A DNA stretch of 64,000 nucleotides from Nocardia asteroides (GTDB taxonomy: Bacteria; Actinomycetota; Actinomycetes; Mycobacteriales; Mycobacteriaceae). Shown piece by piece: positions 1 to 64,000 of the stretch (position 1 is the first letter of the stretch; each line of letters opens with the position of its first letter). The DNA lies in NCBI RefSeq assembly GCF_900637185.1, contig NZ_LR134352.1, positions 4,888,001 to 4,952,000 of the forward strand, given 5' to 3'. The notes below the pieces were generated by a model. That model had not been told where the DNA came from. It saw nothing but the letters and a program-made list of their open reading frames with translations, and searched no databases. The position numbers were made by a program, and so were the translations under genes.

Positions 1-941
1 AGGTAGTCCAGGGTGGTCGGCCTGCCGAGCCGGCGGGCCGCGCGCACGCAGTCCCAGGAGCCGCGCGCGGTGAGCACGGCCGGGTCGGTGATGACGGCGT
101 CGCCGTCGCCCGGCTCGGTGCGGCGCGGCGGGCGGGTGCTCATCGCGACCAGGCGCGACAGCCGGGCGCGCAGCGCGGACCGGTGGCAGATCATGTCCAC
201 GATGCCGTGCGCGAGCAGGAATTCGGCGGTCTGGAACCCGGGGGGCAGGGTCTGGCCGATGGTCTGCTGGATCACCCGCGGGCCCGCGAAGCCCAGGCGT
301 GCACCGGGTTCGGCGATGATGATGTCGGTGGAAGTGGCGAAGGAGGCGGCGACGCCGCCGTAGGTCGGGTCGGTGATGATCGAGACGGTCAGCACGCCCG
401 CGTCGTCGAGACGGCGCAGCGCACGGCTGGTCTTGGCCATCTGCATGAGCGCGAGGATGCCCTCCTGCATCCGCGCGCCACCGGAGGCGGTGACGATCAC
501 CAGCGGCGCCCGGTCGGCCAGTGCCGCTTCGGCGGCGGCGGTGACCGCCTCGCCGACGGCGCTGCCCAGGCTGCCACCGAGGAACCGGAAGTCCATGACC
601 GCCAGCACGATCGGCGTGCCGTCGACGGTGCCGCGCACGCAGCGGATCGCCTCGGGCAGACCGGTCGCCCGGCGTGCCTGCTCGGCCCGTTCCGGATAGG
701 GCTTGGTGTCGACGAAGCCGAGCGGGTCGGTGACGGTCGCCGCGGTCGCGATCGGCCGGGCCGAATCCTCGTCCAGGAGCAGGTCGACGCGCTGGTCGGC
801 GGTGAGCATGCCGTGGTCGTCGCATTCGGGGCAGACCCGGTCGGCGCGGTCGTAGCGTTTGCCGTAGACGACCGTCCGGCAGGCCGGGCACAGCAGCCAG
901 GCGGGGCCGAGGGTGGCGGTTCCGGTCTCGACGATGGTCAT
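1..941 (-). CDS. Acetyl-CoA carboxylase carboxyltransferase, beta-alpha fusion (partial)
   Basis: Transfers the carboxyl group from carboxybiotin to an acyl-CoA, giving malonyl-CoA for lipid synthesis in the cytosol. The N-terminus has a zinc ribbon (C18, C21, C37, C40; CPAC and CPEC), as in AccD, followed by the beta-type carboxyltransferase core with [10 protein letters not shown] and a FQTAEFLL stretch near residue 225. Near residue 295 the sequence [16 protein letters not shown] resembles the start of an AccA domain, so this is probably an AccD-AccA fusion. The 3' end lies outside the window. The ATG overlaps the stop of the PfaD-like gene by four bases (ATGA), so the two are translationally coupled. 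Its place at the end of the synthase operon suggests a dedicated supply of extender units (inference). Confidence 0.88.
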
Positions 942-2506
942 CGGTCCTCCAGCGGGCGTGGGACGTAGCGGGCACAGGCCGCGGGCAGCCGGACACCGGC
1001 GGTCCGCAGCTGGGCGACCCGGGTCAGGTAGGCGGCGCCCGTCATGAGCTGTCCCGCGATATCGGCGACGGCCCGGTTCTCGGGTGCGGCCAGGTAGGTC
1101 CCCGCCGCCCAGGTGTTGAAGGCGCCCATCGCGGGACCGCACCAGATCTGGTAGTCGGTGACCCGGTCGGCTTCGCCGCGGATGCTCCAGCCCGAGGACA
1201 GGCCGAGGTACCAGCGGAAGACCAGCGCCATCTGCGCCTTCGGGTCCTGTTCGGCCCCGGCCAGCTGGGCGGGATCGCGTTCGGTGAAGTACCGCACGCA
1301 CTCCTGCCACACCTCGTCGAGCGGCCTGCGGAACAGGCTGGACTCGAGCTCGGCGCGCAGTGTCGCGGGCAGGGCGTCGAGGCCGTCGTAGGCGCGGTAG
1401 GTGTCGTAGAGCCGCTGCGCCCTGGCGGCGAACATCGTGCCGCGCCGCAGCACCTGGACCTGCACGCCGAGTTCGAACATGTCCGAGGACGGCGACATGG
1501 CGCAGTCGGCGAATTCGGCCTTGGCCAGCAGGGTCTTGGTGGCGCCGCACTGCGCGGCCTCCACCGCCGACTGGTTGACCGAACCGGTGACCACGTAGGC
1601 CGCGCCGAGCCCGAAGGCGGCGGCGACGGCGTCGGGGGTGCCGATGCCGCCCGCGGCGCCGATCCGCACCCGGTCGGCGCCGGGGACGGTGGCGGCCAGG
1701 CGATCCCGGGCGGCGATCAGTTCGGGCAGCAGGACCGTCAGCGGCCTGCGGTCGGTGTGGCCGCCGGAGTCGGCCTCGGCGGTGATGTCGTCGGCCATCG
1801 GGACGCGCTCGGCGAGCCGGGCCTGGTCGGTGGTGATCCGGCCCGCCGCGACGAGATCGGCCAGCAGTCGCGCGGGCGCGGGTCGCAGGAACAGGTCGGC
1901 CACCTCGACGCGGGACACCTTGGCGATCACCCGGTGCCCGATGGTGATGCCGCCCTGCCGGTCGACCGTGAGGCCGGCGGCCCGGTAGCGCACGACCTCG
2001 GCGGTGAGATCCATGAAGGCCGAGGCCTCCACGCAGCGCACGCCGTGCCGCAGGCAGGCATCGACGATGGCGCGTTCCAGCGCCGGTTCGCTGGGACTGT
2101 GGATGAGGTTGCAGGCGAACGGTTGTCCGCCGAGTTCTGTGGCCAGTTCGCCCAGCGCCGAGTCGACGACGGCCGGTGCGACGCCGGCCGCGCCGTAAGC
2201 GGCCAGGTAGCCGTGGCGGGCCATGGCCTTCACCAGGGCGGGTGAGGCGATGCCGTTGGCCATCGCGCCCGCCGCGTAGGCGGACCGGACGCCGTGCGCG
2301 GCGCGGAAAGCGCTGTCGCCGAGGTGTTCCGGCGGCAGCGGTGCCACGGCCGCGAGCACCTGGGCTCCGGCCGCCACGGCCTGGTCGGCGGTGGCGCCGA
2401 CGCGACCGTCGGCGCGGACGATCCAGACCGGGGCGTCCAGGTCCAGCAGCAGGGCGGTGATCTCCGCGGCGGTGCTCGCCACCGCAGCGGTGCGCATCGT
2501 GGTCAT
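938..2506 (-). CDS. PfaD-like trans enoyl reductase (FMN, nitronate-monooxygenase superfamily)
   Basis: About 522 residues. The TIM-barrel reductase family includes PfaD of polyunsaturated fatty acid synthases and acts in trans to reduce enoyl-ACP intermediates. Supporting stretches are [17 protein letters not shown] (flavin phosphate region), [17 protein letters not shown], and a C-terminal [18 protein letters not shown] typical of PfaD. I chose the ATG at 2506 because it follows directly on the stop of the dehydratase gene (TGATG). The frame is open further upstream, but that part is out of frame with the real neighbour. The 3' end overlaps the carboxyltransferase start. The PfaD family call is secure; the substrate is unknown. 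Confidence 0.9.
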
Positions 2507-4644
2507 CACGCGCCCCGATCCACGAGTTCGACGGCCAGATCGGTGACTTCGTAGATCCGCAGGCCCGGTTTCCACAGCGAGCCGTCCACCACCGCGATCA
2601 CCCCGTGCGGCCCGCGGCGCAGCTCCTTGATGTGCGCCTCGAGTTCGACGGTGCCGTCGGTGGGCAGGAACTGGCCGCGGTAGCGCCAGCTGAACGGGAT
2701 GTCGGCCGGGATCCGGAACACCGGGTCGGCCATGCCCGCGGTGTGGCCCGCGTCGACGAGCCATTCCTGCACGGCGTGGATCACCGATTCCACGCCCAGC
2801 GAGCCGGGGATGACCGGGTCGAGGTGGAAGTGGCGGGCGAAGAACCAGTCGTCGGGATCGATGGCGCGCAGCGAATGCAGATATCCCGCACCGTGTTTCC
2901 CGCCGCCGTCGACGACCTCGACGCGGTCGATCAGGGTCAGTGCGCGGCGCGAGCACAGCGGCGCGGCGGGGTCGGCGCGGCGAGCGGCCACGTCGATCGT
3001 CCGGACCGGCGCCTGCGGGTTCTCGGCCAGCCACGACGGGGCGGGACGGCCGGCGTCCAGACCGGTCTGGTTGGCCAGGGCCTCGTCGCTGAAGTAGCCG
3101 AACATGGTCTCGCCCGTGTAGAACGGTTCGCCGTCGACGCTGAGCGTGTAATCGAAGGTCTGTAGCGAGGATCCGGGCAGGATCGTCGTCGACAGCATCC
3201 GGGAGGACTGCTCGATCGTGCGGTCGCGCAGGTCCACCTGCCGCAGCACCGTGGCCGTTCCGCCCAGGTTGCGCAGGCTCAGGGTGACGCCGGGCTGGGT
3301 CAGGGTCGGCCCGGCGTAGTAGCCCATGAGCAGCGCCGCCTGCAACGAGGTCTCCATGTACACGAAGTGCGGCATGGAGTCGTTGGCCGTGTCGGCGTAG
3401 TACCAGGAGTCGGCGGGCGAGTCGTACTCGGTGGTGTAGGACGCGGCGTCGAGAGTGCCTCGGGCACCGTCGAAGTCGCGGACCCGGTCGACCAGGAGCA
3501 GGCCGCCGGTGGGCAGGCGGGTCGCGCGCACGCCGGTGTACTCCGCGAACTCCGGGCCCATCGCGATCGCCTGGTCGCCACGGGCGAGGTGCGTCATGTG
3601 GAACTCGTTGAGCAGCAGGCTCGGTGCCGCCTGGCCGGGGCCGACACCGGCGCCCGCAGGCTCGGCGACGGTGACCTGGACCGCCACGCTCGGCTCGCCA
3701 CCGGCGAAGCTCGCGGTGGCGGCCACATACGGACGGGGAACCAGATCCAGGCTGGTGACGACGAGTTCCACCGTGCCCTGGGTCGCGCCGGACACCGCCG
3801 GGGTCGCCCCGCTCAGCGTGCTGCCCGACAGGCACAGGTGCATACCGGTGAACAGGGCGAACACCTCGGCGGCCTGGCGCGCCGCCGCGCCGGGCGCACC
3901 GTCGTAGCGGGCGACGACGCGACCGTCGCCGGTCCCGCCGTAGAGCTCGATCGACTCGATCCCGGTGAGTACCAGCGGTTCTCCGGCGGCCAGCCGGACG
4001 GCCACTTCGACACCGTGGCGCTGGTGCCCCGGCCCGAAGACCTCGGCCACCGCGCCCTGCGCCAGCAATTCCAGTGCCGCGCGGTCGAGCTGGGTCCGCC
4101 CGGTGCGCGCCAGCGGCTTGAACGCACCTTCCCTGGCGACAATCCCCGCGGCAGCCGAGGTGATCGGCAGGTGGTCGTCGGCCGCTGCCTGCCGGTTGCC
4201 CGAAAACCGAGCCGACTCGGCCGCCGAGCCGCGACTGCCGGTCGGTGTCGCCCCGTCGCCTGCCGGGTGAGCCGCGTCCGGTGCGCCGAACGCGGTTCGG
4301 CTGCTGTGGGAGGACGCGGCGCCGCTGGTGAGAGCGAGCTGCCGACCGCCGGACGCGGTGTCGGCGGCCGTCCCCGTCGCCCGCTGCCACAGGGCGCGCT
4401 GGAGCGCGACCTGCGCGCCGAGCGCGGCGCGGTGGGCGGCGACGAGGCCGGTGCGCAGCTCGCCGATCGGGCCGAGGGCCGCCTCGGTGACCGGCGCGGC
4501 CGGGTACGGCGCGACTTCGGAGGTGGGCGCGGGCGGCGCTGCCTGCGCGGTGGACGTCGGGGACGGCGCTGCCTGCGGCACCGGACGGGCGTCGACCGCG
4601 CCGACCGGGTCGAAGGCGATGCCGTCGAAATCGAGGACTGTCAT
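2506..4644 (-). CDS. PfaC-like double hotdog dehydratase (DH-DH only)
   Basis: About 712 residues: a Pro/Ala/Thr-rich N-terminal linker (roughly 1-180), then two FabA-like hotdog domains. The second (about residues 540-690) carries [18 protein letters not shown], the catalytic-His FabA/PfaC signature. The first has the related [13 protein letters not shown] segment, but no His at the position where the second has one, so it may be structural or use a different substrate. Canonical PfaC begins with KS and chain-length-factor domains; these are absent here. The ATG overlaps the stop of the PfaA-like gene (ATGA). The likely role is dehydration or isomerisation of beta-hydroxyacyl intermediates made by the PfaA-like protein. 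Confidence 0.85.
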
Positions 4645-7600
4645 CGGGTCCACTCCCTCACCGAGGTCTGGAACTTCTCCGTCAGATCGGGCGTCGTGAG
4701 GACGGTGACGTCCGAGAACCGCTGCAGCACTGTGCCGTCGGTGGCCAGCGCGGTCGCGTCGATCCGGGCTTCGAGCCGGCCGGCGCGGGGGTTGTCGACC
4801 ACCAGCACGAAGGGTTCGGTGGTGGGCAGCGGGTGGTGGTAGTCGATCCGGCCGACGCCCAGCGGCAGGCAGGCCGCGCCGAGCAGGCGGTGTCCCAGGA
4901 TCGGTGGGCCCTGCAGGATCAGGTCGGCGGCGACCGGATCGTGCAGGCGGCCCGCGTAGGCGCCGTCGGCGACCGGGCCGGTGGGCAGGAAGCACTCCAG
5001 GACGATCGCGCTGTCGCTCTCGGACCGGATGGCCCGCAGGCCCTGCAACGCGGGGGCGTGGAACTGGATCGCGTCGGTGTAGATCCGGTCGGCACCGGTG
5101 CCGGGACCGGCCACGATCGACCGGCGGCCCGCCGCCTCGGGTTCCGCCGCGAGCAGCAGGGTCGCCCGGAAATGGGCGGCCTTGTCGCCGAAGACCGTGG
5201 CGCGCAGCGCGGTGCGGCCGTCGACGTCGGCGAGCGGTTCGAGCTCGATCTCCAGCGCGGTGACCGGATGGTCGAACACCAGTCCCTTGAGCACCTGGTA
5301 GTCGCGGACCCCGATCACGGTGTGGCCCGGCCGGGTCCGCTCCGCGAGGTTGACCATCGCGCCGAGCCCGAAGGTGGCGGGCAGCACGATGTGCTCGCCG
5401 ATCCGGTGCGCGGCGATGACGGGTTCGTCGACCAGACCGGTGACGTCGCGGCGGGCCCGCACGGGTGCCGCCGGGCGCTCACCCGTCGACAGCGCGGTGG
5501 CCGCGCCGACCAGCAGGACCGGTTCGGGCCTGCGCGCGGTGGTGAACTGGGTGGTGAACGCGGCGGCGCCGGCGGCGGGCGCGAGCAGCGGGATGCCGCG
5601 GCCACGGAAGTACTCGCGCAGGTCGTCGGTCACCATGCCGCCGTCCCAGGCGCCCCAGTCCAGCGCGGTGACGCGGTGTCCGGGATGCCTGCGCCGCCAG
5701 CTCACCGCGAAGCGGCACAGTGCCTCGTTCGCGGCGGCGTAGTCGGCCTGCCCGGAATTGCCGAACAGCCCGGCCACCGAGGTGAACAGCACCAGGTCCC
5801 TCGGCTCCCCCACCGCGGCCAGGACCGCGGCGAGGCCGCCGATCTTGGGACGCAGCACCCGGCTGATCGACTCGGCCGTCTTGTCGGGGATCAGGGAGTC
5901 GGCCAGCACACCGGCCCCGTGCACGACGCCGGTGACGGTGTCGCGCCACGGCGCGAGCGCTGTGGCGAGGGCGTCCGCGTCGGTGGCGTCGACGGCCAGG
6001 TACTCGGCGCGATCACCGAGAGTGTTCAGGGTGGAACGGATTTCGCGCACCGCGCGGATCTCCCCGCACGCCCGATCGATGTCCTTCGGCTTCACCCCGG
6101 TCCCCGCCAGGGCGCGCACTGCGGCGGGTTTGAGGTCGCCCTCGGCGATCCCCGCCGCCCAGGCCGGCTCGTCGGTGAGCTGCGTCCGGCCGAGCAGGAC
6201 GAACCGGGCGTCGCTGTGCTCGGCGAGGGCGAGCACGCAGGTGGCGGTGACGCCCCTGGCACCGCCGGTTACCAGCAGCACGTCATCCGCGGTGAGCAGC
6301 GAAGGCGCGAAGTCTCTTCCAGCAGTGGCGGTCTCGCTGATGCGTGCCGAGGAGCCGGACCGCGTCCCCCGGCCGACGGCCTCGGTGGTGCGCGCCGAGG
6401 CAGCGAGTGCCGGTCCAGCGCTCACGATCTCGGTGGTGACCGCCGGTTTGTGGGTGCTCGGCACCGGGGTGCGGCGGCGGCCGGAGCCGTCGACGCCCAC
6501 CTCGACGGTGTCGATCGCCGCGTCGCACAGTTCCTCGAGCACGATCTGGGCCACCCGCCCCGGTGTCGCCGCGGGAGCGATGTCGAGGGCTCGGCAGAAC
6601 AGCGCCGGTTCCTCGGCGGCCAGCGTCTTCACCAGGCCGCCGAGGCCGCCGAGCAGCGCGGGCACCGGCTCGGCGTCACCGAGCAGTCCCAGGTGCCCGT
6701 CCAGCCGGGTGACGGTGACATAGCCCGCCCTGGCACTCGCCCCACGCAGCGCGGGCAGCACCCGGCCGGTCAGCAGAATCGCCTCGGTCAGGATGCGTTC
6801 GGCCTGCGCCCACTCCGACGCGACGCCAGCCACGACCACGCACACATCCGCCGAGCCGTGCACGGCCTCGGCCGCGCCGACCCGCTGGACGGTCCAGCTG
6901 CGTTCGCGCAGTGCGTCTTCGATCGCCTCGACGTCGGTCTCGGCGGAGTCGTCCAGGCAGACCACCAGTGCGCGACCCGCCGGGCGATACGGGTCGACCG
7001 CGAGGTCGACCGGGGCCAGCTCGACGAGTTCGACGACGTGCCGCGGCGTTTCGGCCGCGGCCTCAGCTTTTGGGTGGACATCACCCCCGGCCAGCTCGGC
7101 CACGATCTGATCCAGCGAACGGAGGGTGCCCAATTGCTCGGGTCCCAGACTGGGCAGGTTCGGAAACCGTTCCTGCAGGGCGCCGATCACCTGGACCCGC
7201 TTGATCGAGTCCACGCCCAGATCCGCTTCCAGGTCCATGGTCGGATCGACCATCTCGACCGGATAGCCGGTTTTGTCGGCGACTACTTCCCGCAGCGCCT
7301 GCCGCAGGGTGTCGGCGGTGGTGGCACCGTCGGCCGTGGCGGCCCCGGCGCCGGCGGGCGCGACGGTGGCGGGCGCAGCGGGAGCGCTGTCCGCGGTGGC
7401 GAGCAGGTCCGCGATCTGGTCCAGGGTGCGCAGGGTGCCCAGCTGCTCGGGGCCGAGGCTGGGTAGCGACGGGAAGCGTTCCTGCAGCGCGCCGATGACC
7501 TGCACGCGCTTGATCGAGTCGACGCCGAGGTCGGCCTCGAGATCCATGGTGGGATCCACCATCTCGACCGGGTAGCCGGTCTTGTCGGCCACGACTTGCC

Positions 7601-10600
7601 GCAAGGCGGCGCGCACGGCCTCACCGCTGATCGCGCCGTCGGCAGCGGACTGCGCCACCGCGACACCGGACTGCGGCGCGGTAGCGGACCGCGCGACCGC
7701 GGCAGCGTGCTGCGCCCGGTCCGCATAGTCGGACACCGCAGCAATGGACTGCGGCACCGTAGCTACAGGCCGCTGGGCGGAAGCCGCCGGAACCGCCGCG
7801 AGAGCAGCACCATCGACGTCCGGTGCGACCGGCGTCGCGTGCCCGTTCCCGTCGACAGGTGCGTGGGCCGGTGCACCGATCGCGGGCACCGCGGGCGCGG
7901 CGGTGATCGCCCGGGGCGCGGGCCGGGTGACGGCGACCGTGCGAGGCCCGGCGACCGGCGCACCACCCTCGAGCTCGGCCAGCTGGGCGAGCACATCACT
8001 GGCACGCGAGTGGCTTTCGCTGATGGCGATGCCGTGGTCCTTGACCGCTTCGATGGCGCGCAGGGTGTTCTCGTCGAGCGCGCCGTTGCTCAGCGCGCTC
8101 GCCAGACCGCGGGCCAGGTCGAGCTGGCCGTCCAGGTATTGCCGGTGCGTGTCGAGGTGCTGCACCAGGGCGGTGTCGAGCGAGTCGGTCGTCCGGTGTT
8201 CGGACGGGCCGGGGGCGGGGGTGGTCACGAGCTGTTCCTCCACGATCGGTGGCACCACAGGCTGGTGCGGGGATGCGGGCACCTCGAGGTGCACGCGGTA
8301 GCCGTCGGACAGGGCCGCGGCGTGGGCCGCGCGGCGGCTGTCGGGCACGTATTCGGGGGCCGAGAGGGTGACGGTCATGCGGTCGGCCGCCGGAGCAGGC
8401 CGCAGGTCGCCGGTCGCGGCGTACCGGTTGATGCCGGTGATCTCGACACCGAGGACGGCCAGGCGAACGGCGGCGCGCTTGAGGGCGACGTCGCCGTTGC
8501 CGATGGGTCCGGTGTCGGTGGCGAAGGCGATCACGTCGTCGCCGAGGGTGCGGCGCACCAGCGAGGTGAGCACCTGCTTGGGGCCGCATTCGACGAAGAC
8601 CGTGCAGCCGTCGGCGTGCATGGCGCGCAGCGCGTCGACGAACTCGACCGGCTGACTGAGCTGGGCGGTGAGCGTCGCCCGGTTGGCGGCCACGTCGGCG
8701 CCGTAGGACGCGCCCGCGGTGTCGGCGTAGACCGGGGCGTCGGGCTCGGTGATGTCGACCTGGGCGACGGCGGCGCCGAATTCGGTGACGGCGTGCGCGA
8801 CGTAGGGCGTGTGGAACGCCGCGGCGACCGGTAGATCCCGTGTCGCCCATCCCTTCTCGGTGCTGCGCGCGGTGAACGCCGCGATGCCCGCCGGGCCACC
8901 GCCGACCACGATCTGGTCGGGCGCGTTGTGGTTGCAGATCCACACGTCGTCGAGGTCGGCCAGCACCTCGGCGACGTCCTCGCGCGGTGCGTTGACGGCC
9001 ACCATGGTGCCCGCCTCGGCATCGTCGGCGACGGTCATCGCCTCGCCCCGCGCCCGGGCCAGCGCGAAGAAGTCCTCGGTGCGCAGCGCGCCCGAGGCCC
9101 ACAGCGCGGTCAGTTCACCGAAGCTGTGGCCGAGGTAGCCGTGCGCCCGCAGACCGAACTCGGTCAGCACGCGGAACTGGCCCGCGGCGAGCGCGCCGAT
9201 GGCGGGCTGCGCGAATTCGGTACGGCGCAGCGCGGTTTCCTGCTCGGCGCGAACCTGCTCGGTGAACGCGGGCGGCGGGAAGACCACCGCGCCCACGCGC
9301 TGGGCGGCGCCGGTGAACGCGGCGTTGGCGGCGTCGAAGGCCGCGCCGACGGGCGGGTTGTTGAGCGCGGTGTCCAGGCCCATGTCCACGTACTGGCTGC
9401 CCTGGCCTGCGAACAGCACGCCGACCTTCGGCGCGGGCAGCGCGGCGGCGCGGAAGTAGACGCCCTCGGGGTGATCCCAGTGCGCCGCGTCGGGATTGCG
9501 CACCAGTTCGTCGACGGCCAGCGTGCGCAGGTCGGCGGCGGTGTCGGCGTCGACGGCGACGAAACCGATCCGGGCGTGGCCGGCGGGGATGTCGCCGCCG
9601 TCGGTGCCGGGGGTGCTGCGCACCACGTCGATCAGCCCGGCCACATCCGGCGCGTGCCACAGGTGCGCGCGCGGCACCCGGTGCAGCACCTGGCCGCGTT
9701 CGCCGTCGGCTTCCTCGAGCACCAGGTGGAAGTTGGTGCCGCCGAAGCCCATCGCCGAGGCGGCGGCCCGGCGCACCGGGCGCTGCGGGTCGCGCACCCA
9801 CGGCCGGGTCCTGGTGTTGACGTAGAACGGGGTGGACGTGGCGTCGACCTCGCTGTTGGGCGCGTCGACATTGATCGTCGAGGGCAGGATCTTCTGGTGC
9901 AGGGCCAGCGCGAGTTTCATCACGCCCGCGGTGCCCGCGGCGCCCTTGGTGTGCCCGATCTGCGACTTCACGCTGCCCAGCGCGGCGAACCCCGTCTCCG
10001 AACTCGCGTCGGCGAGCAGGCCTTTCAGCGCGGTCAGCTCGGTCTTGTCGCCGACGGCGGTGCCGGTGGCGTGCGCCTCGATCAGCTCCACGTCGGCGGG
10101 CGAGCACTCGGCGTCGGCGTAGGCGCGCTCCAGCGCCACCCGCTGCCCGGCGGCGACCGGGGCGTAGATGCTCTTGGCGCGGCCGTCGCTGGAGGATCCC
10201 AGACCGCGGATCACCGCGTAGATCCGGTTGCCGTCGCGGCGCGCGTCGGACAACCGGCGCAGTGCCAGCATGGTGATGCCCTCACCCAGCAGGGTGCCGT
10301 CGGCCTCGGCCGAGAACGGGCTGATCCGGCCGGTCGGCGACAGCGCGCCGACCTTGCTGAAGCACAGATAGATGAAGATCGAGTTCTCGGTGTCGACGCC
10401 GCCGGTGATCATCATGTCGGCGCGGCCGTCCTGCAGTTCGGCGATCGCGGTGCGGATGGCGGCCAGCGAGGCCGCGCACGCCGCGTCGACGGTGCAGTTC
10501 ATGCCGCCGAGCCCGAGCCGGTTGGCGACGCGGCCCGCCACCACGTTGGCGAGCAGGCCGGGGAAGGAGTTCTCCTCCCACGGCGCGAACGCGGCGACGA

Positions 10601-11108
10601 ATCGGCGCGAGATCTCCGCGACATCGCTGTCGGACAGGCCGACCGAGCGGGCCGCCTCCGCCAGCACCGGGGTCGACAGGCGCGCGGCCAGCGGATGCAT
10701 CAGCGGCACCGGGCCGGTGGTGCCCAGCACCACGCCGGTGCGCGCCGGGTCGTACCACTGCGAGCCGGTCGCGCCCGCGTCGATCAGCAGATCCCGCGCC
10801 ACCCCCAGGCTCAGGGTCTGCATGGTGCTGGTGACCTCGAGCTGGTTCGGCGGCAGGCCGAACTCCAGCGGATCGAACTCCACATCGGGCAGGAAGGCGC
10901 CACGGCGCGAATAGGTCTTGTCCGGCACCGAGCGGTCGGCGTCGTAGTAGTCGTCCAGGCTCCAGCGCGACGCGGGCACCTCGGCGGTGCAGTCGACGCC
11001 GTCGATGATGTTCTGCCAGTACTCGCGGTGGGTGTGTGCCTGGGGCAGCAGACCCGACATCCCGACGATGGCGATCGGGTCGCGGGCCAGACGTCGTTCG
11101 TCCGTCAC
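4641..11108 (-). CDS. PfaA-like iterative polyketide/fatty acid synthase (KS-AT-ACP-ACP-KR-DH)
   Basis: A 2155-residue multienzyme. Domains in order: ketosynthase (about 8-470; Cys near 210 in VDAACAASL, EAHATGT, GHTKGAAG); acyltransferase (about 560-870; LFAGQGSQY, GHSFGEL); Ala/Pro-rich linker; two acyl carrier domains (phosphopantetheine Ser near 1197 and 1297, both DLGVDSIKRVQ); ketoreductase (about 1600-1860; LLVTGGARGVTA, QADYAAANEAL); and a C-terminal dehydratase-like region to the end. The DSIK carrier motif and the order match PfaA and heterocyst-glycolipid synthases, but with only two ACPs instead of five or six. It starts 34 bases after the SGNH hydrolase stop. It should build a reduced or partly unsaturated chain iteratively with the PfaC- and PfaD-like partners. 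The phosphopantetheinyl transferase is not in the window. Confidence 0.92.
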   Translation of the reverse strand: MTDERRLARDPIAIVGMSGLLPQAHTHREYWQNIIDGVDCTAEVPASRWSLDDYYDADRSVPDKTYSRRGAFLPDVEFDPLEFGLPPNQLEVTSTMQTLSLGVARDLLIDAGATGSQWYDPARTGVVLGTTGPVPLMHPLAARLSTPVLAEAARSVGLSDSDVAEISRRFVAAFAPWEENSFPGLLANVVAGRVANRLGLGGMNCTVDAACAASLAAIRTAIAELQDGRADMMITGGVDTENSIFIYLCFSKVGALSPTGRISPFSAEADGTLLGEGITMLALRRLSDARRDGNRIYAVIRGLGSSSDGRAKSIYAPVAAGQRVALERAYADAECSPADVELIEAHATGTAVGDKTELTALKGLLADASSETGFAALGSVKSQIGHTKGAAGTAGVMKLALALHQKILPSTINVDAPNSEVDATSTPFYVNTRTRPWVRDPQRPVRRAAASAMGFGGTNFHLVLEEADGERGQVLHRVPRAHLWHAPDVAGLIDVVRSTPGTDGGDIPAGHARIGFVAVDADTAADLRTLAVDELVRNPDAAHWDHPEGVYFRAAALPAPKVGVLFAGQGSQYVDMGLDTALNNPPVGAAFDAANAAFTGAAQRVGAVVFPPPAFTEQVRAEQETALRRTEFAQPAIGALAAGQFRVLTEFGLRAHGYLGHSFGELTALWASGALRTEDFFALARARGEAMTVADDAEAGTMVAVNAPREDVAEVLADLDDVWICNHNAPDQIVVGGGPAGIAAFTARSTEKGWATRDLPVAAAFHTPYVAHAVTEFGAAVAQVDITEPDAPVYADTAGASYGADVAANRATLTAQLSQPVEFVDALRAMHADGCTVFVECGPKQVLTSLVRRTLGDDVIAFATDTGPIGNGDVALKRAAVRLAVLGVEITGINRYAATGDLRPAPAADRMTVTLSAPEYVPDSRRAAHAAALSDGYRVHLEVPASPHQPVVPPIVEEQLVTTPAPGPSEHRTTDSLDTALVQHLDTHRQYLDGQLDLARGLASALSNGALDENTLRAIEAVKDHGIAISESHSRASDVLAQLAELEGGAPVAGPRTVAVTRPAPRAITAAPAVPAIGAPAHAPVDGNGHATPVAPDVDGAALAAVPAASAQRPVATVPQSIAAVSDYADRAQHAAAVARSATAPQSGVAVAQSAADGAISGEAVRAALRQVVADKTGYPVEMVDPTMDLEADLGVDSIKRVQVIGALQERFPSLPSLGPEQLGTLRTLDQIADLLATADSAPAAPATVAPAGAGAATADGATTADTLRQALREVVADKTGYPVEMVDPTMDLEADLGVDSIKRVQVIGALQERFPNLPSLGPEQLGTLRSLDQIVAELAGGDVHPKAEAAAETPRHVVELVELAPVDLAVDPYRPAGRALVVCLDDSAETDVEAIEDALRERSWTVQRVGAAEAVHGSADVCVVVAGVASEWAQAERILTEAILLTGRVLPALRGASARAGYVTVTRLDGHLGLLGDAEPVPALLGGLGGLVKTLAAEEPALFCRALDIAPAATPGRVAQIVLEELCDAAIDTVEVGVDGSGRRRTPVPSTHKPAVTTEIVSAGPALAASARTTEAVGRGTRSGSSARISETATAGRDFAPSLLTADDVLLVTGGARGVTATCVLALAEHSDARFVLLGRTQLTDEPAWAAGIAEGDLKPAAVRALAGTGVKPKDIDRACGEIRAVREIRSTLNTLGDRAEYLAVDATDADALATALAPWRDTVTGVVHGAGVLADSLIPDKTAESISRVLRPKIGGLAAVLAAVGEPRDLVLFTSVAGLFGNSGQADYAAANEALCRFAVSWRRRHPGHRVTALDWGAWDGGMVTDDLREYFRGRGIPLLAPAAGAAAFTTQFTTARRPEPVLLVGAATALSTGERPAAPVRARRDVTGLVDEPVIAAHRIGEHIVLPATFGLGAMVNLAERTRPGHTVIGVRDYQVLKGLVFDHPVTALEIELEPLADVDGRTALRATVFGDKAAHFRATLLLAAEPEAAGRRSIVAGPGTGADRIYTDAIQFHAPALQGLRAIRSESDSAIVLECFLPTGPVADGAYAGRLHDPVAADLILQGPPILGHRLLGAACLPLGVGRIDYHHPLPTTEPFVLVVDNPRAGRLEARIDATALATDGTVLQRFSDVTVLTTPDLTEKFQTSVREWTR

Positions 11109-11142
11109 GTAATTTCCTCTCGAAAACGGGCAGTCGCGACGC

Positions 11143-11748
11143 TCAAGCGGCGACAGTGGTGGCGGTGGTCGACGAGATCAGTTCGGCCGCGGTGGCGGCG
11201 AAGAGGCGGTGGCCCGCCGGACTGGGGTGCAGACCGTCGGCGGTCCACACCTCCGGCCGGGCCCAGTCGGGGTGCGCCGCGATATCCAGCAGCAGGGTGC
11301 CCGTGTCGGCGGTGACGCGGGCGAGCACCTCGTTGGCGACGGCGAACCGCTCACGCAGCAGGCCGCGGAAGCCGTCGGGCACGGGCAGCCGGGCGGGGAT
11401 GTCGGGGTAGGTCGCCGTGAACACGGTGGCCCTGCCCGCCCGCAGGGTGGTGAAGATGGTGTGCAGGTTGTCGGCGAAACGGGCCTCGTCGTACGCGCTG
11501 ACCAGGTCGTTCACGCCGACAACCACACCGTAGAGGCCGGCCCGGGCGCTCGTCGCCGCCGCCAGCTGACCCGCGACGACATCACCGGTGGTGGCGCCGT
11601 GGGTGCCGAAGTTGCGGATCGTGGCGGGGCGCAGCCCGAGCTGGCCGCCCAGCCGCGACACCCAGCCCCGGTAGCCGCCCGCCGCGGCCGGGTCGCCCCG
11701 GCCTTCCACGAAGCTGTCGCCGAGCGCCGTCAGGCCGGCCGCGATCAC
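11143..11748 (-). CDS. SGNH/GDSL-family hydrolase
   Basis: 201 residues from a GTG start that overlaps the stop of the upstream FAD enzyme (GTGA). The family blocks are present: GDSFVEG near the N-terminus (nucleophile Ser), GATTGD, GVNDL (block III Asn), and DGLHPSPAGH near the C-terminus (Asp-His). There is no signal peptide, so it is cytosolic. SGNH enzymes hydrolyse acyl esters and thioesters. Between an oxygenase and the PfaA-like synthase, release or trimming of the synthase product is the natural guess, since the synthase has no visible thioesterase domain. That role is inference. Confidence 0.85.
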   Translation of the reverse strand: MIAAGLTALGDSFVEGRGDPAAAGGYRGWVSRLGGQLGLRPATIRNFGTHGATTGDVVAGQLAAATSARAGLYGVVVGVNDLVSAYDEARFADNLHTIFTTLRAGRATVFTATYPDIPARLPVPDGFRGLLRERFAVANEVLARVTADTGTLLLDIAAHPDWARPEVWTADGLHPSPAGHRLFAATAAELISSTTATTVAA

Positions 11749-12995
11749 GCCGTCACTCCGGTATTCACCACGTGCCGGTCGGCGACGGGGAAGTTCACCT
11801 CTTCGTAGAGCGCGGCCAGCTCCTCCTCACCGAAGAACTTGTCCGGCGGGTACAGCCCGGCGATCAGACCGAAGAACTTCTTCGAGTAGTGCTCGCTGCG
11901 GCTGGCCGCGCGGAACACCGAGTCGTAGTACGGGGTGAGGGTGAGGTCGGAGATGGACTGGGTCAGCTCGTAGGTGCTGGCGCTCTGGGCGTCGCGCTCG
12001 CGCTGGTACTCGGGCATGGTCTCCTCGAAGGGACGTGCGCCCGAGAGGCTTTCGTGCACCAGGTCGGCCAGCAGCTGGCTGTACTTGAAGGCGTCGGTGA
12101 TGCCCCAGCCGGTGAAGGGGTCCTTGTGGTAGCCGGCGTCGCCGACCAGGGCCCAGCCGGGGCCGAAGGACTGGCGCCGGTAGTTGTCCGGGTACAGCAT
12201 CGGCCGGAACGGCTCGACGCGCTTGCCGGTGTCGCGCAGCCGCGCGCCGATCTCCGGGTCGACCTGGTCGACGATCTCCTGCAGGCCCGCGTCGGGATCG
12301 GTGCGGAAGTCGCGGAAGCGGTCGCGCTTGCGCATCACCGCGACCAGCGCCAGGCCGTCGTTGGTCGGCCAGGAGGCGAACTGCTGCTCACCGAAACCGG
12401 TGCGGTGGTGCATGCCCCAGTCGACGCCCTCGTAGTACGAGTAGTAGACGAAGCAGGCGGCGGGCGAGCCCTCGTAGGTGGCCGCGCCGACCTCCTTGGC
12501 GACGATCGAGTTCGCGCCGTCGGCGCCGACCACCAGCTTCGCGCGGAACTCCTGCTCCGGGCCCTCACCGACGCGGCCACGGATACCGGCGACCCGGTCG
12601 CCGTCGCGCAGCAGACCGGTGACGGTGAAGCCCTCGATCAGCTCGGCGCCGGACTCCCCCGCCGCGTCGACCAGGATCTTGTCGAGCACGGTGCGGCGCG
12701 GGCAGTACACGGCGTCGATGCCGTCGGCCGACGGGTCGGCCATGCCCGGGATCTCGATGTCGGTGTAGGTGAAGTTGAGATGGCGGATCGGCGGGCAGCC
12801 GGTGGCCACGACGGTGTCGAGCAGCCCCCAGGACTTCAGGAAGCCCAGGCCGGCCTGGTGGATGTAGTGCGTGGACGGGGTGTCGCTGGGAAAGGTCGCG
12901 CGATCCACGGCGAGCACCCGATAGCCCTGACGGGCCAGCAACATGGCCAGGGGCGAGCCCGCGACCCGGGTTCCGACGACGATGACGTCATACAT
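11745..12995 (-). CDS. FAD-dependent monooxygenase/oxidoreductase
   Basis: About 416 residues. The N-terminal dinucleotide-binding fold reads VIVVGTRVAGSPLAMLLAR, the variant common in class A FAD monooxygenases, followed by VDRATFPSDTPSTH. The second FAD motif is ALVGDAGYHKDPFTGWG near residue 300. The ATG at 12995 is preferred over upstream codons because it begins just before the Rossmann strand and has a GAAAG ribosome site upstream. The enzyme probably hydroxylates or dehydrogenates the lipid product or its precursor. It is coupled to the SGNH hydrolase by overlap. The spacer from 12996 to 13136 shows no gene. Confidence 0.85.
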   Translation of the reverse strand: MYDVIVVGTRVAGSPLAMLLARQGYRVLAVDRATFPSDTPSTHYIHQAGLGFLKSWGLLDTVVATGCPPIRHLNFTYTDIEIPGMADPSADGIDAVYCPRRTVLDKILVDAAGESGAELIEGFTVTGLLRDGDRVAGIRGRVGEGPEQEFRAKLVVGADGANSIVAKEVGAATYEGSPAACFVYYSYYEGVDWGMHHRTGFGEQQFASWPTNDGLALVAVMRKRDRFRDFRTDPDAGLQEIVDQVDPEIGARLRDTGKRVEPFRPMLYPDNYRRQSFGPGWALVGDAGYHKDPFTGWGITDAFKYSQLLADLVHESLSGARPFEETMPEYQRERDAQSASTYELTQSISDLTLTPYYDSVFRAASRSEHYSKKFFGLIAGLYPPDKFFGEEELAALYEEVNFPVADRHVVNTGVTA

Positions 12996-13136
12996 GATGT
13001 GATCACTTTCGGTGGTCGAATTCCGATTTCGAGTCTGTCGCCGGTGTATTGCGGAAACCACTGCGGGCCACCGCAATTCATCGGCCGATCGGTCCCGGCT
13101 ATCGTCGGCGGGACGGCTGGGGAATTTCGCGCCGCG

Positions 13137-14804
<1,668 letters not shown>

Positions 14805-14820
14805 GAATCGAATTCTTCAC

Positions 14821-14845
14821 GGCGGCAAGTGATCACGTCGCCGCC
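14821..14845. promoter_or_regulatory. Dyad between LysR gene and ligase gene
   Basis: The 87-base gap holds GGCGGC and GCCGCC arms around a palindromic GTGATCAC core. It lies just upstream of the ligase start (minus strand). It could be the operator of the adjacent LysR protein or a hairpin ending the LysR transcript. The position supports regulation of the synthase operon, but there is no direct evidence. Confidence 0.35.
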
Positions 14846-14891
14846 ACGATCGCTGTTCCTACCGCACGAGAGTCATGTCCTATCGACGGGT

Positions 14892-15815
14892 TCAGGCCGA
14901 CAATGCGCGGACATCATCGACCTGTGCCGATTCGATGCATTCCAGGAACAACGACACGGCGGGATTCTGTTCGTCGGCCCGCCAGACGGCGTGCAAATCC
15001 AATGTCGGCACCGGATCGAACAATTTCACCGCCACCGAGCTACTGCCCGGCACACCCATTCCCATCGAAATCGCGCGCGGCAGCGACGCGAATCCAACGA
15101 GCGGCCGGACCGACACCATGTGCGCCGTGGCGCCCGGGTCGTCGGCCGAATGCGTGACATTGAGCGAGATCCTGGTCTCGGCCGCCGACCGCAGGATCGT
15201 GTCGTACATCGCCGGACATTGTTCGCGTGCGAACAGCACGCAGTCCTGACTCTGTAACTCCGCGAACGGGACACCGGGCCGATCGGCCCAGCGATGCCGG
15301 CGGCCGACGACGGCCACCAGCGGCACCCGGTGCAGCAGCCTGCGATACCGGAAATCCGCCGTGCTCGGGTGGCCGTAGACCAGGGCCAGGTCGAGTGAGC
15401 CGTCGGCCAGGGCGGCCAGCTGCGGTCCGGTGCGTTTCTCCCAGAGCGACACGACGATGTCGGGATGTCGTTCGGTCATCCTGGTGAGCGCCTCGGGCAG
15501 GACATGCCTGCTGGCGGGCAGGTTGTAGCCGACATTGAGACTGCCCGCGCGGCCCTCGGCGGTCGCCTTGGCCGCCTGGGCCGCCCGGTCGAGCTGGGCG
15601 ACGATCTGTCTGGCCTGGAGTTCGAACTCCCGGCCCGCCGGGGTCAGCCGCACCTCGTGGGAGTTGCGGGCGACCAGTTGGACACCGAGCGACTTCTCCA
15701 GCTTCTGCAGCTGGGCACTGAGACTCGGTTGGGTCAGGTGAAGGCGCTGCGCTGCGCGGCCGAAATGCAACTCTTCGGCGATGGTGATGAACGAAACGAG
15801 ATGTCGGAATTCCAT
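14892..15815 (-). CDS. LysR-family transcriptional regulator
   Basis: 307 residues. The N-terminal winged helix-turn-helix is clear (EFRHLVSFITIAEELHFGRA, LTQPSLSAQLQKLEKSLGVQL), followed by a two-lobed effector domain. The gene is on the same strand as the synthase operon, immediately upstream of the ligase, so it is probably the pathway-specific activator. It is less usual in being co-oriented rather than divergent. The 233 bases upstream (15816-16048) hold no gene and would carry its promoter. Confidence 0.9.
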   Translation of the reverse strand: MEFRHLVSFITIAEELHFGRAAQRLHLTQPSLSAQLQKLEKSLGVQLVARNSHEVRLTPAGREFELQARQIVAQLDRAAQAAKATAEGRAGSLNVGYNLPASRHVLPEALTRMTERHPDIVVSLWEKRTGPQLAALADGSLDLALVYGHPSTADFRYRRLLHRVPLVAVVGRRHRWADRPGVPFAELQSQDCVLFAREQCPAMYDTILRSAAETRISLNVTHSADDPGATAHMVSVRPLVGFASLPRAISMGMGVPGSSSVAVKLFDPVPTLDLHAVWRADEQNPAVSLFLECIESAQVDDVRALSA

Positions 15816-16048
15816 GACGCCGGGCTCCTTCCGAATGACACCACGCTATCGAGATCGGATAACCGGTGATGAATACCGGTCGCCCAGGAGCCGCCGCGCG
15901 CGTTGCCGGTGGGTGAACCCGTCCACGGGATCGGCGTGGCCGACCCGGCGCGCCGTCGTCGAGGCGCGAAATAACCGGCGCGCCAGGGGTATCGCGCAGA
16001 ACGTCCCACTCTACCGCGCCGGGCGTCGTCGCGCCGCCCAGGCGGGAT

Positions 16049-16720
16049 TCACCCGACCGGGCCGTTGACCACCGCGTAGGCGAAACCGTCCCAGCCCTTG
16101 GCGCCGACCGTCTGCACGACGGTGGCGTCCAGGCTCGGTTCGGCGGCGAGCAGTTCGATCAGTTCCCGGCTGGCGCGCACGTTCGGGTCCTCGGAGTGCT
16201 CGTCGGCCACGGCACCGCCGCGCACCACGTTGTCCACCAGGATGACCGAGCCGGGCCGGGTCAGCCGCAGCGCCCACTGCACGTAGTTGGCGTTGTTGAC
16301 CTTGTCGGCGTCGATGAAGACCAGGTCGAAGGGTTCGGTGCTGTCCTCGGCGACCTCGGGCAGGGTGTCCAGGGCCGCGCCGACCCGGATGTCGACGCGG
16401 TCACCGACCCCGGCTCGGTCCAGGTTGGCCCTGGCCACCTTGGCGTGGCGCGGCTCGAATTCCAGGGTGACCACGATGCCGTCGTCACCGACCGCGCGCG
16501 CGAGCCATTCGGTGCTGTAGCCGCCCAGCGTGCCGATCTCGAGCACGCGCCGCGCCCGGGCCGAGCGGGCCAGCAGGTGCAAGAACTTGCCCTGCGGCGG
16601 GGAGACGTCGATCGCGGGCAGCCCCGCTTCCGCGTTGGCCGCCAGCGCGGGCGCGCCGTCGTCGCCGATGAGCGCGTCCACGAGATACCGGTCCACGCCT
16701 GCCCAGTCGTTGTCCGTCAT
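16049..16720 (-). CDS. SAM-dependent O-methyltransferase (CCoAOMT-like family)
   Basis: About 223 residues, cytosolic. It shows the class I methyltransferase fold: VLEIGTLGGYSTEWLAR (SAM-binding motif I), VVTLEFEPRHAKVARAN, and FDLVFIDADKVNNANY, which is typical of metal-dependent O-methyltransferases. The ATG at 16720 gives the usual family N-terminus; longer readings add an implausible extension. The gene is separated from the LysR gene by 233 bases and faces the lipase gene. It may decorate the synthase product, but could equally act alone. Confidence 0.85.
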   Translation of the reverse strand: MTDNDWAGVDRYLVDALIGDDGAPALAANAEAGLPAIDVSPPQGKFLHLLARSARARRVLEIGTLGGYSTEWLARAVGDDGIVVTLEFEPRHAKVARANLDRAGVGDRVDIRVGAALDTLPEVAEDSTEPFDLVFIDADKVNNANYVQWALRLTRPGSVILVDNVVRGGAVADEHSEDPNVRASRELIELLAAEPSLDATVVQTVGAKGWDGFAYAVVNGPVG

Positions 16721-16758
16721 AGGCGCCAGTGTGCCACCGACCCACGCTTCCCGGCGTG

Positions 16759-16775
16759 CGGTAACAGTGTTACCG
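16759..16775. promoter_or_regulatory. Perfect palindromic operator (CGGTAACA-G-TGTTACCG)
   Basis: A 17-base perfect palindrome lies in the divergent gap between the methyltransferase (start 16720) and the lipase (start 16875). Eight-base arms with a one-base centre are typical of TetR-family operators. The regulator is not encoded next to it. Confidence 0.6.
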
Positions 16776-16874
16776 TTCACCCTGCCGCCGCGGCGTGACC
16801 TGGGTCATGACGGAGCTCCGCTGCGGCGCAGGACACCACCGCATCGGTGCGGTGGTGGCATCGATGGGAGTGGT

Positions 16875-18182
16875 ATGCAGCAAGCACGATCGCTGGCGCG
16901 CCGGGTGGCGGTGGCCGCGGTGGCCTGTGTGGCGGCGATGGCCGGCACCGGAATCGGGATGCCCGCGGCATCCGCCGAGCCGGTCAGCGCGTTCTATGTG
17001 CCGCCCGCGGCGATCCCGGAGGCGCCGGGCTCGATCGTCAAGACGCAGCCGATGACCATCCTCGCGACCCCGCCGACGGCCACGGGCTGGCCGACGCAGG
17101 CCCAGCACGTGATGTACACCAGCCGGTTGCAGGACGGTTCGCCCGTCGCGGTGTCGGGCACCTACATCGAGCCGCAGAATCCCTGGCGCGGCGCCGGGCC
17201 GCGCCCGACCGTGGTCATCGGACCGGGCACCTCGGGCCAGGGCGACCGGTGCGCGATGTCGGTGGCCTTCTCCACCGGGGTGTCGGTGACCGCCGACCCG
17301 CTGGGGCTCTCGGCGAATCAGGAGCTGCCGTCCTCGGCGGTGTGGACCGCGCTGGGCGCGCGCGTGCTGATCACCGACTACATCGGCCTGGGCACGCCGG
17401 GGATCCACACCTACGCCAACCGGTTCGAGAGCGGACACGCCATCCTCGACGGCGCCCGCGCCGCCAACGCGCTCGGCGGGGTCGGCCCCGAGACGCCGCT
17501 GGTGCTGTGGGGCTATTCGCAGGGCGGCGGCGCCACCGCGGCCGCGGCCGAGATGCAGCCGAGCTACGCGCCGGAACTGAATCTGAAGGGCACCTGGGCC
17601 GGTGGTCCGGTCGCCGACCTGTCGGCGATCCTGTCGACCATCGACGGCGCGCTGATCGGTGGCGCGATCGGCTTCGCGGTCAACGGCATGCTGGCCCGCT
17701 ACCCCGAACTCGAGCAGGCCGTGGACCGGGTGACCAGCCCCGAGGGCCGGGCCATGCTCGCGACGCTGTCCGACTCCTGCGTCGCCGACCTGATCACCTA
17801 CCACCCGTTCCTGCGGACCAACTCGCTGACGGTGGACGGCCGCTCGCTCACCGAGCACCTCGCCGAGATTCCCGAGGCCGCGCCCGTGCTGGCCGAACTG
17901 CGCCTCGGCAGTGCCGCCCCGGCTACGCCGGTGCTGATCACCAGCGGCCGCAACGACGACACCGTCCCCTACGGCCAGGCCCGCCGCCTCGCCGAGGACT
18001 GGTGCGGGCAGGGCGCCACGGTCACCTTCCGCACCAACGAGCTGCCGCCGATCCTGCCCGGCACGACCATCCCCGGCCACTTCGGTCCGGAGCTGATCGA
18101 CGGCTTCGGTCCCGACAACGCGGTGACCTACCTGCTCGACCGGCTTGCGGACAAGCCGGTCGGCGGCTGCTCGTTCGACTGA
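16875..18182 (+). CDS. Secreted lipase (secretory lipase family, alpha/beta hydrolase)
   Basis: 435 residues with an N-terminal signal peptide (SLARRVAVAAVACVAAMAG, then ASAEP), so exported. The nucleophile elbow is GYSQGGGA near residue 218; the likely Asp is in TSGRNDDTVPYG and the His in IPGHFGPE. The length and the cysteine pattern fit the LIP family of secreted triacylglycerol lipases found in Nocardia and mycobacteria. A GGGAG ribosome site precedes the ATG. The role is probably hydrolysis of external lipids or esters. Confidence 0.88.
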   Translation: MQQARSLARRVAVAAVACVAAMAGTGIGMPAASAEPVSAFYVPPAAIPEAPGSIVKTQPMTILATPPTATGWPTQAQHVMYTSRLQDGSPVAVSGTYIEPQNPWRGAGPRPTVVIGPGTSGQGDRCAMSVAFSTGVSVTADPLGLSANQELPSSAVWTALGARVLITDYIGLGTPGIHTYANRFESGHAILDGARAANALGGVGPETPLVLWGYSQGGGATAAAAEMQPSYAPELNLKGTWAGGPVADLSAILSTIDGALIGGAIGFAVNGMLARYPELEQAVDRVTSPEGRAMLATLSDSCVADLITYHPFLRTNSLTVDGRSLTEHLAEIPEAAPVLAELRLGSAAPATPVLITSGRNDDTVPYGQARRLAEDWCGQGATVTFRTNELPPILPGTTIPGHFGPELIDGFGPDNAVTYLLDRLADKPVGGCSFD

Positions 18183-18198
18183 GCGAGCGCGCCGCACG

Positions 18199-18234
18199 CG
18201 ATGCCCCGCCGACACCGTGGTCGGCGGGGCATCG
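18199..18234. terminator. Bidirectional hairpin between lipase and ureC
   Basis: A 15-bp perfect stem with a six-base loop lies in the 56-base gap between two convergent genes. There is no long T-run, as is usual in high-GC actinomycetes. Confidence 0.75.
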
Positions 18235-18238
18235 TCGT

Positions 18239-19960
18239 TCAGAACAGGAAGTACCGCTGCGCCATCGGCAGTTCGGTGGCGGGTTCCTCGGCCCACACCT
18301 CGCCGTCGACGCGGACGGTGAAGGTGTCGGGGTCGACCTCGATGCGCGGCATGGCGTCGTTGTGCGGCATGTCGGCCTTGGTGACCGTGCGGGTGTTCTT
18401 GACCGGCACCAGCTTTCGCCGCACGTCGAGGCGGTTCGCCAGGCCGTCGTCGATCGCCTGCTCGGAGACGAAGTGCAGCGAGGTGGCCGCCGCGGCGGGC
18501 GCGGCCGCGCCGAACATGGGCCGCGGCAGCACCGGCTGCGGCGTCGGGATGGACGCGTTGGCGTCGCCCATCGCGGCCCAGGCGATCATGCCGCCCTTGA
18601 GCACCGCGTGCGGGCGGACACCGAAGAACGCGGGTTCCCACAGCACCAGATCGGCCAGCTTGCCGACCTCCACCGAACCGATCTCGGCGTCGAGTCCGTG
18701 CGAGACCGCCGGGCAGATGGTGTATTTCGCGATGTAGCGCTGCACGCGGGCGTTGTCGGCAGCGCCGTCACCGGGCAGGGCGCCACGACGGCGTTTCATC
18801 ACGTGCGCGGTCTGCCAGGTGCGCATCACGACCTCGCCGATGCGGCCCATGGCCTGGGAGTCCGAGCCGATCATGGAGATGGCGCCCAGGTCGTGCAGCA
18901 GATCCTCGGCGGCGATGGTGGACGGGCGGATCCGCGATTCGGCGAAGGCCAGGTCCTCGGGGATCGACGGGCTCAGGTGGTGGCACACCATCAGCATGTC
19001 GAGGTGTTCGTCGAGGGTGTTGACGGTGTGCGGCCGGGTGGGGTTGGTGGAGCTGGGCAGCACGTTGAGATGCGAGGCGACGGTGATGATGTCGGGCGCG
19101 TGCCCGCCGCCCGCGCCCTCGGTGTGATAGGCGTGGATGCCGCGGCCGCCGATCGCGGCCAGGGTGTCCTCGACGAAACCGGCCTCGTTGAGGGTGTCGG
19201 AGTGCAGCGCCACCTGTACGCCCGCCGCGTCGGCGACGGTGAGACAGGCATCGATCGCGGCCGGAGTGGAGCCCCAGTCCTCGTGCAGCTTGAAACCCGA
19301 GGCGCCGCCGCGCAACTGCTCCCACATGGATTCCTGGCTGACCGTGTTGCCCTTGCCGAGCAGCACGATGTTCATCGGCCAGTGGTCGAGGGCCTCCAGC
19401 ATCCGCGCCAGATGCCAGGAGCCGGGGGTGACGGTGGTGGCCTTGGAACCCTCGGCCGGGCCGGTGCCACCGCCGATGAGCGTGGTGATGCCGCCGCCCA
19501 GCGCCTCGTCGAGCAGCTGCGGGCAGATGAAGTGCACGTGGCAGTCGATGGCGCCCGCGGTGAGGATGCGGCCGTTGCCCGCGATGATCTCCGTCGACGG
19601 GCCCACGACGAGAGCGGGGTGCACGCCCGTCATGGTGTCGGGGTTGCCCGCCTTGCCGATGCCGCAGATGCGGCCGTCGCGGATGCCGACGTCGGCCTTG
19701 ACGATGCCCCAGTAGTCGACGATCACCACGCCGGTGATGACGGTGTCGGGGGCGCCGTCGGCACGGGTGGCCCGCGACTGGCCCATCGATTCGCGCAGCA
19801 CCTTGCCGCCGCCGAAGACGGCCTCCTCGCCGGCCAGCCCCGGTCCGCCGCTGCGGTCCTCGGTGATCTCGATGAGCAGGTCGGTGTCGGCGAGCCGGAT
19901 GCGGTCACCGGTGGTGGGGCCGAACAGTTCGGCGTAGCGGGCGCGGCTCAGTTCGGTCAT
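18239..19960 (-). CDS. ureC: Urease alpha subunit
   Basis: 573 residues. Catalyses hydrolysis of urea to ammonia and carbamate at a dinickel site in the cytosol. All key elements are present: [10 protein letters not shown] (nickel-binding His), FKLHEDWG (the Lys that is carbamylated), [24 protein letters not shown], the mobile-flap MVCHHL with Cys-His, and [11 protein letters not shown] (Asp ligand). The length matches the family. GGAGGG precedes the ATG. It is the last gene of the ureABC cluster; the expected ureF, ureG and ureD do not follow, because the next gene is the convergent lipase. Confidence 0.97.
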
Positions 19961-19987
19961 CGGGTCCCTCCATCGAGGTCGACGCGG

Positions 19988-20299
19988 TCACCCATCGAGG
20001 CGGCCCGGCGGGGTGGTGCTGATTCCGTACACCTCGCGGGTGCCGCCGATCGGCACCAGCGAGACCTGTTGCGGCAGACCGGGTTCGAACCGGACCGCGG
20101 TACCCGCCGGGATGTCGAGGCGGTGGCCGTGGGCGGCGGCGCGGTCGAAGTCGAGGGCCGCGTTGGCCTGCGGGAAGTGCACGTGGCTGCCGACCTGGAC
20201 CGGCCGGTCGCCGGTGTTGACGACCTCGAGCCGGCGGCGGACCGCGCCCGCGTTGAGTTCGATCGTGCCCTCGGCACAGAGGTATTCACCGGGGATCAT
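19988..20299 (-). CDS. ureB: Urease beta subunit
   Basis: 103 residues, the usual size. The N-terminal [18 protein letters not shown] and the [10 protein letters not shown] motif are diagnostic. It is a structural subunit of the urease trimer. It lies 27 bases upstream of ureC and six bases downstream of ureA in one transcript. Confidence 0.96.
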
Positions 20300-20305
20300 G
20301 GGCGT

Positions 20306-20608
20306 CTATCCGATCGGGTGGTGCACGGTGACGAGCTTGGTGCCGTCGGGGAAGGTGGCTTCGACCTGCACGTCGTGGATCATCTCCGGCACGCCGGTCA
20401 TCACGTCGTCGCGGGTGAGCACCGAGCGCCCCGAGGACATCAGCTCCGCCACGGTCCGCCCGTCCCGCGCGCCCTCGAGCACGTGATCGGTGATCAGCGC
20501 GACCGCCTCGGGATGGTTGAGCTTGAGCCCCCGCGCCTGCCTGCGCCGGGCCAGCTCGGCCGCGTAGCTCAGCAGCAGCCGTTCCTGCTCGTGCGGCGAC
20601 AAGCGCAT
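20306..20608 (-). CDS. ureA: Urease gamma subunit
   Basis: 100 residues, the usual size, starting [12 protein letters not shown] and containing [20 protein letters not shown] and VTVHHPIG. It is the first gene of the structural urease cluster, with a GGAG ribosome site. The 174 bases between it and the divergent exonuclease gene must hold the promoter. Confidence 0.96.
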
Positions 20609-20782
20609 CGGGTCTCCTCACGGATCGTGGACAGGTGTCCGACATTCTGACACGCCCGAACCCCACCCGCCCGTCCACCCGATCCGGCCCGCCCGCCCGG
20701 TCCGCAGAACGGCCCCCTCCGCAGCCGAACCCCTAGGCGAGACACAACTCGACCCTCGACCTGATCGCCGCCGGGAAAACCG

Positions 20783-21394
20783 ATGGCACGGTGGGGAATT
20801 CCGGCTCTATCGTCGACAACCGTGAACGCATGGAGTGGGCTGCTGAACGTGGTCGACGTGGAAGCCACGTGCTGGGACGGGACGGTGCCCGCGGGGCAGT
20901 CCAGTGAGATCATCGAGATCGGGCTGACCGTGGTGGATCTACAGCGGCGGGAGCGGGTGAGCAGGCACGGGATCCTCGTGCGGCCCCAACGGTCGGTGGT
21001 GAGCGCGTTCTGCACCGAGCTGACCGGGCTCACACAGGAGCAGGTCGGCGGTGGGGTGCCCTTCGCCGAGGCCTGCGCGCTGCTGGTGTCGGAATTCGAC
21101 GCGGCGGCGCGGCCGTGGGCGAGCTGGGGCGACTACGACCGTAAGCAGTTCCGGGCCCAGTGCGCCGCGGGTGGGGTGCGATATCCGTTCGGCGGGCGGC
21201 ACACCAATGCCAAGCAGGTGTTCGCCGAGGCGTACGGGCTGCGCAAGCGGCCGGGGATGGCGCAGGCGTTGCCGATCGCCGGGTTGCCGTTGGAGGGCCG
21301 CCACCATCGCGGCGAGGACGACGCGTGGAATATCGGGGCGCTGGTCGTCGACGTACTCGGTCGCGAGGGGTGGCGGGTCACCACCACGGAGTGA
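20783..21394 (+). CDS. 3'-5' exonuclease, DEDDh (KapD/ERI-1-like) family
   Basis: Up to 203 residues. The acidic active-site motifs are visible: DVEATCW (Exo I), SSEIIEIGL, the Asp in WASWGDYDRKQF (Exo II), and HHRGEDDAWN (Exo III His-Asp). These enzymes trim RNA or DNA 3' ends. The ATG at 20783 has a GGGAAAA site; a GTG at 20822 would begin closer to the conserved domain and is an alternative start. Confidence 0.85.
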   Translation: MARWGIPALSSTTVNAWSGLLNVVDVEATCWDGTVPAGQSSEIIEIGLTVVDLQRRERVSRHGILVRPQRSVVSAFCTELTGLTQEQVGGGVPFAEACALLVSEFDAAARPWASWGDYDRKQFRAQCAAGGVRYPFGGRHTNAKQVFAEAYGLRKRPGMAQALPIAGLPLEGRHHRGEDDAWNIGALVVDVLGREGWRVTTTE

Positions 21395-21400
21395 GGGGGC

Positions 21401-21823
21401 TCAGGACGCCAGGTTCTGTAGGCGGACCTGGCCGCGGGCGACGGTGCGACCCTCGGCGTCGGTGATCACCACGACCCACAGCTGCTGGCTGCGGCCGCGG
21501 TGGATCGGGGTGGCCTCGCCGGTGAGGATGCCGTCGCGGACCGCGCGCAGGAAGTCGGTGTTGTTGTTGACGCCGACCACCGAGCCGCGCGCGCCGAACC
21601 AGACCCCGGCGCCGACGCTGGCCAGGGTCTCGATGATCGTGCAGTACACGCCGCCGTTCTGGATGCCCGCGGGCTGGTGCAGCTGCGGGCGCACCTCCCA
21701 CTCGCCACGCACCCGGTCGGGGCCGACCTCGGTGTACTTCAGCCCGATCAGATCGGTGAAGGTGCCTTCGCTGGCCTTGGTCATCAGTTCGGGGGTGATA
21801 TCGGCCAGGGACATGTCGCTCAT
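21401..21823 (-). CDS. PaaI-family hotdog acyl-CoA thioesterase
   Basis: 140 residues with the hotdog fold: GLKYTEVGPDRVRGEWEV, then QPAGIQNGGVYCTIIETLAS, which is the HGG-type active-site region with Gln-Asn in place of His, and GVNNNTDFLRAV. It hydrolyses acyl- or aryl-CoA thioesters in the cytosol. The start may be the ATG at 21823 or the one three codons downstream; spacing to GGAG slightly favours the downstream one. It converges with the exonuclease. An iron box lies about 150 bases upstream, so it may be iron-regulated. Confidence 0.82.
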   Translation of the reverse strand: MSDMSLADITPELMTKASEGTFTDLIGLKYTEVGPDRVRGEWEVRPQLHQPAGIQNGGVYCTIIETLASVGAGVWFGARGSVVGVNNNTDFLRAVRDGILTGEATPIHRGRSQQLWVVVITDAEGRTVARGQVRLQNLAS

Positions 21824-22307
21824 ACGCTCCGGTCTACACCATCGGTTCCGGGGCGGGTCACCCCGGGAGACGGATGCGGCGGACCCCGTCCAGAGGACGG
21901 AGCCCGCCGCGGCAGGAATGAGGGGGTCGACCGCAGCCCTCGGGACCACCGGCTCATCCATACGCCGGATTGAGCATAGGTCAGGCTTACCTAAGTGGTC
22001 AAGCGCCCGGTGTATTCGCCTCGCCGGCCGGCCCCCGGCCCAGGCTGCGCGCCGGGTCGAGAACCACGATGCGGGTGCCCCGCCGAGAAGCGCGCTGGGC
22101 GTCAGTCGAGGACCAGCCCGCGCAGCTCGCCCGCCTGATCCGGGAGTTCGCCGACACACACACCGGCACAGCGGGGCTTGCTCAATACGATCGCAATACT
22201 CCATGATCACAGTTACCTCTATGTTCCGAGGCTTGTGTCGATGGTGAAAGCTCATGTTCTGGGCGCGCGACGGCCAGGGGTGGGCGCGGCGAGAGAGGCA
22301 AGATTTC
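21824..22307. other. Intergenic region between thioesterase and L,D-transpeptidase
   Basis: About 480 bases with no convincing gene. It contains an IdeR-like iron box at 21976-21994 and the divergent promoters. Short open frames here have no ribosome site and no recognisable content. Confidence 0.6.
21976..21994. promoter_or_regulatory. IdeR/DmdR-type iron box
   Basis: ATAGGTCAGGCTTACCTAA agrees at 16 of 19 positions with the consensus TTAGGTTAGGCTAACCTAA. It lies in the divergent gap between the thioesterase and the L,D-transpeptidase, closer to the thioesterase. It predicts repression by iron-loaded IdeR. Confidence 0.7.
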
Positions 22308-22820
22308 GTGAAGAGCAGTCGTATCCCCCGCTGGGCCGTGCAGGCGGCGATGTGCGCGGCGGTGGCCGGTGCCGCCGTCGCGGCGCCCGTGCAGGCCGAG
22401 CCCCTGTGGCCCGGCGGTCCCGATGTCCCCGGCGTGCCGGCGATCATTCCCGCGCCGGAGCCGGAACCGGTGGTGGCCCCGTGCAGCGAGCAGGCGCGCG
22501 CGTGCCTGCAGCTGTCCACCAACAACGCGTGGCTGATGGACAACGGCAAGGTCACCTACGGGCCCACCCCGATGTCGCACGGCCGTCCCGGCTACGAGAC
22601 GCCGCCCGGGGTGTTCAAGGTGGCGTTCAAGAAGCCGTTCCACTGGAGCACCCTGCACAACGCGCCGATGGAGTACGCGGTGTTCTTCAACGGCGACATC
22701 GCCTATCACATCGGGCCCACCGAGGAGCAGTCCCACGGCTGCATCCGGCTGACGCCCGAGGGCGCCAAGGCGCACTACGAGTGGCTGGAGCCGGGCGACA
22801 TCGTCGAAGTGGTGCCGTGA
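22308..22820 (+). CDS. Secreted L,D-transpeptidase (YkuD domain)
   Basis: About 170 residues from a GTG with a GAGAGG site nine bases upstream. Arg-rich n-region and hydrophobic core (PRWAVQAAMCAAVAGAAVAA) form a signal peptide, then a Pro-rich linker and a YkuD catalytic domain ending near the C-terminus. The motif IGPTEEQSHGCIRLTPEGA contains the active-site His and Cys. The enzyme would make 3-3 cross-links in peptidoglycan. A longer in-frame start exists at 22254, but would place extra residues before the signal peptide. Confidence 0.85.
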   Translation: MKSSRIPRWAVQAAMCAAVAGAAVAAPVQAEPLWPGGPDVPGVPAIIPAPEPEPVVAPCSEQARACLQLSTNNAWLMDNGKVTYGPTPMSHGRPGYETPPGVFKVAFKKPFHWSTLHNAPMEYAVFFNGDIAYHIGPTEEQSHGCIRLTPEGAKAHYEWLEPGDIVEVVP

Positions 22821-23737
22821 GCGGCACGCGACCCTGACGGGGAGGCCGGGATCCGGCCTCCCCGTTCTGCTGTCACGGACACGGTGAGCGCGTCGAACAG
22901 CCAGAGATGGGCGGCGCCGGAGGTCACCTCCGGTGTCAGTGTCGCGGTGAGCTGCCAGTACCGGCGGACCGGGGCGGCGTCGGCGGCAGCGGCGAGCAGC
23001 TCGCGCCGGAAGGCCGGGGTGTCGGCACGCCGCCGCGCGGTGGCGTGCACGTCGACATATTGATCCAGGACCGCGCCGGGGGCGGGCGCCCGCTGCGCGG
23101 CGACCAGCGGGGCCGCTGCCAGGCAGGCCTCGGCCAGGTCGACGAGCAGCCGTCGCTCGTCGCGCACCCCGGGGGTGCCACGATGCCGAATGGTGTCCGA
23201 CATCGCCGCGCCCAGCAGTGGATCGCCCACGGCGGCAACGAGTTCCGCGTAGGCGAGCACCTGTTCCGGGCTCGCGTCCGGGGCGGGTTCGGGGACGTTC
23301 ATGTCGAGGAAGTCGGCGATCGTCGCCCGGGGCAGCGGGGCCAGCTGATGGTGCCAGAACTCGCGCAGCGCCGCGCGTCCGACGGGCGGGTCGGCCACCG
23401 CGGCGACCATGGTGAGGGCCGAGGGACCCGCGTCGCCCACGGCGGCGAGCAGCGATCGGCGGCGGCTCAGGGCGGCGAGTTCCGCGTCGACCGCGGCGCG
23501 TTCGGCGGCGATCACCTCACCGACCGTCCGGTCACCGGCGAGCACGTCGGCGATCGCGGCCAGCCCGATACCGAGGGCGCGCAGGCGGCGCAGCAGCGCC
23601 AGCCGTTCTGCCGCGGTGCCGTCGAACACGCGGTGACCGGCCGCGGTGCGCCCGACGTCGAGAAGGCCCGCGTCGCAGTAGAACCGGATGGTGCGGACCG
23701 CGACGCCCGTCCTGGCGGCGAGTTCGCCGATCGTCAT
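22775..23737 (-). CDS. MerR-family transcriptional regulator
   Basis: About 320 residues. The N-terminal MerR helix-turn-helix is TIGELAARTGVAVRTIRFY, followed by the wing and a dimerisation helix, then a long C-terminal region resembling an effector-binding or antibiotic-sensing domain. It ends by overlapping the L,D-transpeptidase 3' end by 46 bases (convergent). The start is the ATG at 23737; a GTG six codons upstream is possible. It is divergent from the mycothiol-dependent-isomerase-like gene, with an inverted repeat between them, so it probably regulates that gene. Confidence 0.82.
   Translation of the reverse strand: MTIGELAARTGVAVRTIRFYCDAGLLDVGRTAAGHRVFDGTAAERLALLRRLRALGIGLAAIADVLAGDRTVGEVIAAERAAVDAELAALSRRRSLLAAVGDAGPSALTMVAAVADPPVGRAALREFWHHQLAPLPRATIADFLDMNVPEPAPDASPEQVLAYAELVAAVGDPLLGAAMSDTIRHRGTPGVRDERRLLVDLAEACLAAAPLVAAQRAPAPGAVLDQYVDVHATARRRADTPAFRRELLAAAADAAPVRRYWQLTATLTPEVTSGAAHLWLFDALTVSVTAERGGRIPASPSGSRAAHGTTSTMSPGSSHS
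22837..22865. terminator. Hairpin after the L,D-transpeptidase gene
   Basis: GGGGAGGCCGG and its complement form a perfect 13-bp stem with a GAT loop, 16 bases after the transpeptidase stop. It lies within the 3' end of the convergent MerR gene, so it may serve only the plus strand. Confidence 0.6.
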
Positions 23738-23767
23738 GCGTGTGCTGTCGGTCACAGTCGCTGGCAC

Positions 23768-23783
23768 CTCCACCTCGGTGGAG
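23768..23783. promoter_or_regulatory. Inverted repeat, probable MerR operator
   Basis: CTCCACC-TC-GGTGGAG is a perfect 7-bp inverted repeat in the 85-base divergent gap between the MerR gene and the isomerase-like gene. MerR proteins bind such dyads within an over-long promoter spacer. Confidence 0.65.
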
Positions 23784-23822
23784 TTCCTACGGTACCGACG
23801 ACACCCCCACCGAGGAGACAGC

Positions 23823-24431
23823 ATGACAACCGAACAGCCGACGACCGACGACATCTGGGCGGCCGTGGCCCACGAACGCACCACCCTGCTCGACATGCTC
23901 CGAGAACTCCCCGAATCCGCCTGGGACACCGCGTCGTTGTGCGACGGATGGCGGATCCGGGACGTGGTGGCGCATCTGCTGCTGGCCACCCGGGTGACGC
24001 TCGGATCCCTGGTGGTGAACCTGGTCCGGGCCCGCGGCGACCTCGACCGGCTCATCCACGACACCGCCGTCCGCCTCGCCGATCGCGCCCCGACCACCGA
24101 CCTGCTCACCGAACTGCAGGCCACCGTCGGCTCGCGCGTCACCCCGATCGGCACGAAACCCATCGACCGGCTGATGGATCTGCTCGTCCACGGCCAGGAC
24201 ATCGCGGTCCCGCTCGGCGTCGACCGCGCGATGCCCACCCAGGCCGCCCAGTGGTCCCTCGACCGGGTCTGGACGATGGGCGTGCCGTTCCACGCCCGCT
24301 CCCGGTTCGCCGGATACGCCTTCACCGCCAGCGATACCGGATGGCGTGCCGGTACCGGCACGCCGATCACCGGGACCGCCGCGGAACTGCTGATGGTCGT
24401 CACCGGCCGAACCCCACCACCTCCGCGCTGA
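23823..24431 (+). CDS. Maleylpyruvate isomerase-family mycothiol-dependent protein (DinB-like)
   Basis: 202 residues with a GAGGAG ribosome site. The N-terminal four-helix DinB/MDMPI fold is suggested by DDIWAAVAHERTTLLDMLRE, the LCDGWRIRDVVAHLL segment (Trp-x-x-x-Asp-x-x-x-His metal-binding pattern) and LLVHGQDIAVPL (a second His). Proteins of this family use mycothiol in place of glutathione for isomerisation or detoxification. The substrate is unknown. It is divergent from and probably controlled by the MerR protein. Confidence 0.8.
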   Translation: MTTEQPTTDDIWAAVAHERTTLLDMLRELPESAWDTASLCDGWRIRDVVAHLLLATRVTLGSLVVNLVRARGDLDRLIHDTAVRLADRAPTTDLLTELQATVGSRVTPIGTKPIDRLMDLLVHGQDIAVPLGVDRAMPTQAAQWSLDRVWTMGVPFHARSRFAGYAFTASDTGWRAGTGTPITGTAAELLMVVTGRTPPPPR

Positions 24432-24833
24432 CCCGCACCCGCAGCGCCACCTTGCCGAGCGGCGCGACACCGAGACCGCGGCGCCGCGATCTGGTCAGCG
24501 GGATTCCGGCGCGGATTTGGCGGCGGGACCTCCAGGGGGATTGACGATCCCGACGGCGAACGCCACCGTTCGCCGCCGCGCTGACGGGACTGGACGTCGG
24601 TACAGGTCACGCGGCGATCGGCTGTGACGAACACCAACACCCGCCGGTGTTTCCACCGGGAAGGATCTCGGCGTGAATTAGCCGGATCGCCCGATTTTCT
24701 TGCCGGAGGAAATGACTGCGGCTACGTTACCCAACATCACGACAGCGGAAATCTGATTGTGATCCTCGCTCCCGCCGTGCACACCACACCATTTCGCGAC
24801 GGGGCGCTTTCCGATGATGCAAGGAGAATCACC
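24432..24833. other. Leader region of the first small-peptide pair
   Basis: About 400 bases without a gene. The last 110 bases are related to the leader of the second peptide pair (25620-25727), sharing a GTTAC box, a TCAC box, a GTGA box and the AAGGAGA ribosome site. The rest shows nothing recognisable. Confidence 0.6.
24726..24763. promoter_or_regulatory. Conserved leader element 1 (GTTAC / ATCAC / GTGAT)
   Basis: GTTAC at 24726, ATCAC at 24736 and GTGAT at 24759, about 108 bases before the first peptide start. The same ordered boxes occur before the duplicated unit at 25627-25660. The GTTAC plus GTCAC direct-repeat look resembles MtrA-type response-regulator boxes; this is inference. Confidence 0.45.
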
Positions 24834-24947
24834 ATGGGTTCATTGACCGAGTTGATGATGGCCGCTATTGCGGGAATAGGTTCCGCGGCCGAGGGCGACG
24901 GCCTGCTCGCCGTGTTCCTGGGCTCGGTCGAAGCCTTCTTCCCGTAA
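24834..24947 (+). CDS. Small acidic amphipathic peptide A1 (37 aa)
   Basis: The peptide starts MGSLTELMMAAIAGIGSAAE and ends VFLGSVEAFFP. It has four acidic and no basic residues and no signal peptide. A strong AAGGAGA ribosome site lies nine bases upstream. A paralogue (A2, 25728) shares 31 of 37 residues, and its partner peptide B1 follows 42 bases later. The size, acidity and Gly/Ser/hydrophobic pattern resemble PorA/PorH channel peptides of Corynebacterium, which are exported without a signal peptide and O-mycoloylated on Ser. A mycoloyltransferase gene follows the cluster. A two-peptide bacteriocin is the main alternative. Expression is well supported; function is inference. Confidence 0.8.
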   Translation: MGSLTELMMAAIAGIGSAAEGDGLLAVFLGSVEAFFP

Positions 24948-24989
24948 ACAATTCACCGAACTGATTCTCGACACCGAAGGAGAAGGCAC

Positions 24990-25106
24990 ATGGGATCTCT
25001 CTACGAATTGCTGGAAACCGGCGCGGGCAGCCTCAGCGATGCCGTCCTGCCGTTCGTGCAGGCCCTGATCACGGTCAGCGGCGGCACACCGACGCCGGGC
25101 AAGTAG
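24990..25106 (+). CDS. Small peptide B1 (38 aa), partner of A1
   Basis: The peptide starts MGSLYELLETGAGSLSDAV and ends SGGTPTPGK. It has three acidic residues and one C-terminal Lys, a hydrophobic middle and no signal peptide. A GAAGGAG ribosome site lies upstream. Its duplicate B2 (25911) differs at only two residues, although about nine codons differ synonymously, which shows purifying selection on the protein. It shares the MGSL start with peptide A, so the two types may be exported or modified in the same way. It is followed by a strong hairpin. Confidence 0.8.
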   Translation: MGSLYELLETGAGSLSDAVLPFVQALITVSGGTPTPGK

Positions 25107-25123
25107 CACCACCGAGCAGGAGC

Positions 25124-25153
25124 CGGGGGCGGGCCGCGAACGGTCCGCCCCCG
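25124..25153 (+). terminator. Hairpin closing the first peptide pair
   Basis: A 13-bp GC-rich stem (one G-T pair) with a CGAA loop begins 18 bases after the B1 stop. A closely similar stem follows the second pair, so each pair seems to be a separate transcription unit. Confidence 0.7.
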
Positions 25154-25727
25154 ACGCGTTTCCGCATTCCCCACATCACCGTCGATAGCTTTCATACATG
25201 AATTTCGAACGGCGTCGAGACGGAACCGAAACGACGATTCACGGCCCGATGCCCCCAGAAAAAGGGGCACACATGCCGGTCGGCAATCGACCAGGCACTC
25301 CTAGTGCACCCGCGGGCGCTCGCCACCGCAGCGTTCCCACCCGCACGCCACTCCGGCCCCCGAGCCGGTACGCCGAACCCTCGATCGTGCGCAGATCACA
25401 GCCACTCATCCCATGAAATCCAGCCCCCTGGACACATCGATGACAGACGTCCTCGTTCGCCGCGAAAGACGGCTCGACTGTGCCAGACAGTCGCCGTTAC
25501 CACAGGTCACACGTAGTCCGGAGGGGCACCGGGGCAATCGTCAAGCAGCTTCCATCAGGAAAGAAAAGAATGAACGAATCACGCTGAGTGAAACACCGGC
25601 TTGCCACACAATGGGAGCAGCGATACGTTACCGGCGTCACAGCAGGAAGCTGACTGTGACCCATCCCCCGCACCCGGGCTGCCCCTGGTTTCCGGGGGTG
25701 TACGACGACCACGCAAGGAGATAGACC
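25154..25727. other. Spacer and leader of the second small-peptide pair
   Basis: About 570 bases with no gene I can support. Short open frames exist but lack ribosome sites and paralogues. The last 110 bases carry the leader element conserved with the first unit. Confidence 0.55.
25627..25660. promoter_or_regulatory. Conserved leader element 2 (GTTAC / GTCACAG / CTGTGAC)
   Basis: GTTAC at 25627 is followed by GTCACAG at 25636 and CTGTGAC at 25654, which form a perfect 7-bp inverted repeat with 11 bases between. It lies about 100 bases before peptide A2 and matches the order of boxes before peptide A1. Confidence 0.5.
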
Positions 25728-25841
25728 ATGGGTTCACTGACCGAGATCGTGCAGGCGGCGATCGCCGGCCTCGGGTCCGCGGCCGAGGGCGACAACCTGC
25801 TCACCGTATTCCTCGGCTCGGTGGAAGCGTTCTTCCCGTAG
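25728..25841 (+). CDS. Small acidic amphipathic peptide A2 (37 aa)
   Basis: Paralogue of A1: MGSLTEIVQAAIAGLGSAAE at the start and the same VFLGSVEAFFP end. The six substitutions are mostly conservative and keep the acidic residues (E6, E20, D22, E33). AAGGAGA precedes the ATG. B2 follows 69 bases later. The duplication of the whole A-B unit suggests either gene dosage or assembly of mixed oligomers (inference). Confidence 0.8.
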   Translation: MGSLTEIVQAAIAGLGSAAEGDNLLTVFLGSVEAFFP

Positions 25842-25910
25842 ATCACCGCGCACTCCCGCCCGACCCCCGAATTGTCGGGGCATATTCACCCGAATTCTCA
25901 GGAGCGATAA

Positions 25911-26027
25911 ATGGGTTCCCTCTACGAACTGCTGGAAACCGGCGCAGGCAGTCTCAGCGACGCCGCGCTGCCGTTCATCCAGGCGCTGATCACCGTCAGC
26001 GGCGGCACACCCACACCGGGTAAGTAA
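25911..26027 (+). CDS. Small peptide B2 (38 aa), partner of A2
   Basis: Identical to B1 except Ala for Val at position 19 and Ile for Val at position 22. It ends SGGTPTPGK. A CAGGAG ribosome site lies upstream. The gene is followed by a perfect hairpin and then the mycoloyltransferase gene 112 bases downstream. Confidence 0.8.
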   Translation: MGSLYELLETGAGSLSDAALPFIQALITVSGGTPTPGK

Positions 26028-26043
26028 TTCGTCGCCGATGTAC

Positions 26044-26072
26044 CGGGGCGGGTCGTTCCACGACCCGCCCCG
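26044..26072 (+). terminator. Hairpin between peptide B2 and the mycoloyltransferase gene
   Basis: GGGGCGGGTCGT and its perfect complement make a 13-bp stem with a three-base loop, 16 bases after the B2 stop. It is probably a terminator or attenuator that limits read-through from abundant peptide mRNA into the enzyme gene. Confidence 0.7.
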
Positions 26073-26139
26073 CCGTGCGCGAACAATGGCGCGAAATCCA
26101 TTTCTGTCGTTTCCGAGAAGTCAGCAGGTTCGTATCACC

Positions 26140-27174
26140 GTGAACAACCAAGTCCTCCGCGGAATCATGTCGGCCGTCTGCGCCGCCGCACTGGCCACCA
26201 CGCCCGTCGTCGTCGACGCGTACGCCGCGGCCGACCCCGGCGCCCGGCTGGTGAGCCGGACCCAGACCGGCCAGACCGTCGACATCAGCGTGTACTCGCC
26301 CTCGATGGACCGCACGATCGCGCTGCGGGTGCTGCGCCCCGCCGACACCACGACGCCGGCGCCCACGCTGTATCTGCTCAACGGCGCCGGAGGCGGCGAG
26401 GATTCGGCCAACTGGCCGGGGCAGACGGACGCGGCCGGGTTCTTCGCGGACAAGCACGTCAATGTCGTCATCCCGATGGAGGGCGCGTTCAGCTACTACA
26501 CCGACTGGCGGGAACCCGACGCCGGTCTGGCGAAGAATCTCGAGAACAACGGCCACAACATGTGGACCACCTTCCTCACCCGGGAACTGCCGCCGGTGAT
26601 CGACGCGGCCTTCGCCACCACCGGCGACAACGCCCTGGCCGGCATCTCGATGGCGGGCACCTCGGTGCTGGACCTGGCCATCCAGGCGCCGCAGCTGTAC
26701 CGCAGCGTCGCGGCCTACAGCGGGTGCGCGATGACCAGCGACCCGATCGGGCGGGCCTTCGTCTCGCTCGTCGTGCGGCTGGGCGGCGGCGATGTCGAGA
26801 ACATGTGGGGCCCGGTCACCGACGCGGCCTGGCGCGAGCACGACCCGTACGTCCAGGCGCACCGGCTGCCCGACATCCCGATCTACATCTCCAGCGGCAG
26901 CGGCCTGCCCGGCGCGCACGACACCCTCGCCAATCCGCGGGTGCACATCAACGGCAAGAACCCCCAGTCGATCCTGACCAACCAGATGCTCGTCGGCGGC
27001 GGTATCGAGGCGGCGTCCGCGTACTGCACGGCGAGCATGGGCAGGCGCGCCCAGGAGCTGGGTCGCACGAACATCACCGTCAACGTCCGCCCGACCGGCA
27101 CCCACTCGTGGGGCTACTGGGAAGACGACCTGCACGTGTCGTGGCCGATGCTGGCGACCTCACTGGGCCTGTGA
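26140..27174 (+). CDS. Secreted mycoloyltransferase (antigen 85/FbpA-like)
   Basis: About 344 residues from the GTG at 26140, with signal peptide (MSAVCAAALATTPVVVDAYA). The nucleophile elbow is AGISMAGTSVLD (Ser near 170), matching the SMAGSS motif of antigen 85, and the C-terminal NVRPTGTHSWGYWEDDL holds the catalytic His next to Ser-Trp as in that family. Such enzymes transfer mycolic acids between trehalose lipids, arabinogalactan or, in Corynebacterium MytC, small membrane proteins. It lies directly downstream of the duplicated small-peptide genes and overlaps the WS/DGAT gene by four bases. An in-frame ATG at 26086 is possible but lacks a ribosome site. The acceptor is unknown. Confidence 0.88.
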   Translation: MNNQVLRGIMSAVCAAALATTPVVVDAYAAADPGARLVSRTQTGQTVDISVYSPSMDRTIALRVLRPADTTTPAPTLYLLNGAGGGEDSANWPGQTDAAGFFADKHVNVVIPMEGAFSYYTDWREPDAGLAKNLENNGHNMWTTFLTRELPPVIDAAFATTGDNALAGISMAGTSVLDLAIQAPQLYRSVAAYSGCAMTSDPIGRAFVSLVVRLGGGDVENMWGPVTDAAWREHDPYVQAHRLPDIPIYISSGSGLPGAHDTLANPRVHINGKNPQSILTNQMLVGGGIEAASAYCTASMGRRAQELGRTNITVNVRPTGTHSWGYWEDDLHVSWPMLATSLGL

Positions 27175-28598
27175 GCGCCGAATTGCGGGTGGGCACCCGA
27201 CAATTGAGCCCGCGCGACGCGGTGTTCGTCTACGACGAGACCGACCGGCACCTGTCGAACATCGTCGCGGTGTACTTCGCCGAGGCCACCGGTCGGCCCG
27301 CGCTCACCCGTGCCGACGTGCTCGACTGGGCCCGGTCCGTCCTCGGGCACTCCGCCCTGTTCCACCGGCGGTTGCAGCGGGTGCCCCTGGATCTGGACCT
27401 GCCGTACTGGGTGCCGGACCCCGGCCTGACGGTGGGCGACCACGTGTGGCTGGACCGGCCCGGGGCGGGTACCTGGGACGAGGCCCGCGCGCGGATCGCC
27501 GAGATCACCGCCACCCGGATGGATCTGCGCAAGCCGCCGTGGGAGATCCATGTGCTCGATCGCGTCACCGGCGTTCCCGCCATGGCGGAGCACACCACCA
27601 TCGTGGTGCTGAAGTTCCACCACAGCGTGGGCGACGGCGTCGCGACCCGGGCGCTGGAACGCAAGCTGTTCGGCACCGAACCGGCGCCGGCGATCCGGCT
27701 CGACGACCCCGCTCCCCTGGCGACCGCCGCACGGACCGCGGCCTCGCTGCTGACCCAGCCCGTGCGCTTCCTCACGGGACTGCGCCGGGCGAGCGCGGCC
27801 CAGGAGGAGTTGCGCGGCCTGATCGAGTCGGGCACGGTGCACGAGCCCGTCGCGCTGCGCCCGGCGACCCGGTTCAACCGGGACATCCACGCGGCGACGA
27901 CCTTTCACCTGCTGCCGCTGCCGATGGCGGAGATCCGCGCGGCGACAGCGGCGGCGCCGCGGCGGGTCACGATCAACGACCTCATGCTCACCACGATCGG
28001 CGGCGCCCTGGCGGCCTACCTCGCCGAGCACGAGGAGCTGCCCGCCGAATCACTGGCCGCCATGGTGCCGATGTCGATGCGCGGTGTCGCCGAATGGGAT
28101 TCGGCCAATCAGCTCACCCAGATGATCGTGGACCTGCACACCGACATCGCCGACCCGATCGAGCGGCTCGCCGCCGTGCAGCGCTCCGCGACCTGGGCCA
28201 AACAGCGCACCGCCGATCCGGTGGTACTGCGCGGCGACCGCAGGGTGGAGACCGCGCCCGCGCTGCTGTTGCGCGCGGCCGGGTGGGCCCGCGCGCAGCG
28301 CCGCTTCGACGACGCCGCGTCGGTTCCGTTGTGCAACACCACGATCAGCAATGTGCCACCGGTGACCGACGCCCTCGCGTTCTGCGGCAGGCCGGTCCGC
28401 CGGGCGGTCGGCTCGCTACCGGTGCTCGACGGCGACGGGCTGCGTCATCTGATCAGCTCGCAGGGCGCGGAACTGGTCGTCGCGGTGACGACGAACGCGG
28501 CGATGATGCCGGACCCGGAGCACTACGGCGAGCTGCTGCTGCGCTCCTTCCGAACCCTCGCCGCCGCGCTGGGCGCGCCCGCCGGGGCGGGTCACTGA
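27171..28598 (+). CDS. Wax ester synthase/diacylglycerol acyltransferase (WS/DGAT)
   Basis: 475 residues from a GTG overlapping the mycoloyltransferase stop (GTGA). The acyltransferase motif is KFHHSVGDGVA (HHxxxDG, near residue 150), and the C-terminal domain has TINDLMLTTIGGALAAYL and NTTISNVPP, all typical of WS/DGAT. These enzymes join fatty acyl-CoA to diacylglycerol or long alcohols. Tight coupling to a secreted mycoloyltransferase is unusual. The 3' end overlaps the convergent FhuF-like gene by seven bases. Confidence 0.9.
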   Translation: MSAELRVGTRQLSPRDAVFVYDETDRHLSNIVAVYFAEATGRPALTRADVLDWARSVLGHSALFHRRLQRVPLDLDLPYWVPDPGLTVGDHVWLDRPGAGTWDEARARIAEITATRMDLRKPPWEIHVLDRVTGVPAMAEHTTIVVLKFHHSVGDGVATRALERKLFGTEPAPAIRLDDPAPLATAARTAASLLTQPVRFLTGLRRASAAQEELRGLIESGTVHEPVALRPATRFNRDIHAATTFHLLPLPMAEIRAATAAAPRRVTINDLMLTTIGGALAAYLAEHEELPAESLAAMVPMSMRGVAEWDSANQLTQMIVDLHTDIADPIERLAAVQRSATWAKQRTADPVVLRGDRRVETAPALLLRAAGWARAQRRFDDAASVPLCNTTISNVPPVTDALAFCGRPVRRAVGSLPVLDGDGLRHLISSQGAELVVAVTTNAAMMPDPEHYGELLLRSFRTLAAALGAPAGAGH

Positions 28599-29302
28599 CG
28601 TTGCAGGCAGCTGGTGCGGCGCACCGGAAGTCCGCGATCCTCGAGCGCGGCCAGCAGCAGCTGACCACGGCGCCCACCGGCCGCGCTGTCGGCCCGCGCC
28701 AGGTCGGGCACGTAGGTGGCGGCGCCGACGACGGATTCGCCGACCAGCGACCAGAACCGGCGCGCGGGCAGCCCGGAGCAGCGGGTCAGCACCGACTGCA
28801 ACGGGATCAGCGAGGACGCGCAGCGCTGGGCCAGCCAGACCGCCATCGCCGCCTCGCACGGCAGCGCGACCGCGTCCGGCTCGTCGCCGGTGGGGTCACC
28901 GTCGACGACGCGAATCGTGGTGTCGGACAAGCCCGCCCAGTCGATCCCGCCGTCGTTGTCGTGATGGATCCACAGGTTGTCGCGGCCGGGATCCCAGGCC
29001 TGGCCCGCCATCACGAACAGGGCGGTGACCCGGCCCACCACGGCGTGGATCAGCGCGGTGGCCACCACTTCGGCGGCGATGTCGTCGTTGATCATCTCGG
29101 CGGCGTGGCGCCGGTACATCAGCTCGACGCGCCCCTCGGACAGGCCGTTCGGCACGTGCCACCAGCGGCGTTTGCCCTGGCCTGCCATCGCCGCCACGGC
29201 ATAGACCCGCGGATGTTCGGGCTGCAGCGATTGCAACCGGGCACACGCGCGGTCGAACGCGGCGGTGCGGCGGGTCGTGGCGGTGGTGACGGGCTCGGGC
29301 AT
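28592..29302 (-). CDS. FhuF-like siderophore-iron reductase family protein, without the usual C-terminal cysteine cluster
   Basis: 236 residues with a GAGGAGG ribosome site. The central domain (DNLWIHHDNDGG, LPCEAAMAVWLAQRCASSLIPLQ, RRFWSLVGESVVGAA) resembles actinobacterial FhuF/IucA-type ferric siderophore reductases. That family normally ends with Cys-Cys and Cys-x-x-Cys ligating a [2Fe-2S] cluster; this protein ends at RRTSCLQRQ with a single Cys there. It is divergent from a siderophore ABC importer across an iron box, so a role in iron release from siderophores is likely, though the cluster may be lost. Confidence 0.75.
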   Translation of the reverse strand: MPEPVTTATTRRTAAFDRACARLQSLQPEHPRVYAVAAMAGQGKRRWWHVPNGLSEGRVELMYRRHAAEMINDDIAAEVVATALIHAVVGRVTALFVMAGQAWDPGRDNLWIHHDNDGGIDWAGLSDTTIRVVDGDPTGDEPDAVALPCEAAMAVWLAQRCASSLIPLQSVLTRCSGLPARRFWSLVGESVVGAATYVPDLARADSAAGGRRGQLLLAALEDRGLPVRRTSCLQRQ

Positions 29303-29349
29303 CGAACCTCCTCGAACGGTTGGTTCCCGTGACGATGATGTCTCGGAAC

Positions 29350-29368
29350 ATAGGTTAGGCTTACCAGA
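29350..29368. promoter_or_regulatory. IdeR/DmdR-type iron box
   Basis: ATAGGTTAGGCTTACCAGA matches 15 of 19 positions of the iron-box consensus. It sits in the 111-base divergent gap between the FhuF-like gene and the siderophore permease, where it could repress both in iron-replete cells. Confidence 0.75.
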
Positions 29369-29413
29369 CTTATCAAGTCATGTCCGGATTCGAGTCAGGA
29401 GAAGTTCGTCGCC

Positions 29414-30460
29414 GTGATCCACCCTGGCACCGTCAGACGCCGTCGTCTGACCGGGCTTCTTCTGCTCGTGGTACTGCTCACCGTCGCGGTGGTGGCGAGC
29501 ATCGCCATCGGCACCCGCTCACTCGCACCGGCCACGGTGTTCGACGCCGTCACACACGCTCTCGGCTGCGACGGCGGCCCGTTCCGATGCCCGGCCCGCT
29601 CCACCGCCGAGGAAATCGTGCGTGAGCTGCGTCTGCCGCGCACCGCGTTGGCCCTGGTCGCCGGGTTGGCGCTGGGCATCGCGGGCGCGCTCATCCAGGG
29701 GTATACCCGGAATCCGCTCGCTGATGCCGGTTTGCTGGGACTCAATGCCGGCGCGGGCTTCCTCGCGGCGCTCAGCATCTTCCTGTTCGGCTTCACCGCG
29801 CCGAGTCAGTACATCTGGTTCGCCTTCGCGGGCTCCGCGATCGCGGGGGTGATCGTGTTCGGGGTGTCCTCGATCGGCGGCGGCAAGGCCAGTCCGCTGA
29901 GCCTGGTCCTGGCCGGCGCCGCGGTCACCGCGTTCCTGCAGGCCATGACCAATGCCGTGGTGGTGCTCGACAACGCCGCGCTCGACACCTACCGGTTCTG
30001 GGTGGTCGGCACCGTGAACGGGCGCGAGGCCGGGGTGTTCTGGCAGGTGCTGCCGTTCATCCTGGTCGGCGCGGCGATGGCGATCGCGGCCGCGCCGGGC
30101 CTGAATCTGCTGAGCCTGGGCGACGACGTGGCCCGCGGCCTCGGCGTCGACGTGGGGCGCGCCCGGGCGTTCGGCCTGTTCGCGGTGGTGCTGCTCAGCG
30201 GCGCGGCCACCGCCGCGGTCGGCCCGATCGCGTTCCTCGGGCTGGTGGTGCCACACATCGCGCGCGCCGTCACCGGACCGGACAATCGATGGCTGATCCC
30301 CTATTCGGGGCTGATCGGGGCGCTGTTGCTGCTGATCGCCGACATCGCGGGCCGGGTGGTCGCGCGGCCGGGAGAACTCCAGGTCGGGGTGATGCTGGCG
30401 GCGATCGGCGCCCCGTTCTTCATCGCGCTGGTGCGCCGGAAGAAGTTGGTGACGCTGTGA
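29414..30460 (+). CDS. Ferric siderophore ABC transporter permease (FecCD family)
   Basis: 348 residues from a GTG with AGGAG upstream. About nine hydrophobic segments, the ELRLPRTALALVAGLALGIAG start and the GPIAFLGLVVPHIAR loop are hallmarks of FecCD permeases. It forms the membrane channel with the next gene, which it overlaps by four bases (GTGA). No substrate-binding protein is encoded in the cluster, so it must come from elsewhere. Confidence 0.92.
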   Translation: MIHPGTVRRRRLTGLLLLVVLLTVAVVASIAIGTRSLAPATVFDAVTHALGCDGGPFRCPARSTAEEIVRELRLPRTALALVAGLALGIAGALIQGYTRNPLADAGLLGLNAGAGFLAALSIFLFGFTAPSQYIWFAFAGSAIAGVIVFGVSSIGGGKASPLSLVLAGAAVTAFLQAMTNAVVVLDNAALDTYRFWVVGTVNGREAGVFWQVLPFILVGAAMAIAAAPGLNLLSLGDDVARGLGVDVGRARAFGLFAVVLLSGAATAAVGPIAFLGLVVPHIARAVTGPDNRWLIPYSGLIGALLLLIADIAGRVVARPGELQVGVMLAAIGAPFFIALVRRKKLVTL

Positions 30461-31566
30461 GCACGATCGAGACCGACAAGCCCGGCGCCGAGCTGCGCGC
30501 GGTGCGACCGGCGCTGCGGGTGGGCCCGGTGTCGCTGGTGCTGCGGCCGGTGCTGCTGGGGGCCGTGCTGGCGCTGGCCGTGCTGGTCTTCGTGCTGTTC
30601 TGCCTGGACATCGCCGTCGGCGACACCAACATTCCGGTGAGCCGGGTGCTGGATGTCCTCGGTGGCGGCGGCACCCGCTCGCAGCGGTTCATCATTCTCG
30701 AGTCCCGGCTGCCCCGGGCGCTGACGGCCGTGGTGGTCGGCGCGGCGCTGGGCCTGGCCGGGGCGCTCATGCAGTCGATCCTGCACAACCCGCTGGCCGG
30801 ACCGGACGTGCTCGGCATCACCACCGGCGCGAGCGTCGGCGCGGTCGCGGTGCTGGTCGGCACCGGCGGCGCGACCACCGGGCTGATCGCCACCGTCGGC
30901 GCACCGCTGGCCGCCCTGGCCTGCGGGCTGCTCGCCGCGGCCGCGATCTACCTGCTGGCCTGGGGCCGGGGCGGGGCCGGGGAACGCGGGGTCACCGGTT
31001 TCCGGCTGGTACTCATCGGCATCGGCGTCAACGCGGTGCTGATGTCGGTGATCAGCTGGCTGCTCACCCGGGCCAGCCTCACCGACGCGGCCAGGGCCCA
31101 GGTCTGGCTCAACGGCTCGCTCAACGCCGCCGACATGACCAGGGTGGTGCCCGCCGCGATCGCGCTGACCGTGGTGACGGTGGTGGCGCTGGTCTCGGCC
31201 CGGACGCTGGCCGCGCTGCGCCTGGGCGAGGAGTCCACCCGGGTGCTCGGGGTGCGGATCCAGTCCCAGCAGGCGCTGCTCATCGGCGCGTCCGTGGTGG
31301 CGGCCTCGGTGGCCACCGCGGCGGTCGGGCCGGTCGGTTTCGTCGCACTCGCGGCACCGCAGATCGCCCGGATGGCGCTGCGGACGCCCGGTGAACCGCT
31401 CATCGCCTCCGCGCTCACCGGCGCGGGCCTGGTCGCCGGAGCCGATATCATCTCGCGCACACTGCTTCCCGTCGATCTGCCGGTCGGCATCGTCACCGCC
31501 GCGCTCGGCGGACCGTTCCTGCTCTACCTGCTCGTCCGCATGAACCGGAAGGCCACGCTCTCATGA
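30457..31566 (+). CDS. Ferric siderophore ABC transporter permease (FecCD family), second subunit
   Basis: 369 residues starting at the overlapping GTG. A cytosolic N-terminal extension (about 35 residues) precedes the FecCD core with ESRLPRALTAVVVGAALGLA, NPLAGPDVLGITTGAS and GPVGFVALAAPQIAR. It overlaps the ATPase gene by four bases (ATGA). The pair probably forms a heterodimeric importer for a siderophore such as a nocobactin-type or hydroxamate compound (substrate inferred from context only). Confidence 0.92.
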   Translation: MSTIETDKPGAELRAVRPALRVGPVSLVLRPVLLGAVLALAVLVFVLFCLDIAVGDTNIPVSRVLDVLGGGGTRSQRFIILESRLPRALTAVVVGAALGLAGALMQSILHNPLAGPDVLGITTGASVGAVAVLVGTGGATTGLIATVGAPLAALACGLLAAAAIYLLAWGRGGAGERGVTGFRLVLIGIGVNAVLMSVISWLLTRASLTDAARAQVWLNGSLNAADMTRVVPAAIALTVVTVVALVSARTLAALRLGEESTRVLGVRIQSQQALLIGASVVAASVATAAVGPVGFVALAAPQIARMALRTPGEPLIASALTGAGLVAGADIISRTLLPVDLPVGIVTAALGGPFLLYLLVRMNRKATLS

Positions 31567-32387
31567 CCAGCCCCGCCCGTCGCCTCGCCGCCGACAGCGT
31601 CTCCCTCGGCTACGGCGAGCGGGTGATCGTCGACGAGCTGAGCATCGAGATCGCCCCCGGCGTGGTCACCACCGTCATCGGGCCCAACGGCTGCGGCAAG
31701 TCCACCCTGCTCAAGTCCCTGGGCAGGCTGCTGCGCCCGCGCGCGGGCCAGGTGGTGCTCGACGGCAAGGCCATCACGTCGATGAAGACCAAGGACGTGG
31801 CCCGGGTGATCGGCATGCTGCCGCAGACCCCGGTGGCGCCCGAAGGTCTCACCGTCGCCGACCTGGTCGCCCGCGGACGGCACCCGCATCAGTCCTGGCT
31901 GCGGCAGTGGTCGGCCGACGACGAGACCGAGGTGGCCGCCGCGCTGGCCCAGACCGGCATCGCCGACCTGGCCGAACGCACCCTCGACGAGCTGTCCGGC
32001 GGCCAGCGCCAGCGCGCCTGGATCTCCATGGCGCTGGCGCAGGGCACCGACATCCTGCTGCTCGACGAGCCCACCACCTACCTCGACCTCGCGCACTCGC
32101 TCGAGGTGCTCGATCTGGTCGACCGGCTGCACGCCGAGTTCGGCCGCACCGTGGTGATGGTGCTGCACGATCTCAACCTCGCCATCCGCTACAGCGACGA
32201 GCTCGTGGTGATGTCGGCCGGCCGGATCGTGGCGCAGGGCAAGCCCGCCGACATCGTCAGCGCCGAGCTGCTCGCGGAGGTGTTCGGGCTCGAGGCGACC
32301 GTGCTCACCGATCCGGTCTCGGGCAGGCCGATGATCGTCCCGATCGGCACCCGGCACGTGCGCGGCGCGGCCGGGTATGACGAATGA
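31563..32387 (+). CDS. Ferric siderophore ABC transporter ATP-binding protein (FepC-like)
   Basis: 274 residues. Walker A GPNGCGKSTLLKSLGR, signature LSGGQRQRAWISMALAQ, Walker B ILLLDEPTTYLD and switch His (VMVLHDLNLAIRY) are all intact. It energises the two FecCD permeases. It is the last gene of the iron-regulated operon; the BlaI gene begins 71 bases downstream with its own operator. Confidence 0.95.
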   Translation: MTSPARRLAADSVSLGYGERVIVDELSIEIAPGVVTTVIGPNGCGKSTLLKSLGRLLRPRAGQVVLDGKAITSMKTKDVARVIGMLPQTPVAPEGLTVADLVARGRHPHQSWLRQWSADDETEVAAALAQTGIADLAERTLDELSGGQRQRAWISMALAQGTDILLLDEPTTYLDLAHSLEVLDLVDRLHAEFGRTVVMVLHDLNLAIRYSDELVVMSAGRIVAQGKPADIVSAELLAEVFGLEATVLTDPVSGRPMIVPIGTRHVRGAAGYDE

Positions 32388-32408
32388 CACACCAGCAAAC
32401 CCCCCGTT

Positions 32409-32438
32409 ACGACAATCTGTAGTACGCATCTTTGTCGT
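32409..32438. promoter_or_regulatory. Inverted repeat before the first BlaI gene
   Basis: ACGACAA and TTGTCGT are separated by 16 bases, 21 bases before the BlaI start. Inside lies TGTAGTAC, which recalls BlaI/MecI half-sites. This is a probable autoregulatory operator. Confidence 0.5.
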
Positions 32439-32458
32439 TGAGTCCGTAAAATCAGGGA

Positions 32459-32839
32459 ATGGCAGGACTCGGCGAACTCGAAAAAGCGGTCATGGACCAG
32501 TTGTGGTCGGCCGACGAACCGCAGACGGTGCGGCAGGTCCACGAAGCACTGGCGGCACGGCGCGAGCTCGCGTACACCACGGTGATGACGGTGCTGCAGC
32601 GGCTGGCGAAGAAGGATCTGGTGGTGCAGCGGCGCGACGATCGCGCCCATCGATACGCACCGGTGCACAGTCGCGACGAGCTGGTCGCGAGCCTGATGGT
32701 CGACGCGCTCCAGCAGGCCGACGCGGCGGGCAGCCGCGCCGCGGCCCTGGTGCACTTCGTGGAACAGGTCGGCAAGGACGAGGCCGATGCCCTGCGCGAG
32801 GCGCTCGCCAAGCTCGAATCCGACGAGAAGAGCAGCTAG
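32459..32839 (+). CDS. BlaI/MecI-family transcriptional repressor
   Basis: 126 residues. Winged helix typical of BlaI: GELEKAVMDQLWSADEPQTV and ELAYTTVMTVLQRLAKKDLV, the latter being the recognition helix. The C-terminal half holds the dimerisation region and cleavage zone. It is followed 64 bases later by an M56 peptidase gene, the classical sensor-protease partner that inactivates BlaI. No beta-lactamase gene is adjacent, so the stimulus is unknown. Confidence 0.9.
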   Translation: MAGLGELEKAVMDQLWSADEPQTVRQVHEALAARRELAYTTVMTVLQRLAKKDLVVQRRDDRAHRYAPVHSRDELVASLMVDALQQADAAGSRAAALVHFVEQVGKDEADALREALAKLESDEKSS

Positions 32840-32903
32840 ACTCCCTGGCGGCTCTCACAACGACGTGAGCGCCCCTGGTCCCACAACGCAGTGAGCAGAG
32901 TCG

Positions 32904-33842
32904 ATGAACGCAACCGCGGCAGTCTTCGCAGGTCTCGCCTTGCTTCTCGCAGGGCCGATACCCGCTCTGCTCAGTCGCGCGACCTGGGTGCACCGCACGC
33001 CGCGCGCGGCACTGGTGTTGTGGCAGGCCATCGCGCTGGCCGCCGTGCTCAGCGCCTTCGGTTCCGGGCTGGCCATCGCCAGCCTGCTGCTCGTCCCCGG
33101 CCCCGACGGTAGGCCGACCACCTCCCCCACCAAGGAGATCGACGCGCTCGGTCTGCCGCTGTGGACGGTGTACGTGCTGGTCTTCGCGCTGACCCTGATG
33201 GTCGGCGCCCGGCTCATGTTCTCCATCGTGCGCGTCGGCGTGCACACCCGCCGCCGCCGGTCCCGGCATCGCATGCTGGTCGACCTGCTGGATCAGAGCG
33301 GACCGGTGCGCCGCGCCGCCGACATCCGCGTGCTCGCCGCGACCGAACCCATCGCCTACTGCCTGCCCGGGCTGCGGCAGCGGGTGGTGCTCAGCGAAGG
33401 CACGCTGACCAGCCTCGACGACGCCGAGGTCACCGCCATCGTGAGCCACGAGCGCTCGCATCTGCGGGCCCGCCACGACCTGGTGCTCGAGGCGTTCACC
33501 GCCGTGCACGAGGCGTTCCCGCGGGTGGTCCGCAGCAAGGCCGCGCTCGGCTCGGTGAAACTGCTGATCGAGCTGCTCGCCGACGACTCCGCGGTCAAGG
33601 TCACCGGCCCCAAGCCGCTGGCCCGCGCCCTGGTCGCGTGCGCGAAGTCGACCGCTCCGCAGGGCGCCCTGGCCGCGGGCGGACCGACCACCCTCATCCG
33701 GATCCAGCGTCTGGCGGGCCGGACCGGCGACGTGAGAGTCGCCACGGCCGCCTACCTCGGATCGGCCGCCATCCTGGTGGTGCCGACCCTCGCCGTGGCC
33801 GTGCCGTGGCTGCAGGAGCTCAACCGGCTCTTCCACGGCTGA
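32904..33842 (+). CDS. M56-family membrane metallopeptidase (BlaR1-like, no sensor domain)
   Basis: 312 residues. About four membrane segments flank a cytosolic zinc peptidase domain with SHERSHLRARHDL (HExxH) and the downstream ELLADDSAV motif (Glu ligand). It lacks the penicillin-binding sensor domain of BlaR1. It probably cleaves the BlaI protein encoded upstream. The following 246 bases to the helicase show no gene. Confidence 0.85.
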   Translation: MNATAAVFAGLALLLAGPIPALLSRATWVHRTPRAALVLWQAIALAAVLSAFGSGLAIASLLLVPGPDGRPTTSPTKEIDALGLPLWTVYVLVFALTLMVGARLMFSIVRVGVHTRRRRSRHRMLVDLLDQSGPVRRAADIRVLAATEPIAYCLPGLRQRVVLSEGTLTSLDDAEVTAIVSHERSHLRARHDLVLEAFTAVHEAFPRVVRSKAALGSVKLLIELLADDSAVKVTGPKPLARALVACAKSTAPQGALAAGGPTTLIRIQRLAGRTGDVRVATAAYLGSAAILVVPTLAVAVPWLQELNRLFHG

Positions 33843-34088
33843 CCTGGCGATTCGCCCTCCTCCGCGGACCCTGGATCGGCACCACCCGCCGGCGCTGCGG
33901 CGCGCAGGACAATCCTCGCTACAAAACGGTCGGTTGACCAGCGCGTTTACCCACCCGAGCGCAAAGCCGCCTATCCTGGGACATCGGTCCTTCCTGCTGG
34001 GCCGCACCCCGTGCACGCCCTCGGCGTATCCGGGTCCATCGGCGCCGGTCATCTTCCAGCGCGATGCGCAGCCCAACGAAAGGCCCCT

Positions 34089-35567
34089 GTGTCTACTCCT
34101 TCGCGTCCCGACGCCACCTTCGCCGACCTCGGTCTGCCCGTAGCTCTCGTGCAGGCCCTGCGTAACGCGGGCATCGAGAAGCCCTTCCCCATCCAGGCCG
34201 CCACGATCGGCGACGCGCTCGCCGGGCGTGACGTGCTCGGCCGCGGACCGACCGGCTCGGGCAAGACCCTCGCCTTCGGCCTGCCGATGCTGACCCGCCT
34301 GGCGGGTTCCCCCGCCAAGCCCGGCCGCCCGCGCGGCCTGGTGCTGGTGCCCACCCGGGAACTGGCCACCCAGATCGAACGCGCCCTCGACGAGCCCGCG
34401 CTGGCGCTGGGCCTGCGGGTGGCCTCGGTGGTCGGCGGCGCCCCGATCAAGCGCCAGGCCGACCGGCTCGCGCGCGGCGTCGACCTGCTCATCGCCACCC
34501 CGGGACGCCTCGACGACCTGATCAAGCAGCGCTCCGCCGACCTGTCCGACGTGGCGATCACCGCGCTCGACGAGGCCGACCACATGGCCGACATGGGCTT
34601 CCTGCCGCAGGTCACCCGGCTGCTGGACCGCACCCCGGCCGACGGCCAGCGGCTGCTGTTCTCGGCCACCCTGGACGGCGATGTCGACAAGCTGGTCAAG
34701 CGCTACCTGCACCAGCCGGTCACCCACTCCACCGCGCCGCCGGAGGCGTCGGTCACCACCATGTCGCACCACCTGCTCTACGTGCGTGACAAGAACGTCA
34801 AGCGCGCGGTGGCCACCGAGATCGCCGCCCGCGAGGGCCTGACCATCATGTTCGTGCGTACCAAGCACGGCGCCGACCGGCTGGCCAAGCAGCTGCGCGG
34901 CGCCGGTGTGGCGGCCGGCTCGCTGCACGGCGGCAAGGCGCAGAACAACCGCACCCGCACCCTGGCGGCCTTCGCCGACGGGTCGGTGCCGGTGCTGGTC
35001 ACCACCGATGTCGCCGCGCGCGGCATCCACATCGACGGTGTCTCGCTGGTCGTGCACTTCGATCCGCCCGCCGAGCACAAGGCCTACCTGCACCGCGCGG
35101 GACGCACCGCGCGCGCGGGCGAGGAGGGCGTCGTGGTCACCCTCGTCACCGACGAGGAGCGCAAGGACGTCGCCGCGATGACCCGCAAGGCGGGCGTGCA
35201 GACCGACGGCGTCGAGGTCCGCTCCGGCGACCGGAAGCTGGTGGAGATCACCGGCGCCCGCAAGCCCAGCGGCATCGCCATCGCCCCGCCCGCACCGCCC
35301 GCCGCGCAGGCGGCCGCGCCGAAGTCGGCGACCGGTGGCCGGCCGCGACGCAACCGGTCCGGTGGCGCCGCGGCGGCCGACGCCGGTCAGGGCCACAGCC
35401 GGGGCGGCGGCGCGCCGCGGCGGGAACGCCCCGCCGGGGAGTCACGTTCGCGCAAGCCCGCGGGCACCGGTGGACACGCCCGCAGCGGCGACACGCCGAC
35501 GAATTCGCGTCGTCGCGCCGCGCGTCCGGCCGCTCCAGCGACCCGCCGCAACCGCTCGGCAAACTGA
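34089..35567 (+). CDS. DEAD-box RNA helicase
   Basis: 492 residues from a GTG with GAAAGG upstream. All core motifs are present: the Q-motif region, GPTGSGKT (I), PTRELATQ (Ia), TPGRLDD, LDEADHM (II), FSATL (III), VLVTTDVAARGIHIDGV (V) and HRAGRTARAG (VI). The last 100 residues are basic and Arg/Ala/Pro/Gly-rich, typical of an RNA-binding tail. It unwinds structured RNA in the cytosol. Monocistronic, with a terminator downstream. Confidence 0.95.
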   Translation: MSTPSRPDATFADLGLPVALVQALRNAGIEKPFPIQAATIGDALAGRDVLGRGPTGSGKTLAFGLPMLTRLAGSPAKPGRPRGLVLVPTRELATQIERALDEPALALGLRVASVVGGAPIKRQADRLARGVDLLIATPGRLDDLIKQRSADLSDVAITALDEADHMADMGFLPQVTRLLDRTPADGQRLLFSATLDGDVDKLVKRYLHQPVTHSTAPPEASVTTMSHHLLYVRDKNVKRAVATEIAAREGLTIMFVRTKHGADRLAKQLRGAGVAAGSLHGGKAQNNRTRTLAAFADGSVPVLVTTDVAARGIHIDGVSLVVHFDPPAEHKAYLHRAGRTARAGEEGVVVTLVTDEERKDVAAMTRKAGVQTDGVEVRSGDRKLVEITGARKPSGIAIAPPAPPAAQAAAPKSATGGRPRRNRSGGAAAADAGQGHSRGGGAPRRERPAGESRSRKPAGTGGHARSGDTPTNSRRRAARPAAPATRRNRSAN

Positions 35568-35573
35568 ATCCTC

Positions 35574-35605
35574 GCGTGGCCGAACCGATTACGGTTCGGC
35601 CACGC
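35574..35605 (+). terminator. Hairpin after the helicase gene
   Basis: A perfect 14-bp stem (CGTGGCCGAACCG and its complement) with a four-base loop starts seven bases after the helicase stop. Confidence 0.8.
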
Positions 35606-35682
35606 TGTCCTTCGGCCGCCCGTCGGGCCTGCGCCGTGTCCGGCCGATCCCGACGCCGTGATCGGGCTGCCACACTGACTGC

Positions 35683-36555
35683 GTGACGAACCATGCGATC
35701 GCCGCGATCGTGTTCGCACTGCTGGCCGCGATGCTGTTCGCCGTGGCGTCGGTGGCGCAGCAGCGCGCGGCCGCGTCGGTGCCCGACGACTCCGGCCTGC
35801 TGCGCTCACTGCTGCGCAACGGCCGCTGGTGGGCCGCGATCGTCGGCGATCTCGGCGGGTACGGCATGCAGGTGCTCGCGCTCGGTTTCGGCGCCGTGCT
35901 GGTGGTCCAGCCGATTCTGGTGAGTTCCCTGGTCTTCGCGCTGCCGCTGGCGGCGCGGCTCAACGGTCAGCGGATCACCGGCCGCACCGCCACGACCGCC
36001 GTGGTCCTGGTCGTCGCGCTGGTGCTGTTCCTGATCGTCGGTGATCCGACCGCGGGCAGCGAGACCGCGCCCCTGCGCGACTGGCTGGTCCCGCTGACCG
36101 TGCTGGGGAGCGTCGTCGGGGTGGCCGTCGTGGCCGGACTGGTGCTCACCGACCACGCGCACCGGGCCCTGGCGCTGGGCCTGGCGGGCGGCGCGCTGTT
36201 CGGGCTGGCGGCCGCGATCACCGATCGGGTGGTCACCCTGTTCGGCGACGGCCTCGGGGCCGTGCTCACCGGCTGGCAGACCTGGGCGCTGATCGCCGCC
36301 GGACTGCTCGGCTTCTACCTGCAGCAACGCGCCTATCAGGCCGGTCCGCTGGCGGCCTCGCTGCCCGCGGCCGCGGTCGCCGAACCGCTCGCCGCCGCGT
36401 TCCTGGGCCTGACCGCCCTCGGCGAGCACCTGCGCACCGGACGCGCGGGCCAGATCGTGGTCGTCGTGTGCGTCGTGGTGATGTGCGCGGCCACCGTGGC
36501 GCTGTGCCGGGCGCAGGCCGCGCCGCTGCCCGCGCCGAAGGAACCCGCGCACTGA
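35683..36555 (+). CDS. DMT-superfamily membrane transporter
   Basis: 290 residues from a GTG. About nine to ten hydrophobic segments in a two-repeat arrangement, with GFGAVLVVQPILVSSLVFAL and YQAGPLAASLPAAAVAEPLA, are typical of EamA/NIPA-type DMT proteins in actinobacteria. The substrate is unknown. It is upstream of guaB1 with its own start, 42 bases before it. Confidence 0.82.
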   Translation: MTNHAIAAIVFALLAAMLFAVASVAQQRAAASVPDDSGLLRSLLRNGRWWAAIVGDLGGYGMQVLALGFGAVLVVQPILVSSLVFALPLAARLNGQRITGRTATTAVVLVVALVLFLIVGDPTAGSETAPLRDWLVPLTVLGSVVGVAVVAGLVLTDHAHRALALGLAGGALFGLAAAITDRVVTLFGDGLGAVLTGWQTWALIAAGLLGFYLQQRAYQAGPLAASLPAAAVAEPLAAAFLGLTALGEHLRTGRAGQIVVVVCVVVMCAATVALCRAQAAPLPAPKEPAH

Positions 36556-38034
<1,479 letters not shown>

Positions 38035-38044
38035 ACACTGCCGC

Positions 38045-38084
38045 ACTGTGGCCGACCGGACCTCGGGTTCCGTTCGGCCACAGT
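38045..38084 (+). terminator. Intrinsic terminator after guaB1
   Basis: ACTGTGGCCGA pairs perfectly with TCGGCCACAGT across an 18-base loop, followed by CGTTTTCG. It starts ten bases after the guaB1 stop. Confidence 0.75.
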
Positions 38085-38137
38085 CGTTTTCGTGGGGACG
38101 CACAGCGCGCCGAACTGAACCAGGATGAGAATCCAGG

Positions 38138-38153
38138 TGAACTTATCAGTTCA
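38138..38153. promoter_or_regulatory. Inverted repeat upstream of the SDR gene
   Basis: TGAAC-N6-GTTCA lies about 120 bases upstream of the SDR start, with a second GAACTGAAC nearby at 38112. It is a possible operator; the regulator is unknown. Confidence 0.4.
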
Positions 38154-38271
38154 GTTCGAGCCGTGGACGACCTATCGTGCAGCGGTCCGGCCGACCATTC
38201 CGACCACTCCGACGAGGTCCCATGACGACATCCACCCACCTGCCCAGTACTCGCGCCGACAGGTCACGCTG

Positions 38272-39093
38272 ATGGGCACCTTCGTCATCACCGGCGGCAC
38301 CGACGGCATCGGGCGGTACCTGGCCGACCAGCGCGTCGCCCGCGGCGACCACGTCGTGGTGATCGGGCGCAGCGCGGCCAAGGGAGCGGCGTTTCTCGCC
38401 ACCGCCGGCGAGCGCGGCACGTTCGTGCGCGCCGATCTCGACTCGATCGCCCGCAACCACGCCGTCCTCGACGAGCTCACCGAACGTCACCCGCGCATCG
38501 ACGCGCTCGTCCTGGGCGCCCGGTTCTACCGCTCCCACCGCACCGTCACGGCGGACGGACTCGAGGCCACCTTCGCGCACTTCTACCTGAGCCGCTTCCT
38601 GTTCAGCCACGGCCTGCGTGATTCACTCGAACGCGCCGCGGCGCCGGTGATCGTGAACGTCGCGGGCCCGGGCGCACCGCTGGCGGCCGCGCGCCTGGAC
38701 GACCTGCAACTGAGCGCGGGCTATCACGGCGGCGCCGCGCTGGGCCACAACGGCAAGCTCAACGACCTGCTCGGGGTCGCGTTCGCCGCCCGGTACGCGG
38801 GTGGGCGCACCCGATACGTGCTGGTCCACCCCGGCGTCACCGCGACCGCGCACACCGGCGACTACGACGCGCCCACCCGGGCGATGGTGGCGGCCATGGC
38901 GCGCACGGCCACGCCGATCCCGGTCGCCGCCGCTCCGATCCTCGACATCCTCGACCAGCCACCGGCCGCGCCGCTGTCGGCGTTCGTCGAAGGACGCCGG
39001 ATCGCCGTCGACGGCCGGGATTTCGACGCGGCCGCCGCGCGCCAGCTCGACCGGCGCACGCGGGCCCTGCTGGCGGAGCACCCGCGCCGCTGA
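38272..39093 (+). CDS. SDR-family protein with altered catalytic residues
   Basis: 273 residues. The N-terminal Rossmann motif GGTDGIGRYLA and DLDSIARNHAVLD are standard for short-chain dehydrogenases. The usual catalytic Ser and Tyr-x-x-x-Lys are not visible: the strand that should carry Ser reads VIVNVAGPGAP, and the Lys lies in LGHNGKLNDLL without Tyr four residues before. It may be a non-classical reductase or a nucleotide-binding sensor. The start at 38272 places the Rossmann strand at the N-terminus. Confidence 0.75.
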   Translation: MGTFVITGGTDGIGRYLADQRVARGDHVVVIGRSAAKGAAFLATAGERGTFVRADLDSIARNHAVLDELTERHPRIDALVLGARFYRSHRTVTADGLEATFAHFYLSRFLFSHGLRDSLERAAAPVIVNVAGPGAPLAAARLDDLQLSAGYHGGAALGHNGKLNDLLGVAFAARYAGGRTRYVLVHPGVTATAHTGDYDAPTRAMVAAMARTATPIPVAAAPILDILDQPPAAPLSAFVEGRRIAVDGRDFDAAAARQLDRRTRALLAEHPRR

Positions 39094-39196
39094 CGCATCA
39101 TCGGTGGGGACCGATTACTATGGAGTTGCCGACCTCGGCACTGCTTTCTCCCCACCCCGAAAGGATCCAGTTGTCACCCGCGTCCAAGGGCGCCAC

Positions 39197-39250
39197 ACAG
39201 GAGGGTTCCTCTACGGAGCCGGGTGACCAACCCGGCGTCCTCCTACCCTC
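39197..39250 (+). promoter_or_regulatory. Structured 5' leader before the CNNM/CorC genes
   Basis: The transcript can form GGTTCC/GGAGCC (39204-39220), GCCGGG/CCCGGC (39218-39236), and outer pairings GGAGG/CCTCC or GAGGGT/ACCCTC. The first two hairpins share bases 39218-39220 and so compete, as do the outer pairings. This is the look of a switch-type leader, about 55 bases before the start codon. I do not recognise a known class. Confidence 0.4.
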
Positions 39251-39304
39251 AGCGTCCGCTCGATTCTCCGTCCTCCCCCTCACTTCCTGTGGGTGGTGCT
39301 GAGG

Positions 39305-40657
39305 ATGGCCGTCGTTCTGACCGTGCTCAGCCTGCTCGGCTTCGTAGCACTCACCCTCGGCACCGCGTTGTTCGTCGCCGCCGAGTTCTCCCTCACCGCA
39401 CTGGAACGCAGCACCGTCGAGGCCGCGGCCCGCGAAGGTGACGTGCGATCCCGGCTGGTCAAGCAAGCCCACCGGACCCTGTCCTTCCAGCTGTCGGGCG
39501 CCCAGCTCGGCATCACCATCACCACCCTGATCACCGGCTTCATCGCCGAACCCGTGCTGGCCCGGCTGCTCGACCCCGCGCTCGACGCGGTCGGCCTGAG
39601 CCCGAGCGCCGCCCACGCGGTCGCCCTGGTGCTGGCCCTGGTCCTGGCCACCTCGCTGTCGATGATCTACGGCGAACTGGTGCCCAAGAACATCGCCATC
39701 GCCAAGCCGCTGGCCACGGCCCGCCTCACCGCGGGCCCGATGATCTGGTTCTCCGCGACGTTCACCTGGCTCATCCGGTTCCTCAACGGCGCGGCCAACT
39801 GGATCGTGCGCCGCCTCGGCATCGAACCGGCCGAGGAACTGCGCTCGGCCCGCTCACCGCAGGAACTGGGCTCGCTGGTGCGCACCTCCGCCCAGCGCGG
39901 CGCCATGGACCAGCGCACCGCGCAGGTGATGGACCGCTCGCTGGAATTCGGTGAGCGCAGCGCCGAGGACCTGATGACACCGCGGGTGAAGGTGGAATCG
40001 CTGAATCGCGAGGACACCGTCGCCGACCTCATCGCCGCCTCCGCGCGCACCGGCTACTCCCGGTTCCCGGTCATCGACGGCGATCTCGACAACGCGCTCG
40101 GGGTGGTGCACGTCAAGCAGGCGTTCACGCTGCCCGCGCATCTGCGCAAGCAGATCCCGCTGAGCAAGCTGGCCGTCGCGGTGCCGATCGTGCCCGCCAG
40201 CCTGGACGGCGACGCCGTCATGGAACGGGTGCGGGCCGACGGCATGCAGGTGGCCCTGGTCGTCGACGAGTACGGCGGCACCGCGGGCATGGTGACCATG
40301 GAGGACCTCATCGAGGAAATCCTCGGCGACGTGCGCGACGAGCACGACGAGGAGGAACGCGAGGTGCGCCGGGTCTCCGACGGCTGGGACTGCTCGGGTC
40401 TGCTGCGCATCGACGAGGTGTCGCGGGCGACCGGATACGAAGCGCCCGAAGGCGAATACGAAACGCTGGGCGGTCTCGTGCTGACCCAGCTCGGCCGGAT
40501 CCCGGCCACCGGCGACGAGGTGGTGCTGCCCGAATCCCGCGGTTCCGGCGGCGGCTGGATCGCCCGCGTGGAACGGATGGACGGCCGCCGCATCGACCGG
40601 GTCCGGCTGGTTCCGGTCGACGCGGACTACCTGGCACGGGAGCACAACCATGGGTGA
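39305..40657 (+). CDS. CNNM/CorC (hemolysin-like) transporter, DUF21-CBS-CorC_HlyC
   Basis: About 450 residues. Three to four N-terminal membrane segments of the DUF21 domain (LGTALFVAAEFSLTALERS, SMIYGELVPKNIAIAKP), a CBS pair (EDLMTPRVKVESLN, GTAGMVTMEDLIEEILGDV) and a C-terminal CorC_HlyC domain. The family exports Mg or Co, or regulates their transport. A GTG four codons upstream is an alternative start. It overlaps the next gene by eight bases. Confidence 0.9.
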   Translation: MAVVLTVLSLLGFVALTLGTALFVAAEFSLTALERSTVEAAAREGDVRSRLVKQAHRTLSFQLSGAQLGITITTLITGFIAEPVLARLLDPALDAVGLSPSAAHAVALVLALVLATSLSMIYGELVPKNIAIAKPLATARLTAGPMIWFSATFTWLIRFLNGAANWIVRRLGIEPAEELRSARSPQELGSLVRTSAQRGAMDQRTAQVMDRSLEFGERSAEDLMTPRVKVESLNREDTVADLIAASARTGYSRFPVIDGDLDNALGVVHVKQAFTLPAHLRKQIPLSKLAVAVPIVPASLDGDAVMERVRADGMQVALVVDEYGGTAGMVTMEDLIEEILGDVRDEHDEEEREVRRVSDGWDCSGLLRIDEVSRATGYEAPEGEYETLGGLVLTQLGRIPATGDEVVLPESRGSGGGWIARVERMDGRRIDRVRLVPVDADYLAREHNHG

Positions 40658-41714
40658 CCTGTTCGGCATCGTGCTGACCGTCGTGCTGCTGGCGGGCAAC
40701 GCGTTCTTCGTCGCCGCCGAGTTCGCGCTGATCTCGGCCCGCCGCGACCGGCTGGAAGCCCTGGTGGCCCAGGGCAAGAAGAACGCCAAGATCGTCATCG
40801 AGGCGGGTGAGAACCTGTCGATGATGCTGGCCGCGGCGCAGCTGGGCATCACCATCTGCTCGATCCTGCTCGGCCGGGTCGGTGAGCCCGCGGTGGCCCA
40901 TCTGCTCGAGGGCCCGTTCGAGCTGGCCGGGCTACCCGACCAGCTGCTGCACCCGGTGGCGTTCGCGATCGCGCTGACGATCGTGGTGATCCTGCACATC
41001 CTGCTGGGTGAGATGGTGCCCAAGAACATCGCGCTGGCCGGGCCGGAACGGTCCGCGCTGCTGCTGGTTCCGGCGCATCTGGTGTGGTTGCGGATCGCGC
41101 GCCCGCTCATCGCGCTCTACAACTTCCTGGCCAACATGTCGCTGCGGCTGGTGCGAGTGGAGCCGAAGGACGAGCTCGACGCCACGGTGTCGACAGTGGA
41201 ACTGGCCGAGATGATCGGCGAGTCCCGGTCCGAGGGGCTGCTCGACGAGGAGGAGCACCGCAGGCTCACCCAGGCGCTGGGTACCTCCGAACGGATCGTC
41301 GGTGACGTGATGGTGCCGCTGGCCCAGGCCAGGTCGGTCCCGTTGCGCGGCAACGGGACCACGCTCGGCGACATCGAGGCCGCGGTCGCCGAGACCGGGT
41401 TCTCCCGCTATCCGGTGCGCGCTTCGGACGGCTCGTTGGTCGGGTACCTGCACGTCAAGGACGTGCTGGACAAGGTCGCCGACGACGCGGCCGGGCCGGA
41501 GACCCAGATCCCGCGCACCGACATCCGGCCGCTGCCCACGGTCAGCACCGGAACCACCCTGTACGAGGCGCTGGCCCGGCTGCGCCGCACCAACAGCCAT
41601 CTGGGCCGGGTGGTGGACAGCCGGGGCAACACCGTCGGTGTGGTGGCGCTGGAGGACCTCATCGAGGAGTTCGTCGGCACGGTGCGCGACGGCACCCACC
41701 GCCTGACCGACTGA
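40650..41714 (+). CDS. CNNM/CorC (hemolysin-like) transporter, DUF21-CBS
   Basis: 354 residues with the same DUF21 core (GNAFFVAAEFALISARRDRL, LGEMVPKNIALAGPE) and CBS pair (DVMVPLAQARSVP, VGVVALEDLIEEFVGTVRDG), but without the CorC_HlyC tail. Such proteins are usually found as adjacent pairs in actinobacteria and may form a heterodimer. The stop is 13 bases from the convergent P-type ATPase stop. Confidence 0.9.
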   Translation: MGDLFGIVLTVVLLAGNAFFVAAEFALISARRDRLEALVAQGKKNAKIVIEAGENLSMMLAAAQLGITICSILLGRVGEPAVAHLLEGPFELAGLPDQLLHPVAFAIALTIVVILHILLGEMVPKNIALAGPERSALLLVPAHLVWLRIARPLIALYNFLANMSLRLVRVEPKDELDATVSTVELAEMIGESRSEGLLDEEEHRRLTQALGTSERIVGDVMVPLAQARSVPLRGNGTTLGDIEAAVAETGFSRYPVRASDGSLVGYLHVKDVLDKVADDAAGPETQIPRTDIRPLPTVSTGTTLYEALARLRRTNSHLGRVVDSRGNTVGVVALEDLIEEFVGTVRDGTHRLTD

Positions 41715-41727
41715 GCGGGGTGGCGGG

Positions 41728-43812
41728 TCAGCGCCCGGCGAGCACGGCGTCGGGACTCAGGTCCAGGCGCCGCAGCAGCTGGGCGTTGACCGCCACCACC
41801 ACGGTCGAGGCCGACATCAGCAGCGCGCCGACCTCCATCGGCAGCGTGATACCCCAGTGCGACAGCACGCCCGCGGCCAGCGGCACCGCGACGATGTTGT
41901 ATCCGGCCGCCCACACCAGGTTCTGCACCATCTTGTGATAGGTGGCGTGCGAGAGCTCGATGACCGACAGCACCGCGCGGGGGTCGTCGGAGGCCAGGAC
42001 CACGCCCGCCGACGCGATCGCGACGTCGGTGCCCGCGCCGATGGCGATGCCGACATCGGCGCGGGCCAGCGCCGGCGCGTCGTTGACGCCGTCGCCGACC
42101 ATGGCCACGGTGTGTCCGGCCTGCTGCAATGCCTGCACCTTGGCGCCCTTGTCCTGAGGCAGGACCCCGGCGAACACTTCGTCGATGCCCAGCTGGGCGG
42201 CGACGGTGCGGGCGACGGGCTCGGCGTCGCCGGTGATCATGGCGACGTGGATGCCGCGGTCGTGCAGTGCCCGGATGGTCTGCGCGGATTCGGGCCGGAT
42301 CTCGTCGGCCAGGGCGAGCGCGCCGATCAGGGCGCCGTCACGGACCACGTGCAACACCGTGGAGCCCTGCTCGGACCATGCGGCGGCCGCGGGGGCCGGC
42401 TCGAGGTGATAGCCCGCCAGCATGGCCGGGCCGCCGACGCCGATGCGCGCGCCGCCGACGGTCGCGGTGACCCCGACACCGTTCTCGGCGGTGAAATCCG
42501 TCGCCGTGGGAATGGTGAGACCGTGTTCGGTGGCGGTGCCGACGATGGCCCGGCCCAGGGGGTGTTCGCTGTCGGACTCGACGGCCGCGGCCAGCGCGAG
42601 GACCTCGTCGTCGGTCAGGCCGGGCGCCGTCGCGGTGGTGGCGACGACCGCGGGTTCGCCACGGGTGAGGGTGCCGGTCTTGTCGAACAGGATCGCGTCG
42701 ACAGTGCGCATGGTCTCGAGTGCGCGACGATCGGTGATCAGCACGCCGGCCTTGGCCGCGCGTTCGGTGGCGATGGAGACCACGAGCGGAATGGCCAGGC
42801 CGAGCGCGTGCGGGCAGGCGATGACCAGCACGGTGATCGTGCGGGTGACCGCGGCTTCCGGCTGACCCAGCAGCAGCCAGGTGACGGCGGTGAGCACCGC
42901 CGCGCCGGAGGCGAACCAGAACAGCCAGGCCGCGGCACGGTCGGCCAGCACCTGAGCTCGCGAGGTCGAGTTCTGCGCTTCGGCGACCAGGCGCTGGATC
43001 CCGGCCAGGGCGGTGTCGGCGCCGACCGCGGTGATCCGCACCCGCAACGCCGAGTCGGTGGTGACCGTGCCCGCGACGACCCGGTCGCCGGGTCCGCGCC
43101 GCACCGGGCGGGATTCGCCGGTGATCATGGATTCGTCGACATCGGCGCTGCCGGTCTCGACGGTGCCGTCGGCCGGGACGCGGCCACCCGGCCGGACCAC
43201 GACGAGGTCGTCGGTGCGCAGGTCGTCGACCGGGACGGTGCTGGTGACGCCGTCGGCGCCGAGCAGTTCGGCTTCGTCGGGCAGCAGCGCGGCCAGTGAT
43301 TCCAGCGCGCTGGTCGCCTGGCCGAGCGAGCGCATCTCGAGCCAGTGCCCGAGCAGCATGATCACGATGAGCAGGGCCAGTTCCCACCAGTAGTCCAGCT
43401 CGTGGGCCAGCAGGCCGAGGGTCGAGCCCCAGGAGGCGGCGAAGGCGACGGTGATGGCCAGCGCGATCAGCAGCATCATGCCCGGCTTGCGGGCACGGAC
43501 CTCGCCGACGGCGCCGGTCAGGAACGGCCGCCCGCCCCAGAAGAACATCACGGTGCCCAGCACGGGCGAGACCCAGGCGAACACCGTGGGCACGGTGTAG
43601 CCGACCAGGTCGGCGAACATCATGTCGGCGGCGACCACGGGGACGGCCAGCGCGAGCATGATCCAGAACAGGCGCCGGAACATCGCGACGTGATCGCCAC
43701 CGTGGCCGGCGTGGCCGGATTGGTGCGCGTCGTGCGTGACGCTGTCGGAGTGCGCGTCGTGCTCGGCGGTGTGGTGGTGGTCCGTACCGGTACCGGAATG
43801 TTCGCTGGGCAT
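41728..43812 (-). CDS. Heavy-metal P1B-type ATPase, CopB-like (CPH motif)
   Basis: 694 residues. The His-rich N-terminus (about 45 residues with many His/Asp) is followed by eight membrane segments. The ion-binding motif is ACPHALGLAIPLVV (Cys-Pro-His), typical of the CopB/P1B-3 group that moves Cu or Ag. DKTGTLT holds the phosphorylated Asp, with SMITGES (actuator), SEHPLGRAI (ATP-binding His-Pro) and GDGVNDAPALARAD. It pumps metal out of the cytosol. It lies 42 bases downstream of a BlaI-family gene in the same operon, so it is probably controlled by that repressor rather than by CsoR. Confidence 0.93.
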   Translation of the reverse strand: MPSEHSGTGTDHHHTAEHDAHSDSVTHDAHQSGHAGHGGDHVAMFRRLFWIMLALAVPVVAADMMFADLVGYTVPTVFAWVSPVLGTVMFFWGGRPFLTGAVGEVRARKPGMMLLIALAITVAFAASWGSTLGLLAHELDYWWELALLIVIMLLGHWLEMRSLGQATSALESLAALLPDEAELLGADGVTSTVPVDDLRTDDLVVVRPGGRVPADGTVETGSADVDESMITGESRPVRRGPGDRVVAGTVTTDSALRVRITAVGADTALAGIQRLVAEAQNSTSRAQVLADRAAAWLFWFASGAAVLTAVTWLLLGQPEAAVTRTITVLVIACPHALGLAIPLVVSIATERAAKAGVLITDRRALETMRTVDAILFDKTGTLTRGEPAVVATTATAPGLTDDEVLALAAAVESDSEHPLGRAIVGTATEHGLTIPTATDFTAENGVGVTATVGGARIGVGGPAMLAGYHLEPAPAAAAWSEQGSTVLHVVRDGALIGALALADEIRPESAQTIRALHDRGIHVAMITGDAEPVARTVAAQLGIDEVFAGVLPQDKGAKVQALQQAGHTVAMVGDGVNDAPALARADVGIAIGAGTDVAIASAGVVLASDDPRAVLSVIELSHATYHKMVQNLVWAAGYNIVAVPLAAGVLSHWGITLPMEVGALLMSASTVVVAVNAQLLRRLDLSPDAVLAGR

Positions 43813-43854
43813 ACGCTGTCGGTCCTTCGGGTCGGCGACAGGGACGCGAGAAGG

Positions 43855-44226
43855 TCAGCTCTTGGGGCGATGGGGGCGGAGGCGGCGTAACAGCGCGCGC
43901 AGGGCGTCGGATTCGTCCTCGGTGATCTGTTCGACGAAATGCGCCAGCACGAGATCGGAGCGGCCGCCTTCGAGCGCGGCCCGCATGAGCTGGGCGCTGT
44001 ACTGCTCGCGGGTGAGCGTGGGCCAGTAGTGGTAGGCCTTGCCGTGGCGCTCCCGGTCGAGCCAGCCCTTGCGATGCAGATTGTCCATGGTGGACATGAC
44101 CGTGGTGTAGGCGATTTCGCGTTCCTGCAGCAGGCTTTCGAAGATGTCGCGCACAGTGACGTCGTCCTCGGCCGCCCACAGCCGGTCCATCACGGCGGCT
44201 TCGAGATCGCCGAATCGGTGCGCCAC
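43855..44226 (-). CDS. BlaI/CopY-family transcriptional repressor
   Basis: 123 residues from a GTG with GGAGG six bases upstream. Winged helix: GDLEAAVMDRLWAAEDDVTV and EREIAYTTVMSTMDNLHRKG. No CxCxxxxCxC metal-binding tail as in enterococcal CopY, so metal sensing may depend on the M56 peptidase encoded upstream. It heads the operon with the P-type ATPase; a matching operator lies just upstream at 44255-44273. Confidence 0.9.
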   Translation of the reverse strand: MAHRFGDLEAAVMDRLWAAEDDVTVRDIFESLLQEREIAYTTVMSTMDNLHRKGWLDRERHGKAYHYWPTLTREQYSAQLMRAALEGGRSDLVLAHFVEQITEDESDALRALLRRLRPHRPKS

Positions 44227-44254
44227 GGGCGTCCTCCTGACAGGAACCTTAAAT

Positions 44255-44273
44255 CTACGTAGCAGTATCGTAG
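44255..44273. promoter_or_regulatory. BlaI-type operator (CTACG-N9-CGTAG)
   Basis: Inverted half-sites CTACG and CGTAG, 29 bases upstream of the BlaI start. The same half-sites form the perfect palindrome at 45364-45387, which suggests one repressor binds both. Confidence 0.65.
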
Positions 44274-44322
44274 GACGTGCGGCGACGTCCTGTCACGTCG
44301 ACCGGCTATGACCGACCGGACC

Positions 44323-45162
44323 CTATCGGTCGCGGACCGGCGGCGAGAGCCGCCGCACCCGATCGGCCAGCGCCACCCCCGCGGTGGCCGCCGGATCCGC
44401 CGTCCGCGAGCCGGACAGCAGCATCAGCGCCTCGCGGACGGTGGCGGGTCCGTGGATCTCGGCCGCGGCGTCGTCGGCGATCATCTCGACCAGCCGCGCC
44501 ACCTGCGCGGCGCCGGTGACGAACAGGTCGGTCCGGGGAAACACCCCGGCCAGTGCCCGGGTCACGGCGAGCAGCATGTGGTGGCGGCCCGAGAGATGGG
44601 CGCGCTCGTGGGCCATCACGGCGGCCAGCTGGTCCTCGTCCAGCGCGGCCACGATGCCGCGGGTCAGCACGATCGTGTGTGGATTGCCCGCCACCGAATA
44701 CGCGGCTGGCTCGGGGTGGTCCAGCACGACCGCGTCGTGGTGGGCGTGCCGTCTGCCGACCATCCGCGCCGCCCTGGCATGCCGATGCGTCGCCGATCTG
44801 GCCCGCGCCAGCGATCGTCCCAGCCGCCCCGCCACGACGGCGGACGCGAGCAGCGCGAGCACGCCGAGCACCAGCACGCCGATCTGGATCACGGCACCGT
44901 AGCGGCCGGTGACGGAGTCGTGCAGCTGGACGAAACAGCGGCCCAGGTTCAGGTGCCGGTCGGCGAGCAGGTCCCGCACCACGTCCACCACGATCAGCCC
45001 GATGGCGAGCGCCCAGGACACCGCGACCGAACCGACGGCGCCGAGCCAGGCCGCCAGCGCCAACCGGGGCCGCCCGCCGCTCCGGGTCGCGCGCAGCAGG
45101 ATCGGCGGCGCCAGGACCACGACAACCACGGTGTAGGCCAGTAGACACAGCGCCACACTCAT
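44323..45162 (-). CDS. M56-family membrane metallopeptidase
   Basis: About 279 residues. Two hydrophobic segments near the N-terminus, a third before the peptidase domain, and the zinc site MAHERAHLSGRHHM (HExxH) with downstream EMIADDAAAE. The ATG at 45162 is chosen because it begins just before the first membrane helix. It lies upstream of the BlaI/ATPase pair on the same strand, separated by about 95 bases carrying a BlaI-type operator. It probably cleaves that BlaI protein in response to metal or envelope stress (inference). Confidence 0.85.
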   Translation of the reverse strand: MSVALCLLAYTVVVVVLAPPILLRATRSGGRPRLALAAWLGAVGSVAVSWALAIGLIVVDVVRDLLADRHLNLGRCFVQLHDSVTGRYGAVIQIGVLVLGVLALLASAVVAGRLGRSLARARSATHRHARAARMVGRRHAHHDAVVLDHPEPAAYSVAGNPHTIVLTRGIVAALDEDQLAAVMAHERAHLSGRHHMLLAVTRALAGVFPRTDLFVTGAAQVARLVEMIADDAAAEIHGPATVREALMLLSGSRTADPAATAGVALADRVRRLSPPVRDR

Positions 45163-45363
45163 GCGCGCCCCGACCCGGAGCCCACCTCGGCGCGCATCGC
45201 CGGACACACAGTCGCGCAGGGCATTCGTCGGCTCCTTTGCCGGCTCGGGACCGCCTGGTATTCACGGTGTTTACCGTCCGGAAACATCCTAGCGAGCGGC
45301 GGGCACGGAGACGATCCGCCGTCGGATTCGCGCCCGGGCCTTGCGCCGGACACGATCGGTACC

Positions 45364-45387
45364 TACTATCTACGAACGTAGATAGTA
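45364..45387. promoter_or_regulatory. Perfect 24-base palindrome, probable BlaI-type operator
   Basis: TACTATCTACG and CGTAGATAGTA flank a central AA with no mismatch. It lies about 200 bases upstream of the M56 start and shares its CTACG/CGTAG core with the operator before the second BlaI gene. Confidence 0.75.
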
Positions 45388-45441
45388 CTTGTGCCGAGCC
45401 GATCTCGGCACAGGCGCCCCGAGAGCCAGGGGCGTCGACCG

Positions 45442-45484
45442 CGCCCGGATCGTGCGAACCCCCTCATCTCGCACGATCCGGGCG
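45442..45484. terminator. Long hairpin downstream of the PadR gene
   Basis: A perfect 16-bp stem with an 11-base loop, 45 bases beyond the minus-strand PadR stop. It would end the PadR transcript and insulate the M56 promoter. Confidence 0.65.
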
Positions 45485-45528
45485 ACCGGCCGGTTGGGGG
45501 CGACGACTCGTGGCGTCGCCCCCATCGC

Positions 45529-46110
45529 CTAGTCCCCCGCCGGCGGATCGGTCACCTCGGCGCTCCTGCGCCGCAGGACGCCGAGGGCGAATTCGGCCCA
45601 GCGGATGTTCTCCTGCTCGAAGGCGATGCCGCGCAACAGGGTCAGGTACGGGCCGATGTGCTCGGCTTCGCCCAGATAGGCCTGTTCACTGGTGCCGCCG
45701 AGCATGCGCGAACGCAGCCGCTCATAGCGGGCGAGTTTGCCCTGCGACCAGCCGATCCGCTCGGTGAGCACCGCCGTGATCGCGGCGTCGTCCCCCTCGC
45801 CCATGCCCTGGATCTTCACCATCATCTCGTCCCGGATGACGGTGGGCCTGGTCGAATCGGCGATGAACGCGCTCAGCGCGTCGCGCCCGGCCGCGGTGGC
45901 CGAGTATAGCCGCTTGTTCGGGCGCTTCTCCTGCTCGACGACCCGCGCGGTGATGAGCCCGTCGGCGCTCATCCGCTCGAGCTCCTTGTAGAGCTGCTGC
46001 GGGGTCGCCATCCAGAAGTTCGCGACCGAGGCGTCGAAGTCCTTGGCCAGGTCGTAGCCGGAGGCTTCGCCCGCCGTCAACGCGGCCAGCACCGCATGTC
46101 GTAAAGCCAT
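45529..46110 (-). CDS. PadR-family transcriptional regulator
   Basis: 193 residues. N-terminal winged helix MALRHAVLAALTAGEASGYD and QLYKELERMSADGLI, then a C-terminal helical domain (Vir_act_alpha_C type) with the usual region around WSQGKLARYERLRSRML. PadR proteins repress genes for stress or drug response; the target is not obvious since no neighbour faces it. The last clearly chromosomal gene before the island boundary region. Confidence 0.9.
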   Translation of the reverse strand: MALRHAVLAALTAGEASGYDLAKDFDASVANFWMATPQQLYKELERMSADGLITARVVEQEKRPNKRLYSATAAGRDALSAFIADSTRPTVIRDEMMVKIQGMGEGDDAAITAVLTERIGWSQGKLARYERLRSRMLGGTSEQAYLGEAEHIGPYLTLLRGIAFEQENIRWAEFALGVLRRRSAEVTDPPAGD

Positions 46111-46198
46111 CGGGACAGTTTATCGAGACGGCCGGCCGGGCCCGGCACAGTAGCGGGGCCCTGCGCCCCCCGCGACCGGAGCAGGGACAATAGGTGTC

Positions 46199-46372
46199 GT
46201 GAGCACGCGCGACGCCCTGGAGCACGCACTCGAACTGCGGGTATTACCGCAGGTCGAGTGGCACGAGCGTGCCCGGGACCATCGCGAGCGGCTCGACCGG
46301 CTGGTGGGCCCCTATCTGGAGCGCCGCGCGGCCGGGACCACCCACCCGGTGATCGATTTCCTGTTCACCTAA
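46199..46372 (+). pseudogene. Truncated 3-methyladenine glycosylase-like gene (N-terminal 57 residues only)
   Basis: GTG start, then an N-terminal segment ending HPVIDFLFT and a stop (TAA). In the actinobacterial family of about 300 residues annotated as 3-methyladenine DNA glycosylase, the segment HPVxDFLFT is followed by YY and the rest of the enzyme. Here the frame stops at once, and the downstream sequence does not resume the gene in any frame. I infer that the gene was cut when the island to the right was acquired. Family assignment is from memory of the motif. Confidence 0.55.
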
Positions 46373-46942
46373 TAGGGTTCGCAGTAGTCATAATTGGCCT
46401 CAACACATCCCAAAACTGCCTGCTACCTGGGGGAATGGTCACCGCTCACTTCCCAACCTATCCCGACAATTCCGATCGTTTCCGGCTGAACTCGTGTCGA
46501 TCCCGTGTCGGACGTCAAGTTTCGGCCGACTGATTCTCACCTGCGTCGGCCGACAGTTCTCGTCGGCAGCAATGTGCTCGCCGGTTGGGGTATTCGACCG
46601 GTCCGCGCCCCGCGGGTCGCATGCCGGATCCTCCCGGGCTCGCCACCGGCGTGCACCCAACCACGCTTCTCTCAACAGCGCGGTGCTGCCCGAATCGAAC
46701 CCCTGACCTTCTCGGAGCGTGCAGAACCGGCAACTATGAGCAACGCTGGACAACTCTCGACTACCAGATCAGCATCTCTACCTGGGTAAACAGGCTCCTC
46801 TACGACAACCATCGACAACTCTGTACAACTATCGACAACGGCGTGTCCAGCCGAATTAGTGGTGACTTAGTGGGATCCCCGCCCTCCACCCGCCGCGCCG
46901 GAGAACCCATTCATCCTGCGGCGATCGTCCTACAGTCGCGGC
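46373..46942. other. Island left boundary region without genes
   Basis: About 570 bases. It includes the first copy of the 168-bp direct repeat (46692-46860), rich in short CAACT/CGACAAC repeats, and a TAGTGGTGACTTAGTGG stretch just after it. No gene is supported. Confidence 0.6.
46692..46860. repeat. Long imperfect direct repeat, copy 1 (att-like, left end of element)
   Basis: It begins with GAATCGAACCCCTGACCTTC, the complement of a tRNA T-arm, and continues for about 168 bases similar to 55055-55221. Inside are repeated ACAACT and TCGACAAC motifs that look like integrase arm sites. It probably marks the left end of the integrated element whose integrase is at 53557. Confidence 0.7.
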
Positions 46943-47449
46943 ATGACCTACGACGATGTCAGTGAGCGCTCCTACGAACCACTGACCGAAGCTCACCTCC
47001 GCCGCCTGGCCGAGCTGGCGCACGAGGACCACGTCGAACTGATGCGGCATTATCCCCACCTGCGCGTATTCCGAGATCGAGTACTCCTGACCGCACTGTG
47101 CCAAGGTGGCGCACTGCACTGGATCGACGGCGAGAACGGCGTGAAGGACCTCGACGTGTTCACCTTCTACGCCAAGCATCCTGAGCAGAAGTACCCGCCA
47201 CGACGGAGAAAGACCGGAGATTTCGGGCTGTCCGAGCTCGGACGCCACCCTGAAGACATCGGGAAGTCCGGACGCCGCGTCGACTTCCTCGGCAAGGACC
47301 TCGACTGCCCAATCGATACCGATCCAGTTGAAGCGGTGCGCTCATACCTCCGCGGCCGCCGCACAAACACTGCGAAGCATCTCGCAGAAAAGGCCGTCGT
47401 CGTGATCGCCCCGGACCACCTGCTCGGGCAGGTCATCTGGCCCGAGTAG
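46943..47449 (+). CDS. Hypothetical protein, nucleotidyltransferase-like
   Basis: 168 residues. I do not recognise the family with certainty. GVKDLDVFTFYA and GRRVDFLGKDLD recall the paired acidic residues and the following strand of nucleotidyltransferase-fold proteins such as those of AbiE- or MNT-type systems. It is the first gene after the left repeat of the element, on the plus strand, alone. A defence or addiction role would fit its setting but is not shown. Confidence 0.6.
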   Translation: MTYDDVSERSYEPLTEAHLRRLAELAHEDHVELMRHYPHLRVFRDRVLLTALCQGGALHWIDGENGVKDLDVFTFYAKHPEQKYPPRRRKTGDFGLSELGRHPEDIGKSGRRVDFLGKDLDCPIDTDPVEAVRSYLRGRRTNTAKHLAEKAVVVIAPDHLLGQVIWPE

Positions 47450-47759
47450 GTACCAATTTCGTTGTTGACGGGCAGGAAAGCTGCGAACACCTCCGAGGCG
47501 AGACTGACACGGGCCGATATCCGGGGTGCTGAACCGTTCCCGACACTGGCATCGTCCGGGATACCGGCGCCCGGATGCGCGCCAGGACGCACTGCCCCGC
47601 GCCTGCTTCGACATCGAGATCCTCGACTCAGGCCTGCCGCGAAATCACCTCAGCCCCATGCCGCACGACATAAGCAGTCAACGGGCGAAAGGTCTCTAGG
47701 CCGGAGAGGGCCAAGATCACGCCCGCAACGATGCCTCTCGATGGGTTCTGGACGGGATC
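47450..47759. other. Spacer between the nucleotidyltransferase-like gene and the protease gene
   Basis: 310 bases between convergent genes. I see no gene and no clear terminator. Confidence 0.5.
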
Positions 47760-50333
47760 TCACTCCACGACGATCTCGGTCTCGATGGGAACATGCAGTT
47801 GGGTCGCAATTGGCGTGTACAAGTCGATTCTTTGTTCGGGCGTCCTGAGGGACAGGATCAGCGAGTAGCGGACTGGCATGTCAATACGGTCGCTCCGCTT
47901 GTTGTTCTTCCACCATCCGCCGGCAGGGTAGACGGCCACTGAATTGCATCGCGCGAGCTGACTTCCTGTGCCGTGCCACTCATCTTGGTGCAGCGACCCG
48001 AGATGGCGCTGACGTTCCCCGAGGAACCACCTATCGGAGGTTGTTCCTGCGCCGGCCCTACCATCTTCCTGGGATTGGGCATCGCGGTTGATCCGATCGA
48101 CGAACTGCTGACGAGTCTCCAGCTCTCCTTGCATGTCGAACCGAAGCGTGTGGGACGGGTAGGCGTATCGCTGCCGCCATCCGCGTCGCGATGCTGACGG
48201 CTCGATGAAGTACGACAGCGTGATCCGGAGCCGGACCGGCGCAGACCCGAGTTCTTCGAGGGCCTCAGTCGGCCACGGGAGTGTGTGTAGCCGAAAACGC
48301 CGCATCGCGTAGCTGGTGCCATCGAATGGCACGAACTGGTCCTGGGTGACCAGCGTGACCGCCCGCCGCGATGAGTTGAGAACCGAGTCCTCTGTCGGGA
48401 CCCCCCAGCCGTAGCGCCGTAGTTGTTCGAGGCGGGTGTTTTTGAGCCTATCGGCCTGTACCCTACGAACCATCGTCGGCGTCCAGTCGGCCTCATGAGT
48501 AAGGAGGCCTCTGATGGACTCCGGCCAGTAGTCGGGGTAGCGCTCCATCGCGAGAGCAGCGAGACGCGCCGCTTGGGCCGTTGCGGCGCTGGTGGCGTTC
48601 GCCGAGGCCAGAGCGACGTTGCTGGTGGTCCCGGTGGACGGTAGGGACAGAACCGGGAGTTTGGGTTCGAACATCTGGGCGCCGTCGGTCAGGACGTTGC
48701 CGCCCTCCATACAGATGTCAGGCTTGATGGGTGCGCTACGGTGTCGAAACAACATCGACGTTCGACTATGGGGTGACAGCCCCCCAGCCTCCGCCAGTGG
48801 CGTCCAACCTGCGTACTGAGGATGTTGCGGTGCTTCGGTCAGGTTGGTGAACGCACCAACCGTCAACGCGTTCCATGCCTGCGCGGGATCCTCGATCGCA
48901 GCAAGGTCGGAGTTGACATCATGTTCCTTGGCATAGGAGTCGACGTTGCCAGCAGCGACGACTATGAGACGCGCAAGGTCGGGATCCGGCTCCGAGATGA
49001 GGCGGAAACGATCACCGTCTCGTGCAGTGTCAGTGCCGACCGCGAGAGCATCGACGGCCGCGGACCAGAGCGTCGGGTCTCCGGGGTTGTCGGGCTTGGT
49101 ACTCAGTGTGAGGGCGAACACACGCCTCCTCCCAGCGGTGACTTCCGGGAGAGCGACTGCTTGGACCGTGGCGCTTCCGTAGTCCAACGGATCGATTTGC
49201 GCCTCGTCTGGGCCCGGTTTCATTCGCACAGACTCCAGGCGGTGCCGAAGCTGAACAGGGTCGCTGCTCTGCAGTGCCGCGTCCAACCGATCACCGAAAA
49301 GCGCGAGGCCGGCCATCGAGGTGCCATGCCCCCGCGGATCCATGTCCGCTCCCGACAGGCCGATGATGGTGTGCAGGTCCTCCGATGCGAGCGACGCTTC
49401 GATCAGCACATGGCTACGCAACACACCGGTGTCCAGGTGACACACCGCCGGAGCGCTTCCGTCGGCCGTACTTAGGCGTTCGACCAGGTCATGAACGTAT
49501 TCGTCCTGCTCATCTACGGGTAGGTCCTCGATTGCTTCGATGAACTCGGGCTTGCGAATTTCCGCTAGTGGAACGAGCGTAAACGGCAGCGGTTCGAGTT
49601 GGCTCCAGCTAGCCTCTACCCACACCACGAAGCGGTCGCGTAACTGGATCGACCGAGGCAGCATCCGAAGGTTGTAAGCGTTCACGAACCCGTTGATAGT
49701 TTCGATGTCGCCACTCGAGGTGTCGAGCCAAAGCTCCCACCAATGCTGGCCTTTCAACGGTGGTTCGCCCTCAGAGGTCCACAGATCGGCGAGAATCGCT
49801 TTGCGGATTCGCGAGATGTTGGCGACGAGGTCTTGGTTCGGTGGTTGCCCAGTCCTGGTAGGTTCGCCGTTGAGGTAGTCCTCGAACAGTTTCATAAACG
49901 CGGCGCGATGCGCGTCCGACACCCAAACCGTCGCCCGCTCGGGAGCATCCAGTGTTGCTGGTCTTACCGAAAGCAATAGCCAGCGAGGCTGTTTGGGAGT
50001 CTTCTGGTGACCAGTCATTCGGTTCAAAGACTCGAGCTTCAGCGGGTAGGACGCGCCTTCACCCTCGAGGACGATGATCGTTCCTTGTGACGCGAGTTCA
50101 TCGTAGGAAAGCTCGAAGTCCTCACGTTCGCCATCGAGTTCATCGAACGCATCGGTTAGTTCCTGTTTTCGCGCAGCTCCGTGAGCACCGCGATCGACCG
50201 GTCGGCGCTTGAATCCGCCACCACCGCCGTGTCCGGAGTAGCGGTCGAAGCGCTCAGCTGTCGCGTGTCCTTGGACGTAGAGATGCTCGAGTGGCTGGTC
50301 CCGGTCAGCCAATGGTGGCCGATCGCCGCGCAT
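47760..50333 (-). CDS. ietS: Subtilisin-like (S8) serine protease of an IetAS-type system
   Basis: 857 residues, no signal peptide. The catalytic triad is visible: Asp in VCHLDTGVLRSH (near 298), His in DPRGHGTSMAG (near 335) and Ser in SANATSAATAQAARLAAL (near 582). A long N-terminal region (about 280 residues) precedes the protease core, and the C-terminus ends in a beta-rich domain (VRYSLILSLRTPE). It overlaps the AAA ATPase gene by 29 bases. The pair matches ietAS, known from Agrobacterium plasmids as a toxin-antitoxin-like system and from defence-system surveys as anti-phage. The protease is the likely effector (inference). Confidence 0.85.
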   Translation of the reverse strand: MRGDRPPLADRDQPLEHLYVQGHATAERFDRYSGHGGGGGFKRRPVDRGAHGAARKQELTDAFDELDGEREDFELSYDELASQGTIIVLEGEGASYPLKLESLNRMTGHQKTPKQPRWLLLSVRPATLDAPERATVWVSDAHRAAFMKLFEDYLNGEPTRTGQPPNQDLVANISRIRKAILADLWTSEGEPPLKGQHWWELWLDTSSGDIETINGFVNAYNLRMLPRSIQLRDRFVVWVEASWSQLEPLPFTLVPLAEIRKPEFIEAIEDLPVDEQDEYVHDLVERLSTADGSAPAVCHLDTGVLRSHVLIEASLASEDLHTIIGLSGADMDPRGHGTSMAGLALFGDRLDAALQSSDPVQLRHRLESVRMKPGPDEAQIDPLDYGSATVQAVALPEVTAGRRRVFALTLSTKPDNPGDPTLWSAAVDALAVGTDTARDGDRFRLISEPDPDLARLIVVAAGNVDSYAKEHDVNSDLAAIEDPAQAWNALTVGAFTNLTEAPQHPQYAGWTPLAEAGGLSPHSRTSMLFRHRSAPIKPDICMEGGNVLTDGAQMFEPKLPVLSLPSTGTTSNVALASANATSAATAQAARLAALAMERYPDYWPESIRGLLTHEADWTPTMVRRVQADRLKNTRLEQLRRYGWGVPTEDSVLNSSRRAVTLVTQDQFVPFDGTSYAMRRFRLHTLPWPTEALEELGSAPVRLRITLSYFIEPSASRRGWRQRYAYPSHTLRFDMQGELETRQQFVDRINRDAQSQEDGRAGAGTTSDRWFLGERQRHLGSLHQDEWHGTGSQLARCNSVAVYPAGGWWKNNKRSDRIDMPVRYSLILSLRTPEQRIDLYTPIATQLHVPIETEIVVE

Positions 50334-51273
50334 TGAGTGCTGCGATGAGATCGTCGCGCTCCACCATCGCCTCGCCTCGCATGAGAACCGCTTTGGCCGC
50401 CGATTCTGCAGCCTTTACCAGATCTGCATGACTGAGACCATCTGTGTACTCGCCAAGTTTGTTCAGGCTTGCCCTCTCGACCAGTGAGCCGAGGCGGGCG
50501 CGCATCACCGCAATAGCCTGCCGAGAGTCCGGCAGTGTGTAGTCCAGGACCGCGTCGAAACGTCGAAACAGTGCTTTGTCGAGGATGGATCGGTGGTTCG
50601 TTGCCGCGATCACGATCGACTCAGGGCTAGATTTCTCGAGGAATACAAGGAAGGAGTTTAGTATCCGGCGGGCTTCACCGACGTCGTTCCCTGAGCGGTC
50701 CGCGCCGAGCGCATCGAACTCGTCGAAGAGGTAGACGCCGCGTTCTACAGCGACGGCGTCGAACACGGTGCGTAGCTTCGCAGCGGTCTCGCCCATGAAC
50801 TTGCTGAGCAAGCCGTCGAGACGAACGGTGTACATCGGAAGAGACAGCTCGGTGGCGATCACCGATGCGGTCATCGTCTTTCCTGTTCCCGGCGGGCCCA
50901 CTAGAAGCAAGCGATGCGATGGTGCGAACCCATGCTCAAGTAGGTTCTTTCGCTGACGCTGCTCAGCAAGCAACTGCTTGATCTGAGCAGTTCGTTCCGA
51001 TGGTGCCACCAGCTCACGTAGGTGTACTTGAGGATGCGATACCTCGACTAGTTCCGCCAACTCGCCACGAGCTCGAGGAAGCGCTGTGACGTTCGCCAGC
51101 GGCGCTCGTTCACGCGACGCGTCGACAGCTTGCTTGATGTTGGTGGCAAGGACGTGGTGTCCCTGCCGTGCCTCGCGCGCAGCGATCTGCAATGCGACGG
51201 AATAAAACGCAGCATCGTCGCCGGCAGCGTGGTTGCGGACCATCGCGGTGATGTGTTCTCCTAGGCCAGCCAT
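50305..51273 (-). CDS. ietA: AAA+ ATPase of an IetAS-type system
   Basis: 322 residues. One AAA+ module: LLLVGPPGTGKTMTASVIA (Walker A, near 125), YLFDEFDALGADRSG (Walker B, near 181), VIAATNHRSILDKALFRRFD (sensor 1 and arginine finger), and a small alpha-helical lid. It resembles FtsH/26S-type ATPases without a protease domain. It is upstream of and overlaps the S8 protease gene, as in IetAS pairs, where it is thought to act as the regulator or antitoxin. Confidence 0.87.
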   Translation of the reverse strand: MAGLGEHITAMVRNHAAGDDAAFYSVALQIAAREARQGHHVLATNIKQAVDASRERAPLANVTALPRARGELAELVEVSHPQVHLRELVAPSERTAQIKQLLAEQRQRKNLLEHGFAPSHRLLLVGPPGTGKTMTASVIATELSLPMYTVRLDGLLSKFMGETAAKLRTVFDAVAVERGVYLFDEFDALGADRSGNDVGEARRILNSFLVFLEKSSPESIVIAATNHRSILDKALFRRFDAVLDYTLPDSRQAIAVMRARLGSLVERASLNKLGEYTDGLSHADLVKAAESAAKAVLMRGEAMVERDDLIAALNARRSATIG

Positions 51274-51753
51274 AGCCCTCCCTTCTGCCGGAACCCGTTG
51301 GCATCGATCCTACGGTCCTCCGCAGCGAGCGATGGCGATACCTCGCCGGATAGGGAACTTCCCACGTTGAGTCGGACGTATTCGCACGCCCCCACCACCA
51401 GAGGCGCTGATCACACGTGTTCGGCCGCGACGACGACGTCAGCTTGAGCAACGAGTCGCGGTGGATCCATACCGCAGCGTGTCCAGGTGCATCAGCAGCT
51501 GCTGGGCGTGCTCGACTACAAACAGCGGAGGCTCGCGCAATACCGGTTCGCTCATGCGGCCAGGGTGTAATGCGGGTGTTCGAAGTGCTCAAGCGGCCCG
51601 AACCCTAATGACCACGTGTCGGCCTGACGCACACAGAGGTACAGCCAAGGCTCCACCTACGTCTCGGCGCGCAATCGACTCTGCGTGTGCCCCAGTGCGG
51701 CGGCCACAGATTGGCTGCGGAACGACTCCGGCTCGAGGTTCGTTGGTGTCGGC
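51274..51753. other. Divergent region between the ATPase gene and a hypothetical gene
   Basis: 480 bases. It should contain the ietAS promoter. A short minus-strand frame of 38 residues (51439-51555, MSEPVLREPPLFVVEHAQQL at its start) is the only candidate gene; it has no clear ribosome site or homology, so I do not call it. Confidence 0.45.
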
Positions 51754-52770
51754 ATGACTAAACTTGAGCGGCCGCAGAACACCGTGCGGTTCGTGGTCGT
51801 CGCGCCGGACGGTCGCCGATCGGCGGAGTGGCGGGTGTGGACCGGCAGCGGCAAAAAGGTCACCGACGAGCTGTATATGACGCCTCGAGCGCGCGCCGGA
51901 GAGTTCAAGTTCAGCCTCCACAGCAGCAACTACGCTCAGCTCGGCCACATCGAGAAGGCCCGTGCCGCGATGAGGCCGGGCGACCAGTACGCCACGGACC
52001 GGTGGGAGATCCCTCAGGTTCCGATCGTGGGCAATTGGCGTGCGGCCCTATGTCTTTGGTTCCCAGAGTCCGAACTGCGGCAAACACCCGACGGCTCGCT
52101 GTCATCCTCGGTCGTCAAGATTCCCGCAGCTCCACCGGGGCAGGCTACTGCGGTGATTGCCGCGTTCGGCACCGCTACAGATTCGCTGGACGGTCTCACG
52201 GTGGCAGGCGTGCTCGATCAGGCGTCGGGCGGCAAGATCGCACTCATCCATCTCCCGATCAACATTCCCCCGCTGCTGGTCCCCGCGCTACACGCGCGCG
52301 AGGCGAGTCGGATCCCACTCCAGATTCCGGGTTTCGCTCCGACCGAGCCATTCGCTTGGGAACTCGTACCAGGCAAGGACGGCGGGCGCCTCGTGGTCGA
52401 GTTCGCCCCACCGGAGCGCGGGGCCGCCTTGCCTCCACTCCCACCTTTAATCGGCACAGTGTTGCCCTGGACCGAAGTTCCTGTCAGCTTCCTAGATCTG
52501 CTCCCTGAGCCCTACCGGGAGTTCAGTCTGGCCTGTGCGATCCTCGTCTACGGACCCAACGGCACTAGTCGGCTCTACGTCGACCAGCACGCACGCTGCG
52601 ACCACACCAGTCTCGGAGCCGAGTGTCAACAACTGTGCGACGATGTCGACCGCGGCCACGTCGACCAGATCTGGCAGCCGCTGCCCACCGGCGAGCTCCA
52701 CCGGATCATCTCCACCCGCAGGGTCCTCGAGGAAGCCGGCATCGACCCGGACAATCCCGTGCTCATGTAG
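51754..52770 (+). CDS. Hypothetical protein of the integrated element
   Basis: 338 residues. Not recognised. No signal peptide or membrane segment. The N-terminus begins with NTVRFVVVAPDGRRSAEWRV; the C-terminal 80 residues contain several Cys and His (VDQHARCDHTSLGAECQQLC), which could bind metal. Codon use is similar to its neighbours in the element. It faces away from the ietAS genes and may be an accessory gene of that defence module or independent cargo. Confidence 0.7.
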   Translation: MTKLERPQNTVRFVVVAPDGRRSAEWRVWTGSGKKVTDELYMTPRARAGEFKFSLHSSNYAQLGHIEKARAAMRPGDQYATDRWEIPQVPIVGNWRAALCLWFPESELRQTPDGSLSSSVVKIPAAPPGQATAVIAAFGTATDSLDGLTVAGVLDQASGGKIALIHLPINIPPLLVPALHAREASRIPLQIPGFAPTEPFAWELVPGKDGGRLVVEFAPPERGAALPPLPPLIGTVLPWTEVPVSFLDLLPEPYREFSLACAILVYGPNGTSRLYVDQHARCDHTSLGAECQQLCDDVDRGHVDQIWQPLPTGELHRIISTRRVLEEAGIDPDNPVLM

Positions 52771-53556
52771 GGGCCGGAGTCCGAGTTCGTTCGGGCCGAT
52801 GTCGCCGAACGGGTTCTCGAACACTCAATCCTGCGAGTCCGAGGTCGGCTGTCGGTCGCCGCCACGGTGTTCGGTGAACGATCGTTTCCGAAGAGATCAG
52901 GAACCAGCCCAGACCAATCCCGCTACTGGCGCCGCGGGAACCGACGTTGTCGGGGGGGTGAAGACCCGACGAGGGACCGAACCGCCGAGGATTCACGCAC
53001 GGCAAGTGTCTGAGGTTTCTGCACAGTCGGCTACTGCTGCGCGGGCAGGGGAGTTTACGCATCGAGTCGTCGACGATGGTCGACCTGCTCCGGGCAGCTT
53101 GGCTGTTGCAGACGCCGTCGGCGTCCTGTTCGCCACGGTTGCGGGCAACCGTGCCGTCGTGGCTGTCGGGATAACGATCCGCGACCTCGATGCGGCACAT
53201 GTCGGCATCCATCCGGTCGCGGACATGGTTATCTCTTGTCGTCGAACAACTCCGGCAGCTAATGGCCTGACCGGCATCGTCACATGTTTCCAAAGCCACA
53301 TCCACATCAGTCACGTTGAACGCCTCGGCCCGCCATGTCTTCCCGGGGAGGCCGACCACGCGCACCGGCGCGGCTACCAGCGTCGAATGCCCCCATCGAT
53401 GGCTACATTCGCGTATCGACTCTTCGCGAATCAACGCCGCACCGGAGCGCCGAGCACCGCCAGCCTCGTCGCGAAATCCACAGATTTGGAGAGGAATTCA
53501 CGTGCCACACCCCACCGTAAACAGCCGACCCCACCCCCAACCACGCCAGCGCACCG
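52771..53556. other. Region without a supported gene before the integrase
   Basis: About 790 bases. Long frames exist on both strands, but none has a ribosome site, balanced composition or recognisable motif. It could be a degenerate gene or hold an excisionase too diverged to see. Confidence 0.45.
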
Positions 53557-54900
53557 ATGACACGCGGGAGACCACCTCGGCCCCTTGGTGTCCCGGGCAA
53601 ACCGATGCTCACCGAACTCGCTCCCGGGTACTGGAAAGCGCGTGTCCGGGTCCGTGACTCCTCCGGAAAACGACGCGACCTCATCCGTGTCTCCCCTACC
53701 AAACTCGACTCCCGCAACCGCCCGATCCCCGACCGCACCGGCCAACGAGCACTCGACGCCGTCATGGCCGCTGCTGCCGTCATCACCGTCGGCCTCAGCG
53801 GCGAACTGTCCACATCCATGACCGTGCGCGACCTGTGGGTCCGGTACCGGGCAAGCCTCATCGCACAAGACCGCACCGAATCCACCATCGCCCGCTACGA
53901 CGAAGTCGCCAAAATGTTCAACACCGCCTTCGGTGACCGGCGCCTGTTCGAAGTCACCACTTCCGCGGTCGAAACCTTCCTCACCGACGTCGGAAAAGCC
54001 AGGGGGCCTTCGAACATGCGCACCGGGCGCATCGTGCTCTCGGGCATGTTCCGCTACGCAGTCCGCACCAGCCCCCTCGAGATCAACCCCGTCCGCGAAG
54101 TCCAGATGCCGAAAAACATCGAAGCCAAGGGCCGCACCGGCGGCGCCGGCGACCTCACCACCGACGAACTGCGCTACATCCTCTCCGCCGTCCGGACCTC
54201 CCAGATCCTGTGCCCGCGACAACTCGCCAAAGCCGAACGAGAACGCGGCACACCCGTCAAGGCATACACCCCACCCACCGTCGCCGCCTACTGCGAAAGC
54301 GCCGACCTCGCCGACATAATCACCCTCTACGCCGCCACCGGCCTGCGCCGCTCCCAGATGCTCGCACTGTTGTGGACCGACATCGACCTCGACGCAGCGA
54401 CCCTGCGTCCCACCGGAAAACTCGTCCGCGTCGCGGGCAAAGGACTGGTCCGTGTGACCAGGAAAGATGACCCGAAGAACCGGACCGGCACCATCGCACT
54501 GCCCGAGTTCGCGGTGGAAATGCTCAAACGCCGCAAAGCCGCGGTGGCGAACCGGCGACCGGCTTCTCCTCCGGACCCCGGAATCGAGGTCCTGGATCTG
54601 GTGTTCCCCTCGGCCGTGGGGACATTGCGTGACCCGCAAAACGTCGGACACGGCTGGCAGCGTGTCCGTGAAGCCCTGGGGTTCGCCGAGGACATCACCC
54701 CACACAGTTTCCGCCACGCCGTGGCCACCATCCTCGACGACGCCGGCCTGTCGGCCCGTGTCACTGCCGATGTCCTCGGCCACGTCGACCCCGCGATGAC
54801 CCAACGCCACTACATGGCACGCGGACGCCCACACAAGGCCGCCGCCGATGTACTCAACCACGCGATCACCGGACAACTACCGAACGACACTGCCCGATAG
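53557..54900 (+). CDS. Tyrosine recombinase (phage-type integrase)
   Basis: 447 residues. An N-terminal arm-binding region, SAM-like core-binding domain (VRDLWVRYRASLIAQDRTES), and the catalytic domain with TGLRRSQMLALLW (Arg), HSFRHAVATILD (His-x-x-Arg) and LGHVDPAMTQRHYM (His and Tyr nucleophile). It lies about 150 bases left of the second att-like repeat, the usual position of an integrase next to its attachment site. It presumably integrated the element 46692-55054. Confidence 0.93.
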   Translation: MTRGRPPRPLGVPGKPMLTELAPGYWKARVRVRDSSGKRRDLIRVSPTKLDSRNRPIPDRTGQRALDAVMAAAAVITVGLSGELSTSMTVRDLWVRYRASLIAQDRTESTIARYDEVAKMFNTAFGDRRLFEVTTSAVETFLTDVGKARGPSNMRTGRIVLSGMFRYAVRTSPLEINPVREVQMPKNIEAKGRTGGAGDLTTDELRYILSAVRTSQILCPRQLAKAERERGTPVKAYTPPTVAAYCESADLADIITLYAATGLRRSQMLALLWTDIDLDAATLRPTGKLVRVAGKGLVRVTRKDDPKNRTGTIALPEFAVEMLKRRKAAVANRRPASPPDPGIEVLDLVFPSAVGTLRDPQNVGHGWQRVREALGFAEDITPHSFRHAVATILDDAGLSARVTADVLGHVDPAMTQRHYMARGRPHKAAADVLNHAITGQLPNDTAR

Positions 54901-55003
54901 TTGCCAGTACATCAGCAGCAGGAACCCGAGAAGATCGCCCGAACTCGAACCCATAGAAGCCCGCCAACAGAATTAGTGGGGAGTTAATGGTGACAAAAAC
55001 AAA

Positions 55004-55037
55004 CGCAGGTCAGCCTAAAAACATAGGCTGACCTGCG
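55004..55037 (-). terminator. Intrinsic terminator next to the tRNA-like end
   Basis: A perfect 14-bp stem with a six-base loop. Read on the minus strand it is followed by TTTGTTTTTG, so it is a true Rho-independent terminator. It lies seven bases beyond the tRNA-like 3' end and would end a minus-strand tRNA transcript. Confidence 0.8.
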
Positions 55038-55043
55038 CATACG

Positions 55044-55082
55044 TGGAGCTAAGGGAATCGAACCCCTGACCTTCTCCGAGCG
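55044..55082 (-). other. tRNA 3'-end fragment (T-arm and acceptor), attachment core
   Basis: On the minus strand: GGTCAGGGGTTCGATTCCC then TTAGCTCCA, a T-arm with its TTCGATT loop and an acceptor-like 3' strand. No D-arm or anticodon arm follows on the 5' side, so this is a fragment, not a working tRNA. Its T-arm half is shared with the repeat at 46692. Confidence 0.6.
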
Positions 55083-55221
55083 CGCAGCACAGGCAACTAT
55101 GGCCAACGCTGGATAACTGTCGACTACCAGAACAGCACCCCCACCTGGGCAAACACGCTTCGCCACGACAACGATCGGAAACGCTGGACAACTCTCCACA
55201 ACGGCGTCTCCAGCCGAATTA
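55055..55221. repeat. Long imperfect direct repeat, copy 2 (att-like)
   Basis: About 167 bases similar to 46692-46860, from the tRNA T-arm complement to CAGCCGAATTA. It contains the same CAACGCTGGA, TCGACTACCAGA and CACAACGGCG blocks. The IS element begins at its end, and the sequence after the IS (TAGTGGTGAGATAGTGGGAT) continues the similarity to copy 1. Confidence 0.7.
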
Positions 55222-56197
55222 GGTCATGTCTCCCAATCGTGTTCCCCGGTTTTCGCCTGGTAGGTGATCGGGTCGGGCATCATGTTCGATGTGGCGGCGG
55301 CTGTCGGTGATCGGCATCAGGTTCTGACGGATAACCAGTGGGAACTGCTCGAGCTGCTGCTACCGAAGTCGGATGGTCGGGTTGGTCGCAACTTCTCCAA
55401 CTATCGCCTGGTCGTGGAGGGGATGCTGTACCGGTTGCGGACCGGGTTGCCGTGGCGAGACCTGCCCGAGGTGTTCGGTCCGTGGCAGACGGTATGGAAG
55501 CGTCACCGCCGTTATGCCGAGGACGGGACCTGGGATCGGGTGCTGGTCGCGTTGACCGCGTTGGCAGATGCGACCGGGAATCTCGACTGGGTGGTCTCGG
55601 TCGACTCGACGATCGTGCGGGTGCATCAGCACGGTGCCAATACCCGCCGAGGTGTCGGCGCGGTGCCCGGCCCGGACGGTGAGTTATGAGCCGGCTGATC
55701 ACGGGATAGGCCGGTCTCGCGGTGGGTTGACTACCAAAGCCCATCTGGCCACCGACGGCAAGGGTCGTGGTCTGGCGGTGTTGATCACCGCAGGCCAAGC
55801 CGGAGATTCGCCGATGATGCCAGCAGTTCTCGATGCGATCGGGGTACCGCGGCTGGCCGGTGGCTCGCCGCGCCGCAACCCCGATCGGGTGCTCGCTGAC
55901 AAGGCGTATTCCTCGGCGGCGAATCGAGAGCTGTTGCGAGGCAGGCGGATCACTGCGGTTATCCCGCAACGGTCTGATCAGGTCGCCAACCGGAAACGCC
56001 GCGGACGCGCAGGCGGACGCCCGCCCCAGTTCGATTTCGATGCCTACAAGGGCCGCAACGTGGTCGAGCGGGCGTTCAACAAGGCCAAACACTGGCGTGG
56101 GGTCGCGACCCGCTACGACAAGCTGGCCTGCACCTACCGGGCCGGGATCGTCATGGCCTTGACAGTCGAATGGCTCAAGCTACTGGGAGACATGACC
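55222..56197 (+). mobile_element. IS5-family insertion sequence (IS427-like group)
   Basis: 976 bases with inverted ends GGTCATGTCTCCCA (second end differs by one base just inside). It is flanked by a TA duplication (55220-55221 and 56198-56199). Two overlapping transposase frames and a TA target are typical of the IS427 group. The element split the repeat copy 2 from its TAGTGGTGA continuation. Confidence 0.88.
55264..55689 (+). CDS. IS5-family transposase, first frame (OrfA)
   Basis: 141 residues. N-terminal DUF4096-type region (LTDNQWELLELLLP, LVVEGMLYRLRTGLPWRDLP, FGPWQTVWKRHRRY) and the first catalytic Asp in VVSVDSTIVRVHQHG. The frame ends soon after; the rest of the transposase is in the next frame and needs a ribosomal frameshift. 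An ATG at 55282 is an alternative start. Confidence 0.88.
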   Translation: MIGSGIMFDVAAAVGDRHQVLTDNQWELLELLLPKSDGRVGRNFSNYRLVVEGMLYRLRTGLPWRDLPEVFGPWQTVWKRHRRYAEDGTWDRVLVALTALADATGNLDWVVSVDSTIVRVHQHGANTRRGVGAVPGPDGEL

Positions 56198-56200
56198 TAG
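55568..56200 (+). CDS. IS5-family transposase, second frame (OrfB)
   Basis: 210 codons open, with transposase content from about 55680: GRSRGGLTTKAHLATDG, the second catalytic Asp in VLADKAYSSAAN and the Glu in GRNVVERAFNKAKHW, completing the DDE triad. It lies in the +1 frame relative to OrfA and overlaps it by about 120 bases. A fusion by programmed frameshifting is expected, as in other IS427-group elements. Confidence 0.87.
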   Translation: MRPGISTGWSRSTRRSCGCISTVPIPAEVSARCPARTVSYEPADHGIGRSRGGLTTKAHLATDGKGRGLAVLITAGQAGDSPMMPAVLDAIGVPRLAGGSPRRNPDRVLADKAYSSAANRELLRGRRITAVIPQRSDQVANRKRRGRAGGRPPQFDFDAYKGRNVVERAFNKAKHWRGVATRYDKLACTYRAGIVMALTVEWLKLLGDMT

Positions 56201-56583
56201 TGGTGAGATAGTGGGATCACCATCCCCCCAGCCGGTCCCGCAGACGACCCAGTAGCGTGAGGTGATGCTGCGTGGAACCCACGTCGGCGAATGGATCGCC
56301 TACCGCCAGCAACACTGAGGTCGCGTGGGACCTGGCAACGCTCACCGAGGACGAACGGAACGCTCGTTTCCTGATGGCCACCGTCGGCAGCGCTGGGCGT
56401 ATGGTCCAGCGACCAGGTGTGCAAGGGGCCAGATGCGCTAAAGTCCTCGTCACATGTCGGGGTTCTCGGCGAATATTCTCGGCATGACATCGGCAACGAC
56501 CGCCGTCTCGGGTGGTGAGGACTTCGACTACGCAGGCGAGCGCAATCCTGCCAAACTTCCCACAGCAGTGACCCGAGCGGGCC
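56201..56583. other. Region between the IS and the next gene
   Basis: About 380 bases. It begins with the repeat continuation split by the IS. A 40-codon frame (56484-56606, starting MTSATTAVSGGED) overlaps the next gene; I do not call it without further evidence. Confidence 0.45.
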
Positions 56584-57447
56584 TTGCCTGCGGTGCCGAC
56601 GGTTAGCAACTTCATTGTGGGGGAGTCGATTCGGATATCCACGGTGTCCTCGGTCTTCGCGGGCCAAGCCAGATCGACCGCGCCTATCGAGGTCGTACCG
56701 TCAGAGGACTCGCGGGCTGTGTTCGACGAACTGGTCTCGCAGGGCGCTATCCACAACAATCTGTCCATTGGCGGCGACCCCGAAGGCAGCTTCGACTTCT
56801 ACCTGCCAACCGAAGGACGCGTCCAGGCTCGCATCGCCCGTGATACGTACCGCCACGAGCTCGCGCTGCGCCGCGTTCTCGAACGGCTTGCGAACCCTGG
56901 TTCAGATGTTGCCGACGACTTCAGCGGGCCGTTGTCTGCCGGCGAGATCCGCGAAGCAACACACTATCTGGTTGAGATTGGTCTTTGTAAGGGCTCCGAA
57001 CGAGCAGACGGAGAGTTCTACCACGTGGAAATCACTCCCAACGGTCGGGCCGCCGCGCGCCATCCGTACCTGATCGATGGGGGTTCTGCACCCATCGCGC
57101 CGGTCACCAACATCTCGGCCGACAACTACGGGGCGATGACCGTCGGCAACCAGGCTGTCGGCGGGCAGGGGCACACCATGAACGCCACCATTACACAGGG
57201 GGCGTCTCTCGACGACGTCCTGACGGCGATCAGCCAGCTGCGCAATGACATCGAATACGCCCCCGGCATCGATGACGTCGACCGCGCGGAACTTCTCGAA
57301 GATGTCGACACGTTGACCGAGAAGGGGATCAAGCGCGGGCTCAACTGGTTGAAGGCAGCACTGGTCCCGTTCGGTGTGCAGGTTGCCGACGTGGCAGGCC
57401 AGGAACTTGCGGACAGGGTGCTGGCCATCGGGTCCCAGATCATCTAG
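56584..57447 (+). CDS. Hypothetical protein with winged-helix-like and C-terminal helical domains
   Basis: Up to 287 residues. Not recognised. The N-terminal half suggests a regulatory or helix-rich domain with ALRRVLERLANPG and GEIREATHYLVEIGLCKGSE. A Gly/Asn/Gln-rich linker (MTVGNQAVGGQGHTMNATIT) separates it from a helical C-terminus (LDDVLTAISQLRNDIEYAPG, QELADRVLAIGSQII). Such linkers are common in multi-domain conflict-system proteins. The start is uncertain: TTG at 56584, GTG at 56593 or GTG at 56617. Confidence 0.6.
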   Translation: MPAVPTVSNFIVGESIRISTVSSVFAGQARSTAPIEVVPSEDSRAVFDELVSQGAIHNNLSIGGDPEGSFDFYLPTEGRVQARIARDTYRHELALRRVLERLANPGSDVADDFSGPLSAGEIREATHYLVEIGLCKGSERADGEFYHVEITPNGRAAARHPYLIDGGSAPIAPVTNISADNYGAMTVGNQAVGGQGHTMNATITQGASLDDVLTAISQLRNDIEYAPGIDDVDRAELLEDVDTLTEKGIKRGLNWLKAALVPFGVQVADVAGQELADRVLAIGSQII

Positions 57448-57708
57448 CGAGCTCAGTGCTCTTCCCGAGCCTGTCAAGGACAGTCCTGAATACGCCGAAG
57501 GCTCCCTTGGAGGGCGCCTTCGGTTGCTCTTCGCGAGCGAAGCATCAGTCCCTACGCGGGACATCGTGCCCGGTACGGTCCGATCCGTCGCGTTCTTGCG
57601 ACGACGACACCCAGGGCGCGGCGTACAACCAGTCAGGCGTAGACGTTCTTCCCGCAGGGGTCGGGGCCCACGCGATTTGACGCTCTCGCCCGGGCCTGCC
57701 CCGTGGGA

Positions 57709-58176
57709 CTACTGCTGGCTAACGGCCGCAGCCGCTTTCTTGGCGCGACTGGCGAGGGCGCGGCGCTCGGTGGCAATCGCGTCGAGCTCAGCGGAATCGA
57801 CCCCTCCCTCAGCCCACCGAGTAGCGAATTGTTCGAGCCGGTCAGCCGAGTTACGCAAAGCGGTGCGCGCTTGCTCAAGCGGCACGTTGTCGACGTGATT
57901 CAAAGTCGCTTCGAGTACGTAGCGGGAGGCGAGCAGCTTATGCTCGTTGCCTGCGGTCGGCCCGAACTCCACGGCGTCGAGCCAGGCGGGCTTCTGCTGC
58001 CACGGAGCGAGATCCAGCATGGAGAGGCAGGTGCCATACTGGAAGGCAACGAGCTGGCTCGTGCCTTGGTTCGGAGAGTTGGGGTTGATCCTTGCCGCTT
58101 CGCTCTCGTAGTTGTCGAGCATGTCGCGAAGTGCAGAGAAGTTGTTGGCCCAGGTATTCAGGTCGGCAGAAGTCAC
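57709..58176 (-). CDS. Hypothetical helical protein
   Basis: 155 residues, cytosolic, mostly alpha-helical by composition (LNTWANNFSALRDMLDNYES at the start; Ala/Arg/Glu-rich C-terminal helix with SAELDAIATERRALASRAKK). No family recognised. It has a GGAGG-like ribosome site (TAGGAGGTACAAC before the start). It is alone on the minus strand between two gaps of about 260 and 280 bases that show no gene. Confidence 0.65.
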   Translation of the reverse strand: MTSADLNTWANNFSALRDMLDNYESEAARINPNSPNQGTSQLVAFQYGTCLSMLDLAPWQQKPAWLDAVEFGPTAGNEHKLLASRYVLEATLNHVDNVPLEQARTALRNSADRLEQFATRWAEGGVDSAELDAIATERRALASRAKKAAAAVSQQ

Positions 58177-58373
58177 GTTGTACCTCCTAGTCGGTGAGCT
58201 TGCACAACGATAGCCATGGCCACCGACAGATCAGCGCCAGCTGAAGGCTCGACGAGGACGGCGCTGGCCAGACTCGGCGCGCCGACGTCGAGAACCGGAG
58301 CGACAGCCATGTCTCGCACGATTGGTTCACCCGTTCCACTTCGACTGCTTCTGTACGCCGCCGCTGTGGGCGC

Positions 58374-58507
58374 GTGCGCACGCTGACACCCAGGATCGAG
58401 ACCGTGCGCACGCCCCGTTCAGCCGCGCACACAGTGCAGCTGGCCGTGCGCATCTACACCCGCCCCGTGCGCACGCCGAGAAATCGGAGAGATTCCGCTG
58501 TGCGCAC
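58374..58507. repeat. Array of palindromic GTGCGCAC repeats
   Basis: GTGCGCAC or a one-base variant at 58374, 58404, 58446, 58467 and 58500, with a partial copy near 58425. Several intervals are 21 bases, two helical turns. A further copy lies at 59018. They overlap the 3' end of the ImmA-like pseudogene, where they encode VRT-type peptides. Confidence 0.55.
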
Positions 58508-59150
58508 GGCCCTCAGCACGAAGGTTCTCACGGTGTACCCAGCAGATACGTAATCTCGCACGACAGTGAGGCGCGGGCGAGGCGATCCATCCGCGACCGT
58601 CCGCGACCCGTTTCCCTCGTGCTGGGTCATCGTCAGTCCGAACAGGTACTCGGTCACCCCTTGGGGAGTGAGACCGAACTCCTTGGCAATGTCGCGCACC
58701 GTCATCCCTTGCCCACGCAGCCCGGCGAGCACTCTATCCAGCACCTGTGACGATTCATGTACAAGCGCCGAGCCTGGCTCCGCGGAGCGGAATCCACGCT
58801 TGCTCAACTCCACCAACGCTGCGCGATATGTCCAGTCAGTCATCAAACCCAGCGCATGCAGCCGGTTCGCCAGCGCTGTCGCGGAGACGTTCCATCGAGC
58901 CTTCGCACGGATGATCTGCGCCACGCTCGGGTTTCGCAGACCCACCGCCAGAACATCATTGCGAGGCATGAGCAGCGCGCTGGCGAACTGATTCGCCGCA
59001 GCTTCCGCCTCGCGCCCGTGCGCACAGCATGAGTGCAGTGAATACATAGGTGCCCGAGCTCGTGAGGTGCATCGAACCGTAGCCGCTCGGCGGTGGTGTC
59101 GAGAAAACGAACGGAGCATTGCGACGGTAGAAGCTGAAGGCATCGACGTC
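58454..59150 (-). pseudogene. ImmA/IrrE-family metallopeptidase gene, frameshifted and 5'-truncated
   Basis: Two reading frames together make an ImmA/IrrE (DUF955) protein. One carries FLDTTAERLRFDAPHELGHL (zinc site HExxH), and the other continues with REAEAAANQFASALLMPRND and the helical ARWNVSATALANRLHALGL domain. The join near 59010-59018 needs a one-base shift. The N-terminal helix-turn-helix usual in this family is missing; at about 59150 the sequence changes to an unrelated DoxX fragment on the other strand. The intact C-terminal part includes a helix-turn-helix-like MTVRDIAKEFGLTPQGVTEY. Confidence 0.7.
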
Positions 59151-59155
59151 TCAGC

Positions 59156-59302
59156 GCCGCAGTCGGCCTCGCGGTGATCATGACGCTGGCAATGGTGGCC
59201 CACGCGCGCTGGAAGGAGCCCGCCGCGATCGTGTTCAACCTGGCCCTGCTGGCAGCCGCGGTGTTCGTCACTTGGGGACGTTTCGGCCCCTACGCCTCCT
59301 GA
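59156..59302 (+). pseudogene. C-terminal fragment of a DoxX-like membrane protein
   Basis: An open stretch without a start encodes VIMTLAMVAHARWKEPAAIV and VFVTWGRFGPYAS before a stop. This matches the last two membrane helices of small DoxX-like proteins. It joins the ImmA-like remnant at its 5' end, so the rest of the gene was lost by recombination. Confidence 0.6.
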
Positions 59303-59330
59303 CCACCCCGATTCCCGAAGGAGGACTCGT

Positions 59331-59960
59331 ATGAATGTCACCGTTTTCGGGCCACCGGTTCGCTGATGGTGGACCGGCTGCTCGCGGCCGGGCACACCGT
59401 GACCGCTTACGCCCACAACCCGCCAAGATCCCCTCTCGCTGGGGTGAGCAAGTGAAAGTCGTGGTCGGCGAGGTTTCCAATGCGGCGCGATCGAGGACGC
59501 AGTATGTTGTGCCGATGCAGTGATCAGCGCGTTGGGCCCGAGCATGGACCGCAAAGCCAACCGGGACCCCGCTGATCGAGGGCACCAGCCACATCCTGGC
59601 GGCGATGAAGCGTCACGGTGTGGGCCGCTTCGTCGGCCACGCCACTCCTGCGGTACTGGACCCGCAGGGGTCCCCGACCTTGATCACCCGGTTGATCGAG
59701 TTCATGCCGCGCACGTTCATGCCCCGCGCCTACGAGGAGATCACCGGCATGTCGAACCAGATCATGTCCTCGGGGCTGGATTGGACGATCGTGCGGTTCA
59801 TCGCCCCCAAGGACTGTGCACCGAAGGGCCATATCCGGTCAGGTTCTTCGGCACCGACAAGCTCGGCTTCGCGATCACCCGCGCCGGCATCGCCGCCTTC
59901 ACCGCCGATCAGATCGGCGAGAGCCGCTACCTGCATCGCGCAGGCGCCATCAGCAACTGA
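59331..59960 (+). pseudogene. NAD(P)H-binding (NmrA/SDR-like) gene with several frameshifts
   Basis: A good ribosome site (GAAGGAGG) and the start MNVTVFG are followed at once by a lost base that breaks the expected GATGS motif. Later frames carry MVDRLLAAGHTVTAYAHNP, VKVVVGEVS, AVISALGPSMDRKAN, GVGRFVGHATPAVLD and IGESRYLHRAGAISN in order. At least four frame changes are needed, so the gene is dead. It was an atypical short-chain dehydrogenase of the NmrA type. Confidence 0.75.
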
Positions 59961-59987
59961 CCACCGTCGAAACCTGAACGGAGACCT

Positions 59988-60604
59988 GTGTCCATCGTCA
60001 TCACCGTTACCTCCGGTCACCTCGGCCGAGCAGCCGTCGAAGCCGTCCTCGACCGCAGCACCGACCCCGCCGAGGTGATCGCCGGTGCCCGCGACCTGGC
60101 CAAGATCATTGACCACGCCGCCCGAGGGGTGCACACCGCGGTCATCGACTACGATGACCCCACCACCATTACGCCGGTGAATATGTTCGTGCTGGTCTCG
60201 GGCACCGACCTGGCCAACCGCGACCGCCAGCACACCGAGGAGATCGCTGCCGTCGCGAAAGCCGGTGCCGCGCGGATCATCTACACCAGCGGCCTCAACG
60301 CCGACGACACCGCGCTGTCGACCGCGGCCATGCACCTGCCCACCGAAGACGCGTGCGTGCCAGCGGGGTGTCGTACACGATCCTGCGCAACGGCCGGTAC
60401 AGCGAGAACTACGGCCGCGACATCCCCACCGTTCGCGAGACCGGTGTGCCGCTGTCGAGCACCGGCGACGGTGTGGTCGCCTCGGCGTCGCGCCGGGATC
60501 TGACCGAAGCCATCGCCGTTGTGGTCACCACCGAGGGGCATGAGGACAAGACCTAAGAGCTGTCCGGCGACACCGCCTGGGCCTACGACGAACTCGAGCC
60601 TCCG
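59988..60604 (+). pseudogene. QorB/NmrA-like quinone oxidoreductase gene, frameshift and nonsense mutation
   Basis: GTG start, then ITVTSGHLGRAAVEAVLDR, VIAGARDLAKI and RIIYTSGLNADDTALSTAAM, the N-terminal half of an NmrA-type NAD(P)H:quinone oxidoreductase. Near 60358 the frame shifts, continuing as GVSYTILRNGRYSENYGRDI. A TAA at 60554 interrupts the C-terminal segment, where ELSGDTAWAYDEL should follow. The remainder is missing before the hydrolase gene. Confidence 0.75.
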
Positions 60605-60610
60605 ATGCCG

Positions 60611-61513
60611 CTATGCAACGTCGCTGTCCGAGTACGCCATTGGCATTGTCAATCCCAGTAGGTGGGCCGCAATCTCACCGCGGCGTTCATAGGGTAGAAA
60701 GTGCCCGGAGTTCGGGAAGATGACCAGGCCGCTCTTTGGTACGCGACGGTGTATCGCACGAGCGTGATAAACGGGAGTCAACAGATCGCGCGAACCTGCG
60801 AATACGACGACACGACAGTCGAATCGATCCAGTGCCGAGTACCGATCATGGGACAGGATCGAACGAGCCAGCTGTGCGACGCTGCGAGGATTGCTGCTCG
60901 CCAGCTGCCCTACCGCTCGGTTCAGGTCGTGGCGGAATGGGCGGTACCCGAACAAGACGGCACGTGTCAGCTGTCGCACGATGAGCAGCGGCCGGGAAGG
61001 GATCACGAGAAGCGGTGCCACAGTCAACGCCAGCGATACCAACCATGACCAGAACCCGCGGCGCATCAGTCGTCCGAGGATATCTCCGGCTCCAGTCGCC
61101 ACGAACGCGACACCGACGACTCGCGCTTCGAGCACCATGCTGTCGCGTTCGGCCAGCGCCATCAATGTCATTCCGCCCATGGAATGACCGCCGAGCACGA
61201 TCGGGCCGACGGGTGCATATGCGGAGATGACTGCAGCGAGATCGTCGGCGAGAAGCTCCAGGCTCGCTGGAGCAGATTGCGACTGCCCGTGTCCTCGATG
61301 GTCATAGGCGAGTACACGCACGGTGGGATCCGCCGTGACGACGAGTTGTGCGACGTCTTCCCAACTCCCATGAGAAAGCGCCAGCCCGTGTGCCAGGATG
61401 ATTGTCACTCTCGGGCTCGTCGATCCCCACTCGGCGATATGCAAAGCAGGCCCAGAGTCCCGCTCAAGCATGTATTTTCGGGGAGCCACAAAGATCGTAG
61501 ATCTCGAGGTCAT
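60611..61513 (-). CDS. Alpha/beta-fold hydrolase
   Basis: 300 residues. Typical motifs: ILAHGLALSHGSWEDVAQ (oxyanion region), YDHRGHGQSQS, VLGGHSMGGMTLMALAE (nucleophile Ser near 109), FAGSRDLLTPVYHA (Asp) and PNSGHFLPYERRGE (His). A hydrophobic segment near 155-170 (SWLVSLALTVAPLLVIP) suggests membrane contact. It is the last gene after the mce genes, 34 bases from the Mce-associated gene, so it may process lipids imported by that system. Confidence 0.87.
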   Translation of the reverse strand: MTSRSTIFVAPRKYMLERDSGPALHIAEWGSTSPRVTIILAHGLALSHGSWEDVAQLVVTADPTVRVLAYDHRGHGQSQSAPASLELLADDLAAVISAYAPVGPIVLGGHSMGGMTLMALAERDSMVLEARVVGVAFVATGAGDILGRLMRRGFWSWLVSLALTVAPLLVIPSRPLLIVRQLTRAVLFGYRPFRHDLNRAVGQLASSNPRSVAQLARSILSHDRYSALDRFDCRVVVFAGSRDLLTPVYHARAIHRRVPKSGLVIFPNSGHFLPYERRGEIAAHLLGLTMPMAYSDSDVA

Positions 61514-61547
61514 AATTTCAGTTCCCTACTACTGACAGTGTCGCTGG

Positions 61548-62180
61548 CTACTTGACCGGAAGGGCCATGTCAACACCGCCGACATCCGTGATCTTCCAAT
61601 CCGTGTTCTTGTCTAGCGTCACCGTGTAGGTGACAGTTGTTTGCGCGCCCTCCGGGGTCTGCGCACTGGTCGATGTCACACTCAAGAAGACGTTCACAAC
61701 ATAAACACCAGCGTCTTCTGATTTCACTCTCGCGGCGATTGGGGTCGCGTTCGAAGTCCACTTAAGTGGAAGTACAATGTCTTTGAGCTGCGGAGCAGTG
61801 AGGTCGAACTTGTTCGCTAGGGCGGGGGAAGTATTCGATTTCAGATTACGTACCCATCCATCGAAGTTCTGATAATCAATATTGGACGCGCCAACAGCGT
61901 ACTCGGAGGCTACTTCTTCAGCCCTCTTTTCCGCGGACGCAATGGAGTCAGCTTCTCGCAGCTCATTCCTCGTAGAGAGCCACAACAGAAAGCTAACAGA
62001 CATCCCAACGACAAGTGTTACCACTATCGCTCCGACAATGATCGAGCGCAAGTCCACCGACAGCGTTCTTCCCGGACCAAACCGGTTCCTGTTCGCTACG
62101 ACCGACTCTGCCGGCGTACCCAACTTACTAGATACGGTCTCCGCTCTGCCGTCGATGTTGTCAGCGGTTTCTACGGGCAT
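61548..62180 (-). CDS. Mce-associated membrane protein
   Basis: 210 residues. A cytosolic N-terminus of about 45 residues, one membrane helix (IIVGAIVVTLVVGMSVSFLL), and an extracytoplasmic domain with ASEYAVGASNIDYQNFDGWV and DKNTDWKITDVGGVDMALP, the fold of Mce-associated (Mas) proteins found at the end of mce operons. They are thought to stabilise the Mce lipid-import complex. It follows the Mce gene by 30 bases. Confidence 0.85.
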   Translation of the reverse strand: MPVETADNIDGRAETVSSKLGTPAESVVANRNRFGPGRTLSVDLRSIIVGAIVVTLVVGMSVSFLLWLSTRNELREADSIASAEKRAEEVASEYAVGASNIDYQNFDGWVRNLKSNTSPALANKFDLTAPQLKDIVLPLKWTSNATPIAARVKSEDAGVYVVNVFLSVTSTSAQTPEGAQTTVTYTVTLDKNTDWKITDVGGVDMALPVK

Positions 62181-62210
62181 GAATATCTCCTCGGGTAGCG
62201 TGTTTCGGTC

Positions 62211-63167
62211 CTATTTGATGCCGATACGCACATTCAATGCACTGTCTCCAGTCGCACTGAGAGCACGTGCTATCAAATCGCTTATGTCTATCTGTGGCAT
62301 GGACATCGCCGCGCTGTCCGCCAGCGGTTGCACGGCTGGTGCCAATTCTTGCAAGTCGGGTCCAATGCGGCTGAGATATTCCGTGACCTCGCCGAGGAAA
62401 GGCACGACGCCGTTGCCTTGCAAGTAGTCGTCCGGCATGGTGCCGATACGGGCCAGCCGGGCGATGGAATCGGCGATGAGAGCACCCCACATTCCTGCCT
62501 CGTCCCACAAGGGACCAGCGGCTGCCATCCCGGGCCCGGCCCAAGCCATGTCCGCGCCCATCGTCTGTAGATCGACGAGGATGCTGCGGATGGCGGGCGA
62601 CCTACTCAGAATCGTCTCCGACAACAGTGTCGTCGAGGCTGCCAGCCTCGGCATAACGGTGTCTGTTCCCGTCAGCGCTTGATCCAACGTCTTGACGATG
62701 TTGCTGATCGCCTGCGGATTCAGTTGTTCAAGCAGACCCGTAACAGTCTGCGCCACGTCTGGAATCGAACGGGGCAGTATTACTTGCACCGCGTCGAGGC
62801 GCTGGCCATCGGTTAGGTAGGGACCGGCGCCGTTCTTCGGCACGAACTCGATATAAGGCTCACCGAGACCTGATAGGTCTTCGACTGTCGCGGTCCCTGT
62901 TGCCGGAATTCGGTATCTCGACTCGAGGGCTAGTTGCATTTCGACACCGCGTTCAGCCTTCTCTATCGACGCGATCTCTCCCACCCTCACACCACGTAGG
63001 AGTATCGGTGAACCCACTAGCAGACTTCCCGCCTGGGGAACACGCAACGTCACGTTGATCGAGTCACTGAAGACATCTATTCGCAATACACCGAATGTGA
63101 GATAACCGACGCCCAGAATCAAAACCGACATGATAGCAACGAGGGATAGTCCCGAACTCAGTTTCAT
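62211..63167 (-). CDS. Mce-family protein (MceF-like position)
   Basis: 318 residues. An N-terminal membrane anchor (LSLVAIMSVLILGVGYLTFG) is followed by the MlaD/Mce domain (NVTLRVPQAGSLLVGSPILL, RGVRVGEIASIE) and a long helical region that would form part of the lipid channel. There is no lipobox Cys. It overlaps the upstream Mce gene by four bases (ATGA). As the last mce gene before the Mas gene it occupies the MceF place. Confidence 0.88.
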   Translation of the reverse strand: MKLSSGLSLVAIMSVLILGVGYLTFGVLRIDVFSDSINVTLRVPQAGSLLVGSPILLRGVRVGEIASIEKAERGVEMQLALESRYRIPATGTATVEDLSGLGEPYIEFVPKNGAGPYLTDGQRLDAVQVILPRSIPDVAQTVTGLLEQLNPQAISNIVKTLDQALTGTDTVMPRLAASTTLLSETILSRSPAIRSILVDLQTMGADMAWAGPGMAAAGPLWDEAGMWGALIADSIARLARIGTMPDDYLQGNGVVPFLGEVTEYLSRIGPDLQELAPAVQPLADSAAMSMPQIDISDLIARALSATGDSALNVRIGIK

Positions 63168-64000
63168 CGCACTGCTCCGATCATCCGCAATGCCGATAGA
63201 ATTCCAGCGATCCGGTCGGCTTCGGATCCGGGAGAGCCTTCGGCAGTCTCAAGGCCGGCAACATTAACCTTCGGTCCGTGCTCCACGAATGGAATGACCT
63301 TTTCGCGCAAAAGCGCAATGATCTTGTTCAAGTTCGACGGGGCTGAGAGGTCCAACGGACGGGACGTGAAAAGGAGTGGTATAAAAGCACGGGCAGCCGC
63401 GTCGCCTGACTGCGCCAGCGGACCGATCCATCGGAGGGAATCTGTCAGTAGCGTGAATCCATCATACAGTGTGATCAAACCGATCATCGACGTCATCGAC
63501 GCAGCCGCCTGATCCACTCCAGAATCTGTCAGCAGATACTCCAATTCGGGTGTTCGGCTCAGGACAGCATCGGTACTGGCCCGCAGTCCACCCAGTAAGC
63601 CGTCGATAGCATCCAGGTGCTGTGCCAAGTCTTCGATATCGGCACCCAGCACTTCCGAGATCGAGGCAGTCTCCCGTGTATCCGCCGGAAGCACCGAGTT
63701 CACGCGGTTGATGATCTCCTGAGCCTGCTGTATTCCACCCCCTTGGACAAAGGTCGCCAAGACGTTCATGGTGTCCTCAACCTGAAGCAACGGCTTAGTT
63801 TGTCCTCGATCGATTGTGGAGCCCGGCGCGATGAGGCCACCTCCGCCGGCCTCCGGGGTGATCAACGCTATGGAGACGTCACCCAGAATGGTCGGCTGGC
63901 GGAGCTCAGCCGTAGTTCCAACAGGCAACCGGACCGATTCGATTATTTCCACGTCGACCACGACATACCCGTCGTTATCTTTCCCGGCATCGATCACCGC
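63164..64000 (-). CDS. Mce-family protein (MceE-like position), 5' end outside the window
   Basis: At least 277 residues. The visible part begins inside the Mce domain (VEIIESVRLPVGTTAELRQP, ILGDVSIALITPEAGGGG) and continues through the helical region. The N-terminal anchor lies beyond position 64000; the Met near 63997 is internal. Lower GC and more A/T-ending codons than the first 46 kb show that this mce operon belongs to the island or to a recent acquisition. Confidence 0.85.
   Translation of the reverse strand, partial: AVIDAGKDNDGYVVVDVEIIESVRLPVGTTAELRQPTILGDVSIALITPEAGGGGLIAPGSTIDRGQTKPLLQVEDTMNVLATFVQGGGIQQAQEIINRVNSVLPADTRETASISEVLGADIEDLAQHLDAIDGLLGGLRASTDAVLSRTPELEYLLTDSGVDQAAASMTSMIGLITLYDGFTLLTDSLRWIGPLAQSGDAAARAFIPLLFTSRPLDLSAPSNLNKIIALLREKVIPFVEHGPKVNVAGLETAEGSPGSEADRIAGILSALRMIGAVR

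Follow-up and report, generated by a model that had tools for sequence, protein, structure and literature searches.

The window, a stretch of 64,000 nucleotides from Nocardia asteroides, holds two tandem units of two small open reading frames each, hereafter A1, B1, A2 and B2 (37, 38, 37 and 38 amino acids), with a mycoloyltransferase gene, hereafter MYT, downstream. Every small frame starts with ATG GGx TCx behind an AGGAG-type ribosome site. The encoded peptides are acidic (charge -4 for A1 and A2 and -2 for B1 and B2; pI 4.05 for A and 4.14 for B), and a signal peptide is absent from A and B as judged by eye. An earlier note on this DNA had described just such a pair of acidic units lacking signal peptides, and we recovered all four frames where it had placed them. 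The features of the locus are as follows.

24700..24728, + strand: promoter-like site of unit 1 (TTGCCG, 17 nt, TACGTT), from pattern statistics in relatives
24736..24763, + strand: inverted repeat ATCAC...GTGAT of unit 1, near the expected transcript 5' end, from pattern statistics
24834..24947, + strand: A1, gene of a 37-aa acidic peptide; A profile strong in 53/150 genomes of the genus
24990..25106, + strand: B1, gene of a 38-aa acidic peptide; B profile strong in 52/150 genomes of the genus
25124..25153, + strand: GC-rich stem-loop 3' of B1, without a T-run (z -2.1 against mononucleotide shuffles)
25601..25629, + strand: promoter-like site of unit 2 (TTGCCA, 17 nt, TACGTT), from pattern statistics in relatives
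25636..25660, + strand: inverted repeat GTCAC...GTGAC of unit 2, from pattern statistics
25728..25841, + strand: A2, gene of a 37-aa acidic peptide; single helix 2-35 predicted by AlphaFold2
25911..26027, + strand: B2, gene of a 38-aa acidic peptide; helix 4-29, then a Ser30-Gly-Gly tail, predicted by AlphaFold2
26044..26072, + strand: GC-rich stem-loop between B2 and MYT (z -4.7)
26140..27174, + strand: MYT, mycoloyltransferase of the MytC type; N-terminus resembling a signal peptide by eye; triad Ser170, Glu290, His322 (Pfam, structure relatives, alignments)
27174..28598, + strand: WS/DGAT-family acyltransferase gene overlapping the MYT stop (NCBIfam TIGR02946, 4e-94)

Nowhere else in the genome of the window did A or B have a strong match. 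Wherever a database entry gives members of the family a name it reads "hypothetical" or "uncharacterized", which bears out the view that the peptides are unannotated; literature searches found no such peptides for Nocardia. A WS/DGAT gene often lies near A and B in other genomes as well, in varying orientation (19/20 loci of the set picked among genomes with B matches, and 10/20 loci of other genera at >300 bits).

The small frames are genes under selection

Comparison of the two units revealed strong constraint on the peptides. B1 and B2 differ at 13 codons, of which 2 change the residue and 11 are synonymous; the two replacements agree with the earlier note, the synonymous count exceeds its estimate of about nine, and its conclusion of selection on the protein stands. 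The Nei-Gojobori dN/dS amounts to 0.031/0.583 = 0.05 for the B copies and, with 6 of 17 differing codons changing the residue between A1 and A2, to 0.119/0.591 = 0.20 for the A copies.

The flanking elements recur in relatives. Among 66 distinct A genes, 41 have the pattern TTGN-19..21-TAYRTT on their 5' side, compared to a mean of 0.26 and a maximum of 2 of 66 in 100 shuffles. The inverted repeat was counted in upstream regions where RTYAC comes after a TAYRTT box; 33 of these 42 carry RTYAC...GTRAY (500 shuffles: mean 1.8, maximum 6). Of 63 distinct B genes, 49 are followed by a stem-loop with z < -2 (mean -3.5), and the position of this hairpin between B and MYT suggests that peptide output may exceed enzyme output. 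The low dN/dS, together with the recurring promoter, 5' inverted repeat, and hairpin, indicates that A and B are real genes, and the data support a real two-peptide family under selection.

Invariant serines and predicted helices

A few serines are fixed across the families. In A, Ser17 and Ser31 occur in 66/66 sequences and Ser3 in 64/66 (the other 2 being unaligned there), while in B, Ser30 occurs in 64/64 and Ser3 in 63/64 (1 unaligned). These counts were taken without a start-motif filter; an earlier, filtered count (30-50 aa, start followed by [GNAST][ST]) had Ser3 partly built in and lost the longer A variants of one genus. No TCN/AGY codon switch was seen at the invariant serines.

Structure predictions, made for monomers, gave a mean pLDDT of 85.8 for A2 in the best of five models (73-75 in the other four) and a low-confidence 66.4 for B2. 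The helical moment of each family lay above that of 295/300 column permutations, and in single peptides it was unexceptional (shuffle fractions 0.03-0.11). The A profile finds B weakly and vice versa (best 0.026 and 0.0037; hhalign 34% over 10 columns), so that common descent of A and B appears possible from these matches.

A mycoloyltransferase with MytC-type features

The MYT frame spans 26038-27174, with GTG 26140 as the likely start (344 aa). It matches Pfam Esterase at 4.4e-34, and its closest solved structures are those of Cmt1/MytC (8qhf and 4h18, ~1.5e-65). With this match, the Ser-Glu-His triad, and the signal-peptide-like N-terminus seen by eye, MYT has the features of the antigen 85/mycoloyltransferase family, as expected from the secreted antigen-85-type enzyme that the earlier note had recognized downstream of the peptides. 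PHROGs placed MYT in one family, of unknown function, and had no match for A2 or B2.

By alignment, MYT carries a MytC-type loop along with the triad: the loop stretch counts 55 residues in MYT, 56 in MytC, 43 in MytA, and 36 in Ag85A and Ag85C. The MytC loop is thought to set peptide specificity (PMC5310785). A long loop does not single out MYT, since 11 rows from its own genome have 48-52 residues in this stretch. In the tree, the window-type MYT clade has a support of 0.93 and joins own-genome paralogues at 1.00; the nodes around MytC, which groups elsewhere, are weak (0.35-0.77).

Peptides and transferase occur together in Nocardia

The peptide pairs, which the earlier note had proposed to look for in relatives, recur widely. 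Both A and B were present in 52/150 genomes of the genus, including that of the window, and each of these 52 also had a MYT orthologue (Fisher 3.5e-37, with kinship among the genomes ignored). A occurred without B in 1 genome, i.e., it was paired in 52/53 A-bearing genomes, and MYT occurred without A or B in 3 of 55, where it was 80-83% identical. Cut-offs per genome were 7e-6 or better for A (54 listed, with G110 at 0.008 left out), 2e-11 or better for B (63 listed at 0.1, with 11 weak ones left out), and 1e-110 for MYT (55 listed, with its paralogues at 1e-104 or weaker). In 20/20 loci, picked for variety among genomes with B matches, the order was A-B-MYT on one strand, with 1 to 3 A-B pairs per locus. 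Gene order and co-occurrence thus support a tie between A/B and a MytC-type transferase in Nocardia.

The paralogues of MYT presented a different picture: an A/B-like peptide was found within 1.5 kb upstream in 0/31 loci (9 in the own genome and 22 in related genomes), and an unrelated short frame in 3/31. Frames were filtered by their start codon, their composition, and the score of their Shine-Dalgarno site, so that differently built peptides could slip through.

Other genera and a second transferase type

Beyond Nocardia, we examined every A match except G395, which was already part of the first 20-locus set, and found A-B followed by a mycoloyltransferase in 18/20 loci. Of these 18 complete loci, 7 have the whole window-type MYT and 2 have pieces of it; in the remaining 9 it was not detected. 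Those 9 carry only a second transferase type (38-43% identity), whose loop stretch has 44 residues in every tree row, close to the 43 of MytA. The "dedicated" transferase of the earlier note is likely for Nocardia, where 3/55 MYT genomes nevertheless do without the peptides; in 9/18 complete loci of other genera, the second type was the only one found.

Interpretation of the locus

In the best explanation, the two peptides would sit in the mycomembrane, O-mycoloylated by the adjoining MYT, and work like PorA, PorH, and ProtX. We assign this a probability of about 0.63, and hold it less firmly because half of the complete loci in other genera lack the window-type MYT. O-mycoloylation is suggested by analogy, from the invariant serines and the MytC-type loop and triad, and O-mycoloylation sites are described as mainly Ser within flexible Ser/Gly/Ala stretches (PMC11066868). 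We infer the following course: A and B would be strongly expressed, each unit from its own promoter, and would exit the cytoplasm, as PorA, PorH, and ProtX do. The secreted MYT would then esterify their invariant serines with mycolic acid from the donor trehalose monomycolate, and the lipid would anchor both helices in the mycomembrane. There the two peptides may assemble into a hetero-oligomer, probably serving either as a small channel built of helices or as a surface structure linked to the wall. Of all these steps, pore activity is the least secure, at somewhat less than even odds.

A wider proposal, just short of an even bet, is that relatives across Nocardia and Rhodococcus have a separately evolved O-mycoloylated peptide system, with the first native substrates outside Corynebacterium, in which the pairs travel with the transferase gene and A and B form a mycolate-anchored helical channel. 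In a bolder form, Met would be removed and the shared N-terminal Gly-Ser acylated at Ser3 of both peptides, comparable to the GSSFL motif of ghrelin.

The strongest rival, plausible yet clearly on the short side of even odds, keeps A and B as MYT-modified mycomembrane peptides and replaces the pore by a ProtX-like wall-linked surface structure or tether, with a copy number perhaps driven by phages that use the peptides as receptors. It would fit the size of the peptides, equal to the 38 aa of ProtX (PMC5310785), the apparent wall linkage of ProtX and PorH (PMC12632848), the need of phage Cog for ProtX in adsorption (PMC9671496), and the 1 to 3 pairs per locus; MspA-type proteins, moreover, are already present in 150/150 genomes (10 matches in that of the window). 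Against it, A and B are two distinct peptides, almost always paired, like PorA and PorH.

An unlikely reading has A and B assist MYT, as activators or plugs of its acceptor site, rather than serve as its substrates. The strict linkage would suit this role, as would a model of a helical PorA hook within the MytC active site (PMC11927696), but the serines of both peptides are invariant, and the stem-loop between B and MYT, if it does raise peptide over enzyme, speaks for other proportions. Improbable as well is that A and B are secreted surfactants or two-peptide antibacterials (PSM- or class IIb-like) next to a transferase that acts on envelope glycolipids only: they are short, weakly amphipathic, paired, and free of a Sec signal, but also acidic and, by eye, devoid of a double-glycine leader; Pfam identified no peptide exporter among four neighbouring proteins (one is a FecCD-type importer permease), and the 52/52 linkage to MYT would stay unexplained. 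Finally, short frames, a conserved promoter, and hairpins might recall genes for small hydrophobic toxins of type I accompanied by structured RNAs, which is very improbable given two different, acidic, MYT-linked peptides, no Rfam match in 24400-26300, and no PADLOC match for A2, B2, or MYT.

The same A-B-transferase arrangement occurs in many related species, which makes both peptides good candidates for outer-membrane peptides with a lipid anchor in bacteria other than Corynebacterium. The locus supplies concrete peptides and an enzyme for tests in many species, with linkage and invariant serines showing where to look, in a class of genes that has gone without names owing to small size.

Comparison with known systems

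The earlier note had called the locus an equivalent of Corynebacterium PorA/PorH; as a statement of homology, this was not supported, either by the profile comparisons and NCBIfam models or by the gene context, which differs in corynebacteria. For the PorA family (TC 1.B.34), the model pora_1 had no match to A1, B1, A2, or B2 at E up to 1 and, with the limit raised to E 10, none to B2, one relative B, and one relative A, while it matched the control, C. glutamicum PorA P0020, at 7e-24; hhalign of A/B against P0020 found nothing. The start of B resembles PorA strikingly by eye and not significantly. For the PorH family (porH_1 and porH_2, TC 1.B.59), there was no NCBIfam match, with porH_2 matching the control P0001 at 2e-9, and hhalign against a PorH profile built from database proteins gave probabilities of 0.3 and 0.1 %. 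Pfam returned nothing for A and B, NCBIfam returned only an isomerase model for A2 at 0.23, and a search for solved-structure relatives of PorA found none (best 0.55).

In build, A and B do resemble PorA and PorH as a tiny, tandem, acidic pair, predicted to be helical and by eye free of a signal peptide, with a MytC-type enzyme. Members of that superfamily usually have 40-60 aa, are acidic, lack a signal peptide, and are often paired; A and B, at 37-38 aa, charge -4/-2, and in tandem, fit this description, and PorA itself has 37 aa in C. urealyticum and 40 aa in C. jeikeium (PMC5944148). They differ in showing no detectable sequence similarity, in their duplicated units, in the conserved MGS start and the SGG motif of B, and in adjoining a transferase gene, whereas corynebacterial porA/porH genes lie between groEL2 and ppk2 and not beside a transferase (PMC5944148).

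ProtX of C. glutamicum (cg2875), likened here by its description, shares with B the length of 38 aa, has no signal sequence, and is mycolate-modified in a mytC-dependent manner (PMC5310785), but is described as a single peptide where A and B are paired. MYT resembles MytC/Cmt1 (4h18, 8qhf) in sequence, catalytic residues, and long loop, yet sits in a supported clade with own-genome paralogues, while MytC is weakly grouped elsewhere. Like A and B, NfpA/NfpB, a hetero-oligomeric cell-wall channel of Nocardia, come from two genes; unlike them, these and other MspA-type porins (PF09203; Nocardia, Rhodococcus) are Sec-secreted beta-barrels of ~20 kDa (PMC5310785, PMC9233653, PMC4827864) that occur in addition to A and B. 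If the preferred reading is true, A and B would represent an alpha-helical kind of outer-membrane protein in bacteria where the porins described to date are barrels of the MspA type.

Two A-B units precede a mycoloyltransferase

The genome of N. asteroides examined here (G000) is a single contig of 6.98 Mb that contains the window. The arrangement proposed in the earlier note, two tandem A-B units of small acidic peptides (A, 37 residues; B, 38 residues) and a mycoloyltransferase (MYT), was borne out, while its count of nine synonymous codon differences between B1 and B2 became 11.

Features of the locus
24834-24947, A1, small ORF of unit 1
24990-25106, B1, small ORF of unit 1
25728-25841, A2, small ORF of unit 2
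25911-26027, B2, small ORF of unit 2
26140-27174, MYT, mycoloyltransferase, 3' of the four small ORFs
27174-28598, WS/DGAT acyltransferase, overlapping the MYT stop

A and B are genes. Between the copies, dS is about 0.58-0.59 (A1 versus A2, B1 versus B2), whereas dN is low by comparison, at 0.12 for A and 0.03 for B. A promoter-like TTGN-19..21-TAYRTT was found 5' of 41 of the 66 distinct A genes (shuffled mean, 0.26), and an inverted repeat, RTYAC...GTRAY, lies downstream of the TAYRTT box in 33 of 42 box-bearing upstream regions (shuffled mean, 1.8), near the expected transcript start. B is followed by a strong stem-loop (z < -2 against mononucleotide shuffles) in 49 of 63 distinct cases, with pairing kept and stem sequence varying among loci as judged by eye; five of the 14 B genes lacking one are inner copies with another A next (L004, L005, L033, L038, and L073). 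We infer that the order promoter-A-B-hairpin-transferase would yield much peptide and less enzyme.

The peptides had no match in Pfam and no relevant match in NCBIfam. From a 5.8-billion-protein set, 48 of 462 candidates were relatives of A, the named ones being labelled "hypothetical" or "uncharacterized." A WS/DGAT-family acyltransferase was seen near the peptides, on either strand, at 19 of the first 20 fetched loci (L073-L092) and at 10 of 20 from other genera (L254-L273; >300 bits).

Distribution within Nocardia

One set of 150 Nocardia genomes, G000 among them, was searched with the A and B profiles and with the MYT protein. With cut-offs of our own setting and related species counted as independent, A was present in 53 of 150 genomes, B in 52, and MYT in 55, including all 52 that carry both A and B; the system is absent from about two thirds of the genus. 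At 20 of 20 loci that we picked among B-hit genomes (19 from the genus, 1 from another), A, B, and a MYT of the window's own type ("window-type") followed in this order on one strand. All 38 B loci in a scan of named genomes belonged to Nocardia.

Three genomes carry MYT without the peptides (G046, G128, and G153; loci L220, L221, and L222), and neither A, B, nor WS/DGAT was found in the 18 kb around it. The enzyme, which there retains 80-83% identity, may serve other substrates. Immediately 5' of MYT in G128, a 30-residue frame scoring 0.11 against A may be a remnant of that gene. G001 has A alone, as an orphan A-like frame (L223, 8900-9028); neither B nor MYT was detected within 18 kb of it. 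Three genomes gave weak hits with the B profile (about 0.001, over positions 7-34), possibly to another related small protein.

Weak B matches, each inside an 80-residue frame
G030:C3:270736-270819
G031:C1:1179683-1179766
G129:C18:298649-298732

Distribution outside the genus

Searched within the family, the A profile, broader than that of B, matched at 0.001 or better in 41 of 301 genomes (own genus included) from five genera, 21 of them outside Nocardia. Across 397 genomes of the order, the best B match outside the family (6e-4) fell within a 707-residue frame, so we count no B relatives there. Judged from names alone (Nocardia, Rhodococcus, Speluncibacter), we read the family as the mycolic-acid group.

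A, B, and a mycoloyltransferase followed in order at 18 of 20 fetched non-genus loci; at L260 the contig ends 785 bases after B and shows no transferase there, and L268 has an A-like frame only. The transferases are of two types. A window-type MYT (59-69% identity) is whole at 7 of the 18 loci (L254, L255, L257, L263, L264, L266, and L269), each time with a second-type gene downstream, while L259 and L265 show window-type matches in pieces only beside an intact-looking second-type gene, as if the former had decayed. The second type (38-43% identity to the window MYT; 44-residue loop stretch) was found alone at 9 of 18 loci; it stands after or in place of the window type (L254-L258, L261-L267, and L269-L273). 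A and B thus adjoin a mycoloyltransferase at 18 of 18 loci, not always one of the long-loop type.

In one related genus (L266, L269-L271, and L273), A lies within longer open frames of 64-118 residues, and extra short MGS/MAS frames, with profile E values from 4e-5 to 0.04, lie past the transferase and possibly represent a third peptide type.

Extra MGS/MAS frames
L266, 8861-9172
L269, 8724-8879 and 9118-9240
L270, 7429-7539
L271, 8154-8381
L273, 2831-2941

The transferase and its paralogues

MYT has a signal-like N-terminus and, from alignment, a Ser170-Glu290-His322 triad, and its best solved relative is Cmt1/MytC of C. glutamicum. In published work, Cmt1/MytC takes mycolate from trehalose monomycolate and attaches it to PorA (PMC11927696), and a loop that sets MytC apart from other mycoloyltransferases is thought to confer peptide specificity (PMC5310785). 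The aligned loop stretch spans 55 residues in MYT, 56 in MytC, 43 in MytA, and 36 in both Ag85A and Ag85C. Because 11 own-genome rows also have 48-52 residues there, MYT is a member of an expanded set; its distinguishing mark is its peptide neighbours, none of the A/B kind having been found at 31 MYT-paralogue loci. In the tree, the MYTs of the window type group as a clade (0.93) that joins paralogues from G000 (L134, L137, and L142) at 1.00, with MytC placed elsewhere at weak support; the second type is a clade of its own (1.00) within a 0.99 group that includes both MytC and MYT and leaves out MytA. G000 has 24 PF00756 matches, and nine proteins besides MYT reach 1e-70 or better to it (10 of 33 candidates scored). 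Its mycoloyltransferases are a large expansion.

Conserved serines and predicted structure

Counted over distinct rows of the profile alignments with no start-motif filter, Ser17 and Ser31 of A are present in 66 of 66 rows and Ser3 in 64 (2 unaligned there); in B, Ser30 is present in 64 of 64, Ser3 in 63 (1 unaligned), and Ser14 in 55. Their codons vary among synonyms, with no TCN/AGY switch, so the stronger form of the serine-codon test came out negative. AlphaFold2 predicts a single helix for A (residues 2-35; pLDDT 86) and, at low confidence, a helix for B (4-29; pLDDT 66) with Ser30-Gly-Gly in the tail. GSSFL is the N-terminus of ghrelin. The C. glutamicum literature places the PorA acceptor Ser15 in an inter-helix loop of a published model (PMC11927696) and the mapped sites mostly at serines of flexible Ser/Gly-rich stretches, with no strict consensus and a motif compared with ghrelin's GSSFL (PMC11066868). 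Judged in this way, the best candidate mycoloylation sites would be Ser30 in B and Ser3 in both peptides.

A proposed mycomembrane system and its precedents

On the simplest account, MYT would mycoloylate both peptides and thereby place them in the mycomembrane, where they may form pores. A serious rival holds that they are ProtX-like surface peptides rather than a pore, since MspA-type proteins occur in 150 of 150 genomes, with 10 matches in G000. Membership of the PorA or PorH families was rejected, as the profile tests for both failed.

Among the matches listed from the open-access literature (title and start of abstract), none dealt with peptides of Nocardia or Rhodococcus that are PorA/PorH-like or mycoloylated. 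C. glutamicum has served to study the mytC orthologues of Nocardia, Gordonia, and Rhodococcus, in work cited by PMC5310785 and reportedly that of Huc in 2013, so part of the enzyme's story is known.

The mycoloylation account agrees closely with the corynebacterial precedents. PorA, PorH, and ProtX (45, 57, and 38 residues) lack a classical signal sequence and are modified in a mytC-dependent manner (PMC5310785, PMC11927696), and two corynebacterial species have homo-oligomeric pores of 37 and 40 residues (PMC5944148). A and B would work like these peptides, without a profile match to PorA or PorH.
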